From NCBI RefSeq assembly GCF_008365275.1, contig NZ_CP043504.1, positions 1,550,001-1,614,000 of the forward strand: DNA of 64,000 nucleotides. The letters run 5' to 3'. Each line of letters begins with the position of its first letter. Within the stretch, counting starts at the first letter, position 1. Source of the stretch: Protaetiibacter larvae. Lineage in GTDB: Bacteria > Actinomycetota > Actinomycetes > Actinomycetales > Microbacteriaceae. Of the stretch, positions 1 to 64,000 are shown in pieces. The notes beneath the pieces were generated by a model. That model was given only the letters and a program-made list of their open reading frames with translations, was not told where the DNA came from and did no database searches. Position numbers and translations under genes: made by a program.

Positions 1-342
1 CGCCCCGCCGATGTGGCGGCCACCCGGAGCCTGCAGTTCGCCGGCCTGGCGATGCTCGCCAACAGCATCGTGGGCAGCGCGGCGTTCGCGGTGGTGTTCC
101 TCGTGTCGGATGCGGCGCGCCTCAACGAGGCGGCGCTGTTCCTGCAGGGGGTGACGCTGCTCGTGGTCGGCGTGCTCTCGGCGGCGGCGATCCGCTTCGG
201 CATCCGCGGGCTGCGCAACACGGCCGACGGTCGCCTGCGCCGGCGCGGCTGGGCGGTCACCGGGATCGTGGTGGCCGGTGGTCTCGTGATGCTCGTCGCG
301 ATGTCGTTCGCGGCCGTGCTCGTGCTGCTCGTGCTCCGCTGA
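1..342 (+). CDS. Small integral membrane protein, 5' end cut by the window
   Basis: The reading frame is open from base 1, so the true start lies outside the window; a GTG at 13 is the first internal start. The visible part (about 113 residues) has three hydrophobic helices, near residues 8-30, 40-60 and 80-108, separated by basic stretches, with no catalytic motif. The layout resembles small DUF4190-like actinobacterial membrane proteins, but I cannot assign a family. It lies just upstream of rpsO on the same strand, with 114 bases between them that hold the rpsO promoter. Function unknown. Confidence 0.6.
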   Translation, partial: RPADVAATRSLQFAGLAMLANSIVGSAAFAVVFLVSDAARLNEAALFLQGVTLLVVGVLSAAAIRFGIRGLRNTADGRLRRRGWAVTGIVVAGGLVMLVAMSFAAVLVLLVLR

Positions 343-361
343 GCCTGTGCGCCGCCTCTGC

Positions 362-456
362 TAGAGTAGGCAGGTTGCCGTCCAACGGCCGCGGATCAAG
401 AGAGCCCTCGCAGCAGGCGATGGGCACCGCGCAACGAGAGAAAGGGGATCCCCTCT
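362..456 (+). promoter_or_regulatory. rpsO promoter and leader; SD sequestered in a palindrome
   Basis: A -10 hexamer TAGAGT (362-367) gives a leader of about 83 nt. The Shine-Dalgarno AAGGGG (442-447) sits inside a perfect 12-base palindrome, AGGGGATCCCCT (443-454), that ends three bases before the rpsO ATG. Folding would hide the SD. S15 autoregulates through its leader RNA in several bacteria, so this may be a translational operator; that role is inferred. Confidence 0.45.
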
Positions 457-726
457 ATGGCACTGGATGCAGAGACCAAGAAGGCGATCATCGACGAGTA
501 CGCGACCGCCCCCGGAGACACCGGATCCCCCGAGGTGCAGGTTGCCATCCTCACCAAGCGGATCAAGGACCTCACCGAGCACCTCAAGGAGCACAAGCAC
601 GACCACCACTCGCGTCGTGGCCTCCTGCTGCTCGTGGGACAGCGTCGCCGTCTCCTCGGCTACCTCCAGGACGTCGACATCGAGCGTTACCGCTCGCTGA
701 TCGAGCGCCTCGGGCTTCGCCGCTAA
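457..726 (+). CDS. rpsO: 30S ribosomal protein S15
   Basis: The 89-residue product has the full length and pattern of S15, including the DTGSPEVQ segment near residues 21-28 and the [18 protein letters not shown] region that contacts 16S rRNA helix 22. S15 is a primary binder that organises the central domain of the small subunit. The ATG at 457 is preceded by an AAGGGG ribosome binding site nine bases upstream. A strong intrinsic terminator follows within 30 bases, so rpsO appears to form its own transcript. In actinobacteria rpsO normally precedes pnp; here the two are about 10 kb apart with unrelated genes between. Confidence 0.97.
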
Positions 727-753
727 GCGATCGACAACGCGAACTTCTTCCTC

Positions 754-783
754 GAAGGCCGTCACCGCAAGGTGGCGGCCTTC
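754..783 (+). terminator. Intrinsic terminator of rpsO
   Basis: Arms 754-766 and 771-783 pair over 13 positions (one G-U type mismatch) around a GCAA tetraloop, followed by TCGTTC. The position, 28 bases after the rpsO stop, fits a transcription terminator. Confidence 0.8.
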
Positions 784-822
784 GTCGTTCCCCCGGGGCG
801 GGGCTCCGCGAGCCCGTGAGGA

Positions 823-838
823 TCGAACGTGCGTTCGC
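823..838. promoter_or_regulatory. LexA (SOS) box TCGAACGTGCGTTCGC
   Basis: Matches the actinobacterial/Gram-positive LexA consensus TCGAAC-N4-GTTCGA at 11 of 12 fixed positions. No known SOS gene is adjacent; the only rightward candidate is the small Cys-rich ORF at 904. Two short hairpins with 4-bp stems follow at 841-852 and 855-866. Confidence 0.55.
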
Positions 839-903
839 GCCCCCTTGAGGGGCACCCCTGTTGGGGGATGCTCGTGCCGGTCCACCCGGCGCACACTCGG
901 GGC

Positions 904-1062
904 ATGGACGAATGCCGTCACGGATTGCTGGCAGCGGTGTGCGCTGTCTGCTGCCGTGCCGCGGAGCACGTCGACGCCGACCCGATGGCGCCGTCGACGG
1001 GCGAGGCCGCCCCTCGCGAACTCGCGGTTGCGGGCGGCGCTACGGCGCGGCGATCCGGGTGA
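904..1062 (+). CDS. Possible small Cys-rich (putative zinc-binding) protein
   Basis: A 52-residue frame starting at ATG 904 begins with C-x-H-G-L followed by C-x2-C-C, the pattern of a short zinc ribbon seen at the ends of many actinobacterial proteins. It lies 66 bases downstream of a LexA-type box and its 3' end overlaps the tetR 3' end by 23 bases. The ribosome binding site is poor (GGG five bases upstream) and the C-terminal half is low complexity. It could be a chance frame in GC-rich DNA; the motif and the SOS box are the only support. Confidence 0.3.
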   Translation: MDECRHGLLAAVCAVCCRAAEHVDADPMAPSTGEAAPRELAVAGGATARRSG

Positions 1063-1648
1063 GCGCGTCGATCAGCCCGGTCGGGGGAGCCTCGTACAGG
1101 TAGCGGTGCAGGATGAACCCCTCCGCGGCCGCGAACAGCTCGGTGGCGACGGCGTCCGCGGGCAGATCGGTGCGCACCAGGCCCTTCTGGGCGAGTTCCT
1201 GCACGAAGGTGGTGAGCTCGTCGATCCAGCCGCGGTAGAAGGCGGCGACACCGGCGTGGCGTTCCGGTGACGAGCGGATGGCGAGCTCGTAGTCGGCGAG
1301 CGGCAGCACCCACGCCCCGCCGTCGGGCTCGACTTCCTCGAAGTACGCGAAGATCCGGGTGAACGCCGCCTCGAGCGAGGTCACCTCGGGGTCGCGGGCG
1401 ATGAGCCACCATTCGCCGCGGTAGCGGGCCCGCTCGCGTTGGAGTTCGAGGAAGAACTCCTCCTTGTTGGCGAAGTGGAAGTAGAACGCCCCGCGCGTGA
1501 GATCGCTGCCGCTGACGATGTCTTCGACGGTCGTCGCGGAGAAGCCGTGGACGCGGATCCGCTCGATTCCCAGCCGCAGCAGTTCGCGCCGGGTGGCCTC
1601 TCGGCGGACGGCGAACTTGCTTCGCGCGTCCGAGTCGACCACCGCCAT
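1040..1648 (-). CDS. TetR/AcrR family transcriptional regulator
   Basis: This 202-residue protein has an N-terminal TetR helix-turn-helix (about residues 15-60, with FSATTVEDIVSGSDLTRGAFYFHF) and a helical ligand-binding C-terminal domain. I place the start at ATG 1648, not the longer frame start at 1720, because a TAGCCT -10 (minus strand, 1656-1661) ends seven bases before it, giving a leaderless mRNA. A TetR-type palindrome lies at 1711-1728 in the divergent intergenic region with the surface protein gene at 1738, so self-control and control of that neighbour are likely. The ligand is unknown. Confidence 0.88.
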   Translation of the reverse strand: MAVVDSDARSKFAVRREATRRELLRLGIERIRVHGFSATTVEDIVSGSDLTRGAFYFHFANKEEFFLELQRERARYRGEWWLIARDPEVTSLEAAFTRIFAYFEEVEPDGGAWVLPLADYELAIRSSPERHAGVAAFYRGWIDELTTFVQELAQKGLVRTDLPADAVATELFAAAEGFILHRYLYEAPPTGLIDALTRIAAP

Positions 1649-1675
1649 GCGGGCCAGGCTAGCAGCCGCATCGCT

Positions 1676-1694
1676 GGCCCCCCTTCTGGGGGCC
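1676..1694. other. Short perfect hairpin in the tetR/surface-protein intergenic region
   Basis: GGCCCCC (1676-1682) and GGGGGCC (1688-1694) pair perfectly around five bases. It lies upstream of the predicted tetR -10, so it is not in the tetR mRNA. Role unknown. Confidence 0.4.
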
Positions 1695-1710
1695 GCCGGC
1701 TCGTAATTAC

Positions 1711-1728
1711 ATGCATTCATGAATGTAT
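1711..1728. promoter_or_regulatory. TetR-type operator ATGCATTCATGAATGTAT
   Basis: An 18-base palindrome with 16 of 18 symmetric positions and a perfect ATTCATGAAT core. It overlaps by three bases the TATTCT -10 (1726-1731) of the rightward gene and lies 63 bases upstream of the divergent tetR start. Occupancy would block the rightward promoter. Confidence 0.7.
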
Positions 1729-1737
1729 TCTTCGGCT

Positions 1738-4017
1738 ATGGCCCTCGCGCGCACCCTCCTGACCGGTGCCGCGGTGCTGGCACTCGCCGTGGCCGGCATC
1801 GTGATCCCGAGCGAGCCGGCCCACGCCAACGTCGTCTGCCTGGGCAACGGCACCACGGCGCCCACCATCACAGCGCCGGCGACCGCCCTCGAGGGAAACG
1901 CCGGCGACACCAACCGGCTGTGGGAGCTCGTCGTCTCGTGCGGGCCGACCACGGATCCGGTCGGTTCGGCGTGGGAGCTCGCGTGGGACTCGGTCGCGCC
2001 CCTGCCCCTCGGCATGTCGTTCGACGGACAGAACAACCACCAGCTCCGCGGAATCCCGCAGCAGGTCGGGGTGCACACCATCACCATCCGTGTCGTCGCG
2101 ACCAACGGGTTCGACGCCGAGAACCCGGTGACGCTCACCCGGACCATCGCGATCACCGCCCGGCCCCGGATGACCTCGACGTCCATCCCGCCCGCCACCG
2201 TCGGGGCGTCCTACGAGGCGCGCTTCAACGGGTATGCCAGCGGCGTGACCGCGGTCGGCGCATTGCCGCCCGGCCTCACCATGGGACCCAGCGGCGTGGT
2301 GAGCGGGATGCCGGAGTACGCGCCCGGCTCCGGGGCCTCCGCGAGTTACGCCTTCCGCGCCGCCGTCGACGGAGTCACCGCGAGCAACGCGCCGTTCACG
2401 ATCAACGTCGCGTCATCCACCCCGGTGATCAGCACCGACTCGCTCGCCGCGGGCTGGACGGGTCTGGGGTACGACCAGCTGCTCACCGCCCCCTTCGGGG
2501 CCGACTGGACGGCGTCCGGACTGCCCGCCGGGCTCGCGGTGTCCGGTGACCGCATCACGGGAACGCCGACGCAGTCCGGCACCTTCAGCGTCGTCGTCAC
2601 GGCCTCTCGCGGAACCGCGCACTCCGTCTCGCGGACGCTCGAACTGCACATCGGCGAGAGCGCGGCGCTCGGCGACGTGACGCTCCCGCGCGCGGTGCGC
2701 GGCGTCGCGTACGATCACGCGCTGTCCATCCTCGGCGACGATGTGGTGTTCACGGGCGGCAGCGACGCTCCCGGGCTGGTCGTCGCCGAGGGGCGGATCT
2801 CGGGCACGCCCACCGCGGCGGGCGGCTTCGAGGTGACGGCCGTGGTCGAGAATGCGGGAGCGCGTGTCGAGCGCGTTCTCGAGCTCATCGTGAGCGACCC
2901 CGGATACACCGTCTCGGAGGTCGCGGCGTCGCCGGATCAACTGCTCGCCTTCGGTGCGGCGGGGTTGCCTGCGGGCGACGGGTTCGACGTGACGCTCGGC
3001 GGCGAACGGGTGCTCACGGGCGTGACGGCGAGCGTCGAGGGCACGGTCGATCGCGTCTTTGCGGTCCCGCGCCTGGCGCCCGGCGTCTACCGGGTGGAGA
3101 CGGTGGGCGCCGCGGTGCCCGGATCGCTCGAGCTCACCGTGCTGCCCGTGCTGGACACCGCCCTCCCGCAGCTGCACTACGGCCGCGGGTACGCGGGACG
3201 GATCGACTCCCGCTACGGAGGGGCGGTCGCGGTCGCCGCAGGCTCCACGCTTCCCCCGGGGCTGACACTGCACCCGGATGGCGCCCTCGAGGGCACCGCG
3301 GGCTACGACGGCGTGAGCCCGGCGGCCGAGACCCGCTCGATCCCGATCACCGTGAACGGTGTCGCCGCGGGCTCGGTTCTCCTCCCGCTCGTGCTGGATG
3401 CGCCGACGCTCGATGCGGACGAGCCGCCCCGCGCGGTCGTCGATGCGCCCTACGTCTTCGCCATCCCGGCGCGCGGCCAGCAGGTGGACGTGACGGTGGC
3501 CGGGGAGCTTCCCGAGGGACTGGAGCTCATCGACAGTGAACTCGTCGGCATCCCCGTCGAGCCGGGCGAGTTCGCCCTCACCGTGACCGCGGAGAATCGG
3601 GCGGGACGGGTGGTGCGCGACGTCCTCCTGGTGGTGACGCGACCGACGGTGACCGTCTCGACGGGTTCGATCGCGCCCGGTGCCCGGCTGGACGTGCACG
3701 GCGAGGGCTTCGCGGCGGATGCCGAGGTCGCGATCTGGGTGCATTCGGACCCGGTGCTCCTGAGCCGCGTGACGAGCGACCCGGATGGCCGCATCCGGGC
3801 GACCGTGGCGATCCCGGGCTCGCTGCCGCCCGGGCTGCACCGGATCGAGGTGCGCACCTCCACCGGAAGCTATTGGGCGGAGCTGACGATCGTGGGCGGT
3901 CTGGCTCGCACCGGTGCGGAACCCGTCGCCCTGCTCGCGATGGCGGCGGCGCTCATCGGCGGCGGCGTGCTGCTGCGCCGCGGGGGATGGCGGCTCCGAC
4001 GCGCGGGGGCGCGCTGA
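1738..4017 (+). CDS. Cell-wall-anchored surface protein with putative Ig-like repeats and LARTG sorting signal
   Basis: A 759-residue secreted protein. Residues 1-31 form a signal peptide ending near AHA. The body contains several putative-Ig (He_PIG-like) modules, recognisable by recurring LPxGLxxxxxxIxGTPxxxGxFxVxVTAxN segments, typical of adhesive or structural surface proteins. The C-terminus has LARTG (722-726), a hydrophobic helix (about 731-750) and a basic tail, which is the LAxTG signal used by class E sortases of actinobacteria. ATG 1738 is chosen because TATTCT (1726-1731) ends six bases upstream. No sortase gene is in the window. Probably controlled by the divergent TetR. Confidence 0.85.
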   Translation: MALARTLLTGAAVLALAVAGIVIPSEPAHANVVCLGNGTTAPTITAPATALEGNAGDTNRLWELVVSCGPTTDPVGSAWELAWDSVAPLPLGMSFDGQNNHQLRGIPQQVGVHTITIRVVATNGFDAENPVTLTRTIAITARPRMTSTSIPPATVGASYEARFNGYASGVTAVGALPPGLTMGPSGVVSGMPEYAPGSGASASYAFRAAVDGVTASNAPFTINVASSTPVISTDSLAAGWTGLGYDQLLTAPFGADWTASGLPAGLAVSGDRITGTPTQSGTFSVVVTASRGTAHSVSRTLELHIGESAALGDVTLPRAVRGVAYDHALSILGDDVVFTGGSDAPGLVVAEGRISGTPTAAGGFEVTAVVENAGARVERVLELIVSDPGYTVSEVAASPDQLLAFGAAGLPAGDGFDVTLGGERVLTGVTASVEGTVDRVFAVPRLAPGVYRVETVGAAVPGSLELTVLPVLDTALPQLHYGRGYAGRIDSRYGGAVAVAAGSTLPPGLTLHPDGALEGTAGYDGVSPAAETRSIPITVNGVAAGSVLLPLVLDAPTLDADEPPRAVVDAPYVFAIPARGQQVDVTVAGELPEGLELIDSELVGIPVEPGEFALTVTAENRAGRVVRDVLLVVTRPTVTVSTGSIAPGARLDVHGEGFAADAEVAIWVHSDPVLLSRVTSDPDGRIRATVAIPGSLPPGLHRIEVRTSTGSYWAELTIVGGLARTGAEPVALLAMAAALIGGGVLLRRGGWRLRRAGAR

Positions 4018-4037
4018 ACCCGCTCTAGGATCGCCGC

Positions 4038-4466
4038 ATGGCCCTTTTCCGTCGGCGTGGCGTCGACCCGACCCTGCCCCGCGATGACCGCGGTTTCGGC
4101 AGCTTCGACGACTACGTCTACAACCTGCAGCCGAGGAGCAAGCGCGTCACCATGGTGCTCGCGAACTCGAACCCCTACCAGGACGAGTTGCGCGAGATCG
4201 CGGCATCCGGGTCGACCGAGCTGGAGACCGCGATGTCGCCGCGCTCGATCGAGGCGGAGCGGGTGGATGCGCCGATCGAGGTGCGGCTCTTCACGGGCCG
4301 CCGGGTGAGCGGGGTGGTGGGCAGCATCCCGCGCGGTCTCGAGTCGGTCATCGACGAGGCCCTGCGTCGGCTCGACGACAAGGGCGTGAAGGCGCGTATC
4401 CCGGCGCGCGTGGAGAAGAAGCGCGAGGGCTACCGTGTCGTGCTGCTGATGGGCGCGCTGAAGTAG
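4038..4466 (+). CDS. Conserved hypothetical protein, 142 residues
   Basis: I do not recognise the family. The protein is soluble, with a basic N-terminus and a C-terminal half (EVRLFTGRRVSGVVGSIPRG onward, residues about 82-141) that loosely recalls HIRAN-like or small beta-barrel modules; this is only an impression. It starts at an ATG six bases after a TAGGAT -10 (4026-4031), so it is probably expressed from its own leaderless promoter despite being 20 bases after the surface protein gene. It converges with the thioredoxin gene, with three bases between the stops. Confidence 0.6.
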   Translation: MALFRRRGVDPTLPRDDRGFGSFDDYVYNLQPRSKRVTMVLANSNPYQDELREIAASGSTELETAMSPRSIEAERVDAPIEVRLFTGRRVSGVVGSIPRGLESVIDEALRRLDDKGVKARIPARVEKKREGYRVVLLMGALK

Positions 4467-4469
4467 CGG

Positions 4470-4850
4470 CTACTCGGCTTCGGCGAGTTCGCCCTGCGTC
4501 TGGGCGATCTGGGCGCGCACCTCATCCATGTCGAGTGCGCGGATCTGGCCGATGAGGTCTTCGAGCACGTGCCCGGGCAGCGCACCGGCCTGCGCGAACA
4601 CGCCGATGCCGTCGCGGAACGCCATGAGCGTCGGGATGGAGCGGATGTTGAGGGCGGCCGAGAGCGCCTGCTGCGCATCGGTGTCGACTTTGGCGAAGGT
4701 GATGTCGGTGTGCTTCTCACTCGCCGCGTCGAAGACGGGGCCGAAGGCGCGGCACGGTCCGCACCAGGCCGCCCAGAAGTCGACGAGCACGATGTCGCCC
4801 TCGAGAACGGTGGATTCGAAGGTCTGCTCGGTGAGGTCGACGGTCGCCAT
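4470..4850 (-). CDS. trxA: Thioredoxin
   Basis: The 126-residue cytoplasmic protein has a complete thioredoxin fold with the WCGPC active site at residues 29-33 and the cis-proline segment IRSIPTLMAF near 69-78. It would reduce protein disulfides at the expense of thioredoxin reductase. It is slightly longer than typical TrxA because of an acidic helical C-terminal tail after residue 105. A minus-strand TAGCCT -10 (4857-4862) ends six bases before the ATG, indicating a leaderless mRNA. The divergent monooxygenase operon carries a thiol-stress type promoter in the same intergenic region. Confidence 0.93.
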   Translation of the reverse strand: MATVDLTEQTFESTVLEGDIVLVDFWAAWCGPCRAFGPVFDAASEKHTDITFAKVDTDAQQALSAALNIRSIPTLMAFRDGIGVFAQAGALPGHVLEDLIGQIRALDMDEVRAQIAQTQGELAEAE

Positions 4851-4892
4851 GCGTCCAGGCTACGGGAGCCGCCGGCACCGCGCTGACGCGCG

Positions 4893-4918
4893 GGAATACT
4901 CTCGGCGGGCATCCGGTT
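4893..4918 (+). promoter_or_regulatory. SigH/SigR-type ECF promoter (GGAAT-N18-GTT)
   Basis: GGAAT (4893-4897) and GTT (4916-4918) are separated by 18 bases, matching the consensus of SigR/SigH, the actinobacterial thiol-oxidative stress sigma factors. Transcription would start near 4925, about 45 bases before the monooxygenase ATG. A small inverted repeat ATGCA-AA-TGCAT (4932-4943) just downstream could be an additional operator. Confidence 0.5.
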
Positions 4919-4970
4919 TCATGGGATATCAATGCAAATGCATAGAAGCCGCGAGGAAACGGAACCCACC

Positions 4971-6170
4971 ATGAGCCAGATGCAGTTCGGCCTCTTCACC
5001 GTCAGCGACGTGACCGAGGACCCGACCACCCATCGCACGCCGAGCGAGGCGGAGCGCATCCAGGATGTGCTCACGATCGCCCAGCACGCCGAGGAGGTGG
5101 GCCTCGACGTCTTCGCCCTCGGCGAGCACCACAACCCGCCGTTCTTCTCCTCCTCGCCCACCACGACGCTCGCCTACATCGCCGCCAAGACCGAGAACCT
5201 CATCCTCTCGACCTCGACCACGCTCATCACGACCAACGACCCGGTGAAGATCGCCGAGGACTTCGCGATGCTCCAGCACGTGGCAGGTGGCCGCGTCGAC
5301 GTCATGCTCGGGCGCGGCAACACCGGCCCCGTCTACCCGTGGTTCGGCCAGGACATCCGTCAGGGCATCCCGCTCGCGATCGAGAACTACAACCTGCTGC
5401 ACCGGCTGTGGCGCGAGGACTTCGTCGACTGGCAGGGCGAGTTCCGCATGCCCCTGCAGGGCTTCCAGTCCACCCCGCGGCCCCTCGACGGCACCCCGCC
5501 GTTCGTCTGGCACGGCTCCATCCGCAGCCCCGAGATCGCCGAGCAGGCCGCCTACTACGGCGACGGCTTCTTCGCGAACAACATCTTCTGGCCCAAGGAG
5601 CACTACCAGCGCCTCATCGAGTACTACCGCCGTCGCTTCGAGTTCTACGGCCACGGCACGGCGGCGCAGGCGATCGTCGGGCTCGGCGGCCAGGTGTTCA
5701 TGAACGCCAACTCGCAGGACGCGGTGCGGCAGTTCCGCCCGTACTTCGACAACGCGCCCGTGTACGGCCACGGACCGAGCCTCGAGGAGTTCACGGAGAT
5801 GACCCCGCTCACCGTGGGAAGCCCGCAGCAGGTCATCGACCGCTACGCGGCCATGCGCGACCACTTCGGCGACTACCAGCGCCAGCTGTTCCTCGTCGAC
5901 CACGCGGGCCTGCCGCTCAAGACCGTGCTCGAGCAGATCGACATCCTCGGCGGCGAGGTCGTGCCACAGCTCCGCAAGGAGCTCGCGCAGAACCGCCCGG
6001 CCGAGGTGCCCGACGCGCCCACGCATGCCGCGCGGGTCGCCGCGAACGCGCGCGGCGAGCTGCCGGTCGCCGGCGGCACCCTCGAGCGCGAGGCGACCGC
6101 GACCGCATCCACCGCATCCACCGCATCCACCGGCTCGGCCTTCGGCCCCGCCGCCACGAAGGGCAACTGA
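4971..6170 (+). CDS. LLM-class FMN-dependent monooxygenase, CE1758 family
   Basis: A 399-residue luciferase-like (alpha/beta barrel) monooxygenase that would oxidise an unknown substrate with FMNH2 and O2. The opening MSQMQFGLFTVSDVTEDP, the GEHHNPPFFSSSPTT segment and the partner gene match the CE1758 family. The start is ATG 4971 (GAGGA lies 13 bases upstream; an ATG at 4932 in frame lacks family similarity). The next gene encodes its FMN reductase, with two bases between them. The C-terminal tail has an odd (TAS)-type repeat encoded by three tandem copies of CCGCATCCA (about 6103-6130). A SigH/SigR-type promoter precedes the gene. Confidence 0.88.
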   Translation: MSQMQFGLFTVSDVTEDPTTHRTPSEAERIQDVLTIAQHAEEVGLDVFALGEHHNPPFFSSSPTTTLAYIAAKTENLILSTSTTLITTNDPVKIAEDFAMLQHVAGGRVDVMLGRGNTGPVYPWFGQDIRQGIPLAIENYNLLHRLWREDFVDWQGEFRMPLQGFQSTPRPLDGTPPFVWHGSIRSPEIAEQAAYYGDGFFANNIFWPKEHYQRLIEYYRRRFEFYGHGTAAQAIVGLGGQVFMNANSQDAVRQFRPYFDNAPVYGHGPSLEEFTEMTPLTVGSPQQVIDRYAAMRDHFGDYQRQLFLVDHAGLPLKTVLEQIDILGGEVVPQLRKELAQNRPAEVPDAPTHAARVAANARGELPVAGGTLEREATATASTASTASTGSAFGPAATKGN

Positions 6171-6172
6171 TC

Positions 6173-6817
6173 ATGACCGCACGTCGCATCGCCGTCGTCA
6201 CCGCGGGGCTGTCGAACCCCTCGACGACGCGCCTGCTCGCCGACCGTCTCGCCGACGCCGCCACCCGCGGCCTCGTCGAGGCGGGGGAGAGCGTCGAGGT
6301 GGACGTCTTCGAGCTGCGCGACTACGCGCACGACGTGACCAACAACCTGCTCACCGGTTTCGCGCCCCCCGCGCTCGCCTCGATGATCGACGCGGTGACG
6401 AGTGCCGACGGCCTCATCGTCGTGACGCCGATCTTCTCCACGAGCTACTCGGGGCTGTTCAAGTCGTTCATCGACGTGATCGACCCGGACGCCCTCACCG
6501 GCATGCCGGTGCTGATCGGCGCCAACGCGGGAACCGCGCGGCACTCGCTCGCGATCGACTACGCGATCCGTCCGCTGTTCGCCTACCTGCACGCCGAGGC
6601 GATCTCGACGGGCGTGTTCGCCGCATCCAGCGACTGGGGCGGCACGGAGGATGGCGCCGCGCAGCTCGCGAGCCGCATCGACCGCGCCGGTCGCGAGTTC
6701 GCGGCCGCGGTCGCCCGCCGTGAGCGGAAAGCCGCCGTGGACCTTTGGGATCCGGCGTCCTTCCTGGGTGAGGGCCGATCCTTCGGGCACCTGCTGGGGG
6801 GTCTCGCCGGCGAGTAG
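6173..6817 (+). CDS. LLM-partnered FMN reductase, CE1759 family
   Basis: The 214-residue flavodoxin-fold NADPH-dependent FMN reductase has the N-terminal strand and P-loop (RRIAVVTAGLSNPSTTRLLA) and the FMN-contacting TPIFSTSYSGLFKSFID segment at about 83-99. It would supply reduced FMN to the upstream luciferase-like monooxygenase; this two-gene pairing is the defining context of the CE1758/CE1759 families. The ATG at 6173 is two bases after the upstream stop, so translation is probably coupled. It converges with the DedA/DUF5302 gene across a long hairpin. Confidence 0.88.
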   Translation: MTARRIAVVTAGLSNPSTTRLLADRLADAATRGLVEAGESVEVDVFELRDYAHDVTNNLLTGFAPPALASMIDAVTSADGLIVVTPIFSTSYSGLFKSFIDVIDPDALTGMPVLIGANAGTARHSLAIDYAIRPLFAYLHAEAISTGVFAASSDWGGTEDGAAQLASRIDRAGREFAAAVARRERKAAVDLWDPASFLGEGRSFGHLLGGLAGE

Positions 6818-6830
6818 CCCCCGCGAACTC

Positions 6831-6905
6831 ATGGCGCGGCTGGAGCTACGACCGCGCGGCGGGGGCGTTTCTCCCGCCCGCGGGGCGCGGCTCCAGCCGC
6901 GCCAT
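6831..6905. terminator. Long hairpin between convergent genes
   Basis: Arms 6831-6846 and 6890-6905 are perfect 16-base inverted repeats around a 43-base GC-rich spacer that can fold further. It lies between the ends of the FMN reductase gene and the DUF5302 region and probably stops transcription from both sides, although there is no T-tract. Confidence 0.55.
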
Positions 6906-6920
6906 GACACCCGGGGCGGG

Positions 6921-7103
6921 TCAGCCGGACTTGCGCCGGAACTCGCGGCGCTGCTCGGCGCGGCCATGCGACTCGTGCACCGAGCCGTCGCCGTCCAGGT
7001 GGCCGGGTCGATCCTGCGCCTGCTGCTTCTTGCGCTCGAGCGCCTCACGGAACTTGCGCTTGGTGTCCTCGGATGCGGCGCCGGGCTTCTCGTCGGAACT
7101 CAT
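6921..7103 (-). CDS. DUF5302 domain protein, possible internal start within the DedA frame
   Basis: A 60-residue acidic-to-basic protein (TKRKFREALERK, C-terminal FRRKSG) with the full length of stand-alone DUF5302 proteins. ATG 7103 is preceded by GGGGAC, a weak ribosome binding site, and by the DedA frame without a stop. If translation starts here it yields a normal DUF5302 protein; if only the upstream start is used the domain is fused to DedA. Function unknown. Confidence 0.5.
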   Translation of the reverse strand: MSSDEKPGAASEDTKRKFREALERKKQQAQDRPGHLDGDGSVHESHGRAEQRREFRRKSG

Positions 7104-7697
7104 GTCCCCATGATAGGCGGCGCGGCGGCCCACGAGCAGGTCGATCGCGATGCCCGTGACGACCGCGACCGGGATCGAGATCACGATCGCGAGCCACGGG
7201 GTCGAGGCGAACAGGGCGCCGAAGAGCGCGCCGATCGCCACGTTGTAACAGGCCCAGGCGCTGCCCGCGAGTGCCGAGAGGGGAAGGAATCGCCGCCACG
7301 GCAGCCGAACCGCGCCGATCGTCAGGTTCACGGCGATCCGCGCGAACGGGATGTAACGAGCCGTGAACACCAGGGTCGCGGGCCGGCCCAGCACCAGCCT
7401 TCTGGCTCGCACGATCCCGCGCGCGATGCGTCCGCGGCGCTGCCACGCCCAGCGTTCGGTGCCGACCCCGCGCCCGATCGCGACGCACAGCGTGTCGCCC
7501 AGCACGGCCCCCGCCGCGGCGATCGGGACGACGAGCCACAGCGAGGGCTGCCCGGTCGAGGCGGCGAGCGCCCCGAGCGCCACCACGAGCGTCTCGCTCG
7601 GCAGCACCACCAGGAAGGCGTCGCCCACCACGAGCGCGAACAGCACGAGCAGCAGCCAGGGCGAGCCGGCGACCGCGTCGAGCCAGGCGGCGTCCAT
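6921..7697 (-). CDS. DedA family membrane protein in frame with a C-terminal DUF5302 domain
   Basis: One open frame of 258 residues. Residues 1-198 are a DedA/VTT-family membrane protein (hydrophobic helices, a G-x-V-L-G-D region and the FTARYIPFARI signature); DedA proteins are associated with lipid scrambling or proton-dependent membrane homeostasis. No stop separates this part from residues 199-258, which match DUF5302, a small cytoplasmic protein ending in FRRKSG that is normally a separate gene. The start ATG 7697 matches the DedA N-terminus. Either this is a true fusion or the DUF5302 part is also made independently from ATG 7103. Confidence 0.8.
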   Translation of the reverse strand: MDAAWLDAVAGSPWLLLVLFALVVGDAFLVVLPSETLVVALGALAASTGQPSLWLVVPIAAAGAVLGDTLCVAIGRGVGTERWAWQRRGRIARGIVRARRLVLGRPATLVFTARYIPFARIAVNLTIGAVRLPWRRFLPLSALAGSAWACYNVAIGALFGALFASTPWLAIVISIPVAVVTGIAIDLLVGRRAAYHGDMSSDEKPGAASEDTKRKFREALERKKQQAQDRPGHLDGDGSVHESHGRAEQRREFRRKSG

Positions 7698-7860
7698 CCG
7701 TCCCTTGTACCGCCCACGGGTGAACGGCAGACGTCCCGGAGGCGACCGGATGACCCTGCGGAGATCGGGGCGTGACCCGGATGCGACGGACGCGTGAATC
7801 CTCGGCGACGAAGCCGCGTTCCGGCGGCGGCGGCGGGTCGGCGACCCCGATCCTGGGCGC

Positions 7861-9864
7861 GTGAGAGTCGCGCTGATCGCAGAGTCGTTCCTGCCGCACA
7901 TGAACGGCGTCACGCATTCCCTGCTCCAGGTGATCCGTCACCTGGAGCGCGCCGGCCACCAGACGCTCGTCATCGCCCCGCGCGCCGGTCGTGCCCGCCC
8001 CGAGGTGCAGGGGGCCGAACTCGCCCTGCTGCGCTCCGTCCCGCTGCCCGGGTATCCCGAGGTGCGGATTGTGGTCGCGCACACCGCGCGACTGACCGCG
8101 ATCCTGCGCGACTTCGCCCCGGATGTCGTGCATCTCGCGTCGCCCTTCGTGCTCGGCTGGCAGGCGCTGCGCGCCGCCGAGCGGCTCGGGATCCCGACGG
8201 TGGCCGTCTATCAGACCGACATCCCCGCCTACGCGCGTCGCTACGGGATACCGGGCGCCGAGGCCGAGCTTGGCCGTCATGTCGCGCGCCTGCACGGTCG
8301 TGCCACGCTCACCCTCGCTCCCTCGACCTCCGCCTCCGACGACCTCGCCGTCCTCGGCGTGCCGCGGGTGCGGCGCTGGGCGCGCGGGGTGGATGCCGAG
8401 CGCTTCCACCCCGCACGGCGCTCCGAGGTGCGGCGCGCCCAGCTCGCCCCGAACGGCGAGGTGCTCGTCGGCTATGTGGGCCGCCTCGCGCCCGAGAAGC
8501 AGGTGGAGGATCTCGCCGCGCTCGCCGGGCTGCCGGGCGTCCGTCTCGTGGTGATCGGCGACGGCCCGGATCGTGCGCGGCTCGAGGCGCTGCTCCCGGA
8601 CGCCGTCTTCCTCGGCTTCCGTTCGGGCGACGAGCTCGCCGACGATGTCGCGAGTCTCGACCTCTTCGTGCACCCGGGCGAGAGCGAGACCTTCTGCCAG
8701 ACGGTGCAGGAGGCGCTCGCGAGCGGGGTGCCGGTGGTGGCGACCGGTCGCGGCGGCCCCCGCGACCTCGTCGACAACGGACGCACCGGGTGGCTGTACC
8801 GGCCCGGCGACCTCGCCGAGCTGCGATCCCGTGTCGCGGATCTCGCCGGCGACAACGCGAAGCGGCGCGCCTTCGCGACGGCGGCCCGCGCCGCCGTCGA
8901 AGGCCGCAGCTGGTCGGCCTTGTGCGACGAACTGCTGGGGCACTACCGGGCCGCGATGGTGCTCCACACCGTGCGCGCCGACCCGCGCCCCGACCCGCGC
9001 GCCGTCGCCGTCGAACGACGCCCGAGCCCGCCGACGGCTCCCGCGCCCGCCTGGCGCCCCCGGCGGTTCGCCGCCCTCGGCGACTCCCTCACCGAGGGGC
9101 TGTGCGACACCTCGCGCCAGGCGCCCGGCGTGTACCGCGGGTGGACCGACCGACTGGCCCTGCTGCTCGCCCACGCCGACGGGCGCACGGCGCCGTTGCA
9201 CTACGGCAATCTCGCCGTGCGCAGCAGGCGCGTCCAGGACGTCGTGGACGTGCAGCTGCCGCGGGCGATCGAGCTGGGCGCCGACTTCGTCACGGTGCTC
9301 ATCGGCGCCAACGATCTCGTGCGCGTCGGCGCACCCACCACACGGCTTGCCGAGCAGCTCGCCGACGGCATCGACCGACTCCGGTCCTCCGGCGCCGAGG
9401 TGCTCGTGCTCGCCCCGTTCGCCCCGCCGCGCGTATACCTGCGGGCCCTGCACGATCGCACCCTCGTCTTCGCGCGCGAGTTGCGGCGGCGTGCCCGCGA
9501 GTCGGGGGCGATGTTCCTCGACCCGGCGGCGGCGATCGACCTCGCCGACCCGCGCCTCTGGGCGGGGGACCGCGTGCACCTGAGCTCGCGCGGGCACCGC
9601 ATGCTGTCCTACGCGGCGGCCGAGGCGCTGGGCCTGGAGGGGGCCGTCGAGCTCGGCGCCCTCGAGACGGCGATGCACGACGAGGAGCTCTCGCCCGACG
9701 ACGAGCCGCTCTCGCACGCCCGGTGGCTGTGGACGCACGTGCGCCCCTGGGCTGCCCGCCGCATCCGGGGCAGGACCGCGGGCGACGGGCTGCTGGCCAA
9801 GCACGACGAGCTCGTGCCGATCCTGCCCGCGGCCCGACCGGGCGTGCGGGTACCGCAACGCTGA
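7861..9864 (+). CDS. Glycosyltransferase family 4 / SGNH hydrolase fusion protein
   Basis: A 667-residue two-domain enzyme. Residues 1-365 are a GT-B glycosyltransferase of the GT4 mannosyltransferase type: N-terminal AESFLPHMNGVTHS, C-terminal GESETFCQTVQEAL with the EX7E pair at E276/E284. After a Pro/Arg linker (about 366-400), residues 401-600 form an SGNH/GDSL esterase with S409 (block I GDSL), the GAND block at 482-485 and D570/H573. The enzyme could transfer a sugar and add or remove an acyl group on the same envelope glycolipid; that coupling is inferred. GTG 7861 starts exactly at the conserved GT4 N-terminus. No signal peptide. Confidence 0.87.
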   Translation: MRVALIAESFLPHMNGVTHSLLQVIRHLERAGHQTLVIAPRAGRARPEVQGAELALLRSVPLPGYPEVRIVVAHTARLTAILRDFAPDVVHLASPFVLGWQALRAAERLGIPTVAVYQTDIPAYARRYGIPGAEAELGRHVARLHGRATLTLAPSTSASDDLAVLGVPRVRRWARGVDAERFHPARRSEVRRAQLAPNGEVLVGYVGRLAPEKQVEDLAALAGLPGVRLVVIGDGPDRARLEALLPDAVFLGFRSGDELADDVASLDLFVHPGESETFCQTVQEALASGVPVVATGRGGPRDLVDNGRTGWLYRPGDLAELRSRVADLAGDNAKRRAFATAARAAVEGRSWSALCDELLGHYRAAMVLHTVRADPRPDPRAVAVERRPSPPTAPAPAWRPRRFAALGDSLTEGLCDTSRQAPGVYRGWTDRLALLLAHADGRTAPLHYGNLAVRSRRVQDVVDVQLPRAIELGADFVTVLIGANDLVRVGAPTTRLAEQLADGIDRLRSSGAEVLVLAPFAPPRVYLRALHDRTLVFARELRRRARESGAMFLDPAAAIDLADPRLWAGDRVHLSSRGHRMLSYAAAEALGLEGAVELGALETAMHDEELSPDDEPLSHARWLWTHVRPWAARRIRGRTAGDGLLAKHDELVPILPAARPGVRVPQR

Positions 9865-9889
9865 GTGCCGCTCGTGTGAGGATGGCGGG

Positions 9890-10498
9890 GTGATCCGCCG
9901 CGACCGCGCCCTCGCCCTCATCGGGGGAGGCGTCGTGCTCGCCGTCGCGTCGGCGTCGCTCGTCGTCCTCCTCGCGCACGGCGCCGAGGCGGCGCCCCAG
10001 CGTGCGGAGGCGGCGCGCGACGAGGTTCCCGGAGACATCGCCTGGGTGCTGTACGACGTCTGCGCCCGGCAGTCGCCGTCGCTCATCATGGCGAGCATCG
10101 CCGTCGAGGACGGCCGGATGACCGTGCGGCCGTTCGACGAGGACGGCACCATGAGCGAGGAACCGGATGCGCTCGCCGCCGCGGAGATCGTCAACGAATG
10201 CCTCGACGACTACCAGGTCCTCGAGGACACCGGCTTCTATGCGGGCGCGCTGTGGACCAACGACGTGGCCACCCGCTTGCTGCTGTACGACTACGGACGG
10301 CGGTGGATGGCGCCGTGCCTGCGCGGTCACGGACTGCCGGTCGACGAACCGGTGCTCGACGCGTTCCTCGACCCGAGCGATGCGCCGTGGGGTGCGTACT
10401 ACTTCCAGGCGCGGGTGCCCGCGATGGAGGACGTGCTCGAGGCGCGGCACGCCTGCGGCTCGGGCTCCGACCTCCTCGCCCGGGACATGCCCGGCTGA
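9890..10498 (+). CDS. Secreted or membrane-anchored hypothetical protein
   Basis: A 202-residue protein of unknown family. Residues 8-34 form a signal peptide or membrane anchor; the rest is extracytoplasmic and has four cysteines (in the YDVC, VNEC, MAPC and RHAC segments), suggesting two disulfide bonds. The GTG start at 9890 has AGGAT nine bases upstream. It follows the glycosyltransferase fusion by 25 bases on the same strand and may be co-transcribed. It is followed by a hairpin and the pnp leader. Confidence 0.65.
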   Translation: MIRRDRALALIGGGVVLAVASASLVVLLAHGAEAAPQRAEAARDEVPGDIAWVLYDVCARQSPSLIMASIAVEDGRMTVRPFDEDGTMSEEPDALAAAEIVNECLDDYQVLEDTGFYAGALWTNDVATRLLLYDYGRRWMAPCLRGHGLPVDEPVLDAFLDPSDAPWGAYYFQARVPAMEDVLEARHACGSGSDLLARDMPG

Positions 10499-10508
10499 TA
10501 GCATGGAT

Positions 10509-10531
10509 GCGGCCGCCAGTCCGGTGGCCGC
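10509..10531 (+). terminator. Hairpin after the secreted hypothetical gene
   Basis: GCGGCCGCC (10509-10517) pairs with GGTGGCCGC (10523-10531), one G-U type position, loop AGTCC. It starts 11 bases after the upstream stop codon, so it is a likely terminator or the first element of the pnp leader. Confidence 0.45.
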
Positions 10532-10582
10532 CCGGGAGTGCGCACGCACGACCGGATCATCCCGGAGCAGGCCGGCACGAAG

Positions 10583-10639
10583 CTGGTCACCGGTGGTGGC
10601 ATTCCGAACACGAGTCGGAGCGCTTCTACTGTTGACCAG
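10583..10639 (+). ncRNA. Structured pnp leader, probable Actino-pnp motif
   Basis: CTGGTCA (10583-10589) and TGACCAG (10633-10639) close a stem; inside, TCCGA and TCGGA pair, and a GGTGGTGGCATTCCGAA segment looks like the Actino-pnp RNA motif known upstream of pnp in actinobacteria. It would act in cis on pnp expression. Assigned from memory of the motif and position, without a covariance-model search. Confidence 0.55.
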
Positions 10640-10744
10640 ATCCAGACGGCAGGCACGCGACACTGCGCGCGCCGCCGTCCTTCCTGCCCGCTCCTGCTCC
10701 GATGCAAGTGCCGCGCGTATCGCGGCAGCAAGGAGAAAGACCTC

Positions 10745-13042
10745 GTGGAAGGCCCCGAGATCAAGTTCGCCGAAGCCGTTCTGGACAACGGCAAGTTCGG
10801 CACCCGCACCATCCGTTTCGAGACCGGTCGTCTCGCCCAGCAGGCGCAGGGCGCCGTCGCCGCCTACCTCGACGAGGACACCATGCTGCTGTCCGCGACG
10901 AGCGTGTCGAAGCAGCCCCGTGACGGCTTCGACTTCTTCCCCCTCACCGTGGATGTCGAGGAGCGCTCCTACGCCGCCGGCAAGATCCCCGGCTCGTTCT
11001 TCCGTCGTGAGGGCCGCCCCTCCACCGAGGCGATCCTCGTCTGCCGCCTCATCGACCGGCCGCTGCGCCCGTCGTTCGCGGACGGCATCCGCAACGAGGT
11101 GCAGGTGGTCATCACCGTCCTGAGCATCGCGCCCGACGAGTTCTACGACGCCCTCGCGATCAACGCGGCGAGCGCCTCCACCCAGATCTCGGGCCTGCCC
11201 TTCAGCGGCCCGATCGCGGGTGTGCGCCTCGCGCTCATCCCCACCCCGGGCACCAACGAGGGCCAGTGGGTCGCGTTCCCGAAGTTCTCGCAGCTCGCCG
11301 ATGCGGTGTTCGACCTCGTGGTCGCCGGCCGCGTGGTGAAGAAGGCGGACGGCTCCGAGGACGTCGCGATCATGATGGTCGAGGCCGAGGCCACCGAGCA
11401 CAGCTGGGAGCTCATCCAGGGCGGCGCCGTCAAGCCCAACGAGGCGATCGTGGCTCAGGGCCTCGAGGCCGCGAAGCCGTTCATCGCGCAGCTCGTGAAG
11501 GCTCAGGAGCAGCTCGCCGCGCAGTCCGCGAAGGAGATCAAGGAGTACCCGATCTTCCTCGACTACACGCAGGAGGCCTACGACGCGGTCGCCGGCCTCG
11601 CCTACGACGAGCTCGTCGGCATCTACCAGATCGCCGACAAGATCGAGCGTCAGGACGCCGACGACGCCCTCAAGGCGCGCGTCAAGGACGCCATCGCCGG
11701 CCGCGTCGCCGCGGGCGAGCTGGACGCTTCCGTGCTCGGCCAGGTGTCGGCCGCCTACAAGTCGGTCACGAAGAAGATCGTGCGCGGTCGCATCCTCACC
11801 GACGGTGTGCGCATCGACGGCCGCGGCCTCACCGACATCCGCGCGCTCGACGCCGAGGTGCAGGTCATCCCGCGCGTGCACGGCTCGGCGATCTTCCAGC
11901 GCGGCGAGACCCAGATCCTGGGGGTCACCACGCTCAACATGCTCAAGATGGAGCAGCAGATCGACTCGCTCGCGCCGATCACCAAGAAGCGCTACCTGCA
12001 CCACTACAACTTCCCGCCCTACTCGACCGGTGAGACCGGCCGCGTGGGTTCGCCGAAGCGTCGCGAGATCGGGCACGGCTTCCTCGCCGAGCGCGCCCTC
12101 GTGCCGGTGCTGCCGAGCCGCGAGGAGTTCCCCTACGCGATCCGTCAGGTCTCCGAGGCCCTCGGCTCCAACGGATCCACCTCGATGGGCTCCGTGTGCG
12201 CCTCGACCCTGTCGCTGCTCAATGCCGGCGTGCCGCTCAAGGCCCCCGTCGCGGGCATCGCGATGGGCCTCGTGTCCGACACGGTCGACGGCGAGACCCG
12301 CTACGCGGCGCTCACCGACATCCTCGGCGCCGAGGACGCCCTCGGCGACATGGACTTCAAGGTCGCCGGCACCTCGGAGTTCGTGACCGCGATCCAGCTC
12401 GACACCAAGCTCGACGGCATCCCCTCGGAGGTGCTCGCCGGCGCGCTGTCGCAGGCCAAGGACGCCCGCACGGCGATCCTCGCGGTCATCAACCAGGCGA
12501 TCGACGGACCGGACGAGATGGCTCCGACGGCTCCGCGCGTGATCTCGGTGAACATCCCGGTCGACAAGATCGGTGAGCTCATCGGCCCCAAGGGCAAGAC
12601 GATCAACGCGATCCAGGACGAGACCGGCGCCGAGATCTCCATCGAGGAGGACGGCACCGTCTACATCGGCGCGGTCGACGGCCCCTCGGCCGAGGCGGCC
12701 CGCGCGCAGGTGCTCGCGATCGGCAACCCGGTGAACCCGGAGGTCGGTGAGCGCTTCCTCGGCACCGTCGTGAAGCTCGCCGCGTTCGGCGCCTTCGTGT
12801 CGCTGCTGCCCGGCAAGGACGGCCTGCTGCACATCAGCGAGGTCCGCAAGCTCGCGGGCGGCAAGCGCGTGGAGAACGTCGAGGACGTGCTCTCGGTCGG
12901 CCAGAAGATCATGGTCGAGATCACCAAGATGGACGACCGCGGCAAGCTGTCGCTCGCCCCGGTGGTCGACGAGGCCGAGGCGGCCGACACCGAGGGCTCC
13001 GCGGCGGCGGCCGAGGGCCCGGAGGCTCCCGCCGAGGGCTGA
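10745..13042 (+). CDS. pnp: Polynucleotide phosphorylase
   Basis: The 765-residue enzyme degrades RNA from the 3' end using phosphate and can add tails in reverse. The expected domains are present in order: RNase PH core 1 (about 10-145), helical domain (about 150-240), RNase PH core 2 (about 330-545), KH ([22 protein letters not shown], about 595-655) and S1 (about 665-735), followed by an acidic low-complexity tail. GTG 10745 is preferred because AAGGAG lies nine bases upstream and the product begins with the family's [16 protein letters not shown]; a frame upstream to 10538 is the untranslated leader. Confidence 0.97.
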
Positions 13043-13047
13043 CCTCC

Positions 13048-13119
13048 TTCGCTGGTCGAGGAGCCGCGCAGCTCCTCACCCTCGCTGGTCGAGTAGCCGC
13101 GGAGCGGCGTATCGAGACC
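13048..13119. repeat. REP-like palindromic repeats, one partial and one complete copy
   Basis: Copy 13081-13119 contains GGTCGAGTAGCCGC, GGA, GCGGCGTATCGAGACC, an imperfect palindrome; 13048-13080 is a diverged partial copy. The same element occurs inverted at 63062-63100 and diverged at 51544-51586. Located after pnp, where it may also act as a terminator or mRNA stabiliser. Confidence 0.7.
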
Positions 13120-13265
13120 CCCGGATGCCCGTCCCGCTCGCGCGGGGCGGGCATTCCTCGTCTGCGGATCACGAAATGGTGACGATCCATAACGATCCGG
13201 TCGAGCTCCGGGCGCGGGGCGGCTCGCGGGGCTACTCTCGCAGCCAACTCAGGAGAGGTGCGGCG

Positions 13266-14288
13266 ATGGAGATGCGGACCGACCAGCCGGTCGTCGAGCT
13301 GCATTCGGGCGCGGTGCCGCTCGCGCCGACCACGCGCGAGACCGCCGCGATCGTGGGTCACTTCCCCCCGCCGCGCCGCGCCATCGGCGGCAGCGGGCTG
13401 CGCGTGCATCCGCTCGGCATGAGCGGCAAGCACTTCGGATCGAGCGTGTCACCGGCCGTGTCGGTCGAGATCCTCGACGCCTACGCCTCGCTGGGCGGAA
13501 ACCTCGTCGACACCGCCGACTCCTACGCGGACGGCGAGAGCGAGCGGATCATCGGCGACTGGATCGGGCGCCGGGGTCTGCGCGACGAGTTCGTGGTGGC
13601 CACCAAGGTCGGCAAGTCGCGGGCGCATCCGGGTCTCTCCGCCCCGGCGATCGCGGCGGCGGTCGACGCGTCGCTCCGCCGTCTCGCGACCGATCGCATC
13701 GACCTGCTCTATCTGCACCTGGATGACCCCGAGGTGCCGTTCGAGGAGACGCTGCTCGCGGTCGACGAGCTCATCCGCGCCGGCAAGGTGCGGGCCTTCG
13801 GGATGTCGGATCACACCGGCCACCGCCTGCTGGAGGCGCGTGTCGCCTGCGGCCTGCTCGGGGTGGCGCCCATCTCGGCGCTGCAGAACGAGTACAGCCT
13901 CGTGCGGCGGGACGGCTACGAGGGCGACCTGGCCCGGATCACTGCCCAGCAGGGTCTCGCGGTGATGCCGCGATTCCCGCTCGCGGGCGGATTCCTCACC
14001 GGCGCCTACCGCTCGCGCGCCGACCTTCCGGGCTCGCCGGATCCCGGCTACCTCGCGCGGCTCCTCGGCCGGCGCGGTCGGCGGGTGCTCGGCGCTCTCG
14101 ACCGGGTGTCGGCCGCCCATGACGCCGCGGTGGCGACGATCGCCCTCGCCTGGCTGCTCACCAAGCCCGGCGTCGTGGCGCCCGTCGTCTCGGCGCGCTC
14201 GGCCGACGAGCTCTTCGACCTGATGTCGGGCCCCGACATCAGGCTCACCCGCCACCAGCTGGCGGAGCTGGACCGCGCGAGCGACTGA
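13266..14288 (+). CDS. Aldo/keto reductase
   Basis: A 340-residue NADPH-dependent oxidoreductase of the aldo/keto reductase barrel family. The catalytic tetrad is visible as D82 and Y87 (in VDTADSYADG), K114 (VVATKVG) and H151 (LYLHLDDP). ATG 13266 is chosen because AGGAG lies about ten bases upstream; the longer frame starting at 13125 adds a 47-residue segment without similarity to the family. The substrate is unknown. A TetR gene follows convergently 26 bases after the stop. Both genes interrupt the usual pnp to M16 protease linkage. Confidence 0.88.
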   Translation: MEMRTDQPVVELHSGAVPLAPTTRETAAIVGHFPPPRRAIGGSGLRVHPLGMSGKHFGSSVSPAVSVEILDAYASLGGNLVDTADSYADGESERIIGDWIGRRGLRDEFVVATKVGKSRAHPGLSAPAIAAAVDASLRRLATDRIDLLYLHLDDPEVPFEETLLAVDELIRAGKVRAFGMSDHTGHRLLEARVACGLLGVAPISALQNEYSLVRRDGYEGDLARITAQQGLAVMPRFPLAGGFLTGAYRSRADLPGSPDPGYLARLLGRRGRRVLGALDRVSAAHDAAVATIALAWLLTKPGVVAPVVSARSADELFDLMSGPDIRLTRHQLAELDRASD

Positions 14289-14314
14289 GCTCGCGGCGCG
14301 ATCGAACCGCGGGC

Positions 14315-14923
14315 TCAGGCGGCGGCAGGCTGCCGTGCGCCGGCGATCACCTGGTCGAAGGCGCGCAGAAGCGCCGCGCTCGCGGCGATCGAGTCGCCCG
14401 CGTAGCCGCCCGACATGGCGCCGTCGCTCGCGAGCAGCAGGTCGTCCGCCGCATCGCCGGGCATGGGGTGCTCGATGGCGCGCAGCTGCGACTCGAGGAG
14501 CTCGTGGAACCACTCGCGGTGGTTCTGCACGGCGCGACGCACGGGGTGCGCGGGGTCGGTGAACTCGGCGGCCGCGTTGAGGAACGGGCATCCACGGAAT
14601 CCCGGGGTGGAGACCTTCTTGGCCTGCGCCTCGAAGACGAGACGCAGCAGTTCGAGCGGCTCGTCGCTGCGCTGCGCGAGCTGCTCGATCTCCTCCGCGG
14701 CCTGCAGGTGGCGGTAGGCGATGTACTCGACGATCAGGCGGTCCTTCGAGCCGTAGTGCTTGTAGAAGGTCGCCTTGGTGACACTCGACGCCGAGATCAG
14801 GCGATCGATGCCGACCGCGCGGATGCCCTCGTCATAGAAGAGCCGGTCGGCCGTGTCGATGATGCGCTGCTTCGCGGGCGCGAGGGTGTGACGCTTCGGC
14901 GGCTTGACGATCTCGATCGGCAA
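14315..14923 (-). CDS. TetR/AcrR family transcriptional regulator
   Basis: The 202-residue repressor has a TetR helix-turn-helix at about residues 18-62 (ADRLFYDEGIRAVGIDRLISASSVTKATFYKHYGSKD) and a C-terminal helical ligand domain containing an FRGCPFLNAAAEF segment typical of a common subfamily of redox or drug responsive TetRs. The start is TTG 14923, supported by AAGGAG seven bases upstream. A strong 30-base palindromic operator lies 198 bases upstream at 15121-15150, beside the predicted minus-strand -10 TACCGT (15108-15113), consistent with autorepression. Confidence 0.87.
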   Translation of the reverse strand: MPIEIVKPPKRHTLAPAKQRIIDTADRLFYDEGIRAVGIDRLISASSVTKATFYKHYGSKDRLIVEYIAYRHLQAAEEIEQLAQRSDEPLELLRLVFEAQAKKVSTPGFRGCPFLNAAAEFTDPAHPVRRAVQNHREWFHELLESQLRAIEHPMPGDAADDLLLASDGAMSGGYAGDSIAASAALLRAFDQVIAGARQPAAA

Positions 14924-14965
14924 TCCGGGCTCCTTCGGAGAGTGGTCGACACGGGTGCAGATGCC

Positions 14966-14991
14966 GCGACCGCCTGGGGGGAGGCGGTCGC
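14966..14991 (-). other. Perfect hairpin in the tetR 5' leader
   Basis: GCGACCGCCT (14966-14975) and AGGCGGTCGC (14982-14991) form a perfect 10-bp stem with a GGGGGG loop on this strand. It lies in the predicted long untranslated leader of the TetR gene. Function unknown. Confidence 0.5.
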
Positions 14992-15120
14992 AGCGCGGGT
15001 ACGAGTTCGGGTTCTCGCCGCACAGCCACCGCCGTCAGGCGGCCCGGGGATGGGTACCCGGCTGGGAAGAGCCGATCGGTTCGGGTCCGTTCGCGTTCCG
15101 CTGGCTCACGGTAGCACGAT

Positions 15121-15150
15121 GAGGACAGACAGACTTGTCTGTTTGTCCTC
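15121..15150. promoter_or_regulatory. TetR-type operator, 14-base arms
   Basis: GAGGACAGACAGAC (15121-15134) and GTCTGTTTGTCCTC (15137-15150) form an inverted repeat matching at 13 of 14 positions, with a TT centre. It overlaps the likely -35 region of the leftward tetR promoter and lies 47 bases upstream of the rightward M16 protease -10. Confidence 0.75.
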
Positions 15151-15211
15151 TCGCCTTCCCCCAATCCGGGGGAGAGGACGCCGGAATGCCATGACGTAGG
15201 CTCGGAACGAT

Positions 15212-16567
15212 ATGAACAGCGCGGTGCAGCTCCCCCTCGACCTCGCGGAACTCCGCATCGACGCATCCGGCGGCACCCTCGTGCGACGCACCGTGCTGCC
15301 GAGCGGCGTGCGCATCCTCACCGAGCAGGTGCCCGGCTCGCAGAGCGCGACCGTCGGGTTCTGGGTGGCGGTCGGATCGCGCGACGAGCAGCCGGTCACC
15401 TACGGCTCCACGCACTTCCTCGAGCACCTGCTGTTCAAGGGCACGAGTACCCGCAGCGCGCTCGACATCGCGGTCGCCTTCGACTCGGTGGGCGGCGAGC
15501 ACAATGCCCTCACCGCGAAGGAGCACACCTGCTACTACGCGAAGGTGCGCGACCAGGATGTCGAGATGGCGGTGCGGGTGCTGGCCGACATGTTCGCCTC
15601 GTCCACCCTCGATGCGGACGACTTCGAGAGCGAGCGCGGCGTCATCCTGGAAGAGCTCGCGATGGCCGACGACGACCCGGGCGACGTCGCAGGGGAGCGC
15701 TTCTTCGAGGCGGTCTTCGGCGACCACCCGCTCGGACGCCCGATCGGCGGAAACCCGGATTCCATCTCCGCGGTCACGCGAGACGCCGTCTGGCAGCACT
15801 ACCGGAGCAACTACGGCCCGCGCGACCTCGTCATCACCGTCGCCGGCGCACTCGACCACGACCGCATCGTCGAGGTCGCGAGCCAGGCGCTCGCCGCAGC
15901 CGGCTGGGAGCTGGACCTCGCCGCACGACCCGTGGAACGGCGCGACCCGCGCCACGATCTCATCGAGCGCGGCAGCCCCCTCGCGATCGTCACGCGTCCG
16001 CTCGAACAGGTGAACCTCTACCTCGGCGTCGCCGGGCTCGCCGCCGCCGACGAGCGCCGACCCGCGCTCACCGTGCTCAACTCGGTGCTCGGCGGCGGGA
16101 TGAGCTCGCGGTTGTTCCAGGAGATCCGCGAGAAGCGCGGCTACGCGTACTCGGTCTACTCCTTCGCGTCCAGCTACTCGGACGCGGGCATCGTCGGGCT
16201 CTACGCCGGCTGCTCGCCCAAGCGCGCCGCGGATGTCGCCGAGCTCATGCTCGCCGAGTTCCGGCGCCTCGGGGCGGCAGGCATCAGCGACGAGGAGCTC
16301 GTGCGGGCGCGCGGCCAACTGGGTGGCGCATCCGCCCTCGCCCTCGAGGACTCCGACACCCGGATGAGCCGGCTCGGCCGCAGCGAACTGACGCTGGGCG
16401 AGTTCGCCGACCTCGACGAGACCCTGCGCCGCATCGATGCGGTCACCGTGGACGAGGTGCGGGTGCTCGCCGCCGAGCTCGCCGACCGTCCGCTCTCCCT
16501 CGCGGCCGTGGGACCCGTCGAGGCGGCCGCCTTCGCGGGCCTCGACGGCGAACCGGCAGCGGCCTAG
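15212..16567 (+). CDS. M16 family zinc metallopeptidase
   Basis: A 451-residue insulinase/processing-peptidase-like enzyme with the inverted zinc motif HFLEH at residues 68-72 and the downstream glutamate region ERGVILEELAMADDDP near 140-156, so the first half is catalytic and the second (FREIREKRGYAYSVYS-type segment) is the paired inactive domain. This family is regularly encoded after pnp in actinobacteria and is annotated by homology as processing protease; its substrate is unknown. TAGGCT (15197-15202) lies nine bases before ATG 15212. It is followed at 12 bases by a phosphatase gene. Confidence 0.92.
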   Translation: MNSAVQLPLDLAELRIDASGGTLVRRTVLPSGVRILTEQVPGSQSATVGFWVAVGSRDEQPVTYGSTHFLEHLLFKGTSTRSALDIAVAFDSVGGEHNALTAKEHTCYYAKVRDQDVEMAVRVLADMFASSTLDADDFESERGVILEELAMADDDPGDVAGERFFEAVFGDHPLGRPIGGNPDSISAVTRDAVWQHYRSNYGPRDLVITVAGALDHDRIVEVASQALAAAGWELDLAARPVERRDPRHDLIERGSPLAIVTRPLEQVNLYLGVAGLAAADERRPALTVLNSVLGGGMSSRLFQEIREKRGYAYSVYSFASSYSDAGIVGLYAGCSPKRAADVAELMLAEFRRLGAAGISDEELVRARGQLGGASALALEDSDTRMSRLGRSELTLGEFADLDETLRRIDAVTVDEVRVLAAELADRPLSLAAVGPVEAAAFAGLDGEPAAA

Positions 16568-16579
16568 GAAGGGTCTCAG

Positions 16580-17182
16580 ATGTCGCGATTCCTCTATCTG
16601 GTTCGCCACGGCGAGCAGCAGGACGCCGAATACGGCCTGCCGGACGGCCCGCTCTCGGCGCGCGGGGTTCGCCAGGCGCGGGCCATCGCCGAGCGGCTCG
16701 GCGGGGTGCCCTTCACCCACGCCTGGACCTCGCCCCTGCAGCGCGCCCAGGAGACCGCCCGCATCATGACCGAGCGGCTGCCCGCGCTCGAGCCGGAACC
16801 CTCAGCCCTGCTCATGGACTGCATCCCCTCCGGCCCCACACCGGAACTGCCGCACGCCTGGGAGTCGTTCTTCGGATCCGTCACCCGCGAGCAGATCGAG
16901 GCGGGCGAGGCGCAGATGTCGGATGCCGTGGCCGAGTGGCTGAGCCCGACCCGCGAGGACCGCCACGAACTGCTCATCACGCACAGCTTCGTGATCGGCT
17001 GGTTCGTGCGCGAGGTGTTCGGCGCGGCCAGCTGGCGCTGGCTGGGGGTCAACCAGGCCAACTGCGGCCTCACCATCATCCGGGTGCGTTCGGCGAAGCC
17101 CGCCGTGCTCGTCACCCACAACGACCTCGGTCACCTGCCGCCCGAGCTGCGCACGGGGCTCACGGTCGAGCAGCCGTATTGA
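16580..17182 (+). CDS. Histidine phosphatase family protein
   Basis: The 200-residue protein starts with the RHG signature (R9-H10-G11 in FLYLVRHGEQ) of the phosphoglycerate-mutase-like histidine phosphatases, with a second His in the ELLITHSFVIGWFV segment. The phospho-His H10 would hydrolyse a small phosphoester or act as a mutase; the substrate cannot be told from sequence. It is 12 bases downstream of the M16 protease gene and probably co-transcribed with it. It converges with the GNAT gene, with four bases between the two ends. Confidence 0.88.
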   Translation: MSRFLYLVRHGEQQDAEYGLPDGPLSARGVRQARAIAERLGGVPFTHAWTSPLQRAQETARIMTERLPALEPEPSALLMDCIPSGPTPELPHAWESFFGSVTREQIEAGEAQMSDAVAEWLSPTREDRHELLITHSFVIGWFVREVFGAASWRWLGVNQANCGLTIIRVRSAKPAVLVTHNDLGHLPPELRTGLTVEQPY

Positions 17183-17186
17183 GCCG

Positions 17187-17645
17187 CTACAGCGCCTTCG
17201 CGAACCACAGGTTCGCGTTGGGGTTGTCGTTGTACGGCTCCACCTCGTCGTAGCCGCTCGAACGGTAGAGCGAGCCCGCCGCCTCGAGGGTCGCGTTGGT
17301 GTCGAGCACCGACTCGCTCGCACCCAGGCGCCGCGCGCGCTCCTCGAGCTCCGCGAGCAGCAGCCGACCCCAGCCGCGACCGCGCACCTCGTCGCGCAGG
17401 TAGAGGTGCTTCACCTCGGCACGCGAGGCATCGAGCATCCGGATGCCGCCGCACCCCACCGCACGCCCCTCGGCCTCCGCCACGAGGAACACCCCCGCCG
17501 GCTCGACGAAGCGCGCCGGATCCGGGAAGACGATGCGGTAGCCGCCCTCGGTGTCGAAGCCGTGCACCCGCATCCGGAAGTACTCGCTCAGCAGTTCGTG
17601 GGCGTCGGCGTCGTCGACCGACGCGACGCGGAAGGCGGGATCCAC
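17187..17645 (-). CDS. GNAT family N-acetyltransferase
   Basis: The 152-residue protein has the GNAT acetyl-CoA binding motif V-R-G-R-G-W-G-R-L-L-L at about residues 88-98, preceded by the beta-4 strand AEVKHLYLRDE, and a C-terminal SLYRSSGYDEVEPYN segment typical of the family. It would acetylate an amine on a small molecule or protein; the substrate is unknown. The start is GTG 17645; a minus-strand TAGGCT -10 (17652-17657) ends six bases before it, so the mRNA is leaderless. It shares a 39-base divergent promoter region with dapB. Confidence 0.88.
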   Translation of the reverse strand: MDPAFRVASVDDADAHELLSEYFRMRVHGFDTEGGYRIVFPDPARFVEPAGVFLVAEAEGRAVGCGGIRMLDASRAEVKHLYLRDEVRGRGWGRLLLAELEERARRLGASESVLDTNATLEAAGSLYRSSGYDEVEPYNDNPNANLWFAKAL

Positions 17646-17684
17646 CCGACCAGCCTAGGGCGGGCACGCCGATAGGCTTGCGGC

Positions 17685-18440
17685 ATGGCGTATTCGGTCG
17701 CCGTCGTGGGTGCGGCGGGCAGGATGGGAGCCCTCGCGACGCGGCTCATCGCGGCGAGCGACGACTTCACGGTGCATGCGCGCATCGGATCCGCCGATCC
17801 GATCGAGGCGATCGACGGCGCCGACCTCGTGCTCGACCTCACGGTGCCCGCGGTCTCGCCGGAGGTCGTCGAGGCAGCCGTGACCCGCGGGATCCCGGTG
17901 CTCGTCGGCACCTCCGGGTGGACCGCCGAGCGGCTCGCCAAGGTGCGCACCCGCGTCGACGGGCTGGACGGCGCGGCCGTCATCGTGATCCCGAACTTCT
18001 CGCTCGGCTCGGTGCTCGCCACCCGCCTCGCGACGATCGCGGCCGGTTTCTTCGACTCCATCGAGATCATCGAGGCCCACCACGCCGGCAAGTCGGACTC
18101 GCCGTCGGGCACCGCCATCCGCACAGCCGAACTCATCGCCGAGGCCCGCGCCGAGCGCGGCCCGGTCTCCGCCCCGCACGCCGACCAGCGCGCCCGCGGC
18201 CAGCAGGTCGCGAGCGTCCCCGTGCACAGCCTGCGGATGGACGGCATCCTCGCCGAGCAGGAGGTCGTGTTCGGCGGAACGGGGGAGACCCTGCGCATCC
18301 GGCACCAGACCGTCTCGGACGCCTCCTACGAGGCCGGGATCCTGCTCGCGCTCCGTGCCCTGCCGACCACCCGCGGCCTCGTCGTCGGGCTCGACAGCCT
18401 GCTGGGGCTCGATCGGCTTCTGGGGCTCGATCGGCTGTGA
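17685..18440 (+). CDS. dapB: 4-hydroxy-tetrahydrodipicolinate reductase
   Basis: A 251-residue NAD(P)H-dependent reductase of the diaminopimelate/lysine pathway. It has the N-terminal Rossmann motif VVGAAGRMG (residues 6-14), the EIIEAHHAGKSDSPSGTA catalytic segment with the HHxxKxDxPSGTA signature, and full family length. TAGGCT (17673-17678) ends six bases before ATG 17685, giving a leaderless mRNA. The last codons contain an 18-base tandem duplication (18402-18437) that repeats LGLDRL, making the C-terminus slightly longer than usual. The next gene overlaps its stop by four bases. Confidence 0.96.
   Translation: MAYSVAVVGAAGRMGALATRLIAASDDFTVHARIGSADPIEAIDGADLVLDLTVPAVSPEVVEAAVTRGIPVLVGTSGWTAERLAKVRTRVDGLDGAAVIVIPNFSLGSVLATRLATIAAGFFDSIEIIEAHHAGKSDSPSGTAIRTAELIAEARAERGPVSAPHADQRARGQQVASVPVHSLRMDGILAEQEVVFGGTGETLRIRHQTVSDASYEAGILLALRALPTTRGLVVGLDSLLGLDRLLGLDRL
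18402..18437 (+). repeat. 18-base tandem duplication at the 3' end of dapB
   Basis: CTGGGGCTCGATCGGCTT (18402-18419) is followed by an identical copy except for its last base (18420-18437). A third, diverged unit precedes it. The duplication is in frame and ends at the stop codon. Confidence 0.85.
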
Positions 18441-18895
18441 GCGCGCGGATCGGCGCGGCCGTGATGGCCGTGCTGCTGGTGATCTACCTCGTGTTCGCCG
18501 TCAACTACGCGATCCAGCTGATCGGCACCGGGGTGCCGATCGCGGTGACGATGGGCGTCGCACTGCTCGTGCTGCCGCTCATCGGCGCGGGGTTCATCGC
18601 CGCGGAGCTCGTCTTCGGCATCCGCGCCGAACGACTCGCCCGGCGGCTCGAGGCCGAGGACGCGCTGCCCACCGAGCAGTTGCCGACCCGATCGAGCGGT
18701 CGCGTCGAGCGGGATGCGGCCGACGAGCTGTTCCCCGTCTACCAGGCGGCCGTCGAGGCCGCACCGGAGGACTGGCGCGCCTGGTTCCGGCTGGCCCTCG
18801 CATACGACGCCTCGGGCGACCGCCGCCGCGCGCGCTGGGCGACGCGGCAGGCGATCCGCCTCGAACGGGCTACGCCAGGCTCGCCTCGAGGGTGA
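18437..18895 (+). CDS. Membrane protein with a TPR-like C-terminus
   Basis: A 152-residue protein with two N-terminal transmembrane helices (about 4-26 and 33-56) and a cytoplasmic C-terminus containing a single TPR-like unit (residues about 107-145: YQAAVEAAPEDWRAWFRLALAYDASGDRRRARW). GTG 18437 overlaps the dapB stop in a GTGA arrangement, so the two are translationally coupled. Its role is unknown; TPR units usually mediate protein contacts. Its 3' end overlaps the convergent OsmC gene by 26 bases. Confidence 0.8.
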   Translation: MSARIGAAVMAVLLVIYLVFAVNYAIQLIGTGVPIAVTMGVALLVLPLIGAGFIAAELVFGIRAERLARRLEAEDALPTEQLPTRSSGRVERDAADELFPVYQAAVEAAPEDWRAWFRLALAYDASGDRRRARWATRQAIRLERATPGSPRG

Positions 18896-19295
18896 TCGGG
18901 ATCCCGGCGAGCGCCTGCGACACCGGGCAGTTGGCCTTGGCGTCCGCCGCGATCCGCTCGAAATCCGCCTCGCCGATGCCGGGCACCTTCGCGCTCACCA
19001 GCAGGTGGCTGCCGGTGATGCCCTCACCGGGCTGGAAGGTGACGGCGGCCGTCACCTGAAGGCTCTCCGGCGCGAAGCCGGCCTGCGCGAGGGCGTTCGC
19101 GAACGCCATCGAGAAGCACGCCGAATGGGCGGCCCCCAGCAGCTCCTCCGGGTTGGTGCGGCCCGCCTCGCCCTGCGAGCGGGCGGCCCAGCTCACCGGG
19201 AACTCGGCGGCGTCGCTCGAGTCGAGGGAGGTCGTTCCCGATCCGTGGATCAGGTCGCCGAACCACAGGGTCGTCGCTTCGCTCGTCACTGCCAT
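18870..19295 (-). CDS. OsmC family peroxiredoxin
   Basis: The 141-residue protein carries the two catalytic cysteines of the OsmC/Ohr group, C60 (in LLGAAHSACFSMAF) and C123 (in KANCPVSQAL), and the R-TNPEELLGAAHSAC hallmark. It would detoxify organic or inorganic hydroperoxides using thiol or lipoyl reductants; the sequence looks more like OsmC than Ohr. The ATG at 19295 has a good GGAG site (GGAGACCCCC on the minus strand). A minus-strand TAGAGT lies near 19345. Its 3' end overlaps the TPR membrane protein gene. Confidence 0.92.
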   Translation of the reverse strand: MAVTSEATTLWFGDLIHGSGTTSLDSSDAAEFPVSWAARSQGEAGRTNPEELLGAAHSACFSMAFANALAQAGFAPESLQVTAAVTFQPGEGITGSHLLVSAKVPGIGEADFERIAADAKANCPVSQALAGIPITLEASLA

Positions 19296-19359
19296 GGGGG
19301 TCTCCTCCGGTCGAGGACGGGGCCTCGGCGCCCCGTCACCCCCACTCTAGGCGGCGGCC

Positions 19360-19848
19360 TCAGGCGGCGGCAGTCCTGCGGATGACGCCCGCGCGCACGA
19401 GCAGCAGGTACAGCTGGCAGCCGAGGCAGTAGCCGAAGGCGCCGTTGAGGAAGGCGGCGATGAAGGCGAAGGCGCCGGCCACGACGATCGCGTACGGCAC
19501 GCCCGCGAGGTGCAGGATGATGCCCGCGATCGTCACGAACGCGCCGACGCCCTGGGCGAAGGTGGGCGGGGCGGCGTCCTCGAGCTCGGCGGGCGGGGCG
19601 AGGCGCGGACGGATGAGACGACGGAACACGATGGCCCACGGTCCGCGGGAGACACCCGCGGCCGCCGACCACACGAAGAGGGCGGCGAGCACCGCGAGCA
19701 GGATGAACGCGGGCTGCACGGCGCGCGCCGCGAGCGTGTCGGCGGTGCCGTCGGCGAGGCCGAGGCCGACCCCCACGAGCAGCAGCACGGCCGTGACGGA
19801 TGCGGTGAAGCGCGGGCCGCGCGGGTCGATCTGTGCGGGACGGGACAT
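19360..19848 (-). CDS. DUF4395 membrane protein with a CxxC motif
   Basis: A 162-residue protein with four hydrophobic helices and a C141-x2-C144 pair (GYCLGCQLY) in the last helix. These features fit DUF4395, a family regularly encoded next to thioredoxin-like proteins in actinobacteria and presumed to be a membrane partner in thiol-disulfide exchange. ATG 19848 is chosen for the GAAGGAG site eight bases upstream; the longer frame to 20037 is antisense noise in the thioredoxin gene. It follows the membrane-anchored thioredoxin gene by 22 bases in the same operon. Confidence 0.85.
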   Translation of the reverse strand: MSRPAQIDPRGPRFTASVTAVLLLVGVGLGLADGTADTLAARAVQPAFILLAVLAALFVWSAAAGVSRGPWAIVFRRLIRPRLAPPAELEDAAPPTFAQGVGAFVTIAGIILHLAGVPYAIVVAGAFAFIAAFLNGAFGYCLGCQLYLLLVRAGVIRRTAAA

Positions 19849-19870
19849 GGGTGCTCCTTCGGGACGGAGG

Positions 19871-20296
19871 TCAGGCGGCGGCGGCGCCGAGCAGGCGGTC
19901 GAGCTCGGCGGCGACGGCGTCGCGGCGGACGGCCCCGCCGATCCGGGATCGGATGCGACCCTCGGCGTCGAGCACGAAGGTCGTGGGGGTCTGCAGCACC
20001 TGGAAGCGGGCCGCGAGCTCGGGGCGCTCCGCCACATCCAGCTCGACGTGCACGATGCCGTGGCGCTGGGTGGCGAGCTCGTCGAGCACGCGCGCGGTCG
20101 CCCGGCACGGCGAGCAGTACTCGCTCGAGAACTGCAGCAGGGTCACACCGTCACCGAGCTCGACGCCGTCGATCGCGACGGTGTCCGTGGTGGTCGAGGT
20201 GCGGATGCGGCCCTGGCCGGAACGCCACACGACGCCCAGCACGGTGGAGGCGAGCACGAGCGCGCCGAGAACGGCGAACACGGCCCAGGGATCCAT
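19871..20296 (-). CDS. Membrane-anchored thioredoxin-like protein
   Basis: The 141-residue protein has one N-terminal transmembrane helix (about residues 4-24) followed by a thioredoxin fold with active site C61-S-P-C64 and the cis-Pro segment VLQTPTTFVLD. Membrane anchoring suggests it exchanges electrons with the adjacent DUF4395 membrane protein, whose gene lies 22 bases downstream. The SPC dipeptide differs from the GPC of the cytosolic thioredoxin at 4470. A minus-strand TACCGT -10 ends six bases before ATG 20296, so the operon mRNA is leaderless. Confidence 0.9.
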   Translation of the reverse strand: MDPWAVFAVLGALVLASTVLGVVWRSGQGRIRTSTTTDTVAIDGVELGDGVTLLQFSSEYCSPCRATARVLDELATQRHGIVHVELDVAERPELAARFQVLQTPTTFVLDAEGRIRSRIGGAVRRDAVAAELDRLLGAAAA

Positions 20297-20411
20297 GCGA
20301 ACACGGTAGCCAGCGGGTTCCCCGCGCGGGCGAGTGTGACATTCCGTGACGGACGCGGGCGGCGGCGTGCCGGGTCGGCGGGTGTCGGCCGCGGCGGATA
20401 TCGTGAAGGCC

Positions 20412-21158
20412 GTGCCGGAGACCTCGAGCGATCAGACCCCCATCCAGTTCCGTTCCGACATGACGGTCGAGCTCGTGCGTTCGAGCGCCCACGACTCCGA
20501 CGTGCTGTTCGCGGCACGCGTGTCGACCCAGGGCGAGAAGACGCTCGATGCGGCGGCCGCAGGCACCGAGGCATCCGATCGCGACCGCGGACTCATCAAC
20601 TACCTCATGCGCGACCGGCACGGCTCGCCGTTCGAGCACAACTCGATGACCTTCTATGTGCAGGCGCCGATCTTCGTGTTCCGTGAGTTCATGCGGCACC
20701 GCATCGCCTCCTACAACGAGGAGTCGGGTCGCTACCGCCAGCTGCAGCCGGTGTTCTATGTGCCGGGGCCCGAGCGTCGGCTCGTGCAGGTCGGCAAGCC
20801 CGGTGCCTACGATTTCGTCGAGGGCACGCCCGAGCAGACCGCGCTCGCGGTGGCCGAGTCGAAGGCGGCGGCCGAGTTCGCCTACGCCGCGTACCAGCGG
20901 ATGCTCACCGCCGGGATCGCGCGCGAGGTGGCGCGCGGCGTGCTGCCGGTGTCCACCTACTCCTCGATGTACGTGACCATGAATGCCCGCTCGCTCATGA
21001 ACTTCCTGTCGCTGCGGACGAAGCACCCCGACTCCCACTTCCCCTCGTTCCCGCAGCGCGAGATCGAGCTCGTGGCCGAGCAGCTGGAGTCCATCTGGGC
21101 CGAGCTCATGCCGCTCACCCACGCCGCCTTCCAGGCCGGCGGCCGCGTCGCCCCCTAG
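20412..21158 (+). CDS. thyX: FAD-dependent thymidylate synthase
   Basis: A 248-residue flavoenzyme that methylates dUMP to dTMP with methylene-tetrahydrofolate and NADPH. The ThyX signature RHRxxxxNExSxRY is present (RHRIASYNEESGRY), with HGSPFEHNSMTFYV before it and the NARSLMNFLSLR substrate segment after it. I choose GTG 20412, not the first in-frame GTG at 20346, because TATCGT (20399-20404) ends seven bases before it and the product then has the usual length. In actinobacteria thyX lies between dapB and dapA; here dapA is separated by a repeat-flanked nuclease gene and a permease gene. Confidence 0.95.
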   Translation: MPETSSDQTPIQFRSDMTVELVRSSAHDSDVLFAARVSTQGEKTLDAAAAGTEASDRDRGLINYLMRDRHGSPFEHNSMTFYVQAPIFVFREFMRHRIASYNEESGRYRQLQPVFYVPGPERRLVQVGKPGAYDFVEGTPEQTALAVAESKAAAEFAYAAYQRMLTAGIAREVARGVLPVSTYSSMYVTMNARSLMNFLSLRTKHPDSHFPSFPQREIELVAEQLESIWAELMPLTHAAFQAGGRVAP

Positions 21159-21536
21159 CCGCACCCGCGCTCGCGCCGCCGCCCCAGCCCGCCGCCGCCT
21201 CCCGCCGCCTCCCAAATCAAGGAGTCGAGCATCCCAAATCAAGGAGTCGGTGTGACTGCTGTTGCGGATGGGGTGGAAGTAGTGAGTTTCTCGCTTCAGC
21301 TCCGTGAGATGGGTTGCGCCACTCCTTGATTTGGGAGCCGGGTCGGATTTGGGAGCCGGATCGGGCTCGGGAGCCGGATCGGATTCGGGAGCCGGATCGG
21401 CGGGGCGACTCGCGGACCAGGCCCGGCGGGACCTCCGGATGGCGTCCGATCCTCCCCAGGGGAGTCCGGTAGGCGAAGCGCACGATTCGGGCGCGGCGCG
21501 CGACGACGGCCCGGAGGCCGGCGAACACTGGCCCGG
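21159..21536. repeat. Gene-free 378-base stretch: left palindromic flank of the nuclease cassette
   Basis: Two direct copies of CCCAAATCAAGGAGTCG (21211-21227 and 21233-21249) are followed, 71 bases later, by one inverted copy (21321-21336), so 21232-21247 and 21321-21336 are perfect 16-base inverted repeats. An 18-base tandem array (21330-21401) follows directly. The same motif recurs on the other side of the nuclease gene at 22443-22569. I see no credible coding frame or terminator with a T-tract here. Confidence 0.85.
21330..21401 (+). repeat. 18-base tandem repeat, four units
   Basis: Four consecutive 18-base units with consensus TTYGGGAGCCGGATCGGA start at 21330, 21348, 21366 and 21384. 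The first begins inside the inverted CTCCTTGATTTGGGA copy, suggesting the array grew by slippage from the palindrome end. The unit length keeps a frame open (GSDLGA-like on the plus strand) but I do not believe it is translated. Confidence 0.9.
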
Positions 21537-22397
21537 GTGACCCGGCTTCAGGCAGCGATACGGCGCCGCGGCGGACTCGCGGCAACCCACGAGCTCCATC
21601 GCGACGGCTTCGGCCGCGAGGTGCTGCGCCGCGCGACCCGCACGGGCGAGATCCGCCGGATCCGGCAGGGCTGGTACATCCTCCCCGACACACCGTCCGC
21701 CGTGGCTGACTGCCTCCGTGTCGGTGGCCGCGCCACCTGCATCACGCTCATCGAACACCTCGGGCTCTGGGTGCACGCCCACGTTCGCGAGGTGCACGTC
21801 GCGGTGAGGCCGCACGCGTGCCAACTGCGTGACCCGCGCGACTACCGCCGACGCGGCCCGCAGCCCGATGCGGTGGTCCACTGGACGGATGCGGACGTGG
21901 ACGCGGTCGCCGACGGCAGCCGCATGCTCGTGTCCCTTCCGCAGGCGCTGCGTGAACTCGCGCTGTGCTGCGGCGCGGAGGCCGCGTTCGTCGCCGCCGA
22001 GTCGGCGATGGCCGCCGGCATGCTTCGCGCCGAGGAGTGGAGCTCGGTCTGCGACACCCTTCCCGCGGGGTTCGCCGTCCGGCTGCGCCCGGCCGGACCT
22101 CGGTCGGGAAGCATCACCGAGGCGGTTTTCCACTTTCGTTCACCCATGTTCGGCGTGCGTGTGAGGCAGCAGGTGCAGATCGGGCCGGATCGGGTCGACA
22201 ATCTGCTCGGCGACCGACTCATCATCGAACTCGACAGCCGCGAGTTCCACGAACGGGAGCGCGACTACGCGCGGGATGCGCGGCTGAACGCACGAGGATT
22301 CCGCATCCTGCGATTCTCGTACCAGCAGATCATGTTCGACTGGCCGCAGGTGGAGGCCGCCATTCGAGCGGCCATCGCCCGCGGCGACGCCAACTGA
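21537..22397 (+). CDS. AbiEi-like winged-helix / DUF559 PD-(D/E)xK nuclease-like protein
   Basis: A 286-residue protein. Residues about 8-52 form an AbiEi-type winged helix (GLAATHELHRDGFGREVL..IRRIRQGWYIL). Residues about 190-280 resemble DUF559/Vsr-like nucleases: E195, D221, E231-x-D233, H238 and the RDARLNARGFRILRF segment are the expected PD-(D/E)xK positions and all are present, so it could be active. GTG 21537 is the only reasonable start and has no clear ribosome binding site. Identical palindromic repeats flank both sides, and the gene interrupts thyX to dapA, indicating a transferred cassette. Target unknown. Confidence 0.82.
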   Translation: MTRLQAAIRRRGGLAATHELHRDGFGREVLRRATRTGEIRRIRQGWYILPDTPSAVADCLRVGGRATCITLIEHLGLWVHAHVREVHVAVRPHACQLRDPRDYRRRGPQPDAVVHWTDADVDAVADGSRMLVSLPQALRELALCCGAEAAFVAAESAMAAGMLRAEEWSSVCDTLPAGFAVRLRPAGPRSGSITEAVFHFRSPMFGVRVRQQVQIGPDRVDNLLGDRLIIELDSREFHERERDYARDARLNARGFRILRFSYQQIMFDWPQVEAAIRAAIARGDAN

Positions 22398-22442
22398 GCC
22401 CGGGCGCGCGGTGTCCCCGCCATCCCGCCGCCCCATCCGCCG

Positions 22443-22569
22443 TCCCAAATCAAGGAGTCGAGCAACCCAAATCAAGGAGCCGACGGGCAGGACACGCCAC
22501 TCGCGCCACTCCATCCCCGCCAGTAACGTCAACTCCTTGATTTGGGTTGCTCGACTCCTTGATTTGGGA
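22443..22569. repeat. Right palindromic flank of the nuclease cassette: perfect 37-base inverted repeat
   Basis: Bases 22443-22479 and 22533-22569 are perfect inverted repeats separated by 53 bases. Each arm contains two copies of CCCAAATCAAGGAG joined by TCGAGCAA. The arms match the repeats in the left flank (21210-21249) with the joiner TCGAGCA(T/A). It lies between the convergent nuclease and permease genes and could also terminate transcription. Confidence 0.9.
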
Positions 22570-22601
22570 CAGGGCAGGCGGGGAGAGCGTCCAAGCGAGG
22601 G

Positions 22602-23660
22602 TCAGCGGGCGTCCTGCGCGGGCATCACGACCTTCTTGACGATGAGCACGAGGGACGCCGAGATCGGGCACGCGACGAGCGCGCCGAGCAGACCGAGCAG
22701 GGTGCCGCCGATGAGCGCACCGATGAGCACGAGGGATCCGGGGATCTGGATGGCCCGCCCCACGATCCGCGGCGTCAGCACGTAGGCCTCGATCTGCACG
22801 TAGACGAGCAGCCCGATGAAGGCGATGAGCCCGACCGTCGGCGAGGTGAACAGCGCGACCGTCGAGCAGATCACGAGCGAGATCACCGAACCGACGAGCG
22901 GGATGAAGGTGATCGGCAGTGCGAGCGCCGCCAGCAGCCCCGCGTACTGCACCCCCAGCACCGTGAGCAGCAGGAAGGTGAACACCGCGTTCAGGATCGC
23001 CAGGATCACCATGCCGCTCAGGTACTTGCCGACCGAGGTGATGATCTGGTCGGCGAGGTCGCGGAAGGTCACCCGCTTGCTGGCCGGCACGAGCCGCACG
23101 AGCACCTCCTTCATCTGGTCGTGCCCGATCACGAAGTAGAGAGTGAGGGCGACGACGAAGATCACGCTGAACACCCCGTTGACGACGCCCAGCCCGATCC
23201 GCAGCGCCCCGCCGCCCACCGTCACCCAGAACGCCGGATCGGCGACCGTCTGCTGCAGGAACCCCACGAAGGTCGTGAGACCCCCGCCGAGCGTCTCGTC
23301 GAGCGACTCGAACCAGGGCTGGTCCTCGATCCGATCGAGCCCTGCCGGCAGGTAGTCGATCAGTCGTCCGAACTCCTCGATCACGACCGGCACGACGAGC
23401 CATACGAGAAGCGCGACGAGCAGCAGGAACCCCGCCATCACGATGACGAGCGCCCACACCTTCGACACCCGCAGCCGCTCCAGGCGTTTCACCACGGGGT
23501 TGAGCCCGAGCGAGATGAACAGCGCCAGGAAGATGAGGGTGAGCGCCTGGGCGAGGGACGCGACCGCGAAGCCGAGCGCGAGGGCGAAGAGCACGCCGGT
23601 GGCGGCGATGAATCCGAAGCGGAACGGTCCCGCTTGCAGGAGGCGAGGCGTGGGGTTCAT
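22602..23660 (-). CDS. AI-2E family transporter (permease)
   Basis: The 352-residue integral membrane protein has the arrangement of the AI-2E/PerM/TqsA family: several N-terminal helices (FGFIAATGVLFALALGFAV, SLAQALTLIFLALFISL, VWALVIVMAGFLLLVALLVWLV), a soluble central region and four C-terminal helices containing the LPITFIPLVGSVIS and TPRIVGRAIQIPGSLVLIGALIGG segments. Members export signals, ions or act in stress responses; the substrate here is unknown. ATG 23660 has a GAAAGGG site upstream. A far longer minus frame continues upstream but is antisense to dapA and rnj and is not real. Confidence 0.88.
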   Translation of the reverse strand: MNPTPRLLQAGPFRFGFIAATGVLFALALGFAVASLAQALTLIFLALFISLGLNPVVKRLERLRVSKVWALVIVMAGFLLLVALLVWLVVPVVIEEFGRLIDYLPAGLDRIEDQPWFESLDETLGGGLTTFVGFLQQTVADPAFWVTVGGGALRIGLGVVNGVFSVIFVVALTLYFVIGHDQMKEVLVRLVPASKRVTFRDLADQIITSVGKYLSGMVILAILNAVFTFLLLTVLGVQYAGLLAALALPITFIPLVGSVISLVICSTVALFTSPTVGLIAFIGLLVYVQIEAYVLTPRIVGRAIQIPGSLVLIGALIGGTLLGLLGALVACPISASLVLIVKKVVMPAQDAR

Positions 23661-23750
23661 GTCGGTCCCTTTCCGGATGCTGGTGCTCACCCTAGGCCGC
23701 GCGGCGCGAGAGGTGCGAGAGGGGGAGGCCCACCCGCTAGCCTGTAGACC

Positions 23751-24728
23751 GTGTCGTCGCCAGAGAATCCCTTCGGACAGGTGCTCGTCGCGCTCGTGAC
23801 TCCGTTCACGGCCGACGGTGAGGTGCACTGGGCCGACGTGGAGAAGCACGTCGACCACGTCATCACCCACGGCGCCGACGGCATCGTCGTCACCGGCACG
23901 ACGGGGGAGACCTCGACCCTCACCGACCCCGAGAAGGTGCGCCTCGTCGAGGTGGCGAAGGATGTGGCGGCGGGTCGCGCGAAGGTCATCACGGGCGGCG
24001 GCTCCAACGAGACCGCGCACGCGATCGAGCTCTACAAGAAGAGCGAGAAGGCGGGGGCGGACGGCGTCATGGTCGTCACCCCGTACTACAACAAGCCCAC
24101 CCAGGCGGGCATCCTCACCCATTTCCGGATGGTCGCGGATGCCACCGATCTGCCGGTGATCCTCTACGACATCCCCGGACGCACGGGCGTGCCCATCAAG
24201 TACGAGACGATTCTGCGCGCCGCGAAGCACCCCAACATCCGGGCCGTGAAGGACGCCAAGGGCGACCTCTCCGAGGTGAGCCGGGTGCTCAACCAGACCG
24301 AGCTGCTGTACTTCGCGGGCGACGACGCGAACGCGCTCCCGACGCTCGCGATCGGCGGCACGGGTCTCATCGGCGTGACCGCGAACATCGCCCCGGCCCC
24401 GTACCGCACGATCATCGACGCGGTGAACGGCAACGACTTGCGCACCGCGACCGAGGCGCACCGCGCCCTCGAGCCGCTCGTGCGCGCCACCATGACGCAC
24501 GTGCCCGGCACGGTGGCGACCAAGTACATCCTGCACGGACTCGGGCGCATCTCGAGCCCCCGCGTGAGGCTCCCGCTCGTCGGCCCCGAGGAGTCGGAGG
24601 CCGCGCTCATCGAGGACGAGCTGGCACTCGTGAAACACATCGACGGCGTCGACTTCAGCAACTTCCGGCCGGACCGCAACGCGGCCGCCGGTGGCGCGCT
24701 CCCGAAGATCGCCGGCACCACCCGCTAA
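23751..24728 (+). CDS. dapA: 4-hydroxy-tetrahydrodipicolinate synthase
   Basis: The 325-residue aldolase condenses pyruvate with aspartate semialdehyde, the first committed step to diaminopimelate and lysine. Visible motifs are GTTGETSTL (about 48-56), YDIPGRTG with the catalytic tyrosine, and VKDAKGD carrying the Schiff-base lysine. The C-terminus extends somewhat beyond the classical 290-300 residues, as in other actinobacterial members. GTG 23751 follows a TAGCCT -10 (23738-23743) by seven bases, so the mRNA is leaderless. rnj follows after nine bases, with a GGAGG site, in one operon. Confidence 0.96.
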   Translation: MSSPENPFGQVLVALVTPFTADGEVHWADVEKHVDHVITHGADGIVVTGTTGETSTLTDPEKVRLVEVAKDVAAGRAKVITGGGSNETAHAIELYKKSEKAGADGVMVVTPYYNKPTQAGILTHFRMVADATDLPVILYDIPGRTGVPIKYETILRAAKHPNIRAVKDAKGDLSEVSRVLNQTELLYFAGDDANALPTLAIGGTGLIGVTANIAPAPYRTIIDAVNGNDLRTATEAHRALEPLVRATMTHVPGTVATKYILHGLGRISSPRVRLPLVGPEESEAALIEDELALVKHIDGVDFSNFRPDRNAAAGGALPKIAGTTR

Positions 24729-24737
24729 GGAGGCCGC

Positions 24738-26414
24738 ATGGCCATCGACGTCTACGATCCGCCTGCCCTCACCCCCGGAGTCCTGAGGGTGATCCCACTG
24801 GGCGGGGTCGGTGAGATCGGTCGCAACATGACCGTCTACGAGATCGACGGCAAGCTTCTCATCGTCGACGTGGGCGTGCTGTTCCCGGAGGAGCACCAGC
24901 CGGGCGTCGACCTGATCCTGCCCGACTTCGCCGCCATCCGGGACCGTCTCGACGACGTGCTGGGCGTCGTGCTCACCCACGGCCACGAGGACCACATCGG
25001 GGCGGTGCCCTACCTGCTGAAGCTGCGCCAGGACATCCCGCTGTACGGTTCGCGGCTCACCCTCGCGCTCGTGGAGGCGAAGCTCAAGGAGCACCGCGTC
25101 GCGCCGATCACCCGCGTGGTGGCGGAGGGCGAGCACACCGAGCTCGGTCCGTTCGCGCTCGAGTTCGTGGCGGTGAACCACTCGATCCCGGACGCGCTCG
25201 CGGTGGTCGTGCGCACGGCGGCGGGCCTCGTGCTGCACACGGGCGACTTCAAGATGGACCAGCTGCCGCTGGACGCCCGGATCACCGACCTGCGCGCCTT
25301 CGCGCGGCTCGGCGAGGAGGGCGTCGACCTGTTCCTGCCCGACTCGACCAATGCCGACGTGCCGGGCTTCACCGCGCTCGAGCGCGAGATCGGCCCGACG
25401 ATCGAGCGGGTGATCGCCAAGGCGCCCCGCCGGGTCATCGTGGCGAGCTTCTCGAGCCACGTGCACCGCGTGCAGCAGGTGCTGGATGCCGCGGTCGCCA
25501 ACGAGCGGCACGTCGCGCTCGTGGGCCGCTCGATGGTGCGCAACATGGGGATCGCGGCCGATCTCGGCTACCTCAAGGTGCCGGACGGGGTGCTCGTCGA
25601 CCTCAAGACGGCGCTCGAGCTGCCGGATGACCGCATCGTGTTCATGAGCACCGGATCCCAGGGCGAGCCCATGGCGGTGCTCGCGCGCATGGCGAACAAC
25701 GACCACCGCATCGAGGTCGGCCAGGGCGACACGGTGATCCTCGCCTCGAGCCTCATCCCCGGCAACGAGAACGCCGTCTACCGCGTCATCAACGGGCTCA
25801 CGAAGCTCGGCGCGAACGTCGTGCACAAGGGCAACGCCCGGGTGCACGTCTCGGGTCACGCGGCCGCGGGCGAGCTGCTCTACTGCTACAACATCATCCG
25901 GCCGAGGAATGTGTTCCCGGTGCACGGCGAGTATCGCCAGCTCACGGCATCCGCCGAGCTCGCCGTCGAGACGGGCGTGCCGCGCGAGCGCACCATCGTG
26001 GCGGAGAACGGCGTCGTGCTCGACCTGCACGAGGGTGTCGCGAACGTGGTCGGGCAGCTGGATGTGGGCTACGTGTACGTCGACGGCTCGACGGTGGGCG
26101 AGATCACGGACGCCGATCTCAAGGACCGCCGCATCCTCGCGGAGGAGGGCTTCATCTCGATCTTCGTGGCGATCGACCGCCAGACCGGCAAGGTCATCGT
26201 CGGCCCCGAGATCCAGGCGCGCGGCTTCGCGGAGGACGAGTCGGTCTTCGACGACGTGCGCCCGCAGATCGTCGCGGCGCTCGCCGAGGCCGCCCGCAAC
26301 GGTGTCACCGACCAGCACGGCTACAGCCAGGCGGTGCGGCGCACGGTGGGTCGCTGGGTCAACACCCAGCACCGTCGCCGCCCCATGATCATCCCGGTCG
26401 TCATCGAAGCGTGA
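24738..26414 (+). CDS. rnj: Ribonuclease J
   Basis: A 558-residue metallo-beta-lactamase/beta-CASP ribonuclease with 5'-3' exo- and endonuclease activity. The zinc motif is L-T-H81-G-H83-E-D85-H86, followed by the HTGDFKMDQ and beta-CASP segments (VASFSSHVHRVQQVLDAA, HVSGHAAAGEL). Length and C-terminal domain are those of actinobacterial RNase J, which works with PNPase and RNase E in mRNA decay and rRNA maturation. ATG 24738 has AAGGAGG about nine bases upstream. It is co-transcribed with dapA, a pairing conserved in mycobacteria. Confidence 0.96.
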   Translation: MAIDVYDPPALTPGVLRVIPLGGVGEIGRNMTVYEIDGKLLIVDVGVLFPEEHQPGVDLILPDFAAIRDRLDDVLGVVLTHGHEDHIGAVPYLLKLRQDIPLYGSRLTLALVEAKLKEHRVAPITRVVAEGEHTELGPFALEFVAVNHSIPDALAVVVRTAAGLVLHTGDFKMDQLPLDARITDLRAFARLGEEGVDLFLPDSTNADVPGFTALEREIGPTIERVIAKAPRRVIVASFSSHVHRVQQVLDAAVANERHVALVGRSMVRNMGIAADLGYLKVPDGVLVDLKTALELPDDRIVFMSTGSQGEPMAVLARMANNDHRIEVGQGDTVILASSLIPGNENAVYRVINGLTKLGANVVHKGNARVHVSGHAAAGELLYCYNIIRPRNVFPVHGEYRQLTASAELAVETGVPRERTIVAENGVVLDLHEGVANVVGQLDVGYVYVDGSTVGEITDADLKDRRILAEEGFISIFVAIDRQTGKVIVGPEIQARGFAEDESVFDDVRPQIVAALAEAARNGVTDQHGYSQAVRRTVGRWVNTQHRRRPMIIPVVIEA

Positions 26415-26460
26415 CGCCGGGCGCCTGGCCTCGGCGCGACCACTCCCGATAGCGTGAGCC

Positions 26461-27168
26461 ATGCCCACCCTCGCGCGCCTCGGGGCGCTCGCCCTCGCCG
26501 CTGCACTCGCGCTGAGCGCGTGCGCTCCCACGCCCGCGCCGGCGCCCTCGGCGGCGCCGAGCGGGACGCCGAGCGCGAGTCCCGAGGAGACGCCCACCCC
26601 CACCCCGACGCGCCCGCCGCTCGCCGAGCTCGTGCTGACGCCGCAGGGCATCGGCGAGGTGCGGATCGGCGAGCCGGTGCCCGGCACGGATCCGGCGCTC
26701 GCGATCGTCACCTGGAATGCGACAGGATGCGCGGACTCCGGCATCGCGGAGGGCGAGCCGTGGGCCGGGTACTGGCAGTCGACCGAGGCCGGATCCCCGC
26801 ACGAGTACGGGCCGCCGTTCGCCTTCTTCCTGACGACCGAGGGTGGCGTCGAGCACGCCCCGGTCGCCGCGGTCCGGGTGCTCTCCGACGTGCGCACGGC
26901 GGCCGGCATCGGCATCGGCTCGACGCGCGCCGAGGTCGAGGCCGCGTATCCGACGCCCACGGCCACCATCAACCACTTCGACATCTCGACCGTGTACGTC
27001 CTCGAGGAGGGCGATCGCCGGATCTCGATCGAGGTCGCCGAGGAGGACACCGGCGGGTACTGGCCGCCCGAGCAGGCCGGCCGGGTTCTGTTCATGTGGG
27101 CGGGATCCACCGAGCACGAGGCCGGTGGCATCGCCGGCGGCGACGGCGGCGGGCCCTGCCCGGTCTGA
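26461..27168 (+). CDS. Secreted lipoprotein of unknown function
   Basis: A 235-residue protein with a lipoprotein signal peptide and lipobox LSAC (Cys at residue 21), followed by a Pro/Ser/Thr/Ala-rich linker (about 22-57) typical of surface lipoproteins, then a globular domain with a pair of cysteines (TGC..GPC). The fold has a G-x-V-R-I-G-E-P repeat-like region but I do not recognise a family. ATG 26461 follows a TAGCGT -10 (26450-26455) by five bases, indicating its own leaderless promoter downstream of rnj. Confidence 0.75.
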   Translation: MPTLARLGALALAAALALSACAPTPAPAPSAAPSGTPSASPEETPTPTPTRPPLAELVLTPQGIGEVRIGEPVPGTDPALAIVTWNATGCADSGIAEGEPWAGYWQSTEAGSPHEYGPPFAFFLTTEGGVEHAPVAAVRVLSDVRTAAGIGIGSTRAEVEAAYPTPTATINHFDISTVYVLEEGDRRISIEVAEEDTGGYWPPEQAGRVLFMWAGSTEHEAGGIAGGDGGGPCPV

Positions 27169-27380
27169 TCGAGTCAGGGACCACCCCGACCCGCCCCCGA
27201 CTCGTCCCCGAGTCTCCCCCGAATCCGCCCCGAGGATGACGTCGTTTCCGCGCCGACGCCCCTACGCTCGACAACGGAGCGACGCTCACGGTTTCCGAAA
27301 CGTTGGGATGCCCGACCGCCTCGCTCCTGATTGCATCGAAGGGGCCGCGTCGCCGTGACGCGGCCATCGGCACGTCGGAA

Positions 27381-28346
27381 ATGGGGGCACGCGTGGGCGT
27401 TGCACGCAGGTGGATCTTCCCGATCATCTGGATGGTCATCTTCGCGGTGATCGGAGCCGCGCTCGTGAAGCTCGCGTTCTTCGCCGAGGCGAGCGAGGAG
27501 AGCGCACCGGAGTTCCCCACGGGAGCGATTGCCGAGCCCACGGTGTCCGTCGAGCGGGGAACCATCCACAACGACGTCACGGTCGACGGAACCATCGCGG
27601 CCGACGCGGCGATCCCCGGACGCGCCGCGATCTCCGGCGAGGTCCGGAAGGTGTCGGCCGCCCCCGGCCAGTGGGTGGACGCCGGAGCCGAGCTCGCCCA
27701 GATCCGGGGGATGAACGACGACGGCACCAACAAGTGGTCGATCCTCAAGGCGCCCGCCTCGGGCACCCTCAGCAGCTTCGAGCTCATCGTCGGCCAGCAG
27801 GTCGGCGTGGGGGAGACGATCGTCGAGGTCGCCCCGCCCACCTTCTCGGTCGTCGCGAGCATCGCGCCCGCGCAGCAGTACCGGCTCACCACCCAGCCGA
27901 CCGAGGCCGAGGTGGCCATCACGGGCGGACCCGCGCCGTTCACCTGCACGGGGCTCACGATCACCGCGGCACCGCCGCCGAGCTCCACGGCGTCGGGTGC
28001 GGATCCCGGCGCGGGCTCGACCGCGGTCGCGACCGTGCGCTGCGCCGTCCCCTCGGACGTGAAGGTGTTCGCCGGCCTCGCCGCGAAGGTGACGATCGCG
28101 GGCGGCGTCGCCGAGGATGTGCTCGTCGTGCCGACCACCGCGGTCGAGGGCGGCAGCGGCACCGGGGTCGTCTACGTCTCGAGCGCCACCGGTGAGCCGG
28201 AGACGCGGGAGGTGACCCTCGGCATCTCGGACGGCACGCTCGTCGAGGTCGCGTCGGGGCTCGACGAGGGCGACACGGTGCTGCAGTTCGTGCCCGGCGC
28301 CCCCGCCGACACGCAGAACGGCGCCTTCGTCGGCGTCGGAGGCTGA
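27381..28346 (+). CDS. Periplasmic-adaptor-like (HlyD/MacA type) subunit of an ABC exporter
   Basis: A 321-residue protein with an N-terminal membrane anchor (about residues 9-33), a split biotinyl-lipoyl-like region ([27 protein letters not shown] and [29 protein letters not shown]) and a C-terminal membrane-proximal domain. It resembles the adaptors that pair with MacB-type ABC exporters in Gram-positives. The start is ATG 27381 or GTG 27393 (GGGGG five bases before the latter); an ATG at 27303 is less likely. The ATPase and permease genes follow at two bases and with a four-base overlap. Confidence 0.82.
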
Positions 28347-28348
28347 CC

Positions 28349-29070
<722 letters not shown>

Positions 29071-29074
<4 letters not shown>

Positions 29075-30303
29075 GGCTCTGGACGGGTTTCGTCGGCTCG
29101 ATCGTGGAGGCGTGGGCGGAGCTGCGCGTGAACCGCACACGTGTGCTGCTGAGCCTCATCGGTGTGGGCGTCGCGGTGGCGGCGCTCACCCTCGTCGTCG
29201 CGGGCGGCGGCATCGCCACCCAGGTGCAGACCGAGCAGTCGGAGCGTTGGAACGGACGTCCGGCGACCTATCAGGTGAACGCCTACCAGCCGTACACGGG
29301 CGAGCAGGCCCCACCTGAGGTGATCGGCGCGACGCTCGAGGAGGCCGCCGCGCGCTACGACATCCACTACCTGTCCCGGAACACGGGCGACTCGGTGCGC
29401 GTGCAGCTCGCGGACGGTGTCTATGGCCTACAGGTGCAGGTCGTCGATCAGCCCTATGCGGCGATGCACCGCCTGCGGATGATGGCCGGCGCCTGGTTCG
29501 ACGATCGCGACGCGAGGCGGCTCGCCCCCGCCGTCATCGTCTCGAGCGATCTGTGGCAGCACATCGGCTCCCCGGATCTGCGCACGCATCCGACGCTCGA
29601 GGTGCTCACGCCGGAGCGCAACGTGACCCTCGTCATCACGGGCATCACCGAGTCGCCGCCCGGCACGCAGGGCATGGACTTCTCGTCGTTCATGTTGGGG
29701 GACGCCTTCGGCGAGGCGCGGCTCTCGGAGACCCCGCCCGAGCAGCGGTACTACAACTTCGAGATGTGGCTGCCGCCCGAGGCCGCCGATGAGCTCAGCC
29801 AGCGCATCTCCGCGGAGGTCTCGGCCGCCCTCGGCGAGGGCTGGCACGTCGACCTCTACCGCAGCGACTACCTCGCGTACTCCGACCAGGATCCGCTCCT
29901 CGTGCTCAAGATCGCGGTCGCCGCCATCGCCGGGCTCGTGCTGCTGCTGGGCGCCCTCGGCCTGCTCAACATCGCCCTCGTGACGGTGCGCTACCGCATC
30001 CGCGAGATCGGCATCCGGCGCAGTTTCGGCGCGACCGCGGGGAGGGTGTTCTTCTCGGTCATGATGGAGTCGGTCGTCGCGACGGCGTTCGCCGGGGCGA
30101 TCGGCGTCATGATCGCCGTCGCCGTGATCAAGAACCCCTGGGTCACCGGGTGGCTCGACGACTACCTGCAGGACGTGCCGGCCTTCCCCGTCGAGGCGGC
30201 CGTCGTCGGTCTGGTCTCGGCGACCGCGGTCGGGGCGCTCGCCGGGCTGCTGCCCGCGCTGGTCGCCGTGCGGGTCAAGGTCATCGACGCCATCCGTCTG
30301 TAA
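29071..30303 (+). CDS. MacB/FtsX-type ABC transporter permease
   Basis: A 410-residue permease with the MacB topology: a first transmembrane helix (about 24-47), a large extracytoplasmic domain (about 50-275), and three C-terminal helices forming an FtsX domain (about 285-405), with the conserved RYRIREIGIRRSFGATAGRVFFSVMMESVV motif at the cytoplasmic face. GTG 29071 overlaps the ATPase stop (GTGA). It completes the adaptor-ATPase-permease operon. FtsK follows 73 bases later from a separate promoter. Confidence 0.92.
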
Positions 30304-30376
30304 GACCCTGATGCCGCCGAGAGGCACGCCGATGCGCCTCCCGGGCGGTGTCGGGGTGCGCGGATAGCGTGATCGC

Positions 30377-33073
30377 ATGGCCACGAGCACCCGGTCGACA
30401 GCTGCGCGCGCCCGCAGCACGGCGAGCACCTCGTCGCGCTCGAACACCGGCCGCGGGCCGCAGGGCACCAAGAAGCTGCCCGCCGCGCCCGCCGAGAAGC
30501 CGGGGATCCTGACGGTCGTGTGGATGGCGCTCGCGCACACCGTGGGCGCCGGGGCGCGGCTGTTCGGCAAGGAGTCGCTCGCCAAGGAGGAGCGCCGCGA
30601 CGGCGTGCCCTTCCTGTTCTTCGTGCTCGCGATCGGCGTCGCCGTCATCGAGTGGTTCGCCCCCGCATCGGATGTCGCGCGTGCGCTCGACCAGTTCGGT
30701 TTCGGAGGGCTGCTGGGCCGCGTCGCGTTCGCCCTGCCGGTGATCCTGCTGCTGCTGTCGGTGTGGCTGTTCCGCCACCCCTCGAGCGTGCACGACAACG
30801 GACGCCTCGGGGTCGGCCTCGTGCTGCTGCTGTCGAGCATGGCGGCGCTCTGCCAGGTGTTCGGCGGGCTGCCCGCCCCCTCCGACGGCGCGGCGAAGCT
30901 CGCGGCCGGCGGCGGGATCGTCGGCTGGGTCGTCACCTGGCCGCTCGTGACCATCGGCGCCGCATGGCTCGCCGGGATCCTGGCGTTCCTCGTGCTGGCC
31001 CTCTCGCTGTTCATCCTCACCAAGACTCCGCCGAATCGGATCGGGCACCGCCTGCGGGAGCTCTACGCCTACCTGTTCGGCGCCGAGCTGCCGGAGCCCG
31101 CCGAGAAGCCCGCCAAAGCCGCCCGCACGGCCACCTCGACCGTCGAGCTCGGCACTCTCTCGGATCTCGGCTTCGAACCCGACGACCCCAGCTCGATGCC
31201 GTGGTGGCGTCGCAGCAAGCGCCGCGAGGAGGCGCCCGCCTTCGACACCCCGGTGCTCGGACGCGAGCTCGAGACCGAGGTCGTGGAGCCGCTGCACGCC
31301 GCAGCGGACTTCGACGTCGAGCTGCTCGAGGAGCTCGTGCGCGCCGAGGACGCCGTGAAGCAGTTCACGGGGGAGATCGACCAGAGCGCGACCGCCCTGC
31401 GCGACGACGCCGGACTGCTGCCCGGGTTCCCCGACTCCGCGAGCGAGCGGGGCGCGGCCGGCGAATTCGTCGACGCCCCGGCCGCCCGACCGGCGCCCGC
31501 CAAGCGCCCCTACCGGCTGCCCGCGGCCTCGATCCTCGGCGCCGGCACCCCGCCCAAGGCGCGCACCGCCGTCAACGACGAGATGATCGCCGCCATCACG
31601 AGCGTGCTCACCCAGTTCCAGGTGGACGCGAAGGTCACGGGCTTCACGCGCGGTCCCTCGGTCACCCGCTACGAGATCGAGCTCGGCCACGGGGTGAAGG
31701 TGGAGCGGGTCACCGCGCTCAGCCGCAACCTCTCCTACGCGGTCGCCTCGAACGAGGTCAACATCCTCTCGCCGATCCCGGGCAAGAGCGCGATCGGGGT
31801 GGAGATCCCCAACCGCGACCGCGAGATCGTGTCGCTCGGCGACGTGCTGCGCTCGGGCTCCGCCGCGAAGTCGAACCATCCGCTCACGATCGGGCTCGGC
31901 AAGGACGTCGAGGGCGGCTTCGTCGTCGCGAACCTCGCCAAGATGCCGCACCTGCTGGTCGCGGGATCCACCGGCTCCGGCAAGTCGAGCTTCATCAACT
32001 CGATGATCACGAGCGTGCTCATGCGGGCCAAGCCCGCCGAGGTGCGGATGGTGCTCGTCGACCCCAAACGCGTCGAGCTCGCCGCGTACCAGGGCGTCCC
32101 GCACCTGATCACCCCCATCATCACGAACCCCAAGAAGGCGGCCGAAGCGCTGCAGTGGGTCGTGAAGGAGATGGACATGCGCTACGACGACCTCGCGTCG
32201 TTCGGGTTCCGTCACATCGACGACTTCAACCGCGCGGTGCTCGCGAACGAGATCGTGCTGCCCGCCGGATCCGAGCGGGTGCTGCAGCCCTACCCCTACC
32301 TGCTCGTCGTGGTCGATGAGCTCGCCGACCTCATGATGGTGGCCCCGCGCGACGTCGAGGACTCGATCGTGCGCATCACGCAGCTCGCCCGCGCCTCCGG
32401 CATCCACCTCGTGCTCGCGACGCAGCGGCCGTCGGTGGACGTCGTCACCGGACTCATCAAGGCCAACGTGCCGAGCCGCCTGGCCTTCGCGGTGTCGAGC
32501 ATGACCGACAGCCGCGTCATCCTCGACCAGCCGGGCGCCGACAAGCTCATCGGGCAGGGCGATGGCCTCTTCCTGCCGATGGGCGCGTCCAAGGCGATCC
32601 GTGTGCAGGGCGCCTGGGTCACCGAGGACGAGATCCACGCGGTCGTCAAGCACGTCACCGACCAGGCTCGGCCCGAGTACCGCGACGACGTCGCCGTCGT
32701 CGTCGAGAAGCGCGAGGTGGATGCCGACATCGGCGACGACCTCGAGCTGCTGCTCGAGGCGACGACGCTCGTGGTGAACACGCAGTTCGGCTCCACCTCG
32801 ATGCTGCAGCGCAAGCTGCGGGTCGGCTTCGCGAAGGCCGGCCGCCTCATGGACCTCATGGAGTCGCGTGAGATCGTCGGGCCGTCGGAGGGGTCGAAGG
32901 CGCGTGACGTGCTCGTCACCCCCGAGCAACTGCCCGTGGTGCTCGCGCAGCTGCGCGGGGAGCCCGCGCCGAGCGCGGCCCCGATCGACCCCGTGGAGGC
33001 GCAGTTCGACGGCTATCCTGTCGAGGAGGGCCCCTCAGACGAGGACGCCTGGGGGTTGACCGGCAGGGAGTGA
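30377..33073 (+). CDS. ftsK: FtsK/SpoIIIE DNA translocase
   Basis: The 898-residue septal DNA pump has four N-terminal transmembrane helices (about 85-215), an acidic/Pro-rich linker (about 250-390), and the alpha-beta motor with Walker A GSTGSGKS at 530-537 and Walker [15 protein letters not shown]. The C-terminal gamma winged helix ([42 protein letters not shown]), which reads chromosomal orientation sequences, is complete. It clears chromosome ends from the division septum. TAGCGT (30365-30370) ends six bases before ATG 30377, giving a leaderless mRNA. pgsA follows after four bases. Confidence 0.96.
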
Positions 33074-33077
33074 CGAC

Positions 33078-33746
33078 GTGGCCGTCTCGGATCCGGTACC
33101 CGACCCTGCCCCCGACGCCGCGATCCCAGAGGCGGTACGCCCGAATCCGATGCGCGGTCGCGTGGTGAGCCCCGGCGAGACACCGGCGAGCATGGGCAAC
33201 ATCGCCAACATCATCACGGTCGTCCGCATCCTGCTCGCGCCCGTGTTCGTGTGGCTCATGGTGCTCGACGGCGGAGAGCTCGGAGTGTGGCGCTGGGTCG
33301 CGGCCGTGCTGTTCATCCTCTCCATCACGACCGACTCCGTCGACGGCTTCCTGGCGCGCAGCCGCAACCTGGTGACCGACTTCGGCAAGCTCGTCGACCC
33401 GATCGCCGACAAGATCCTCGTGGGCGCCGCGCTCGTCGCCCTCTCGGTCGTGGGGGAGCTGTGGTGGTGGGTGACGATCGTCATCCTCGTCCGCGAGTTC
33501 GGCATCACGATCTTCCGCTTCGCGATGCTGCGCAACCGCGTGATCCCGGCCGGTTGGCTGGGCAAGATCAAGACGGTCGTGCAGGCCGTGGCGGTGTCGT
33601 TCGCCCTCACGCCGCTGTGGACGTTCCTGGGCGATTGGGTGCTCTGGCTCAACGGGACGCTCATGGGCGCGGCGCTCGTGCTGACGGTCGTCAGCGGCGT
33701 CGAGTACCTCTGGAGCGCGTGGCGCGTCAGCCGGGCGCCGAAGTGA
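33078..33746 (+). CDS. pgsA: CDP-diacylglycerol-glycerol-3-phosphate 3-phosphatidyltransferase
   Basis: The 222-residue membrane enzyme makes phosphatidylglycerophosphate. It carries the CDP-alcohol phosphotransferase motif D-x2-D-G-x2-A-R-x8-G-x3-D-x3-D (in TDSVDGFLARSRNLVTDFGKLVDPIAD) and several transmembrane helices. The N-terminal 40 residues are an extended Pro/Ala-rich cytoplasmic region. GTG 33078 is four bases after ftsK and the cinA start overlaps its stop by four bases. The ftsK-pgsA-cinA-clgR order is conserved in actinobacteria. Confidence 0.94.
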   Translation: MAVSDPVPDPAPDAAIPEAVRPNPMRGRVVSPGETPASMGNIANIITVVRILLAPVFVWLMVLDGGELGVWRWVAAVLFILSITTDSVDGFLARSRNLVTDFGKLVDPIADKILVGAALVALSVVGELWWWVTIVILVREFGITIFRFAMLRNRVIPAGWLGKIKTVVQAVAVSFALTPLWTFLGDWVLWLNGTLMGAALVLTVVSGVEYLWSAWRVSRAPK

Positions 33747-34246
33747 GCGCCCGCCCGCTCGCCACGCGCATCGTGGCGGAACTCGCCCGGCGCGGGGAGC
33801 GGGTCGCCGTCGCCGAGTCGCTCACGGGGGGGATGCTCACGGCCGCGCTCGTGGACGTCCCGGGCGCCTCGGTGGTCGTGTCGGGGGGAGTGGTGGCCTA
33901 CGCGACCGAGCTCAAGGGGGTCCTGCTGCATGTCGACGAGGCGCTGCTGGCCGAGCGCGGCGCGGTGGACGCCGAGGTCGCACGGCAGATGGCGCGCGGG
34001 GTGCGGGAGCAACTCGCGCTCGAGGGTCGACCGGCCGACTACGGGCTCGCGACGACGGGCGTGGCCGGACCCGATCCGCAGGACGGCCACCCGCCGGGAA
34101 CCGTGTGGGTGGCGCTCGCGACCGCCGACGACGCGCAGGCATCCGGTCTGCTGATCGTCGGAGATCGGCCCGCCGTCCGCGAGGCGAGCGTCGAAGCCGC
34201 CTTGCAGCTCCTCGCCGCGCAACTGGGGATCGTTCCCTCGGAATAA
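33743..34246 (+). CDS. cinA: CinA C-terminal domain protein (nicotinamide-nucleotide amidase)
   Basis: A 167-residue stand-alone CinA-C/PncC domain protein: AESLTGGMLTAALVDVPGAS at about 22-41, the YATELKGVLL segment, and TTGVAGPDPQDGHPPGTVWVA, all hallmark motifs. PncC deamidates nicotinamide mononucleotide in NAD salvage. The N-terminal molybdopterin-binding-like half of full CinA is absent, which is normal for actinobacteria. GTG 33743 overlaps the pgsA stop (GTGA), so translation is coupled. clgR follows from its own promoter. Confidence 0.92.
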   Translation: MSARPLATRIVAELARRGERVAVAESLTGGMLTAALVDVPGASVVVSGGVVAYATELKGVLLHVDEALLAERGAVDAEVARQMARGVREQLALEGRPADYGLATTGVAGPDPQDGHPPGTVWVALATADDAQASGLLIVGDRPAVREASVEAALQLLAAQLGIVPSE

Positions 34247-34266
34247 ATGGCGGTTTCGATCTCGTT
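34240..34266 (+). promoter_or_regulatory. SigH/SigR-type ECF promoter of clgR (GGAAT-N19-GTT)
   Basis: GGAAT (34240-34244) overlaps the cinA stop codon; GTT (34264-34266) is 19 bases downstream. This matches the SigR/SigH/SigE class. clgR is known to be under stress ECF sigma control in corynebacteria and mycobacteria, which supports the call. Possible housekeeping -10 elements (TAGAGT, TAGCCT) also occur between 34300 and 34340. Confidence 0.5.
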
Positions 34267-34384
34267 ACATGTGGTGACTTCACGGCGGGATCCAAGCGTG
34301 CAGGATTTAGAGTTTCTGCAACGACCAGGTAGCCTGGGCCACCCGGTCGGACCCGCAGGTCAGCAGGAGATGGAGGAACACCAC

Positions 34385-34693
34385 ATGGTTCTGGTTCGTC
34401 AGGAACTCGGCGATGTCCTCCGTGACTTCCGTCTTCAGAAGGCGATGACGCTGCGCCAGGTCGCGAGCCGCGCGAGTGTCGCTCTCGGCTACCTGAGCGA
34501 GGTGGAGCGCGGCCAGAAGGAGGCCAGCTCGGAGATCCTCGCCTCGGTCGCGGACGCTCTCGACACCCCGATCTCGGTGATCATGCGCGAGGTGGGCGAC
34601 CGCCTCTCGGTGCTCGAGGGTCTCAGCACCGTCCCCGACACGCTGCCCGACGAGCTCGTGGCGGAGTTCGACGCGGATTTCGCCGTCCGCTAG
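34385..34693 (+). CDS. clgR: XRE-family transcriptional activator ClgR
   Basis: The 102-residue helix-turn-helix protein is near-identical in pattern to actinobacterial ClgR (MVLVRQELGDVLRDFRLQ..TLRQVASRASVALGYLSEVERGQKEASSEILASVADALDTPIS), the activator of clpP/clpC protease genes. The HTH spans about residues 24-50. ATG 34385 has GGAGG about ten bases upstream; the longer frame to 34247 lies in the promoter. It sits between cinA and DUF3046-recA as in mycobacteria. Its C-terminus ends in charged residues, not the AA-type degron seen in Streptomyces ClgR. Confidence 0.93.
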   Translation: MVLVRQELGDVLRDFRLQKAMTLRQVASRASVALGYLSEVERGQKEASSEILASVADALDTPISVIMREVGDRLSVLEGLSTVPDTLPDELVAEFDADFAVR

Positions 34694-34696
34694 TCG

Positions 34697-34924
34697 GTGA
34701 AGAACAGCGAATTCCGTCGCGCCGTCGACCAGGAGTTCGGTCCGGGGTTCGGTCGTGTCCTCGTGACCGAGACGGTCGTGCTCGAGCTCGGCAACCGCAC
34801 GCCCGAGGCCGCGCTCACGGCGGGGGTTCCCGCCTCTGAGGTGTGGATCGCGCTGTGCCGCTCGCAGGACGTGCCGCGTGAGCGCTGGCACGGCGCGGGA
34901 CTGCCGCAGCCTCGGAAGCACTGA
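34697..34924 (+). CDS. DUF3046 domain protein
   Basis: A 75-residue protein matching DUF3046, a small actinobacterial family found next to recA. Recognisable features are the N-terminal SEFRRAVDQEFG and the central LGNRTPEAALTAGVPASEVWIALCRSQDVPRERW. GTG 34697 is three bases after the clgR stop, so it is probably translated from the clgR mRNA. Its function is unknown. The recA promoter with its SOS box starts 32 bases after its end. Confidence 0.88.
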   Translation: MKNSEFRRAVDQEFGPGFGRVLVTETVVLELGNRTPEAALTAGVPASEVWIALCRSQDVPRERWHGAGLPQPRKH

Positions 34925-34955
34925 CGCTTTCGCGCGCGACACGCCGCGAGGTGTA

Positions 34956-34971
34956 TCGAACATCGTTTCGA
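34956..34971. promoter_or_regulatory. LexA (SOS) box of recA, TCGAACATCGTTTCGA
   Basis: Matches TCGAAC-N4-GTTCGA at 11 of 12 fixed positions and is followed eight bases later by a TAGTCT -10 (34979-34984), so LexA bound here would sit within the recA promoter. The recA leader is then about 200 bases. Confidence 0.85.
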
Positions 34972-35187
34972 TTCTGAGTAGTCTCCTCCACAGGATCCGT
35001 CGAAGAACATCGATCGACAGTTCCGCCCGTCGATCCGCAGCGATGTCGGACGGCGCGCGTAACGTCGCTCGCGTCCTCCCCCGGAGACGACAGCCCTGTC
35101 ACGAGAGCGCGAACCCGGCAGCATCGGTTCACGCAGGGATGGCAGCCGATGGGCGCATGGAACACGACACAGAAGGAGACCGGGCAG

Positions 35188-36267
35188 ATGCCTACCCCAG
35201 CAGACCGCGAGAAGGCCCTCGAGACCGCCCTCGCACAGATCGACCGCCAGTTCGGCAAGGGAACCGTCATGCGGCTCGGCAGCGACGAGCGCGCGCCCGT
35301 CGCCGTGATCCCCACCGGTTCCATCGCCCTCGACGTGGCCCTCGGCATCGGCGGGCTTCCCCGCGGCCGCATCGTCGAGATCTACGGCCCGGAGTCCTCC
35401 GGCAAGACCACGCTCACGCTTCACGCGATCGCCAACGCCCAGCGGGCAGGCGGCATCGCGGCCTTCATCGACGCGGAGCACGCGCTCGACCCCGACTACG
35501 CCAAGAAGCTCGGCGTCGACATCGACGCGCTCCTCGTCTCGCAGCCCGACACGGGTGAGCAGGCGCTCGAGATCGCCGACATGCTCGTGCGCTCCGGTTC
35601 GATCGATCTCATCGTCGTCGACTCCGTCGCGGCGCTCGTGCCCCGCGCCGAGATCGAGGGCGAGATGGGCGACAGCCACGTGGGTCTCCAGGCGCGCCTC
35701 ATGTCGCAGGCGCTCCGCAAGCTCACGGGCGGTCTCAACCAGACCCAGACCACGATGATCTTCATCAACCAGCTGCGCGAGAAGATCGGCGTGTTCTTCG
35801 GAAGCCCCGAGACGACTGCCGGCGGCAAGGCGCTCAAGTTCTACGCCTCGGTGCGCCTCGACATCCGTCGGATCGAGACCCTCAAGGACGGCGCGGATGC
35901 CGTCGGCAACCGCACGCGCGTGAAGGTCGTCAAGAACAAGATGGCGCCGCCCTTCAAGCAGGCCGAGTTCGACATCCTCTACGGCGTCGGCATCTCGCGC
36001 GAGGGCAGCCTCATCGACTACGGCGTCGAGCACGAGATCGTGCGCAAGTCGGGTGCCTGGTACACCTACGACGGCGACCAGCTCGGCCAGGGCAAGGAGA
36101 ACGCCCGCAACTTCCTGCTCGAGCACCCGGAGGTCGCCGAAGAGATCGAGCAGAAGATCCTCGCCAAGCTCGGCATCGGCGCCGCGGCCAAGGCCGCCCA
36201 GGCGCAGGCCTCGAACGTCGAGTCGCTCGAAGGCAAGCTGGCCGCTCGCAAGGCGTCGGGCGAGTAG
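35188..36267 (+). CDS. recA: Recombinase RecA
   Basis: The 359-residue protein has the P-loop GPESSGKT at residues 67-74, the MAW region, Walker B ([12 protein letters not shown]), loop L2 ([15 protein letters not shown] region) and the C-terminal domain. RecA drives strand exchange and stimulates LexA self-cleavage. It has normal length and no intein. ATG 35188 has AAGGAG about ten bases upstream; an in-frame ATG at 35149 is not supported. An SOS box lies in its promoter, and recX follows after seven bases. Confidence 0.98.
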
Positions 36268-36274
36268 CGGTCCG

Positions 36275-36895
36275 ATGACCCGGATGGACGGCACCGAGGA
36301 CCGGCTCGCACCGGTCAGCTACCTCTTCGGGAGCGCGTCTGACTCGGCAGACGAGCCGCGTTCCGAGTGCGACGAGATCGAGAGCTTGCTCGCGAACGGG
36401 CTCTCCGACGAACTCGCGCGCGCCGCCGAGGCGTCGCAGCGCGCCCTCGCGCGGCGCGCCCTCTCCCGCCGCGAGGTGGAGCGGGTGCTTCGCGACAAGG
36501 GGTTCAGCGAGGACGCCATCGGCACCGAGCTCGCCCGATTGAGCGCCTACGGTCTCGTCGACGACTCCGCACTCGCGCAGGACCTGGTGGCGTCGTTGCA
36601 AGAGCGCAAGGGTCTCGGCCGCACGGCGATCGCCGCGGAACTGGCCCGGCGCCTGCTCGTGCCGTCGGCGATCGCCTACGCACTCGAACTCGTGGACTCG
36701 GGCGACGAACTCGCCCGAGCCCGCGAGCTCGCCGGCAAGCGGGCCGGCCAACTGGGCGGGCTCGACCGGGACACCGCGGTGCGGCGGCTCAGCGGCTACC
36801 TCGCCCGCCGGGGCTACTCGGGAAGCACCGTGCGCGCCGCCGTCGAGCAGGCGCTCCCCGCGAGCTCGCCGCGCCCCGTCGTCCGCTTCCGCTGA
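36275..36895 (+). CDS. recX: Regulatory protein RecX
   Basis: The 206-residue protein is a helical RecX modulator that limits RecA filament growth. Tandem three-helix repeats are visible: RALARRALSRREVERVLRDKGFSEDAIGTELARLSAYGLVDDSALAQDLVASLQERKGLGRTAI and RRLSGYLARRGYSGSTVRAAVEQAL, in segments from about residue 55. The N-terminal 45 residues are variable and acidic. ATG 36275 lies seven bases after recA, consistent with co-transcription and SOS co-induction. Confidence 0.9.
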   Translation: MTRMDGTEDRLAPVSYLFGSASDSADEPRSECDEIESLLANGLSDELARAAEASQRALARRALSRREVERVLRDKGFSEDAIGTELARLSAYGLVDDSALAQDLVASLQERKGLGRTAIAAELARRLLVPSAIAYALELVDSGDELARARELAGKRAGQLGGLDRDTAVRRLSGYLARRGYSGSTVRAAVEQALPASSPRPVVRFR

Positions 36896-36945
36896 CCGCG
36901 CCGCCGAACCGCCGCGTCGACGGTGCGACGTAGACTGTCGGCACC

Positions 36946-38460
36946 ATGACGCTGCTCGAGGTCGACCCGGCGCTCCGGGAGGAATCCGCCCCGCGTACCT
37001 ACGAGGTGCGCACCTTCGGCTGCCAGATGAACGTGCACGACTCGGAGCGCCTGAGCGGCTCCCTCGAGGCGGCGGGCTACGTCCGCTCGACCGACGGGGA
37101 CGCCGACATCGTGGTCATCAACACCTGTGCCGTGCGCGAGAACGCGGACAACAAGCTCTACGGCACCCTCGGGCACCTCGCCGACGCCAAGCGGCACCAC
37201 GCGGGCATGCAGATCGCCGTCGGCGGCTGCCTCGCGCAGAAGGACAAGAACGTCATCCTCGAGAAGGCCCCCTGGGTCGACGTCGTCTTCGGCACCCACA
37301 ACATGGGCTCGCTGCCGACCCTCCTGGAGCGCGCGCGCCACAACGGCGAGGCCCAGCTCGAGATCCTCGAGTCGCTCGAGGTGTTCCCCTCGACCCTCCC
37401 GAGCCGCCGCGAATCCACCCACTCCGGCTGGGTGTCGATCTCGGTCGGCTGCAACAACACCTGCACCTTCTGCATCGTGCCCTCGCTGCGCGGCAAGGAG
37501 AAGGATCGCCGCCCCGGCGACATCCTCGCCGAGATCGAGGCCCTCGTCGCCGACGGCGCCATCGAGGTGACCCTGCTCGGGCAGAACGTGAACTCCTACG
37601 GCGTCGAGTTCGGCGACCGCCTCGCCTTCGGCAAGCTCCTGCGCGCCGCCGGACAGATCGAGGGGCTCGAGCGCATCCGCTTCACGAGCCCCCATCCGGC
37701 GGCCTTCACCGACGACGTCATCGACGCGATGGCCGAGACCCCGAGCGTCATGCCGCAACTGCACATGCCGCTGCAGTCGGGCTCCGACCGGATGCTCAAG
37801 GCGATGCGCCGCTCGTACCGCTCCGAGAGATTCCTCGGCATCCTGGACCGGGTGCGTGAACGCATCCCGCACGCCGCGATCTCGACCGACATCATCGTCG
37901 GCTTCCCCGGCGAGACCGAGGAGGACTTCGCCGACACCCTGCGCGTCGTCGAGCAGGCCCGCTTCGCCTCGGCGTTCACCTTCCAGTACTCGATCCGTCC
38001 GGGAACGCCCGCGGCGACGATGCCCGACCAGCTGCCCAAGGCGGTCGTGCAGGAGCGCTACGAGCGCCTCATCGCGCTGCAGGAGCGCATCTCGGGCGAA
38101 GAGGCTCAGAAGCTCGTCGGCAGCCCGATCGAGGTGCTCGTCGCCACCGGTGAGGGGCGACGCGACGAGGAGACCCGGCGTATGTCGGGCCGTGCAGAGG
38201 ACAACCGGCTCGTGCACTTCGACGTCCCCGAGGGGTCGGCTGTGCCCCGACCCGGCGACGTGGTGAGCGTGGTCGTGACCCGCGCCACGCCGCACTTCCT
38301 CATCGCCGCGCCCGAGGGTGCCGCCCTGCCGATTCGCCGCACCCGCGCCGGCGACGCGTGGGATCGCGCCGAGGCCGAGTCTTGCGCGGTGCCGACCCAC
38401 GCGCCGACCACGGGCCGCGCCGTCCATCTCGGTCTGCCCGGGCTCCGCCCTCCGGTGTGA
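36946..38460 (+). CDS. miaB: tRNA-2-methylthio-N6-dimethylallyladenosine synthase
   Basis: The 504-residue radical SAM methylthiotransferase modifies A37 of tRNAs reading UNN codons. It has the N-terminal MTTase cluster cysteines (first C26 in [13 protein letters not shown], then INTCAVRE and GGCLAQ), the radical SAM motif C169-x3-C173-x2-C176 (CNNTCTFC), and a C-terminal TRAM domain (about 405-470). A C-terminal tail of about 40 residues is low complexity. TAGACT (36931-36936) lies nine bases before ATG 36946. miaA, for the preceding isopentenylation step, overlaps its stop. Confidence 0.96.
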
Positions 38461-39389
38461 GCGCGCTCGTCGCGGTCGTCGGCGCGACCGGAACGGGCAA
38501 GACCGAGCTCTCGCTCGACCTCGCCGAGCGCCTCGCCGCATCCGGAACGCCCGCCGAGATCGTCAACGCGGATGCCATGCAGTTGTACCGCGGCATGGAC
38601 ATCGGCACCGCGAAGCTCGCCCCCGCCGATCGCCGCGGCATCCCCCACCACCTGTTCGACGTGCTCGACCCCATCGAGGAGGCGAGCGTCGCGCGCTACC
38701 AGCGGGAGGCGCGGGCGGTCGTCGACGACATCGCCGCCCGGGGTGCGGTGCCGATCCTCGTGGGGGGCAGCGGCTTGTACGTCTCGAGCGTCGTCTACGA
38801 CTTCCGTTTTCCGGGCACCGACCCCGAAGTCCGCGCGCGACTCGAGACGGAGCTCGAGACCGCGGGCCCCGGCGGGCTGTATCGGCGATTGCGGGAACGC
38901 GACCCCGAGGCGGCCGCCGCCATCGGACCGCACAACGGGCGGCGCATCGTGCGCGCGCTCGAGGTGATCGAGCTCACGGGCGAGCCATTCGGATCCGGCC
39001 TGCCGTCCGAGGCCGCGCTGTGGCGGCCGACGATCACCGTCGGTCTCGAGCTCGAACGCGCCCGCCTCGTCCACGGGCTCGACGCGCGCGTGCGAGGGAT
39101 GTGGGATGCCGGTCTGGTCGCCGAGGTGGCGCGGCTGCGCCCCGCCGGTCTCGGGGTGACCGCGAGTCGAGCGATCGGCTACGCCCAGGCGCTCGCGCAG
39201 CTCGACGGCGAGCTCGACGAGGCGGAGGCCATCGAACGCACCGCTGCGCTCACCCGCCGCTACGCCCGCCGCCAGGTGTCGTGGTTCCGTCGCTCTCCCG
39301 ACACGGTGTGGTTGCCCGCCGACGACCCCGGGCGTGCCGACCGCGCGCACAGCGCCGTGCGATCCGCCGCCGCTAGGCTTCCCGGGTGA
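38457..39389 (+). CDS. miaA: tRNA dimethylallyltransferase
   Basis: The 310-residue enzyme transfers dimethylallyl from DMAPP to N6 of A37, the substrate of MiaB. It has the P-loop GATGTGKT (9-16), the [16 protein letters not shown] substrate motif and a C-terminal [13 protein letters not shown] segment. GTG 38457 overlaps the miaB stop by four bases and gives the family N-terminus [15 protein letters not shown]; the longer frame starting at 38358 is inside miaB. dapF overlaps its stop by four bases, so the three are coupled. Confidence 0.96.
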
Positions 39390-40261
39390 GCATCGAGATC
39401 GCCTTCACGAAGGGGCACGGCACGGGCAACGACTTCGTGCTGTTCGCCGATCCCGACGGCGAGATCGAGCTCGACGCCGCGCAGCTCGCGGCGCTCGCCG
39501 ACCGCCGCTTCGGCGTCGGGGGAGACGGCGTCATCCGCGCCGTGCGCTCCGCACGGCTTGCCGAGGGGGCGGCGGCGCTCGCCGAGGACCCCGACGCCGA
39601 GTGGTTCATGGACTACCACAACGCCGACGGCAGCCCCGCGGAGATGTGCGGCAACGGCATCCGCGTGTACGGTGCGTTCCTGCTCGCCGAGGGGCTCCTC
39701 GAGCTGGGCGTGGGGGAGACGGTGCCGATCGGCACGCGGGGCGGGGTGCGCCTGCTCACCCGCACGGCCGACGGCTTCGAGGCCGACCTGGGCCCCTTCG
39801 TCATCGCCGGTGACGCCATGGTGTCGGCTCGTCGGCTCGACGTCGACCGGCCGGGGCTGGCCGTGGGCGTCGGCAACCCGCACGTGGTCGTGGCGCTCGC
39901 CGACGATGCCGAGCTCGACGCGCTCGACCTCTCGGACGCGCCTGTGGTGTCCCCGACGCCGCCGCATGGCGCCAACGTCGAGTTCGTGGTGCCCGCCGAA
40001 CCGCTCGTTGCGGGGGGCGTGGGCCGCATCCGGATGCGTGTGCACGAGCGCGGCAGCGGCGAGACGCTGTCGTGCGGCACGGGGGCGGCGGCTGCGGCGC
40101 TGGCGACCCGGTCGTGGGCGGGCGACGGCGCACCGGACGCCTGGCGGGTGGAGGTGCCGGGCGGCGTCGTGGGCGTGCGCGTCGCCGAGACCGCCGACGG
40201 TCCGCACGTGCTCCTCAGCGGTCCCGCCGAGCTGGTCTTCGACGGCGCGCTGGAGCTCTGA
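39386..40261 (+). CDS. dapF: Diaminopimelate epimerase
   Basis: The 291-residue PLP-independent racemase converts LL- to meso-diaminopimelate with two cysteines: C88 in AEMCGNGIR and C230 in [11 protein letters not shown]. Both are present, and the GTGNDFVL N-terminal motif is intact. GTG 39386 overlaps the miaA stop, and TAGGCT (39374-39379) inside the end of miaA ends six bases before it, so dapF may also have its own leaderless promoter. With dapB and dapA it completes three steps of the pathway in this window. Confidence 0.96.
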
Positions 40262-40285
40262 GCGAAGGCCATTTCTGGATCGGTC

Positions 40286-40729
40286 CTAGATCCGGCTCTC
40301 GACAAGTCCTGCCGCGCGGCGGGCGTCTGCGGCCTCCGTGCGGCGTATCGTCCACGCCACGAGGGGGGTGAGGAGGCGGTCGGTTCCGCTGAGCGCGAGG
40401 TGCTTCTCGGTGACGAGTTCGCAGCTGTGCGCGTCGAACGGAAGGATGCGTCGGGTGCCGTGGGCGTCGACGCCTCCGATCACGCGCCACGCGAACCAGG
40501 CGCCCTCCTCGACGTCCTCCACGACGACATCGTTGCGGAGCTCGCGCCCGAGCACACGAAGCTGTTCGACGGCCCGGGCCCCCTCGCGAATCCGACCCGG
40601 GGGCGTCTGCTCCATCCGGCTCACACCGGCGCGCCACAGCGGGTCGTTCGCGTAGTCGGAGAGCACCGCCCATGCCGCCGCGGCGGGCGCATGGATGACG
40701 GCGCGACTGACGATGCGGATGTGTGACAT
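40286..40729 (-). CDS. SRPBCC (START-like) family protein
   Basis: A 147-residue protein with the polyketide cyclase/SRPBCC lipid-binding pattern: IVSRAVIHAPAAAAWAVLSDYANDPLWRAGVSRME at the N-terminus, the strands around GARAVEQLRVLGRELRNDVVVEDVEEGAWFAW, and a C-terminal helix. Such proteins bind a hydrophobic ligand. It is divergent from a MarR gene, and a palindrome (40741-40760) sits 12 bases upstream of its ATG, overlapping its minus-strand -10 (TATAGA), so MarR probably represses it. Confidence 0.85.
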   Translation of the reverse strand: MSHIRIVSRAVIHAPAAAAWAVLSDYANDPLWRAGVSRMEQTPPGRIREGARAVEQLRVLGRELRNDVVVEDVEEGAWFAWRVIGGVDAHGTRRILPFDAHSCELVTEKHLALSGTDRLLTPLVAWTIRRTEAADARRAAGLVESRI

Positions 40730-40740
40730 GCCGCCTCTCT

Positions 40741-40760
40741 ATAGTTTCTGAGAAAACTAT
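40741..40760. promoter_or_regulatory. MarR-type operator
   Basis: ATAGTTT (40741-40747) and AAACTAT (40754-40760) are perfect 7-base arms around six bases. The site lies between the divergent SRPBCC and MarR genes, overlapping the SRPBCC -10 and 12 bases upstream of the MarR -10. Confidence 0.7.
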
Positions 40761-40784
40761 ATGCCGGAAGACTATTCTGGCACC

Positions 40785-41321
40785 ATGGCGTCCCCTCCAC
40801 CCGATTTCGCCGACCACGCCGTCGCCCAGTGGAGTCGCGAGCGGCCCGACCTCGACTTCGCGGCGATGGGACCGCTCGCCCGTTTCGCGCGGCTCGGGCT
40901 GATCGGCGGACGGCTCGTCGACGCGACATTCGCGCCGCATTCGCTGGATCGCGGTGAGTTCGATGTGCTCGCGAGCCTGCGCCGCAACGGCGCGCCCTAC
41001 GAGCTGACGCCCTCGCGGCTCGCATCGGTGCTGCTCGTCTCGCGGGGAGGGATGACGAAGCGGATCGATCGCCTCGAGGCGCGTGGTCTGGTGCGGCGCA
41101 TCGCGCGCCCCTCCGACCGACGGAGTCTGCTCATCACGCTCACCGACGACGGGCGGCGGCTCATCGACGAACTCGTTGCCGAGCACGTCGTGAACGAGTC
41201 GCGGCTGCTCGCTGTGCTGGACCCCGAAGAGCTTGCGGCCTTCGACGGCGTGCTGCGGAAGCTGCTGGCGGTGGCGGAAAGGGTTCCGACTCAGAGCGCG
41301 GGGACCACATCCAGCGGCTGA
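40785..41321 (+). CDS. MarR family transcriptional regulator
   Basis: A 178-residue winged-helix protein with the MarR pattern: GEFDVLASLRRNGAPYELTPSRLASVLLVSRGGMTKRIDRLEARGLVRRIARPSDRRSLLITLTDDGRRL, the DxRxxxxxLT wing being clear, in segments from about residue 57. ATG 40785 follows TATTCT (40773-40778) by six bases; an ATG at 40761 in frame lies upstream of that -10. The operator at 40741-40760 suggests autoregulation and control of the SRPBCC gene. Its 3' end overlaps the convergent methyltransferase by 31 bases. Confidence 0.9.
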   Translation: MASPPPDFADHAVAQWSRERPDLDFAAMGPLARFARLGLIGGRLVDATFAPHSLDRGEFDVLASLRRNGAPYELTPSRLASVLLVSRGGMTKRIDRLEARGLVRRIARPSDRRSLLITLTDDGRRLIDELVAEHVVNESRLLAVLDPEELAAFDGVLRKLLAVAERVPTQSAGTTSSG

Positions 41322-41944
41322 GTGAGCCCCGTGCCCGAGCGATGCCGCACGCGCAGCACGCGGAAGCCCTTGCTCGTGGCGGCCCGCACGACGGTGAAAT
41401 CGGAGGGCAGTTCGCCCTGCAGCCAGCGCTGCAGCGAGTCGGATCCGAGGTTGCGCTGCACGACGAGCCAGGCGTCCGAGCCGAGGCTCAGGCGCGGCAG
41501 CCAGCGCGAGAGCATCGCGTGGAGCTCGTTCTTGCCGACCCGGATGGGCGGATTCGACCAGATGGTGCGGAACCGGACATCCTCCGGCACCTCGTCGGGC
41601 GTGCACACCCGGACGTTGTCGAGCCCGAGCGCCGCCGCGTTGCGGCGCACGAGGTCGAGTGCGCGCTCGTTGACGTCGACCGCCCAGACGGTCGCGCGCG
41701 GCGACTCCAGGGCGAGGCTCAGCGCGATGGGGCCCCAACCGCAGCCGAGGTCGAGGAAGTCGCCGCCGGGCGGCGGGGCGGGCGTGTGGGCGAGCAGCAC
41801 CTGGGTGCCGACGTCGATCCGCTCGGGGCTGAAGATGCCGTTCGCGGTCGTCACCTCGACGTCGCGCCCGGCCAGACGCACGCCGAGGGTTCTGAGCACC
41901 GGTTCGCCGGAGGGCGAGCTCGTGAAGTAGTGCTCGGGTGGCAT
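41291..41944 (-). CDS. Class I SAM-dependent methyltransferase, RsmC/RlmG-like
   Basis: The 217-residue protein has the SAM-binding motif FLDLGCGWGPIAL (about 63-75), the ribose-binding acidic residue in VWAVDVNERAL, and the NPP catalytic motif in TIWSNPPIRVGKNELHAML. NPP with this spacing is typical of N2-guanine methyltransferases of 16S/23S rRNA (RsmC, RlmG). The substrate is inferred. A minus-strand TAGGTT -10 ends six bases before ATG 41944, so the mRNA is leaderless. The gene is divergent from hflX and overlaps the MarR gene end. Confidence 0.88.
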   Translation of the reverse strand: MPPEHYFTSSPSGEPVLRTLGVRLAGRDVEVTTANGIFSPERIDVGTQVLLAHTPAPPPGGDFLDLGCGWGPIALSLALESPRATVWAVDVNERALDLVRRNAAALGLDNVRVCTPDEVPEDVRFRTIWSNPPIRVGKNELHAMLSRWLPRLSLGSDAWLVVQRNLGSDSLQRWLQGELPSDFTVVRAATSKGFRVLRVRHRSGTGLTQPLDVVPAL

Positions 41945-41987
41945 GCAGGCAACCTACCGAAAACGAGTGACTAGGGTTAACCGGATC

Positions 41988-43535
41988 ATGAGCGAGAGCG
42001 TCGAACACCCCCGGGACGTCGTCGAGGACGAGGTCGCCCGCGACGCCGTCGAGCGTATCCTGGCCGCCGACGACGTCCATGCGGGCGTGCGCGCGTTCGG
42101 CGGACGGGCCGCCGCCCTGCAGGACGAGCGTACCGCGGACGGCGGCGAACGCGACGGCGAGCAGTTCGACCGCGAGGAGCGCGCGGCGCTGCGGCGCGTG
42201 GGCGGGCTCTCCACGGAGCTCGCCGACGTCACCGAGGTCGAGTACCGGCAGGTGCGCCTCGAGAATGTCGTGCTCATCGGCGTCTACACGCCGTCCGACA
42301 CCCTGGAGGACGCCGAGAACTCGATGCGCGAGCTCGCCGCGCTCGCGGAGACGGCGGGCGCGGTCGTGCTCGACGGCCTCCTGCAGCGTCGACCGCATCC
42401 CGACCCCGCCACCTATCTGGGGCGCGGCAAGGTGCAGGAGCTCGCGGATGTCGTCGCCGCCCTCGGGGCCGACACGGTCGTGGCCGACACCGAGCTCGCC
42501 CCCAGCCAGCGTCGCGCCCTCGAGGACGCCGTGAAGGTCAAGGTCATCGACCGCACGGCCGTCATCCTCGACATCTTCAGTCAGCACGCGAAGTCCCGTG
42601 AGGGCAAGGCGCAGGTCGAGCTCGCCCAGCTGCAGTACCTGCTTCCCCGCCTGCGCGGCTGGGGCGAGTCGATGTCGCGCCAGGCCGGTGGTCAGGTGGG
42701 CGCGGGCAACGGCATGGGCTCCCGCGGTCCCGGTGAGACGAAGATCGAGCTCGACCGCCGCCGCATCCACTCCCGGATGGCGAGGCTGCGCACCCAGATC
42801 AAGGGTTTCGCTCCGGCGCGCGAGGCCAAGCGGGCCAACCGCGACCGCTACCAGGTGCCGTCGGTGGCGATCGCCGGCTACACGAACGCGGGCAAGTCGA
42901 GTCTGCTCAACCGCATCACCCGGGCGGGCGTGCTCGTGGAGAACACCCTCTTCGCGACCCTCGACCCGACGGTGCGCCGCAGCCGCACCCCCGATGGCCG
43001 CGTCTTCACGATCGCCGACACGGTGGGCTTCGTGCGCAACCTCCCGCACCAGCTCGTCGAGGCGTTCCGGTCGACGCTCGAGGAGGTGAGCGCCTCCGAC
43101 CTCGTGCTGCATGTCGTCGACGGTTCGCACCCCGACCCGGCCTCCCAGATCGCGACCGTCCGCGACGTGCTCGGCGAGGCGGGCGCGCGTGACGTGCCCG
43201 AGCTCATCGTGTTCACGAAGTCCGACCTCATCGACGACGACCGGCGCATCCTGTTGCGCGGTCTCGAGGCCGACTCGGTGTTCGTGTCGGCGCGCACCGG
43301 CGAGGGCGTCGAGGAGCTCATCGAGGAGATCGGACGCCGGCTGCCCGAGCCGGAGGTGGAGCTCGAGGTGGTGATCCCGTACGACCGCGGCGACCTCGTC
43401 TCGTTCGCCCACGACCGGGCGCGGGTGCTCGAGACCAGCTACGACGAGGCGGGCACCCGCATCCGCGTGCAGGCGAGCGAGGCCGTCGCCCACCAGCTCG
43501 AGAGCGGTGCCGCCACGGGCGTCGTCCGCTCGTAA
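41988..43535 (+). CDS. hflX: GTPase HflX
   Basis: The 515-residue ribosome-associated GTPase has an N-terminal HflX domain (about 75-270, including DGLLQRRPHPDPATYLGRGK and the GPGETKIELDRRRI linker), then the G domain with G1 GYTNAGKS (297-304), G3 DTVGFVRNLP and G4 TKSD, and a C-terminal extension. HflX splits stalled 70S ribosomes under stress. ATG 41988 is preceded by TAGGGT (41972-41977) ten bases upstream. The N-terminal 75 residues are acidic and variable. Confidence 0.95.
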   Translation: MSESVEHPRDVVEDEVARDAVERILAADDVHAGVRAFGGRAAALQDERTADGGERDGEQFDREERAALRRVGGLSTELADVTEVEYRQVRLENVVLIGVYTPSDTLEDAENSMRELAALAETAGAVVLDGLLQRRPHPDPATYLGRGKVQELADVVAALGADTVVADTELAPSQRRALEDAVKVKVIDRTAVILDIFSQHAKSREGKAQVELAQLQYLLPRLRGWGESMSRQAGGQVGAGNGMGSRGPGETKIELDRRRIHSRMARLRTQIKGFAPAREAKRANRDRYQVPSVAIAGYTNAGKSSLLNRITRAGVLVENTLFATLDPTVRRSRTPDGRVFTIADTVGFVRNLPHQLVEAFRSTLEEVSASDLVLHVVDGSHPDPASQIATVRDVLGEAGARDVPELIVFTKSDLIDDDRRILLRGLEADSVFVSARTGEGVEELIEEIGRRLPEPEVELEVVIPYDRGDLVSFAHDRARVLETSYDEAGTRIRVQASEAVAHQLESGAATGVVRS

Positions 43536-43562
43536 CCGTCTGACACAGTGAGGCGCACCGGG

Positions 43563-43663
43563 TATCCTGGTGGGGCCGTGCTCCTGCCACGGCTGGAGCA
43601 ACCGCCGAGCCCGGCATCTGCCCCGCGTGCTCGCGCGCCCGCGCGACGACGACGGAGGATGCG
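43563..43663 (+). promoter_or_regulatory. metF-metE promoter and structured leader
   Basis: TATCCT (43563-43568) is a -10; transcription would start near 43575, exactly at a hairpin GCCGTG (43575-43580)/CACGGC (43588-43593). It is followed by GAGCCCGGCATCTGCC (about 43606-43621), which resembles the conserved 3' segment of cobalamin riboswitches. The leader is shorter than standard B12 riboswitches, so this is at most a reduced or variant element. GGAGG (43655-43659) precedes the metF ATG. Confidence 0.4.
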
Positions 43664-44620
43664 ATGACCGAAACCGTGCGCGATGGCGCCCGGCCGACGT
43701 TCTCGTTCGAGCTGTTCCCGCCGCGCGACGCCGCTGCCGAGTCGGCCCTCGTGGGCAGCACGCTCCCGGCGCTCGTGGCGGCGGGGCCCGAGTTCATCTC
43801 GGTGACCTACGGGGCGAGCGGCTCCACCCGGGATGTCTCGCTCGACGTGCTGCGGCGCGTGCTCGAGACCGAGGTGCGGCCCATGGCGCACCTCACCTGC
43901 GTGGGCTCCTCCTACGCGGAGGCCAGCCGTCTCATCCGCGAGTTCCTGGACGCGGGCGTCACGAGCTTCCTCGCGTTGCGCGGCGACCCTCCCGCGGGCG
44001 TGGCCGAGAAGGATGTCTTCCTCGGCGACCTGGGCAGCGCCGGAGAGCTCGTGCAGCTCATCCATCGCGTGCAGGCCGAGCGCATGCCGTTCCGCCAGCT
44101 CGACGTGCCCGGTGTGCCGAGTGCGAAGCGCCTCGCCTCCGGCGAGAAGGTGACGATCGCCGTCGCGGCGTTCCCCAATGGGCACCCGCGGTCGCGGTCG
44201 CGCGCACAAGACCTCGACACCCTGCTCGCGAAACAGGCTGCGGGTGCGAACCTCGCCATCACGCAACTGTTCTTCGACGCGGACGACTACCTCGGTTTCG
44301 TGGACGCCGCGCGCGCGGCAGGTGTCACGATGCGGATCCTGCCGGGCATCATGCCGGTGCTGAGCGTGCCGCGCCTGCGTCGTATCCTCGAACTCACCGG
44401 GGAACGCGAGCCGACCGAGCTGCTGCGCGCGCTCGAGGCATCCGACGATCCGGCGGCGGTCGGCATCGAGCACGCCACCCGCCTCGCGTCGACGCTGCTC
44501 CAGGGCGGCGCCCCCGGCCTTCACCTCTACACCTTCAACCGACACGAAGCCCCGCTCGCGGTGCTCGCCGGCGTCGGGCTCCTCCCCATCCCCGAACCGA
44601 TCGGAAACCCACTCGCATGA
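43664..44620 (+). CDS. metF: Methylenetetrahydrofolate reductase
   Basis: A 318-residue TIM-barrel flavoprotein that makes 5-methyl-tetrahydrofolate for methionine synthesis. Motifs include FSFELFPPRD at the N-terminus, ISVTYGASGSTRD, the FLALRGDPP flavin segment and ANLAITQLFFDADDY. ATG 43664 has GGAGG five bases upstream. The metE start overlaps its stop (ATGA), so the pair is translationally coupled: MetF makes the methyl donor that MetE consumes. Confidence 0.95.
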   Translation: MTETVRDGARPTFSFELFPPRDAAAESALVGSTLPALVAAGPEFISVTYGASGSTRDVSLDVLRRVLETEVRPMAHLTCVGSSYAEASRLIREFLDAGVTSFLALRGDPPAGVAEKDVFLGDLGSAGELVQLIHRVQAERMPFRQLDVPGVPSAKRLASGEKVTIAVAAFPNGHPRSRSRAQDLDTLLAKQAAGANLAITQLFFDADDYLGFVDAARAAGVTMRILPGIMPVLSVPRLRRILELTGEREPTELLRALEASDDPAAVGIEHATRLASTLLQGGAPGLHLYTFNRHEAPLAVLAGVGLLPIPEPIGNPLA

Positions 44621-46923
44621 CCGCACCATTCCCCACCGGCACGATCCTCGGCTACCCGCGCATCGGTCGCCGTCGTGAGCTGAAGCGCGCCGTGGAGGCG
44701 TACTGGGCCGGCCGCATCGACGCCGCCGAGCTCGAGGGCACCGCCGCCGAGCTGCGCCACGTGACCCGCGAGCGCCTCGTGTCGCTCGGCCTCGGACGCG
44801 ACGACTCGTCGATCCCGGAGTCGTTCTCCTACTACGACCAGGTGCTCGACGCCGCCGTCACCGTGGGCGCCGTGCCGACCCGCTTCGCCGACCTCGTGGA
44901 TGCCGACGGCGCCGTCGACCTCGCCGGCTACTTCACGATCGCGCGCGGCGAGGGCGACCGCGCCCCGCTCGAGATGACCAAGTGGTTCGACTCGAACTAC
45001 CACTACCTGGTGCCCGAGATCGGGCCGGAGACCGAGTTCCGGCTCGCCGGCGACCGCCTGGTGCGCGAGGTCGAGGAGGCCGCCGCCGCGGGCTACGTGA
45101 CCCGGCCCGTGATCGTCGGCCCGGTCACCTTCCTGCTGCTCGCCAAGCCGAGCGACGAGGCGCCCGCGGGCTTCGCACCGCTGTCGCGCCTCGAGGACCT
45201 GCTGCCCGTCTACCGGGAGCTGCTGGCACGCCTCGCCGCGGCCGGTGCCCAATGGGTGCAGCTCGACGAGCCGGCGCTCGTGAGCGAGTCGCTCGAGACC
45301 CCGCGTGGCGAGGTGCTCGCGGCCGCCCAGACCGCCTACGGCTCGCTCGGGGCGGGTCGCCCGCTCGGCATCCTCGTGGCGGCCCCGTACGGCTCGCTCG
45401 ACGACGCCCTCCCCGTGCTCGAGCAGGCGCCCATCGACGCCATCGCGCTCGACCTCGTCAAGGGCGCCGTGCCGACCCGTCCGGCGACCGACAAGGTGCT
45501 CGTGGGCGGTGTCATCGACGGCCACAACATCTGGCGCGGCGACCTCGAGGCCGCGTTCGAGAAGCTCGGCAAGCTCGCCGCACTCACCCCCCAGGTCGCG
45601 GTCGCCACCTCGACCAACCTGTTCCACACCCCGCACGATGTCGCCGATGAGCCCGAGCTCTCCGCGCAGCTGAAGACCTGGCTCGCCTTCGCCGACCAGA
45701 AGGTCGGCCAGGTGGCGACGCTCGCCCGCGGCCTGCGCGAGGGCAAGACCGCCATCCAGGCCGAGCTGGACGCGGCCTCCGCAGCTCTCGAGGACCGCAG
45801 CACGGCCCCCGGTGTGCGCGACGGCGCGGTGCGCAGCCGCGTCGCCGGGCTCGACGCCTCGGCGTTCTCGCGCGGCGACTACGCGACCCGCCGTGCGGAG
45901 CAGGATGTCGCGCTGCGCCTGCCCCCGCTGCCGACCACCACGATCGGCTCGTTCCCGCAGACCGGCGACATCCGCCGAGAGCGCGCCCGCCAGGCGAAGG
46001 GCGAGATCACCGAGGCGGAGTACGAGGAGTTCCTCAAGCTCCAGATCCGCGACGTTGTGGCGCTGCAGGAGCGCATCGGCCTCGACGTCCTCGTGCACGG
46101 CGAGCCCGAGCGCAACGACATGGTGCAGTACTTCGCCGAGAACCTCGACGGCTTCGCGGTCACCCAGAACGGCTGGGTGCAGTCCTACGGTTCGCGCGCC
46201 ACGCGCCCCTCGATCCTGTGGGGCGACGTGTCGCGCCCGGCGCCCATCACGGTGCGCTGGTCGACCTTCACCCAGTCGCTCACCGACAAGCCCGTCAAGG
46301 GCATGCTCACCGGGCCGGTCACGATCCTCGCCTGGTCGTTCGTGCGCGACGACCAGCCGCTCGCCGACACCGCCTACCAGGTGGCGCTCGCCCTGCGCGA
46401 CGAGATCGCCGACCTCGAGGCGGCCGGCATCGGCGTCATCCAGGTCGACGAGCCCGCACTGCGCGAGCTGCTGCCGCTCAAGAAGCGCGACCAGGCGGCG
46501 TACCTCGACTGGTCGGTCAACTCGTTCAAGCTCGCCACGAGCGGCGTCAAGAACCGCACCCAGATCCACACGCACCTGTGCTATTCGGAGTTCGGCGTCG
46601 TCCTCGACGCGATCGACGGGCTGGATGCCGACGTCACCTCGATCGAGGCGGCTCGCAGTCGCATGGAGGTCGTTCCGGAGCTCGAGCGCAGCGGCTTCGG
46701 CCGCGGCATCGGGCCGGGCGTCTACGACATCCACTCGCCGCGCGTCCCCAGCGTCGAGGAGGTGCAGGAGCTCATCGGCACCGCCCTGTCGTCCATCCCG
46801 GAGCGCCAGCTGTGGATCAACCCGGACTGCGGCCTCAAGACCCGCGGCTACGACGAGACGGTCGCCTCGCTCGAGAACATCCTGAGCGCCACCCGGGAGG
46901 CCCGCGCCGCACTCGGCGCCTGA
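44617..46923 (+). CDS. metE: Cobalamin-independent methionine synthase
   Basis: The 768-residue enzyme transfers the methyl group of 5-methyl-tetrahydrofolate (polyglutamate) to homocysteine. The zinc ligands H653 and C655 (in QIHTHLCYSEF) and C738 (NPDCGLKTRG) are present, offset by a constant 12 residues from the E. coli enzyme. Both barrels are complete: N-terminal GYPRIGRRRELKRAVE and C-terminal TTTIGSFPQT. ATG 44617 overlaps the metF stop. The operon leader may contain a cobalamin-type element, which would fit B12 repression of metE. Confidence 0.97.
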   Translation: MTAPFPTGTILGYPRIGRRRELKRAVEAYWAGRIDAAELEGTAAELRHVTRERLVSLGLGRDDSSIPESFSYYDQVLDAAVTVGAVPTRFADLVDADGAVDLAGYFTIARGEGDRAPLEMTKWFDSNYHYLVPEIGPETEFRLAGDRLVREVEEAAAAGYVTRPVIVGPVTFLLLAKPSDEAPAGFAPLSRLEDLLPVYRELLARLAAAGAQWVQLDEPALVSESLETPRGEVLAAAQTAYGSLGAGRPLGILVAAPYGSLDDALPVLEQAPIDAIALDLVKGAVPTRPATDKVLVGGVIDGHNIWRGDLEAAFEKLGKLAALTPQVAVATSTNLFHTPHDVADEPELSAQLKTWLAFADQKVGQVATLARGLREGKTAIQAELDAASAALEDRSTAPGVRDGAVRSRVAGLDASAFSRGDYATRRAEQDVALRLPPLPTTTIGSFPQTGDIRRERARQAKGEITEAEYEEFLKLQIRDVVALQERIGLDVLVHGEPERNDMVQYFAENLDGFAVTQNGWVQSYGSRATRPSILWGDVSRPAPITVRWSTFTQSLTDKPVKGMLTGPVTILAWSFVRDDQPLADTAYQVALALRDEIADLEAAGIGVIQVDEPALRELLPLKKRDQAAYLDWSVNSFKLATSGVKNRTQIHTHLCYSEFGVVLDAIDGLDADVTSIEAARSRMEVVPELERSGFGRGIGPGVYDIHSPRVPSVEEVQELIGTALSSIPERQLWINPDCGLKTRGYDETVASLENILSATREARAALGA

Positions 46924-46986
46924 TCCCCGACGCGGCTCACAGCGAGGGTGGGGCATCCGTTCAGCCGGGCGCCCTACCCTCGTGCC

Positions 46987-47721
46987 GTGCAGCTGGCAGT
47001 TCACGTGCGCGGGTCCGGAGACCGCACCGCGGTTCTCATCCACGGGATCATGTCCGATCACCGCGCCTGGACGCGGGTGAGCGACGAACTCGTCGACGGC
47101 GGCTTCCGGGTGCTCGCGGTCGATCTCGCGGGGCACGGGGCGAGCCCGCGTTCTCGGCGCTACACCCCCCGCGGGTGGGCGGACGACGTGGTCGAGACCC
47201 TCGATCCCTTGCTCGACGGCCCGCCCGAGCTCGTCATGGGGCATTCGCTCGGCGGACTCGTCGCCTCCCTCGCGGCGGATCGGCTCGCGCCGCGCGCCGC
47301 GATCTATGTGGATCCCGCGTTCGCGTTCCCGAAGGGCATCCGCGGGGCGCTGTTCAAGCTGGCCTTCGCGCTCGCGCCCCGACCGCGACGTTCGGCGCTC
47401 GTGCGGTGGAATCCGCGCTGGAGCCCTGAAGACGTCGACAACGAGCTCGCGGCGCTGCGTGAGTGGGACAAGCGCACCATCCTGGGCTTCGCCGATTCAC
47501 GTCCCGTCGTGCCGCCGCTGCGACTCGTCGCGCCGAGCCTCGTCGTGCTCGCCGAGCGGAGCCTGCTCATGACGGATGCGGCGGTGCGCGCGCTGCGCGG
47601 GCTCGGCATGACCGTCGAGACGGTCGCCGGCTCCGGCCACAACGTCTTCCGCGACGATCTGCCGGGCTTCATGCGCGTCGTCGGGGAGTGGCTGCAGCGC
47701 CAGGGCGTCGCAACCCGCTGA
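46987..47721 (+). CDS. Alpha/beta hydrolase
   Basis: A 244-residue alpha/beta-fold hydrolase with the oxyanion motif LIHGIMSDHRAW, the nucleophile elbow GHSLGG (Ser near residue 89) and the C-terminal His in VAGSGHNVFRDD. The substrate is unknown. The start is GTG 46987, because TACCCT (46975-46980) ends six bases before it and the product then begins at the first strand of the fold; the frame to 46948 is upstream noise. It ends at a perfect 25-base inverted repeat shared with the convergent lexA end. Confidence 0.88.
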   Translation: MQLAVHVRGSGDRTAVLIHGIMSDHRAWTRVSDELVDGGFRVLAVDLAGHGASPRSRRYTPRGWADDVVETLDPLLDGPPELVMGHSLGGLVASLAADRLAPRAAIYVDPAFAFPKGIRGALFKLAFALAPRPRRSALVRWNPRWSPEDVDNELAALREWDKRTILGFADSRPVVPPLRLVAPSLVVLAERSLLMTDAAVRALRGLGMTVETVAGSGHNVFRDDLPGFMRVVGEWLQRQGVATR

Positions 47722-47784
47722 GTGGTGCGGTTTCGGCTGGATGGCGCGGCTTCGCCGGTGCCATCCAGCCGAAACCGCACCACT
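47721..47784. terminator. Perfect 25-base inverted repeat between convergent genes
   Basis: Arms 47721-47745 and 47760-47784 are exact reverse complements around a 14-base loop. It starts at the last base of the hydrolase stop and ends five bases before the lexA end, so it probably terminates both transcripts. It lacks a T-tract and its stem is much longer than a usual terminator. Confidence 0.65.
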
Positions 47785-47789
47785 CGTCG

Positions 47790-48464
47790 CTAGACCGAGC
47801 GCAGCACCGCCACGACCTTGCCGAGCACCTCGGCGTTGTCGCCCAGGATCGGCTCGAAGGCCGTATTGCGCGGCAGCAGCCAGGTGTGACCGTCGCGCTG
47901 ACGGAACACCTTGACGGTCGCCTCGCCGTCGAGCATGGCTGCGACGATCTCGCCGTTCTCGGCGGTGTGCTGCTCACGCACGACCACCCAGTCGCCGTCG
48001 CAGATCGCGGCGTCGATCATCGACTCGCCCGAGACCTTGAGCATGAACAGCTCGCCCTTGCCGACGAGCTGGCGGGGGAGCGGGAAGATCTCCTCCACCT
48101 GCTGCTCGGCCGTGATGGGCACGCCCGCGGCGATGCGCCCCACGAGCGGCACCATCGCCGCATCGCCGACCGGAGCGCTCGGGGAGTCGTCGACGGCGGT
48201 GGGCACGTCGATGAGCACTTCGAGCGCGCGAGGGCGGTTGGGGTCGCGGCGGAGGTATCCGGCCAGCTCGAGCTGGTTGAGCTGGTGGGTCACGCTCGAG
48301 AGCGAGGCGAGGCCCACCGCGTCACCGATCTCGCGCATGCTCGGCGGATAGCCGCGACGGGAGACGGAGCGCTGGATCACCTCGAGGATCGCGAGCTGCT
48401 TCTCGCTGAGGCTCTTGCGCCTTCGCGTGGCGGGACGCTCGTCGAGGGGCTGGATGTCGCTCAT
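47790..48464 (-). CDS. lexA: SOS repressor LexA
   Basis: The 224-residue repressor-protease has an N-terminal winged helix (about residues 18-85, with [26 protein letters not shown]), the self-cleavage site A113-G114, the catalytic serine S148 in SGESM and lysine K185 in ATVKVF. ATG 48464 has GGGAG nine bases upstream; the frame to 48551 adds sequence unlike LexA. Two SOS boxes (48548-48563 and 48623-48638) lie in the divergent region with the LysM gene, so lexA is autoregulated. RecA filaments trigger its cleavage. Confidence 0.97.
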
Positions 48465-48547
48465 GTCGTCTCCCGGAGGCCGATGTCGGTGGTTGGTGAT
48501 CGGATGCATCCCGTCGATCGAAACTGTATCCGCTTCGGCGGGTGCAG

Positions 48548-48563
48548 ACAAACATCCGTTCGA
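48548..48563. promoter_or_regulatory. LexA (SOS) box ACAAACATCCGTTCGA
   Basis: One half-site (GTTCGA) is perfect and the other has two mismatches to TCGAAC-N4-GTTCGA. It lies about 84 bases upstream of the lexA start, on the lexA side of the divergent region. Confidence 0.6.
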
Positions 48564-48622
48564 GTGTGTCGCGAGATCCGTCCCGCCTCGCAGCGGGATT
48601 CACGGGGTTCCGGAAGTTCCAC

Positions 48623-48638
48623 TTGAACAAACGTTCGA
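48623..48638. promoter_or_regulatory. LexA (SOS) box TTGAACAAACGTTCGA overlapping the LysM gene promoter
   Basis: Eleven of 12 fixed positions match. Its first hexamer TTGAAC also serves as a -35 for a TAGATT -10 (48645-48650) with a 16-base spacer, so LexA binding would directly block transcription of the rightward LysM gene. Confidence 0.85.
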
Positions 48639-48734
48639 TCGAAGATAGATTCGGAACACAGCTTCGCATCCGGCCTCCCGGCCGAGGCCGGATGCGGCGG
48701 CTGCTCACTTCTCGACACGAGCAGGAGGCACCTC

Positions 48735-49100
48735 ATGAGCACCATCGCCCTCAGTTACGCCGGCCCCCGTCCGGACGCCCGTCCGCGTGCTCCGCGACTG
48801 CACCTCACTCGGCGCGGGCGTCTCGTGTTCGGTGCCCTGCTCGTGGCCCCCGTGGCGATCGCGCTCGCGGTCTCGGGCATCGCCGGCGGGGTCGCGCAGG
48901 CCGGCTCGAGCGCGTCCACGGCGAGCTTCGAGTACATCTCGGTCGCCTCGGGTGAATCCCTGTGGGATCTCGCCCAGTGGATCGCCCCCGAGGCCGATCC
49001 GCGCGAGGTCGTGTCGGCGCTCGTCGCCCTCAACCAGCTCCCCTCGGCCGAGGTCCAGCCCGGTCAGCGTCTCGCGATCCCGGCGGAATACGCTCGCTAG
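48735..49100 (+). CDS. Small LysM membrane protein, likely SOS-induced division inhibitor
   Basis: A 121-residue protein with one transmembrane helix (about 29-54) and an extracytoplasmic LysM domain (about 67-117: SVASGESLWDLAQWIAPEADPREVVSALVALNQL). Its position divergent from lexA and under an SOS box is that of mycobacterial Rv2719c/ChiZ, corynebacterial DivS and Bacillus YneA, which halt division during DNA damage. ATG 48735 has AGGAGG about eight bases upstream. The role is inferred by position, topology and the SOS box. Confidence 0.85.
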   Translation: MSTIALSYAGPRPDARPRAPRLHLTRRGRLVFGALLVAPVAIALAVSGIAGGVAQAGSSASTASFEYISVASGESLWDLAQWIAPEADPREVVSALVALNQLPSAEVQPGQRLAIPAEYAR

Positions 49101-49109
49101 ACTCGCCCG

Positions 49110-50198
49110 GTGGCTCTCTCCGACCTGCCGATCCGTGACGACCTCCGAGGACTGACCCCGTACGGGGCGCCCCAGAAGCACGTGCGGTACGCGCTCAACG
49201 TCAACGAGAACACCCACCCGATCCCCGAGCCCGTTGCGCGGCACATCGTCGAGTCGCTCGCGCACGCCGTGCTCACCGCGAACCGCTACCCGGATCGCGA
49301 GTTCACCGCCCTGCGCGAGTCGCTCGCCGGCTACCTGAGCCGCGACCTCAGGGAGCAGCAGATCGCGCCCGAGCAGATCTGGGCCGCGAACGGCTCGAAC
49401 GAGATCATCCAGCAGCTGCTGCAGGCCTTCGGCGGCCCCGGCCGCCGTGTGCTCGGCTTCCCTCCCACCTACTCCATGCACTCGATCATCGCGGCGGGCA
49501 CCGGTACCCGGTGGATCGCGGCGGAGCGCGACGCCGACTACGCCATCAGCCCGGAGACGGCCGTGCGCGCGGTCGAGCAGCACCGTCCCGACCTCGTGTT
49601 CCTGTGCGCGCCCAACAACCCCACCGGCACGGCGCTGCCGCTCGAGACGATCGAGGCCGTCTACGACGCCAGCGACGGCATCGTCTTCGTCGACGAGGCC
49701 TACGCCGAGTTCATGCCGAAGGGGCAGCCCACCGCGCTCACCTTGCTGCCCGGCCGCGAACGGCTCGTGATCTCGCGCACCATGAGCAAGGCGTTCGCGT
49801 TCGCGGGCGTGCGCCTCGGCTACCTGGCGGCCGACCCCGCGATCGCGGACGCCCTGCGCCTCGTCCGGCTGCCGTACCACCTGTCCGCGCTGACCCAGGC
49901 GGCGGCGGTCGCCGCGCTCGCGCACGCCCCCGAGATGCTCGCGATGGTCGACGACATCGCCGCCCAGCGCGACCGCATCGTCGCCGAGCTCCCGGCCCTC
50001 GGCTACCACGCGTGGCCCAGCCAGGCCAACTTCGTGCTCTTCGAGGGGGTGACCGACCCGCAGGCCACCTTCCGCGCGCTGCTCGAGCGCGACATCCTCA
50101 TTCGCGACGTCGGCATCCCGCACGCCCTCCGCGTGACCGCGGGCACCCCCGACGAGACCGCCTTCTTCCTCGCCGCCCTCGCCGCCCTCCCGCGTTAA
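49110..50198 (+). CDS. hisC: Histidinol-phosphate aminotransferase
   Basis: A 362-residue PLP-dependent fold-type I aminotransferase. The Schiff-base lysine is K227 in SRTMSKAFAFAGVRLGY, the NPTG motif is CAPNNPTGTALP and the PLP-binding Asp is in VFVDEAYAEF. It makes histidinol phosphate from imidazole acetol phosphate. GTG 49110 follows TAGACT (49098-49103) by six bases, so its mRNA is leaderless even though the LysM gene ends nine bases earlier. hisD is not in the window. Confidence 0.93.
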   Translation: MALSDLPIRDDLRGLTPYGAPQKHVRYALNVNENTHPIPEPVARHIVESLAHAVLTANRYPDREFTALRESLAGYLSRDLREQQIAPEQIWAANGSNEIIQQLLQAFGGPGRRVLGFPPTYSMHSIIAAGTGTRWIAAERDADYAISPETAVRAVEQHRPDLVFLCAPNNPTGTALPLETIEAVYDASDGIVFVDEAYAEFMPKGQPTALTLLPGRERLVISRTMSKAFAFAGVRLGYLAADPAIADALRLVRLPYHLSALTQAAAVAALAHAPEMLAMVDDIAAQRDRIVAELPALGYHAWPSQANFVLFEGVTDPQATFRALLERDILIRDVGIPHALRVTAGTPDETAFFLAALAALPR

Positions 50199-50200
50199 CC

Positions 50201-50260
50201 CGCGAGATGTCCGTTGTTGCACGTTTCGGCCCCCGATTCCGCAACAAGTGACATCTCGCG
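50201..50260. terminator. Imperfect 20-base inverted repeat between hisC and hisB
   Basis: Arms 50201-50220 and 50241-50260 match at 18 of 20 positions around a 20-base loop. It starts two bases after the hisC stop and precedes the hisB -10 by seven bases, separating the hisC transcript from hisBH. Confidence 0.6.
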
Positions 50261-50279
50261 GGGTCGGTAGGGTGAGGGG

Positions 50280-50888
50280 ATGAGCAGCACGCACCGGACG
50301 GCACGCTTGAGCCGTCAGACGAGCGAGTCGAGCATCGAGCTGACCCTCGACCTCGACGGATCGGGCCAGTCCGACATCCAGACGACGGTGCCGTTCTACG
50401 ACCACCTGCTCACCGCCTTCGCCAAGCACGCCCTCGTCGACCTGACGGTGCGCGCCGAGGGCGACACGGACATCGACGTGCACCACACGGTCGAGGACAC
50501 CGGCATCGTGCTCGGCACCGCCATCAAGCAGGCTCTCGGCGACAAGGTCGGGATCGGCCGCTTCGGCGACGCCCTCGTGCCGCTCGACGATGCCCTCGCG
50601 CAGGCCGTCGTCGACGTCTCGGGGCGCCCCTACCTCGTGCACTCGGGCGAACCGGCCGGCTTCGAGTACCACCTCATCGGCGGCCACTTCACCGGATCGA
50701 TGGTCCGGCACGTCTTCGAGGCGATCACCTTCAACGCGGGTCTCACGGTGCACCTCACGGTGCTCGCCGGTCGCGACCCGCACCACATCGCCGAGGCCGA
50801 GTTCAAGGCGTTCGCGCGTGCGTTCCGGCAGGCCGTCGCGCGCGACGAGCGCGTGAGCGGTGTGCCGTCGACGAAGGGCGCCCTCTGA
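50280..50888 (+). CDS. hisB: Imidazoleglycerol-phosphate dehydratase
   Basis: The 202-residue monofunctional dehydratase (no phosphatase domain) has the two metal-binding repeats: [14 protein letters not shown] (about 60-73) and [16 protein letters not shown] (about 160-175). It forms imidazole acetol phosphate, the HisC substrate. ATG 50280 follows TAGGGT (50268-50273) by six bases, so it is leaderless. hisH starts one base after its stop, indicating a hisBH transcript. Confidence 0.96.
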
Positions 50889-50889
50889 G

Positions 50890-51528
50890 ATGAGCGCGCC
50901 CGCGCCCTCCGTCGTCGTGCTCGACTACGGATCCGGCAACGTGCACTCCGCCGCCAAGGCGATCGAGCGCGCCGGAGCCCGCGTCGAGCTGACCGCCGAC
51001 CGCGACAAGATCGCGAACGCGGATGGCCTGCTCGTGCCGGGTGTCGGCGCCTTCGCGGCCGTGATGTCCGCGCTCGACGCGGTGCGGGGTGCGGAGCTCA
51101 TCGACCGTCGGCTCGCAGGCGGCCGAGCCGTGCTCGGCATCTGCGTCGGCATGCAGGTGCTCTTCGAGCGCGGCGTGGAGCGCGGAGTCGAGACCGAGGG
51201 GCTCGGGGAGTGGCCGGGCGTCGTCGACGAACTGCACGCCCCCGTGCTGCCGCACATGGGCTGGAACACGGTGGATGCGCCGGAGGAGTCGCAGCTGTTC
51301 GCGGGACTCCGCGACGAGCGCTTCTACTTCGTGCACTCCTTCGCGGCGCGCAGCTGGAGTCTCGACCCGATCGGCGCCTTCGCGGTGCCCCGGGTGACCT
51401 GGGCGACCCACGGTGAGCCGTTCGTGGCGGCGGTGGAGAACGGGCCGCTGTGGGCGACCCAGTTCCACCCCGAGAAGTCGGGCGAAGCCGGCATCCGGCT
51501 GCTCGGCAACTGGCTCGCGACGCTCTAG
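50890..51528 (+). CDS. hisH: Imidazole glycerol phosphate synthase, glutaminase subunit
   Basis: The 212-residue class I glutamine amidotransferase supplies ammonia to HisF. The triad is C85 (LGICVGMQ), H193 and E195 (QFHPEKSG). ATG 50890 is one base after the hisB stop. The partner hisF is not next to it; the downstream 238 bases hold repeats and then priA from its own promoter, so hisF must be elsewhere. Confidence 0.95.
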
Positions 51529-51543
51529 CCTGCGGCATCCGAG

Positions 51544-51586
51544 GATCTCGATCCACCGCCTGCGGCGGCATTCGATCAGCGGGGGT
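51544..51586. repeat. REP-like palindromic repeat, diverged copy
   Basis: GATCTCGAT (51545-51553) then CCGCC-TGC-GGCGG and TCGATCAGCGGG match the layout of the repeat at 63062-63100. It lies 16 bases after the hisH stop. Confidence 0.6.
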
Positions 51587-51610
51587 CCAGCTGTGAGTGA
51601 GCGCAGCGGG

Positions 51611-51705
51611 TGACCGGAGTCGGTTCCGGGACGCTGGCACCGGGCCGGGCGGGAGCGGGCCGTCCAGGCCCGCGAGGGCATGCGTCCCGGAACCGACTCC
51701 GGTCA
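51611..51705. repeat. Perfect 24-base inverted repeat between hisH and priA
   Basis: Arms 51611-51634 and 51682-51705 are exact reverse complements around a 47-base GC-rich spacer that contains a further CGGGCC/GGCCCG stem. The region 51529-51766 holds no gene; it has this element, the REP copy and the priA promoter (TACGAT, 51752-51757). Confidence 0.8.
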
Positions 51706-51766
51706 GTCGCGGAGCGGCGTGGGTCGGGCGTGAGACCGCAGCGGAGTCGAGTACGATCTTTCTCTC

Positions 51767-52516
51767 GTGACCGAGTTCAACACCTCACCCGCTTTGACCC
51801 TGCTCCCGGCGGTCGATGTCGCCGACGGCAAGGCCGTCCGGCTCACCCAGGGGGAGGCAGGAACCGAGACGAACTTCGGCGATCCGGTGGACGCCGCGCA
51901 GGAGTGGGTGGATGGCGGCGCCGAGTGGATCCACCTCGTGGATCTCGACGCAGCGTTCGGTCGTGGCAACAACCACGCGGTCATCAAGAAGGTCATCAAG
52001 TCGACCCCGCGGCGGGTGAACATCGAGCTCTCGGGCGGCATCCGCGACGATGCGACCCTCGAGGCGGCGCTCGCCACCGGTGCGAAGCGCATCAACCTCG
52101 GCACGGCGGCGCTCGAGAACCCGGAGTGGGCGGCGCATGTGATCGCCGAGTACGGCGAGGCGATCGCGGTGGGCCTGGATGTGCGCGGCACGACGCTCGC
52201 CGCGCGCGGCTGGACGCAGGAGGGCGGCGACCTGTGGGCGGTGCTCGCGCGCCTCGAGGAGGCCGGCTGCGCCCGCTACGTGGTGACGGACGTGACGAAG
52301 GACGGCACCTTGAAGGGGCCGAATCTGGAGCTGCTCACCGAGGTGCTCGCCCGCACCCCGAAGCCGGTGATCGCGTCGGGCGGCGTGGCGACGCTCGATG
52401 ACATCGCGGCCCTCCGCACCCTCGTGCCGCACGGTCTGGAGGGTGCGATCGTGGGCAAGGCGCTCTACACGGGGGCGTTCACGCTCGCCGAGGCGATCGA
52501 CGTCGCGAGCGACTGA
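51767..52516 (+). CDS. priA: Bifunctional phosphoribosyl isomerase PriA (HisA/TrpF)
   Basis: The 249-residue barrel isomerises ProFAR in histidine synthesis; in actinobacteria lacking trpF it also serves as phosphoribosylanthranilate isomerase. Catalytic aspartates D17 ([13 protein letters not shown]) and D175 ([14 protein letters not shown]) are present, with phosphate-binding SGGIRDD and [11 protein letters not shown]. The bifunctional call rests on phylum and can only be settled by checking for trpF. GTG 51767 follows TACGAT by nine bases. The SseB gene overlaps its stop by one base. Confidence 0.93.
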
Positions 52517-53280
52517 TGGCGGACCACCGCGCCGACAGCGCGGGCATCCCGTTCGAGGGCAGGCGGTTCCAGGAGAACCCGGCCGCCGCGGATGACGGTT
52601 CCGCGCCGGAGCGGCTGATCGAGGCGGTCCGCCGTCTGCAGGCGGGTGAGCTCGGGATCGCCGAGGTGGTGGCGGCGCTGCATCCCGAGCGCCTGCTGGT
52701 GCCGCTCGTGGCGGAGCGCGGCGATGAGGGTGTCGGCCCGCACGGGCAGACCGTCGACAAGACGCAGGAGCTGTCGGTCGTCACCGTGAAGGGGCCGGAT
52801 GGGCGTGCCGCCCTTCCCGCGTTCACCTCGGTGGCGGCGATGCAGCGCTGGGACCCTCTCGCGCGTCCGATCCCCATCCAGGCGAGCCGGATCGCGCTCG
52901 CGGCGGCCGCCGAGGGAACGCCGCTCGTGGTGGTGGATCCGCAGTCGGACACCCAGTTCGTGGTGCGCGCTCCCGCGTTCCGGGCGCTCGCGACGGGCGA
53001 GGACTGGACGCCCTCGTTCGAGGACTCCGCGGTGGCGGAGGCGTTCGCGTCGTCGGTCGTGGGGGAGTCGGCGGTGCAGGTGATCGGCCTCGCGCCGGGG
53101 GATCCGCTCGCGCGGTTGGCCGGCCCGGAGCTGGTGGTGCTGCTGCAGCTGGACCCCGCGCTGCCCGAGGCGGCGCGTCAGGCGCTGCTGACGCGCCTGC
53201 AGGCCCGCTGGAGCGCCGATGAGCTCATCGCGGCCCGCGTCGACTCGATCGGCGTGCGCTTCACCCGTCTCACCCCCTGA
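52516..53280 (+). CDS. SseB family protein
   Basis: The 254-residue cytoplasmic protein matches the SseB N-terminal domain pattern ([45 protein letters not shown], and a later [19 protein letters not shown]). This family frequently follows the hisA/priA gene in actinobacteria; the molecular role is unknown. ATG 52516 overlaps the priA stop in a TGATG arrangement, so translation is coupled. It converges on the DUF1844 gene across a small hairpin. Confidence 0.85.
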
Positions 53281-53314
53281 GGGCTCGCGATGTGCGCCCC
53301 CAGCGGCGTGTCTC

Positions 53315-53333
53315 GAACGGTGTGCGACCGTTC
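53315..53333. terminator. Small hairpin between convergent sseB-like and DUF1844 genes
   Basis: GAACGG (53315-53320) and CCGTTC (53328-53333) pair around seven bases, in the 51-base convergent gap. Weak terminator candidate. Confidence 0.35.
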
Positions 53334-53694
53334 AGCTGACGGGGCCGGTCCACTTCTCGCCGGGGCCCTTGCCGATGGGGTCGGGGATGCGCGAGGCCTC
53401 GCGGAAGGCGAGCTGGATGGTGCGCAGCCCGTCGCGCAGTGCGCGGGCGTGGTGGTCGCCGAGGCTCGGGGCGGCGGCGGTCACGAGTCCGGCGAGGGCG
53501 TCGATGAGCTTGCGTGCCTCGTCGAGGTCGGTCTGCTCCTCGGGGTCGTCGGCGAGTCCCACCTTCACGGCGGCGGCGCTCAGCAGATGCACTGCGACGG
53601 TGTTGATGACCTCGACCGCGGGCACCTCCGCGATGTCCCGGATCTCCTCCCCGACGTCCTCGGGGTCGGCGGCGGACATCGGCTCTGCGCTCAC
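53332..53694 (-). CDS. DUF1844 domain protein
   Basis: The 120-residue protein matches DUF1844 ([42 protein letters not shown]), a small helical family encoded beside infC in many actinobacteria. GTG 53694 is supported by GAGGAAA about eight bases upstream; an ATG at 53679 is an alternative. It shares a divergent promoter region with infC. Function unknown. Confidence 0.88.
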
Positions 53695-53708
53695 GGGGTT
53701 TCCTCTGC

Positions 53709-53926
53709 TATCCTTATGCGGGCTCCGGGGCCATCTCCCCGGAAACGCAAGTGGAGAGATCCCACCCGCCGACCGCTTCTTCAGGTTATCGGGTCAGAGT
53801 AGGCAGCCGGGTTCGAGTCGCGAGAGCGGCGCGGATGCGGTGGCGCACTCCGTCGGCAGCAGCCGATTGCACGGGTGCGGAGTCTCGTCACGCGCGTGCA
53901 CATACCGCCGAATGAAGGAGACCCGC
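53709..53926 (+). promoter_or_regulatory. infC promoter and long structured leader
   Basis: TATCCT (53709-53714) is a -10, giving a leader of about 205 bases. CCGGGG (53725-53730) and CCCCGG (53737-53742) form a hairpin near the 5' end. Long leaders with attenuation or L20/IF3 control are usual for infC-rpmI-rplT operons. AAGGAG (53915-53920) precedes the AUC start. Confidence 0.5.
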
Positions 53927-54558
<632 letters not shown>

Positions 54559-54559
<1 letters not shown>

Positions 54560-54753
54560 TGCCCAAGCAGAAGACGCACTCCGGTGCGAAGAAGCGCTTC
54601 AAGATCACCGGAAGCGGCAAGGTTGTGAAGCAGGGCGCCGGCATGCGCCACCACCTCGAGACCAAGCCCTCGCGCGTGACCCGTCGCCTCAACCAGGATG
54701 TCGTGCTCGCCCCGCAGGACGCCAAGGTCATCAAGCGCCTCCTGGGCAAGTAA
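54559..54753 (+). CDS. rpmI: 50S ribosomal protein L35
   Basis: A 64-residue basic protein with the L35 pattern ([15 protein letters not shown], then [14 protein letters not shown]). ATG 54559 overlaps the infC stop in a TAATG arrangement, so it is translationally coupled to infC. rplT follows after 33 bases with its own ribosome binding site, completing the universal infC-rpmI-rplT operon. Confidence 0.96.
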
Positions 54754-54786
54754 GCCCGACCGAGAACACAGAAGGACTTCAGAGAA

Positions 54787-55173
54787 ATGGCACGTGTCAA
54801 GAGGGCGGTCAACGCCGCCAAGAAGCGCCGCACCACGCTCGAGCGCGCCGAGGGCTACCGCGGTCAGCGGTCGCGCCTCTACCGCAAGGCGAAGGAGCAG
54901 GTCACCCACTCGCTCGTCTACGCCTACCGCGACCGTCACGCGAAGAAGGGCGAGTTCCGTCGCCTGTGGATCCAGCGGATCAACGCCGCGGCCCGCGCGA
55001 ACGGCATCACCTACAACCGCCTCATCCAGGGCCTCGGCCTGGCGGGCATCGAGGTCGACCGCCGCATCCTCGCGGAGCTCGCGGTCAACGAGCCGGCGAC
55101 CTTCACGGGTCTCGTGGCGGCGGCGAAGGCCGCTCTGCCGAGCGATGTGAACGCCCCCAAGAGCGCGGCGTAA
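54787..55173 (+). CDS. rplT: 50S ribosomal protein L20
   Basis: The 128-residue protein has the long basic N-terminal extension ([35 protein letters not shown] in segments) and the globular domain with [15 protein letters not shown] and YNRLIQGL. L20 is needed early in 50S assembly. The C-terminus has a short Ala-rich extension. A strong terminator follows ten bases after the stop, ending the operon. Confidence 0.97.
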
Positions 55174-55183
55174 CCCGCCCGCA

Positions 55184-55220
55184 CGAAAGGCGCGTCTCCC
55201 TGGGGGAGGCGCGCCTTTCG
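55184..55220 (+). terminator. Intrinsic terminator of infC-rpmI-rplT
   Basis: Arms 55184-55200 and 55204-55220 pair over 17 positions (one G-U type position) around a three-base loop. It lies between rplT and the leaderless promoter of the next gene (TATGAT, 55237-55242). Confidence 0.85.
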
Positions 55221-55248
55221 CATGTGCCGCCATGGGTATGATCCACAC

Positions 55249-56043
55249 GTGATCGACAACCCGCGCTCCCCGCGCGTGCGCGCCGTGGCGAAACTGGCCA
55301 AGCGCGCGGCCCGCGAGGAGACCGGGCTGTTCCTCGTGGAGGGGCCCCAGGCGTTGCGCGAGGCGCTGTCGTTCCATCCGGAGCTCATCGTGGACGTGTT
55401 CGCGACGCGCGGCGTGTTCGAGCGTCATCCGGAGCTCGGGCGGGGGCTCTCGGTGGCGGGTATCGAGGCGGAGGCCGTGTCGAACGCGGTGCTCGAGGCG
55501 ATGGCCGACACGGTCACCCCGCAGGGTGTCATCGCGGTGTGCCGCCAGTTCCCGGTGACCATCAAGGACCTGCTGGCTCAGGGTGCGCGGCTGGTCGCGA
55601 TCCTGGAGGAGATCCGCGACCCGGGCAACGCCGGCACGATCATCCGGGCCGCGGATGCCGCGGGGGCCGACGGCGTGATCCTCACGGGCAAGAGCGTCGA
55701 CGCGTACAACCCGAAGGTGGTGCGTTCGACGACGGGGTCGATCTTCCACCTGCCGCTCGCGCAGGGCGGCACCCTCGAGCATGCGCTCCACGCGGTGCGC
55801 GCGGCGGGGATGCAGGTGCTCGCCGCCGACATCTCGGGGGAGGAGCTTCCGACGCTTCGCGGGGATCTTCCCCGCCCCACGGCGTGGCTGTTCGGCAACG
55901 AGGCGCATGGGCTCAGCGAGGCCCAGCTCGCGCTCGCCGACCGGGCGGTCAGGGTGCCGATCTACGGCCACGCGGAGTCGATGAACCTGGCGACCGCGGC
56001 GTCGGTGTGCCTCTACCAGAGCGCGTTCGCACAGCGCGATTGA
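55249..56043 (+). CDS. SpoU/TrmH family RNA 2'-O-methyltransferase
   Basis: A 264-residue SPOUT enzyme with an N-terminal substrate-binding domain (KRAAREETGLFLVEGPQALREAL) and the three SpoU motifs: DPGNAGTIIRAADAAGADGVIL, LFGNEAHGLSEAQL and VRVPIYGHAESMNLATAASVCLYQSAF in segments. It methylates a 2'-OH in rRNA (TsnR/RlmB type); the site is not predictable. GTG 55249 follows TATGAT by six bases, giving a leaderless mRNA. The order rplT - methylase - pheS is conserved in actinobacteria. Confidence 0.93.
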   Translation: MIDNPRSPRVRAVAKLAKRAAREETGLFLVEGPQALREALSFHPELIVDVFATRGVFERHPELGRGLSVAGIEAEAVSNAVLEAMADTVTPQGVIAVCRQFPVTIKDLLAQGARLVAILEEIRDPGNAGTIIRAADAAGADGVILTGKSVDAYNPKVVRSTTGSIFHLPLAQGGTLEHALHAVRAAGMQVLAADISGEELPTLRGDLPRPTAWLFGNEAHGLSEAQLALADRAVRVPIYGHAESMNLATAASVCLYQSAFAQRD

Positions 56044-56073
56044 GCGCGCCCCGGTTCCTCTGGTTCCTCCGGG

Positions 56074-58446
<2,373 letters not shown>

Positions 58447-58447
<1 letters not shown>

Positions 58448-60930
58448 TGCGGGTCCCGATCTCATGGCTCGGTCAGTGGGTCGACCTTCCCGAGGACGTG
58501 ACCCTCGAGCACCTGCACGCCGCGCTCGTGAAGGTGGGCCTCGAGGAGGAGGACACCCACGGCTTCCCGCTCACCGGCCCGATCGTGGTCGGCCGGGTGC
58601 TGAGCGTCGAGCCGGAGCCGCAGTCCAACGGCAAGACCATCAACTGGTGCCAGGTGGATGTCGGCGAGGCGGAGCCGCGCGGCATCGTCTGCGGCGCGCA
58701 CAACTTCGTCGCGGGCGACAAGGTCGTCGTGACGCTTCCCGGCGCCGTGCTGCCCGGTCCGTTCCCGATCGCCGCGCGGAAGACCTATGGACATGTCTCG
58801 GACGGCATGATCGCCTCCGCGCGCGAGCTGGGGCTCGGCGACGAGCACGACGGCATCCTGCGCCTCGCCTCGCTCGGCCTCGACCCGGAGCCCGGCACCG
58901 ACGCGATCGCGTTGCTCGGTCTGGACGACGCGGCCGTCGAGGTGAACGTGACTCCGGATCGCGGCTACGCCTTCTCGATCCGCGGCATCGCGCGCGAGTA
59001 CTCGCACTCCACGGGGGCCGCGTTCCGCGACCCGGCGGCGAGCATCGTGGCGCCCGAGGCGTCCGGATTCCCCCTCACCATCACCGACTCGGCGCCGGTG
59101 CGCGGCCGCGCCGGGTGCTCGGTGTTCTCCGTGCGGGTGGTGCGCGGCATCGACCCGACCCGGCCGACACCCCCCTGGATGTCGTCCCGGCTGCGGCTGG
59201 CGGGCATCCGCTCGGTGTCGCTCACGGTCGACATCTCCAACTACGTCATGCTCGAACTGGGCGCCCCGAACCACGCCTACGACCTCGCGAAGGTGGACGC
59301 GGGCGGCCTGGTGGTGCGTCGCGCGAATCCGGGCGAGAGCATCGAGACGCTCGACGGCAAGGTCCGCGCGCTCGATCCCGCTGACCTGCTGGTGGCCGAC
59401 GCCGTGCGTCCGCTCGGTCTCGCGGGCGTCATGGGTGGGGCGTTCAGCGAGATCTCCGACACGACGACCGATGTGCTCGTCGAGGCCGCGATCTGGGATC
59501 CGGTGACGATCGCGCGCAGCGTGCGCCGTCACAAGCTGCCGAGCGAGGCGGCGAAGCGCTACGAGCGCGGCGTCGACCCGCGGATGGCGCCGCTTGCGAC
59601 CGCCCGCGTGGCGCAGCTGCTCGTCGAGCTCGCCGGCGGCACGCTCGACACCGTGGGCGCCCTGTACGACGCCTCGGTTCCGCTCTCCCCGATCCGCCTC
59701 CCGCTCGACCGTGCGGCGGCCGTCATCGGCGTGCCGTACACGCGCGAGGAGGTGGTCGGCACGCTCGAGCTGATCGGCGCCGAGGTCGCTCTCGACGGGG
59801 AGGTGGCCACCGTGACGCCGCCGAGCTGGCGCCCCGACCTGGTCGACGACGTCTCGCTCGTCGAGGAGGTCGCCCGCATCACCGGCTACGACCGCATCCC
59901 CTCGCTGCTGCCGATCGCCCCCGCGGGTCGCGGGCTCACCGGCTCGCAGGCGGCACGTCGCCGGGTGGCGCAGACTCTCGCGGCGGCAGGTGCCACCGAG
60001 GTGCTCAGCTACCCCTTCGTGTCGGATGCGGTGGCCGAGCGCTTCGAGCCGGGCGCGGCATCCGTGCGGCTCGCGAACGCTCTCGACGCGCAGCTGTCGC
60101 TGCTGCGTCGCACCCTGCTGCCGGGGCTCGTGGAGACGGCGCACCGCAACCTCGCGCGCGGGCTCACCGATCTGGCCCTGTTCGAGCTCGGCACCGTGTT
60201 CCGGCCCGAGCCGGGGGTGGCGTACGGCACCGACTTCATCCCGCTGGGCGCGGTGCGCCCGGGCGACGACACCCTCGCCCGGCTCGGCGCCGGGATCCCC
60301 CCGCAGTCGCGTCGGGTCGCGGGACTGTTCCTCGGCGACGCGCTCGCCAAGCAGCCCGGGGTCGTTGCCGTGCAGGCGGGGATCGCGGATGCGCTCGACG
60401 CCGTGCAGCAGGTGGCGCTCGCGCTCGGGGTGGAGATCCGCGCGGTGCAGGGATCCCACCCCGCACTGCACCCCGGTCGCACCGCCGAGCTGCGTGTCGG
60501 CGAGGTCCCTGTCGGCCACGCGGGTGAGCTGCTGCCGTCGCTCGCGGCGGACTCCGACCTGCCGCGGCAGGTCGCGGTGTTCGAGCTCGAGCTTGATGCG
60601 CTCATCGCCTTCGGCGACCGCGACCGTGTCGCGACGCCGATCGGCACGCTCCCGGCGGCCACCCAGGACCTCTCGCTCGTGGTGGAGGTCGCGGTGCCCG
60701 CCGGCGCCGTGCGGGATGCGGTCGCGGAGGGGGCGGGCGCGCTGCTCGAGCACATCCGGCTGGTGGACGACTACCGCGGTCAGGGGGTGCCGGAGGGCAG
60801 CAAGTCGCTCACCTTCGCGCTGCGGTTCCGTGCCGCCGACCGCACGCTGACGGCCGCCGAGGCGACCGAGGCGAAGCTCGCCGGGGTGGCCCGTGCTGCC
60901 GAGCGTGTCGGAGCCACCCTCCGCGAGTAG
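58447..60930 (+). CDS. pheT: Phenylalanine-tRNA ligase beta subunit
   Basis: The 827-residue subunit has the N-terminal tRNA-binding OB domain (about 40-150), the B3/B4 editing domain (about 215-385), B5 (about 410-480), the catalytic-like core and the C-terminal ferredoxin-fold anticodon-binding domain (about 735-827, ending TEAKLAGVARAAERVGATLRE). It edits mischarged Tyr-tRNA. ATG 58447 overlaps the pheS stop by one base (TGATG). A REP-like palindrome follows ten bases after its stop. Confidence 0.96.
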
Positions 60931-60939
60931 CTGCACTCG

Positions 60940-60982
60940 GGCGGTCGAGGAGCGCCGCGCAGCGCGGCCCCTCGGGACCGCC
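60940..60982. terminator. REP-like palindrome after pheT
   Basis: GGCGGTC (60940-60946) and GACCGCC (60976-60982) close a stem whose interior GAGGAGCGCCGCGC/GCGCGGCCCCTC also pairs. It resembles the GGTCGAG-type repeats at 13081 and lies in the 55-base gap between convergent pheT and DUF937 genes, so it probably terminates both. Confidence 0.6.
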
Positions 60983-60985
60983 GCC

Positions 60986-61600
60986 TCAGCGGCTCCCGCC
61001 GCCGAGCAGGCCGCCGAGGATGCTCCCCACGTCGAGCCCGCCGCCACCGCTCGAGCCCCCGGAACCGCCACCGAGCAGCCCGCCGAGGATGTCGCCGAGC
61101 CCGCCGCCGCCCCCGGGTGCGCCGCCGCCTCCGAGGAGTCCGCCCAGGGCATCCTCGATGCCGCCGGATGCCGGGGTGGTCGCGGACGACTGCCCGCCCT
61201 GTCCGAGGAACTTGTTGGCGAGCCAGCCGAGCACGATGGGTGCGACGATCGGCAGGATCTTGGCGATGATGCCGCTCGTCACGCCCGAGGAGGGGGAGGC
61301 GTCTGCGAGGCGTGCGGCGACCTGGTCGGTGTTGGCGCCGAACACGTGGCCGACGATCTTCTCGCCGTCGGTGGTGTCGATGTCGTCGAGCGCGCGCAGG
61401 CTCGGGAGTCCGCTGTGCTTCTCGAGCGCCTTCTCGAGGGAGGCGGCACCGGCCGGGTCGGCGGCGTTGGCCTGCAGCCCGCCGACGAGTCCCGGAAGCA
61501 CCTTCTGCACGGCGTCTCGGGCGTCGTCGGGGTCGATCTCGAGCCGCCCGGCGATGTCGCCGATGGGGATCTGGGAGAGCAGATCGTCGAAGTCGGCCAT
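60986..61600 (-). CDS. DUF937 domain protein with Gly-rich tail
   Basis: A 204-residue protein with a DUF937/YidB-like N-terminal region (about 1-130: DLLSQIPIGDIAGRLEIDPDDARDAVQKVLPGLVGGL, with a hydrophobic IIAKILPIVAPIVLGWLANKFLG at about 112-134) and a C-terminal tail made of repeated LGGLLGGG units with Gly/Ser linkers. ATG 61600 has GGAGAGGA about nine bases upstream. Function unknown. The tail is low complexity and may mediate assembly. Confidence 0.85.
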   Translation of the reverse strand: MADFDDLLSQIPIGDIAGRLEIDPDDARDAVQKVLPGLVGGLQANAADPAGAASLEKALEKHSGLPSLRALDDIDTTDGEKIVGHVFGANTDQVAARLADASPSSGVTSGIIAKILPIVAPIVLGWLANKFLGQGGQSSATTPASGGIEDALGGLLGGGGAPGGGGGLGDILGGLLGGGSGGSSGGGGLDVGSILGGLLGGGSR

Positions 61601-61701
61601 GGGGGAGTCCTCTCCGTTGGGGGCTGGTGCGCCTCACTGTATGCCCGGGCGCGCTAGATTCACCAGCATCCCGATCCACTGGTGCCGGGTGAGGAGCGTG
61701 C

Positions 61702-63063
61702 ATGGATCTGACGCACATCGACGGGGTCGACGTCCGCTCCGCGGCCGAGCTGCGCGCGGCGGGTCGGGCCCGCCGGGGCGAGCTGCCGCGGTCGGCGCAC
61801 GCTGCCTTCCGGCCGTCGCCGAGGCGCGACCCGCTCGGCATCATCGACGCCCAGAACGTGGACCGGCTGCCCGAGCTGCTGCCGTTGCGCGCCGAGCGGA
61901 TGCGGCAGAGCCCGTTCGCGTTCTACCGCGGCACGGCCGCCGTGCAGGCCGCTGATCTGCGCGACGAGCCGGTCTCGGGGGCGGCGGTGGTGATCGCGGG
62001 GGATGCGCACCTGTCGAACTTCGGGTTCTACCAGTCGCCGCAGCGGACCCTCGTGTTCGACATGAACGACTTCGACGAGGTCGCCGTGGCGCCGTGGGAG
62101 TGGGATGTGAAGCGATTCGTCACGAGCGTGGTGGTGGCTGCGCGGGCGAGGAATGCGGCCCCCGCGATCGTGGAGGAGGATGCGCTGATCGCGACGCGCT
62201 TCTATCGTAGGGCGATGCGCGCCTTCGACGCTCTCCCGCCGATCGAGCGCTTCTACCGCCGGATCGACTTGGACGCGGGCGGGCGGGTCCCACCGAGCCT
62301 CGTGGGTGTGGTGGACGAGGCGCGCCGGGCCGCGAAGCGCCGCACCTCGCAGCATGTGGTGGCGCGCACGACCGTGCTCGATGCGGACGGGCGGCGGGTG
62401 TTCGTCGACAACCCGCCCGTGCTGACGCATGTCGGCGACGACGTCCGTGCGGTGGTCGAGCGGCTGTTCGGGGAGTACCTGCTCACGACGCGTGCCGACA
62501 TCGCCCTGCTGCTGTCGCACTACCGCATCGACGACATCGCCCGACGGGTCGTGGGCGTGGGCAGCGTGGGCACGCGGTGCTACATCCTGGCGTTCTCGGG
62601 GCCGGACGGCGAGCCGCTCGTCATGCAGGTGAAGGAGGCGGGCGACTCGGTCGCCTACAGTCACGGCGGCATGCCGGGCGCCGAGCTGCCGGGGGTGCGC
62701 GAGGGGCGCGCGATCGCCGAGGCGGGCTACCGCGTGGTGAGCGGGCAGCGCATCCTGCAGGCGGTGTCGGATCCGTTCCTCGGCTACCTCGAGAACGACG
62801 GCCGGGCGTTCTACGTGCGGCAGTTCCGCGACGGCAACTCCTCGGTCGAGATCGAGGCGCTCGACGAGGATGCGTTCCGCTGGTACGCGAAGGCCTGCGC
62901 GTGGGTGCTCGCCCGCGGGCACGCCCAGAGCCCGGCGCTGCCGTTCATCGCCGGCTACCTCGGCACGGGGGATGCCTTCGACCGCGCCATGGCGCAGTGG
63001 GCGCTCGCCTACGCCGACCGGGCCGAGGCCGACCATGCGGCCTTCGTGGCGGCGACGGGGTGA
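61702..63063 (+). CDS. DUF2252 family protein
   Basis: A 453-residue protein of the DUF2252 family, which has a kinase-like (APH-type) fold. Recognisable segments are MRQSPFAFYRGTAAVQAADL (about 73-92), GDAHLSNFGFY (about 101-111) and the FDMNDFDEVAVAPWEWDVKRFVTS region, where the H and D residues mimic a phosphotransferase loop. The substrate is unknown. ATG 61702 has GAGGAG nine bases upstream; a TAGATT -10 (61655-61660) and a CACCAG/CTGGTG hairpin (61661-61684) precede it. Confidence 0.88.
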   Translation: MDLTHIDGVDVRSAAELRAAGRARRGELPRSAHAAFRPSPRRDPLGIIDAQNVDRLPELLPLRAERMRQSPFAFYRGTAAVQAADLRDEPVSGAAVVIAGDAHLSNFGFYQSPQRTLVFDMNDFDEVAVAPWEWDVKRFVTSVVVAARARNAAPAIVEEDALIATRFYRRAMRAFDALPPIERFYRRIDLDAGGRVPPSLVGVVDEARRAAKRRTSQHVVARTTVLDADGRRVFVDNPPVLTHVGDDVRAVVERLFGEYLLTTRADIALLLSHYRIDDIARRVVGVGSVGTRCYILAFSGPDGEPLVMQVKEAGDSVAYSHGGMPGAELPGVREGRAIAEAGYRVVSGQRILQAVSDPFLGYLENDGRAFYVRQFRDGNSSVEIEALDEDAFRWYAKACAWVLARGHAQSPALPFIAGYLGTGDAFDRAMAQWALAYADRAEADHAAFVAATG

Positions 63064-63132
63064 TCTCGATACGCCGCTGCGCGGCTACTCGATCAGCGGG
63101 TGGGGCCGGTGCGCGGCGACTCGATCAGCGGG
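63062..63132. repeat. REP-like palindromic repeat: complete copy plus half copy
   Basis: 63062-63100 is the exact inverse layout of the 13081-13119 copy (GATCTCGATACGCCGC, TGC, GCGGCTACTCGATC). A half copy (GCGGCGACTCGATCAGCGGG) follows at about 63113-63132. Located between DUF2252 and the argC leader. Confidence 0.75.
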
Positions 63133-63150
63133 TCTGCTAGCCTCATGCGC

Positions 63151-63237
63151 ATGGGTCAGCGGATCGTGGTCGAGAGCGTGCAGCTCCGTCGCGTCCGCCG
63201 CGCGCGCCGAATCTCGGCGACGTCGCGCCTGAGCTGA
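63151..63237 (+). CDS. Arg-rich leader peptide upstream of argC
   Basis: A 28-residue ORF with eight arginines, six of them in a nine-residue run (LRRVRRARR, residues 12-20 or so). TAGCCT (63138-63143) ends seven bases before ATG 63151, so it would be translated leaderlessly; an ATG at 63145 is too close to the -10. It ends 64 bases before argC, an arginine biosynthesis gene, which suggests ribosome-mediated attenuation by charged tRNA-Arg. I see only weak pairing (GACGT/ACGTC) between its stop and argC, so the mechanism is not shown. Confidence 0.45.
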   Translation: MGQRIVVESVQLRRVRRARRISATSRLS

Positions 63238-63301
63238 TCCCCCGCTCGTTCGCGTGACGTCGCCGCCGCTGCCACGTCCCGTCGAACCCTAAGGTTGATC
63301 C

Positions 63302-64000
63302 ATGCCCATCTCCGTCGCCGTCGCGGGCGCCAGCGGATACGCGGGTGGCGAGCTGCTCCGGCTGCTCGCGGCCCACCCCGAGTTCGAGGTGAACGTCGTC
63401 ACGGCGCACCAGAACGCCGGGCAGCCGCTCTCGGCCGTCCACCCCCACCTGCGCAGCCTGCGCGACCTCGTGCTGCAACCCACCGACCCGGCAATCCTCG
63501 CCGAGGCGGATGTCGTCTTCCTCGCCCTGCCGCACGGCGCGTCAGGTGCGGTCACCGCCCGGCTTCCGGAGGACGTGCTCGTCATCGACTGCGGCGCCGA
63601 CCACCGGCTCACCGACCCCGCCGCCTGGGACGCCTTCTACGGCGGTGACTACCACGGCGCCTGGAACTACGGCCTGCCCGAGCTGCTGCTCGACGGCGGT
63701 GCCACCAAGCAGCGCGAGAACCTCGTCGGCGCCACCCGGATCGCGGTGCCCGGCTGCAACGTCACCGCCATCACGCTGGGACTCGCCCCTGGCATCGCGG
63801 CGGGCGTCATCGAGCCCAACGACCTCGTCGCGGTGCTCGCCGTCGGCACCTCCGGCGCCGGCAAGTCGCTGCGGGCCGACCTCCTGTTCAGCGAGCAGTC
63901 CGGCTCAGCCGGCGCCTACGCGGTGGGCGGTGTGCACCGGCACACCCCCGAGATCGTGCAGAACCTGCAGGCGGCGGGCGGCGCAGGGGTCACCATCTCG
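63302..64000 (+). CDS. argC: N-acetyl-gamma-glutamyl-phosphate reductase, 3' end cut by the window
   Basis: The visible 233 residues carry the Rossmann motif [15 protein letters not shown] (about 8-22), the LALPHGASG segment and the catalytic cysteine C152 in VPGCNVTA. The enzyme reduces N-acetylglutamyl phosphate in arginine synthesis and starts the arg gene cluster, which usually follows pheST in actinobacteria. ATG 63302 follows TAAGGT (63290-63295) by six bases, so it has its own leaderless promoter in addition to any read-through from the Arg-rich leader ORF. Confidence 0.95.

Follow-up and report, generated by a model that had tools for sequence, protein, structure and literature searches.

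What gives rise to REP-like palindromes, and what keeps them in genomes, is an unsettled question, and the locus described here raises it in a particular form. In Protaetiibacter larvae (Microbacteriaceae; genome G000, a single contig of 2,557,894 bp), a DUF559 nuclease gene stands between two palindromic elements, and one may ask what the enzyme and the repeats have to do with each other. The window, meaning the whole stretch of DNA analyzed, is the 64 kb from position 1,550,001 to position 1,614,000 of that genome. An original prediction, made from the letters of the window, described the gene and its repeats and read them together as a candidate mobile cassette.

The gene itself is as predicted. 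Its product scores 38.7 bits against PF04480, above the curated Pfam cutoff of 20.6, and AlphaFold2 models the 286 residues with a pLDDT of 94.5 and a pTM of 0.90. The protein is an AbiEi-like part joined to a nuclease domain of the homing-endonuclease/Vsr type (Table 1). Residues 1 to 191 align, at a middling Z score, with an AbiEi structure of two domains, a winged helix and a C-terminal domain. The nuclease half has the fold and the catalytic residues of EDxHD/Vsr-like nucleases; the mapping of the residues is ours, and the name of the motif is taken from excerpts of PMC3943268. E195 and D221 never vary among 52 aligned sequences, and E231 and D233 show at least 90% conservation. The product of the gene is probably a DNA-cutting enzyme. 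The homing endonuclease I-Bth0305I is a structural neighbor, and mitoribosomal proteins and viral endonucleases also came up as fold matches. Of the profile libraries searched, PADLOC matched the protein to AbiEi models and, weakly, to Hhe, homing-endonuclease, and DpdF profiles; NCBIfam and PHROGs yielded nothing of use. G000 encodes five DUF559 genes in all. We note that a short DUF559-type frame in G004 (L129, 3229 to 3813) apparently lacks the nuclease end.

Table 1. Features of the nuclease gene and its flanking elements, in window coordinates
Feature	Position	Strand	Details
DUF559 nuclease gene	21537..22397	+	286 aa, GTG start
AbiEi-like half	21537..22109	+	residues 1-191; winged helix ~1-51
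DUF559/EDxHD-type nuclease domain	22104..22388	+	residues 190-284; E195, D221, E231, D233, H238, D243
Left palindromic element, 125 nt	21211..21335	.	units 21211-21227 (+), 21233-21249 (+), 21297-21313 (-, decayed), 21319-21335 (-)
Right palindromic element, 125 nt	22444..22568	.	units 22444-22460 (+), 22466-22482 (+), 22530-22546 (-), 22552-22568 (-)

The bracketing repeats are real, and a complete element lies on each flank. Both elements follow one plan: two 17-nt units at 22-nt steps, a loop of ~47 nt, and two inverted units. On the right, the inverted repeat is perfect, as had been described, but its arms measure 38 nt rather than 37 (spanning 22442 to 22570, with a 53-nt loop). On the left, the two direct units and one inverted unit of the earlier description are present, but they are not the whole element, as a fourth, decayed unit accompanies them. 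Both elements fold as single-stranded DNA far better than shuffled sequence does, the left at -34.5 kcal/mol (z -6.8) and the right at -55.9 kcal/mol (z -15.3). With up to three mismatches, CCCAAATCAAGGAGTCG has seven copies in the window, all within 21211 to 22568; shuffled windows average 0.08 copies, and none of 100 shuffles reached seven. Directly after the left element, an 18-nt tandem of GGGAGCCGGATCGG type (21333 to 21400, ~3 copies) resembles decayed copies of that element's last bases. Read by eye in an alignment (A1), the element loops appear to have a GTGTGACTGG...GGCGGATG-like sequence in common, in either orientation, and therefore the elements may have a direction that their arms hide.

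The original prediction noticed the repeats nowhere else in the window. This is right, but it holds only for the window, and the element is dispersed in the genome: the core 14-mer occurs 35 times in the 2.56 Mb of G000, in ~12 clusters, and a covariance model made with 14 of the elements recognizes full copies at 25 places, those 14 included. As 23 of the 25 places lie away from the window gene, the repeats are neither confined nor unique to it, and they do stand beside unrelated genes. Twelve places were examined with a crude gene caller; at 10 of them the element lies clear of any called gene, and at the remaining two it overlaps, by 22 and 40 nt, frames that resemble shadow frames. No window-type element lies near the other four DUF559 genes of G000. 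Among related genomes, G005 has 20 elements by this model and one further weak match, G006 has 14, G004 has 7, and G008 has one that is partial; the model finds none in G001, G002, G003, or G007. G006 carries its 14 elements, yet its nearest nuclease is only ~40% identical to the window protein. In G000, the gene for DNA polymerase III delta, located between a comEC-type gene and the ribosomal S20 gene, is bracketed by a pair of elements as well. The idea that a flanking pair is unique to DUF559 was rejected on this evidence, and one bracketing pair thus proves nothing; only the statistics of the family count.

Those statistics were obtained from the flanks of many DUF559 genes. Among 21 such genes scanned in the genus, many are flanked by other palindromes, for example, CAGAAATGCAGGAG, TCGAAAATGCAGGAG, and CGCAACTCAGGAG. 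Because the palindromes differ in sequence from gene to gene, we searched for the longest exact word, on either strand, common to the 350 nt left and the 350 nt right of each gene. A simple rule fixed the gene starts, and control genes came from a crude caller. The genus set (n = 25) comprised the 21 genes, many of them orthologues, and four other loci. Here, a word of at least 15 nt was found at 15 of 25 genes, including four of the five G000 genes, versus 3 of 325 shifted placements, and a word of at least 17 nt was found at 13 of 25 versus 0 of 325. A family sample from other genera was drawn as the best 60 rows outside G000 of a score-ordered list, with one dropped at a contig edge. Of these 59 genes, 24 have a word of 15 nt or longer common to both flanks, versus 3 of 504 shifted placements and none of 191 neighboring genes at the same loci (none of 40 with comparable intergenic flanks); Fisher's test gives p ~1e-17. 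Moreover, the same inverted pair of 9-mers, with a gap equal to within 1 nt, occurs on both flanks of 10/59 family and 8/21 genus genes, compared to 0/498 and 0/272 shifted placements, respectively. The original prediction had named two findings that would count against it, repeats next to unrelated genes and the gene without repeats in most relatives. Both were checked: repeats do stand beside unrelated genes, and 35 of the 59 family genes lack a shared word of 15 nt, but the excess over controls is far beyond chance. We conclude that the association of DUF559-type nuclease genes with flanking palindromic repeats is real, and a link first proposed for one gene is now statistical across the family. 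In a class sample of 28 of 29 loci outside G000 (L246 is of the same family and L256 of the same order), words of at least 16 nt occur at six loci, one of them from the same family, and 22 have none; several loci show equal unit spacing on both sides. None of 250 class-type shuffles reached 15 nt, a control in which flanks were partly misplaced at minus-strand loci. Thus, the link extends beyond the family, though in weaker form.

Groups of nucleases have repeat words of their own. The words vary from gene to gene, and across the 39 genes that have one, their resemblance tracks that of the proteins (Mantel p 0.0002 in a set of 32 genes thinned to below 55% identity and 0.0016 in one of 22 thinned to below 45%). 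Shared ancestry could account for part of this covariation. A gene from another genus (L183), 38% identical to the window protein, has CCCAAATCAAGG units too. The genus also carries the motif RAAATGCAGGAG, with 74 copies in G000, 73 in G004, 89 in G008, 47 in G005, 42 in G006, and 9 in the fragmented G003, and in all six of these genomes there is a DUF559 gene whose flanks share a word containing RAAATGCAGGA. G001, G002, and G007 have 25, 6, and 1 copies, respectively, with no DUF559 gene of RAAATGCAGGA type among the matches listed. Across 70 genomes of the family, RAAATGCAGGAG reaches at least 12 copies in four (G000, G060, G001, and G017) and 0 to 2 in the other 66. L208, alone among the 59 family genes, has GAAATGCAGGAG in its shared word, which was found before the copies were counted; its genome is G060, which has 74 copies. 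Of 25 listed inverted pairs in G060, 18 are equally spaced, including the two at the gene, five have the shorter spacing of the window's genus, and two are longer. G017 (12 copies) was inspected after the count; a DUF559 gene there is flanked by GAAATGCAGGA and was also described as flanked by CCTTCCGAAATGCAGGATCGC. In G060 (L267, 380 to 1160), GAAATGCAGGAG elements lie in tandem units of ~300 nt with a second repeat of GGTTGAGGAGCGCCCGAGCGCAGC...CGAAACC type.

Dispersal was also followed for six further words from the family. Scattered 9-kb loci held too little sequence for this purpose and were dropped in favor of 400, 200, and 200 kb of three genomes, in which flank words of up to 16 nt were sought with up to two mismatches. 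Three words proved to be dispersed in their own genomes, that of L194 with 14 matches, that of L168 with 8 (all with two mismatches), and that of L206 with 4; the reversed words had no matches, nor had the words themselves in the two other genomes. The other three gave no support, with 6 matches versus 5 in the control for L223, 1 for L202, and 0 for L225.

The elements also have a regular geometry. In three repeat families of the genus, the inverted GGA cores lie 55 to 57 nt apart where the inner units are intact (54 nt in one G001 pair); at the G060 gene the distance is 68 nt. The gap at the genes matches the one that dispersed copies read from that genome usually have. Outside the invariant core, compensatory changes preserve the stem (21 double-change cells versus 8.5 in shuffles, a count reached in 0/500). 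Within the window-type unit, CCCxyzTCANGGAG, the triplet xyz is specific to the genome: GAA in 26/39 units of G005, ATC in 26/38 of G006, and ATC in 37/98 and AAA in 35/98 of G000. Most sites shared between genomes differ accordingly. Homogenization within genomes would give this pattern, as would joint adaptation to a changing binder.

Taken together, the data lead us to lean toward a widespread pairing of repeat and nuclease, of which this locus is one member. On this view, the AbiEi-DUF559 nuclease is a resident passed on vertically, and the elements on both sides of its gene belong to a family of its own that it probably recognizes. Recognition is the stronger part of this reading and seems likely. 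That the nuclease also drives dispersal or homogenization of the elements is a proposal toward which the balance tips slightly. The results suggest a previously unrecognized partnership of enzyme and repeat, with differently worded repeats in other genera.

One might instead suppose that the protein is an AbiEi-type repressor or a nucleoid-type regulator, that the repeats are operators at its own gene and a small regulon, and that the nuclease fold is secondary. Excerpts of PMC7319586 describe AbiEi proteins that bind 23-bp inverted repeats in the promoter and regulate themselves through them, a length close to that of the 22-nt units here, and the AbiEi structure does align with residues 1 to 191 of the window protein, albeit with a middling Z score. 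Moreover, 15 of the 25 element sites in G000 share both flanks with an element site of G005, G006, or G004, and 10 are private; thus, either movement is slow or sites are kept by selection. Operators, however, would hardly be expected on both sides of the gene or just downstream of unrelated genes, as beside the comEC-type and polymerase III delta genes, nor is a regulon easily squared with a motif that has a single copy in one species of the genus and 89 in another. The conservation of the catalytic residues likewise speaks against a secondary nuclease. Unlike the AbiEi antitoxin of a type IV AbiE system, the window protein is fused to a nuclease and its two neighbors are, by Pfam, Thy1 (thyX) and AI-2E_transport, with no AbiEii (DUF1814) toxin gene beside it. 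We consider a purely regulatory role unlikely.

Alternatively, the repeats might be REP- or MITE-like elements moved by some other enzyme, with DUF559 genes as tolerated or preferred neighbors. Most element sites are indeed not beside DUF559 genes, and the bracketed polymerase III delta gene fits the same view. So does G001, where RAAATGCAGGAG has 25 copies, many in inverted pairs (L270 and L271), and no DUF559 gene is among the matches listed, an exception that is possibly a relic after gene loss. Mere tolerance, however, does not account for nuclease groups that have repeat words of their own covarying with the protein, for flank words that in several cases predict dispersed repeats in the same genome and not in others, or for the lack of a shared 15-nt word at all 191 neighboring genes of the family sample. 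Hitchhiking of this kind seems a poor prospect.

Transcription terminators or RNA-stabilizing hairpins, with an unrelated nuclease nearby, were considered as well. The elements are strong hairpins, mostly between genes, with the compensatory changes described above. However, the arms are constrained in primary sequence and the loop is near-fixed in length, no T-run was seen in the 14 element sequences, and no match of the elements to an Rfam family was found in the five sources searched. Terminators would also leave the bracketing and the cognate wording unexplained, and we regard them as very improbable.

Whether gene and repeats travel together, as the original prediction held, is best judged at the locus. 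The gene does lie between thyX and dapA, but to say that it interrupts this linkage is too simple, as the AI-2E transporter gene is also inside the interval and the interval varies within the genus. The closest homologue, ~65% identical, in G005 (which matches Protaetiibacter mangrovi), has the same neighbors, thyX and the AI-2E transporter gene, and the same elements on both sides. A second group of nucleases likewise keeps one locus: both flanks of its G000 gene (at 1307 kb) match G004, G005, G006, and G008 among the matches listed, and in G003 only one flank is comparable. Across nine genomes, five have DUF559 genes in the thyX-dapA interval, at three positions. We note that the interval (L110, L112 to L115, L117, L119, and L121) may hold two types of DUF559 gene, a phospholipase-D-type gene, another gene, or nothing. 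At the spot between thyX and the transporter gene, G002 has a 25-nt junction without a nuclease gene, G001, G004, and G008 have a phospholipase-D-type gene (by Pfam on the G001 copy), and G006 has a gene without a Pfam match. A clean empty site was rejected on account of these other genes, and no precise empty site, with or without a target duplication, was found in the interval in the nine genomes, nor was a second near-identical copy of the window-type gene. The complete elements on both sides, the three positions, and the G002 junction notwithstanding, a composite unit of gene plus flanking repeats is not supported, because the gene stays at one locus across species, and we think it highly improbable. 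The repeats disperse; the gene does not.

How might a resident nuclease act on its own repeats? We speculate that the AbiEi-like half binds the ~22-nt units and that two molecules sit on inverted units, with the GGA cores ~55 to 57 nt apart in the genus. The EDxHD/Vsr-type half would then nick or cut the element, and repair or copying would homogenize elements within the genome and occasionally place new ones. The nuclease gene would stay put while the elements scatter, mostly between genes. The gap of 55 to 57 nt is close to the target of nearly 60 bp on which I-Bth0305I dimerizes, according to excerpts of PMC3943268. The window system differs from that homing endonuclease in that the other half of the protein is AbiEi-like, the gene lies between two complete elements without interrupting its presumed target, and presumed targets in G000 are many. 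The AbiEi-like half and the flanking repeats likewise set it apart from Vsr mismatch endonucleases and stand-alone DUF559 proteins. Like MITEs, the elements are short, noncoding, palindromic, and dispersed, with inverted arms; no target-site duplication is evident by eye in 14 elements, and G000 has no match to the PF01797 transposase.

The closest parallel is the REPIN/RAYT system, as the original prediction had sensed, and the family-wide statistics support the resemblance. In the excerpted accounts of PMC3116915 and PMC3733652, the palindromes are short, paired in inverted orientation, and largely intergenic, a resident gene is flanked by its own class of repeat, genomes have several pairs of gene and repeat, the gene is inherited vertically, and coevolution of repeat and protein is proposed. 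The DUF559 system shares the resident gene flanked by its own repeat class, the several pairs per genome, the vertical inheritance, the proposed coevolution, and the mostly intergenic palindromes, and its repeats are dispersed as inverted pairs, with three of the six further words behaving likewise. The enzymes differ, as a RAYT is an HUH/Y1 transposase and the protein here is an AbiEi-like DUF559 nuclease. A RAYT in G000 was rejected for want of a PF01797 match, and 5 of 14 in a control set did match that profile. The window elements are also longer (125 nt), have a loop of ~50 nt, and show no GTAG tag at the ends of their consensus. The window nuclease and its repeats are thus best read as working like a REPIN/RAYT pair built on an unrelated enzyme. 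In excerpts of PMC3733652, RAYTs are candidate enzymes for one large class of REP, and REPs of the CGTC type are described as having no transposase of their own. None of the titles and abstract openings listed from PubMed Central reports a link between DUF559 and repeats.

AbiEi-DUF559 proteins could be a second class of enzymes, outside the HUH type and convergent with RAYTs, by which REP-like palindromes are created, spread, and homogenized. Each would read its own ~22-nt unit and act as a dimer across a near-fixed gap of ~55 nt, and we hold this broader proposal in even balance. If it is true, it would explain how palindromic repeat families came about in Actinomycetes that lack a transposase. 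A different nuclease superfamily with cognate repeats would be a second, testable solution to the origin of REP-like palindromes, and its many natural pairs of nuclease and target word would be material for studies of specificity. Ultimately, DUF559, labeled a protein of unknown function, would gain a candidate biological role.
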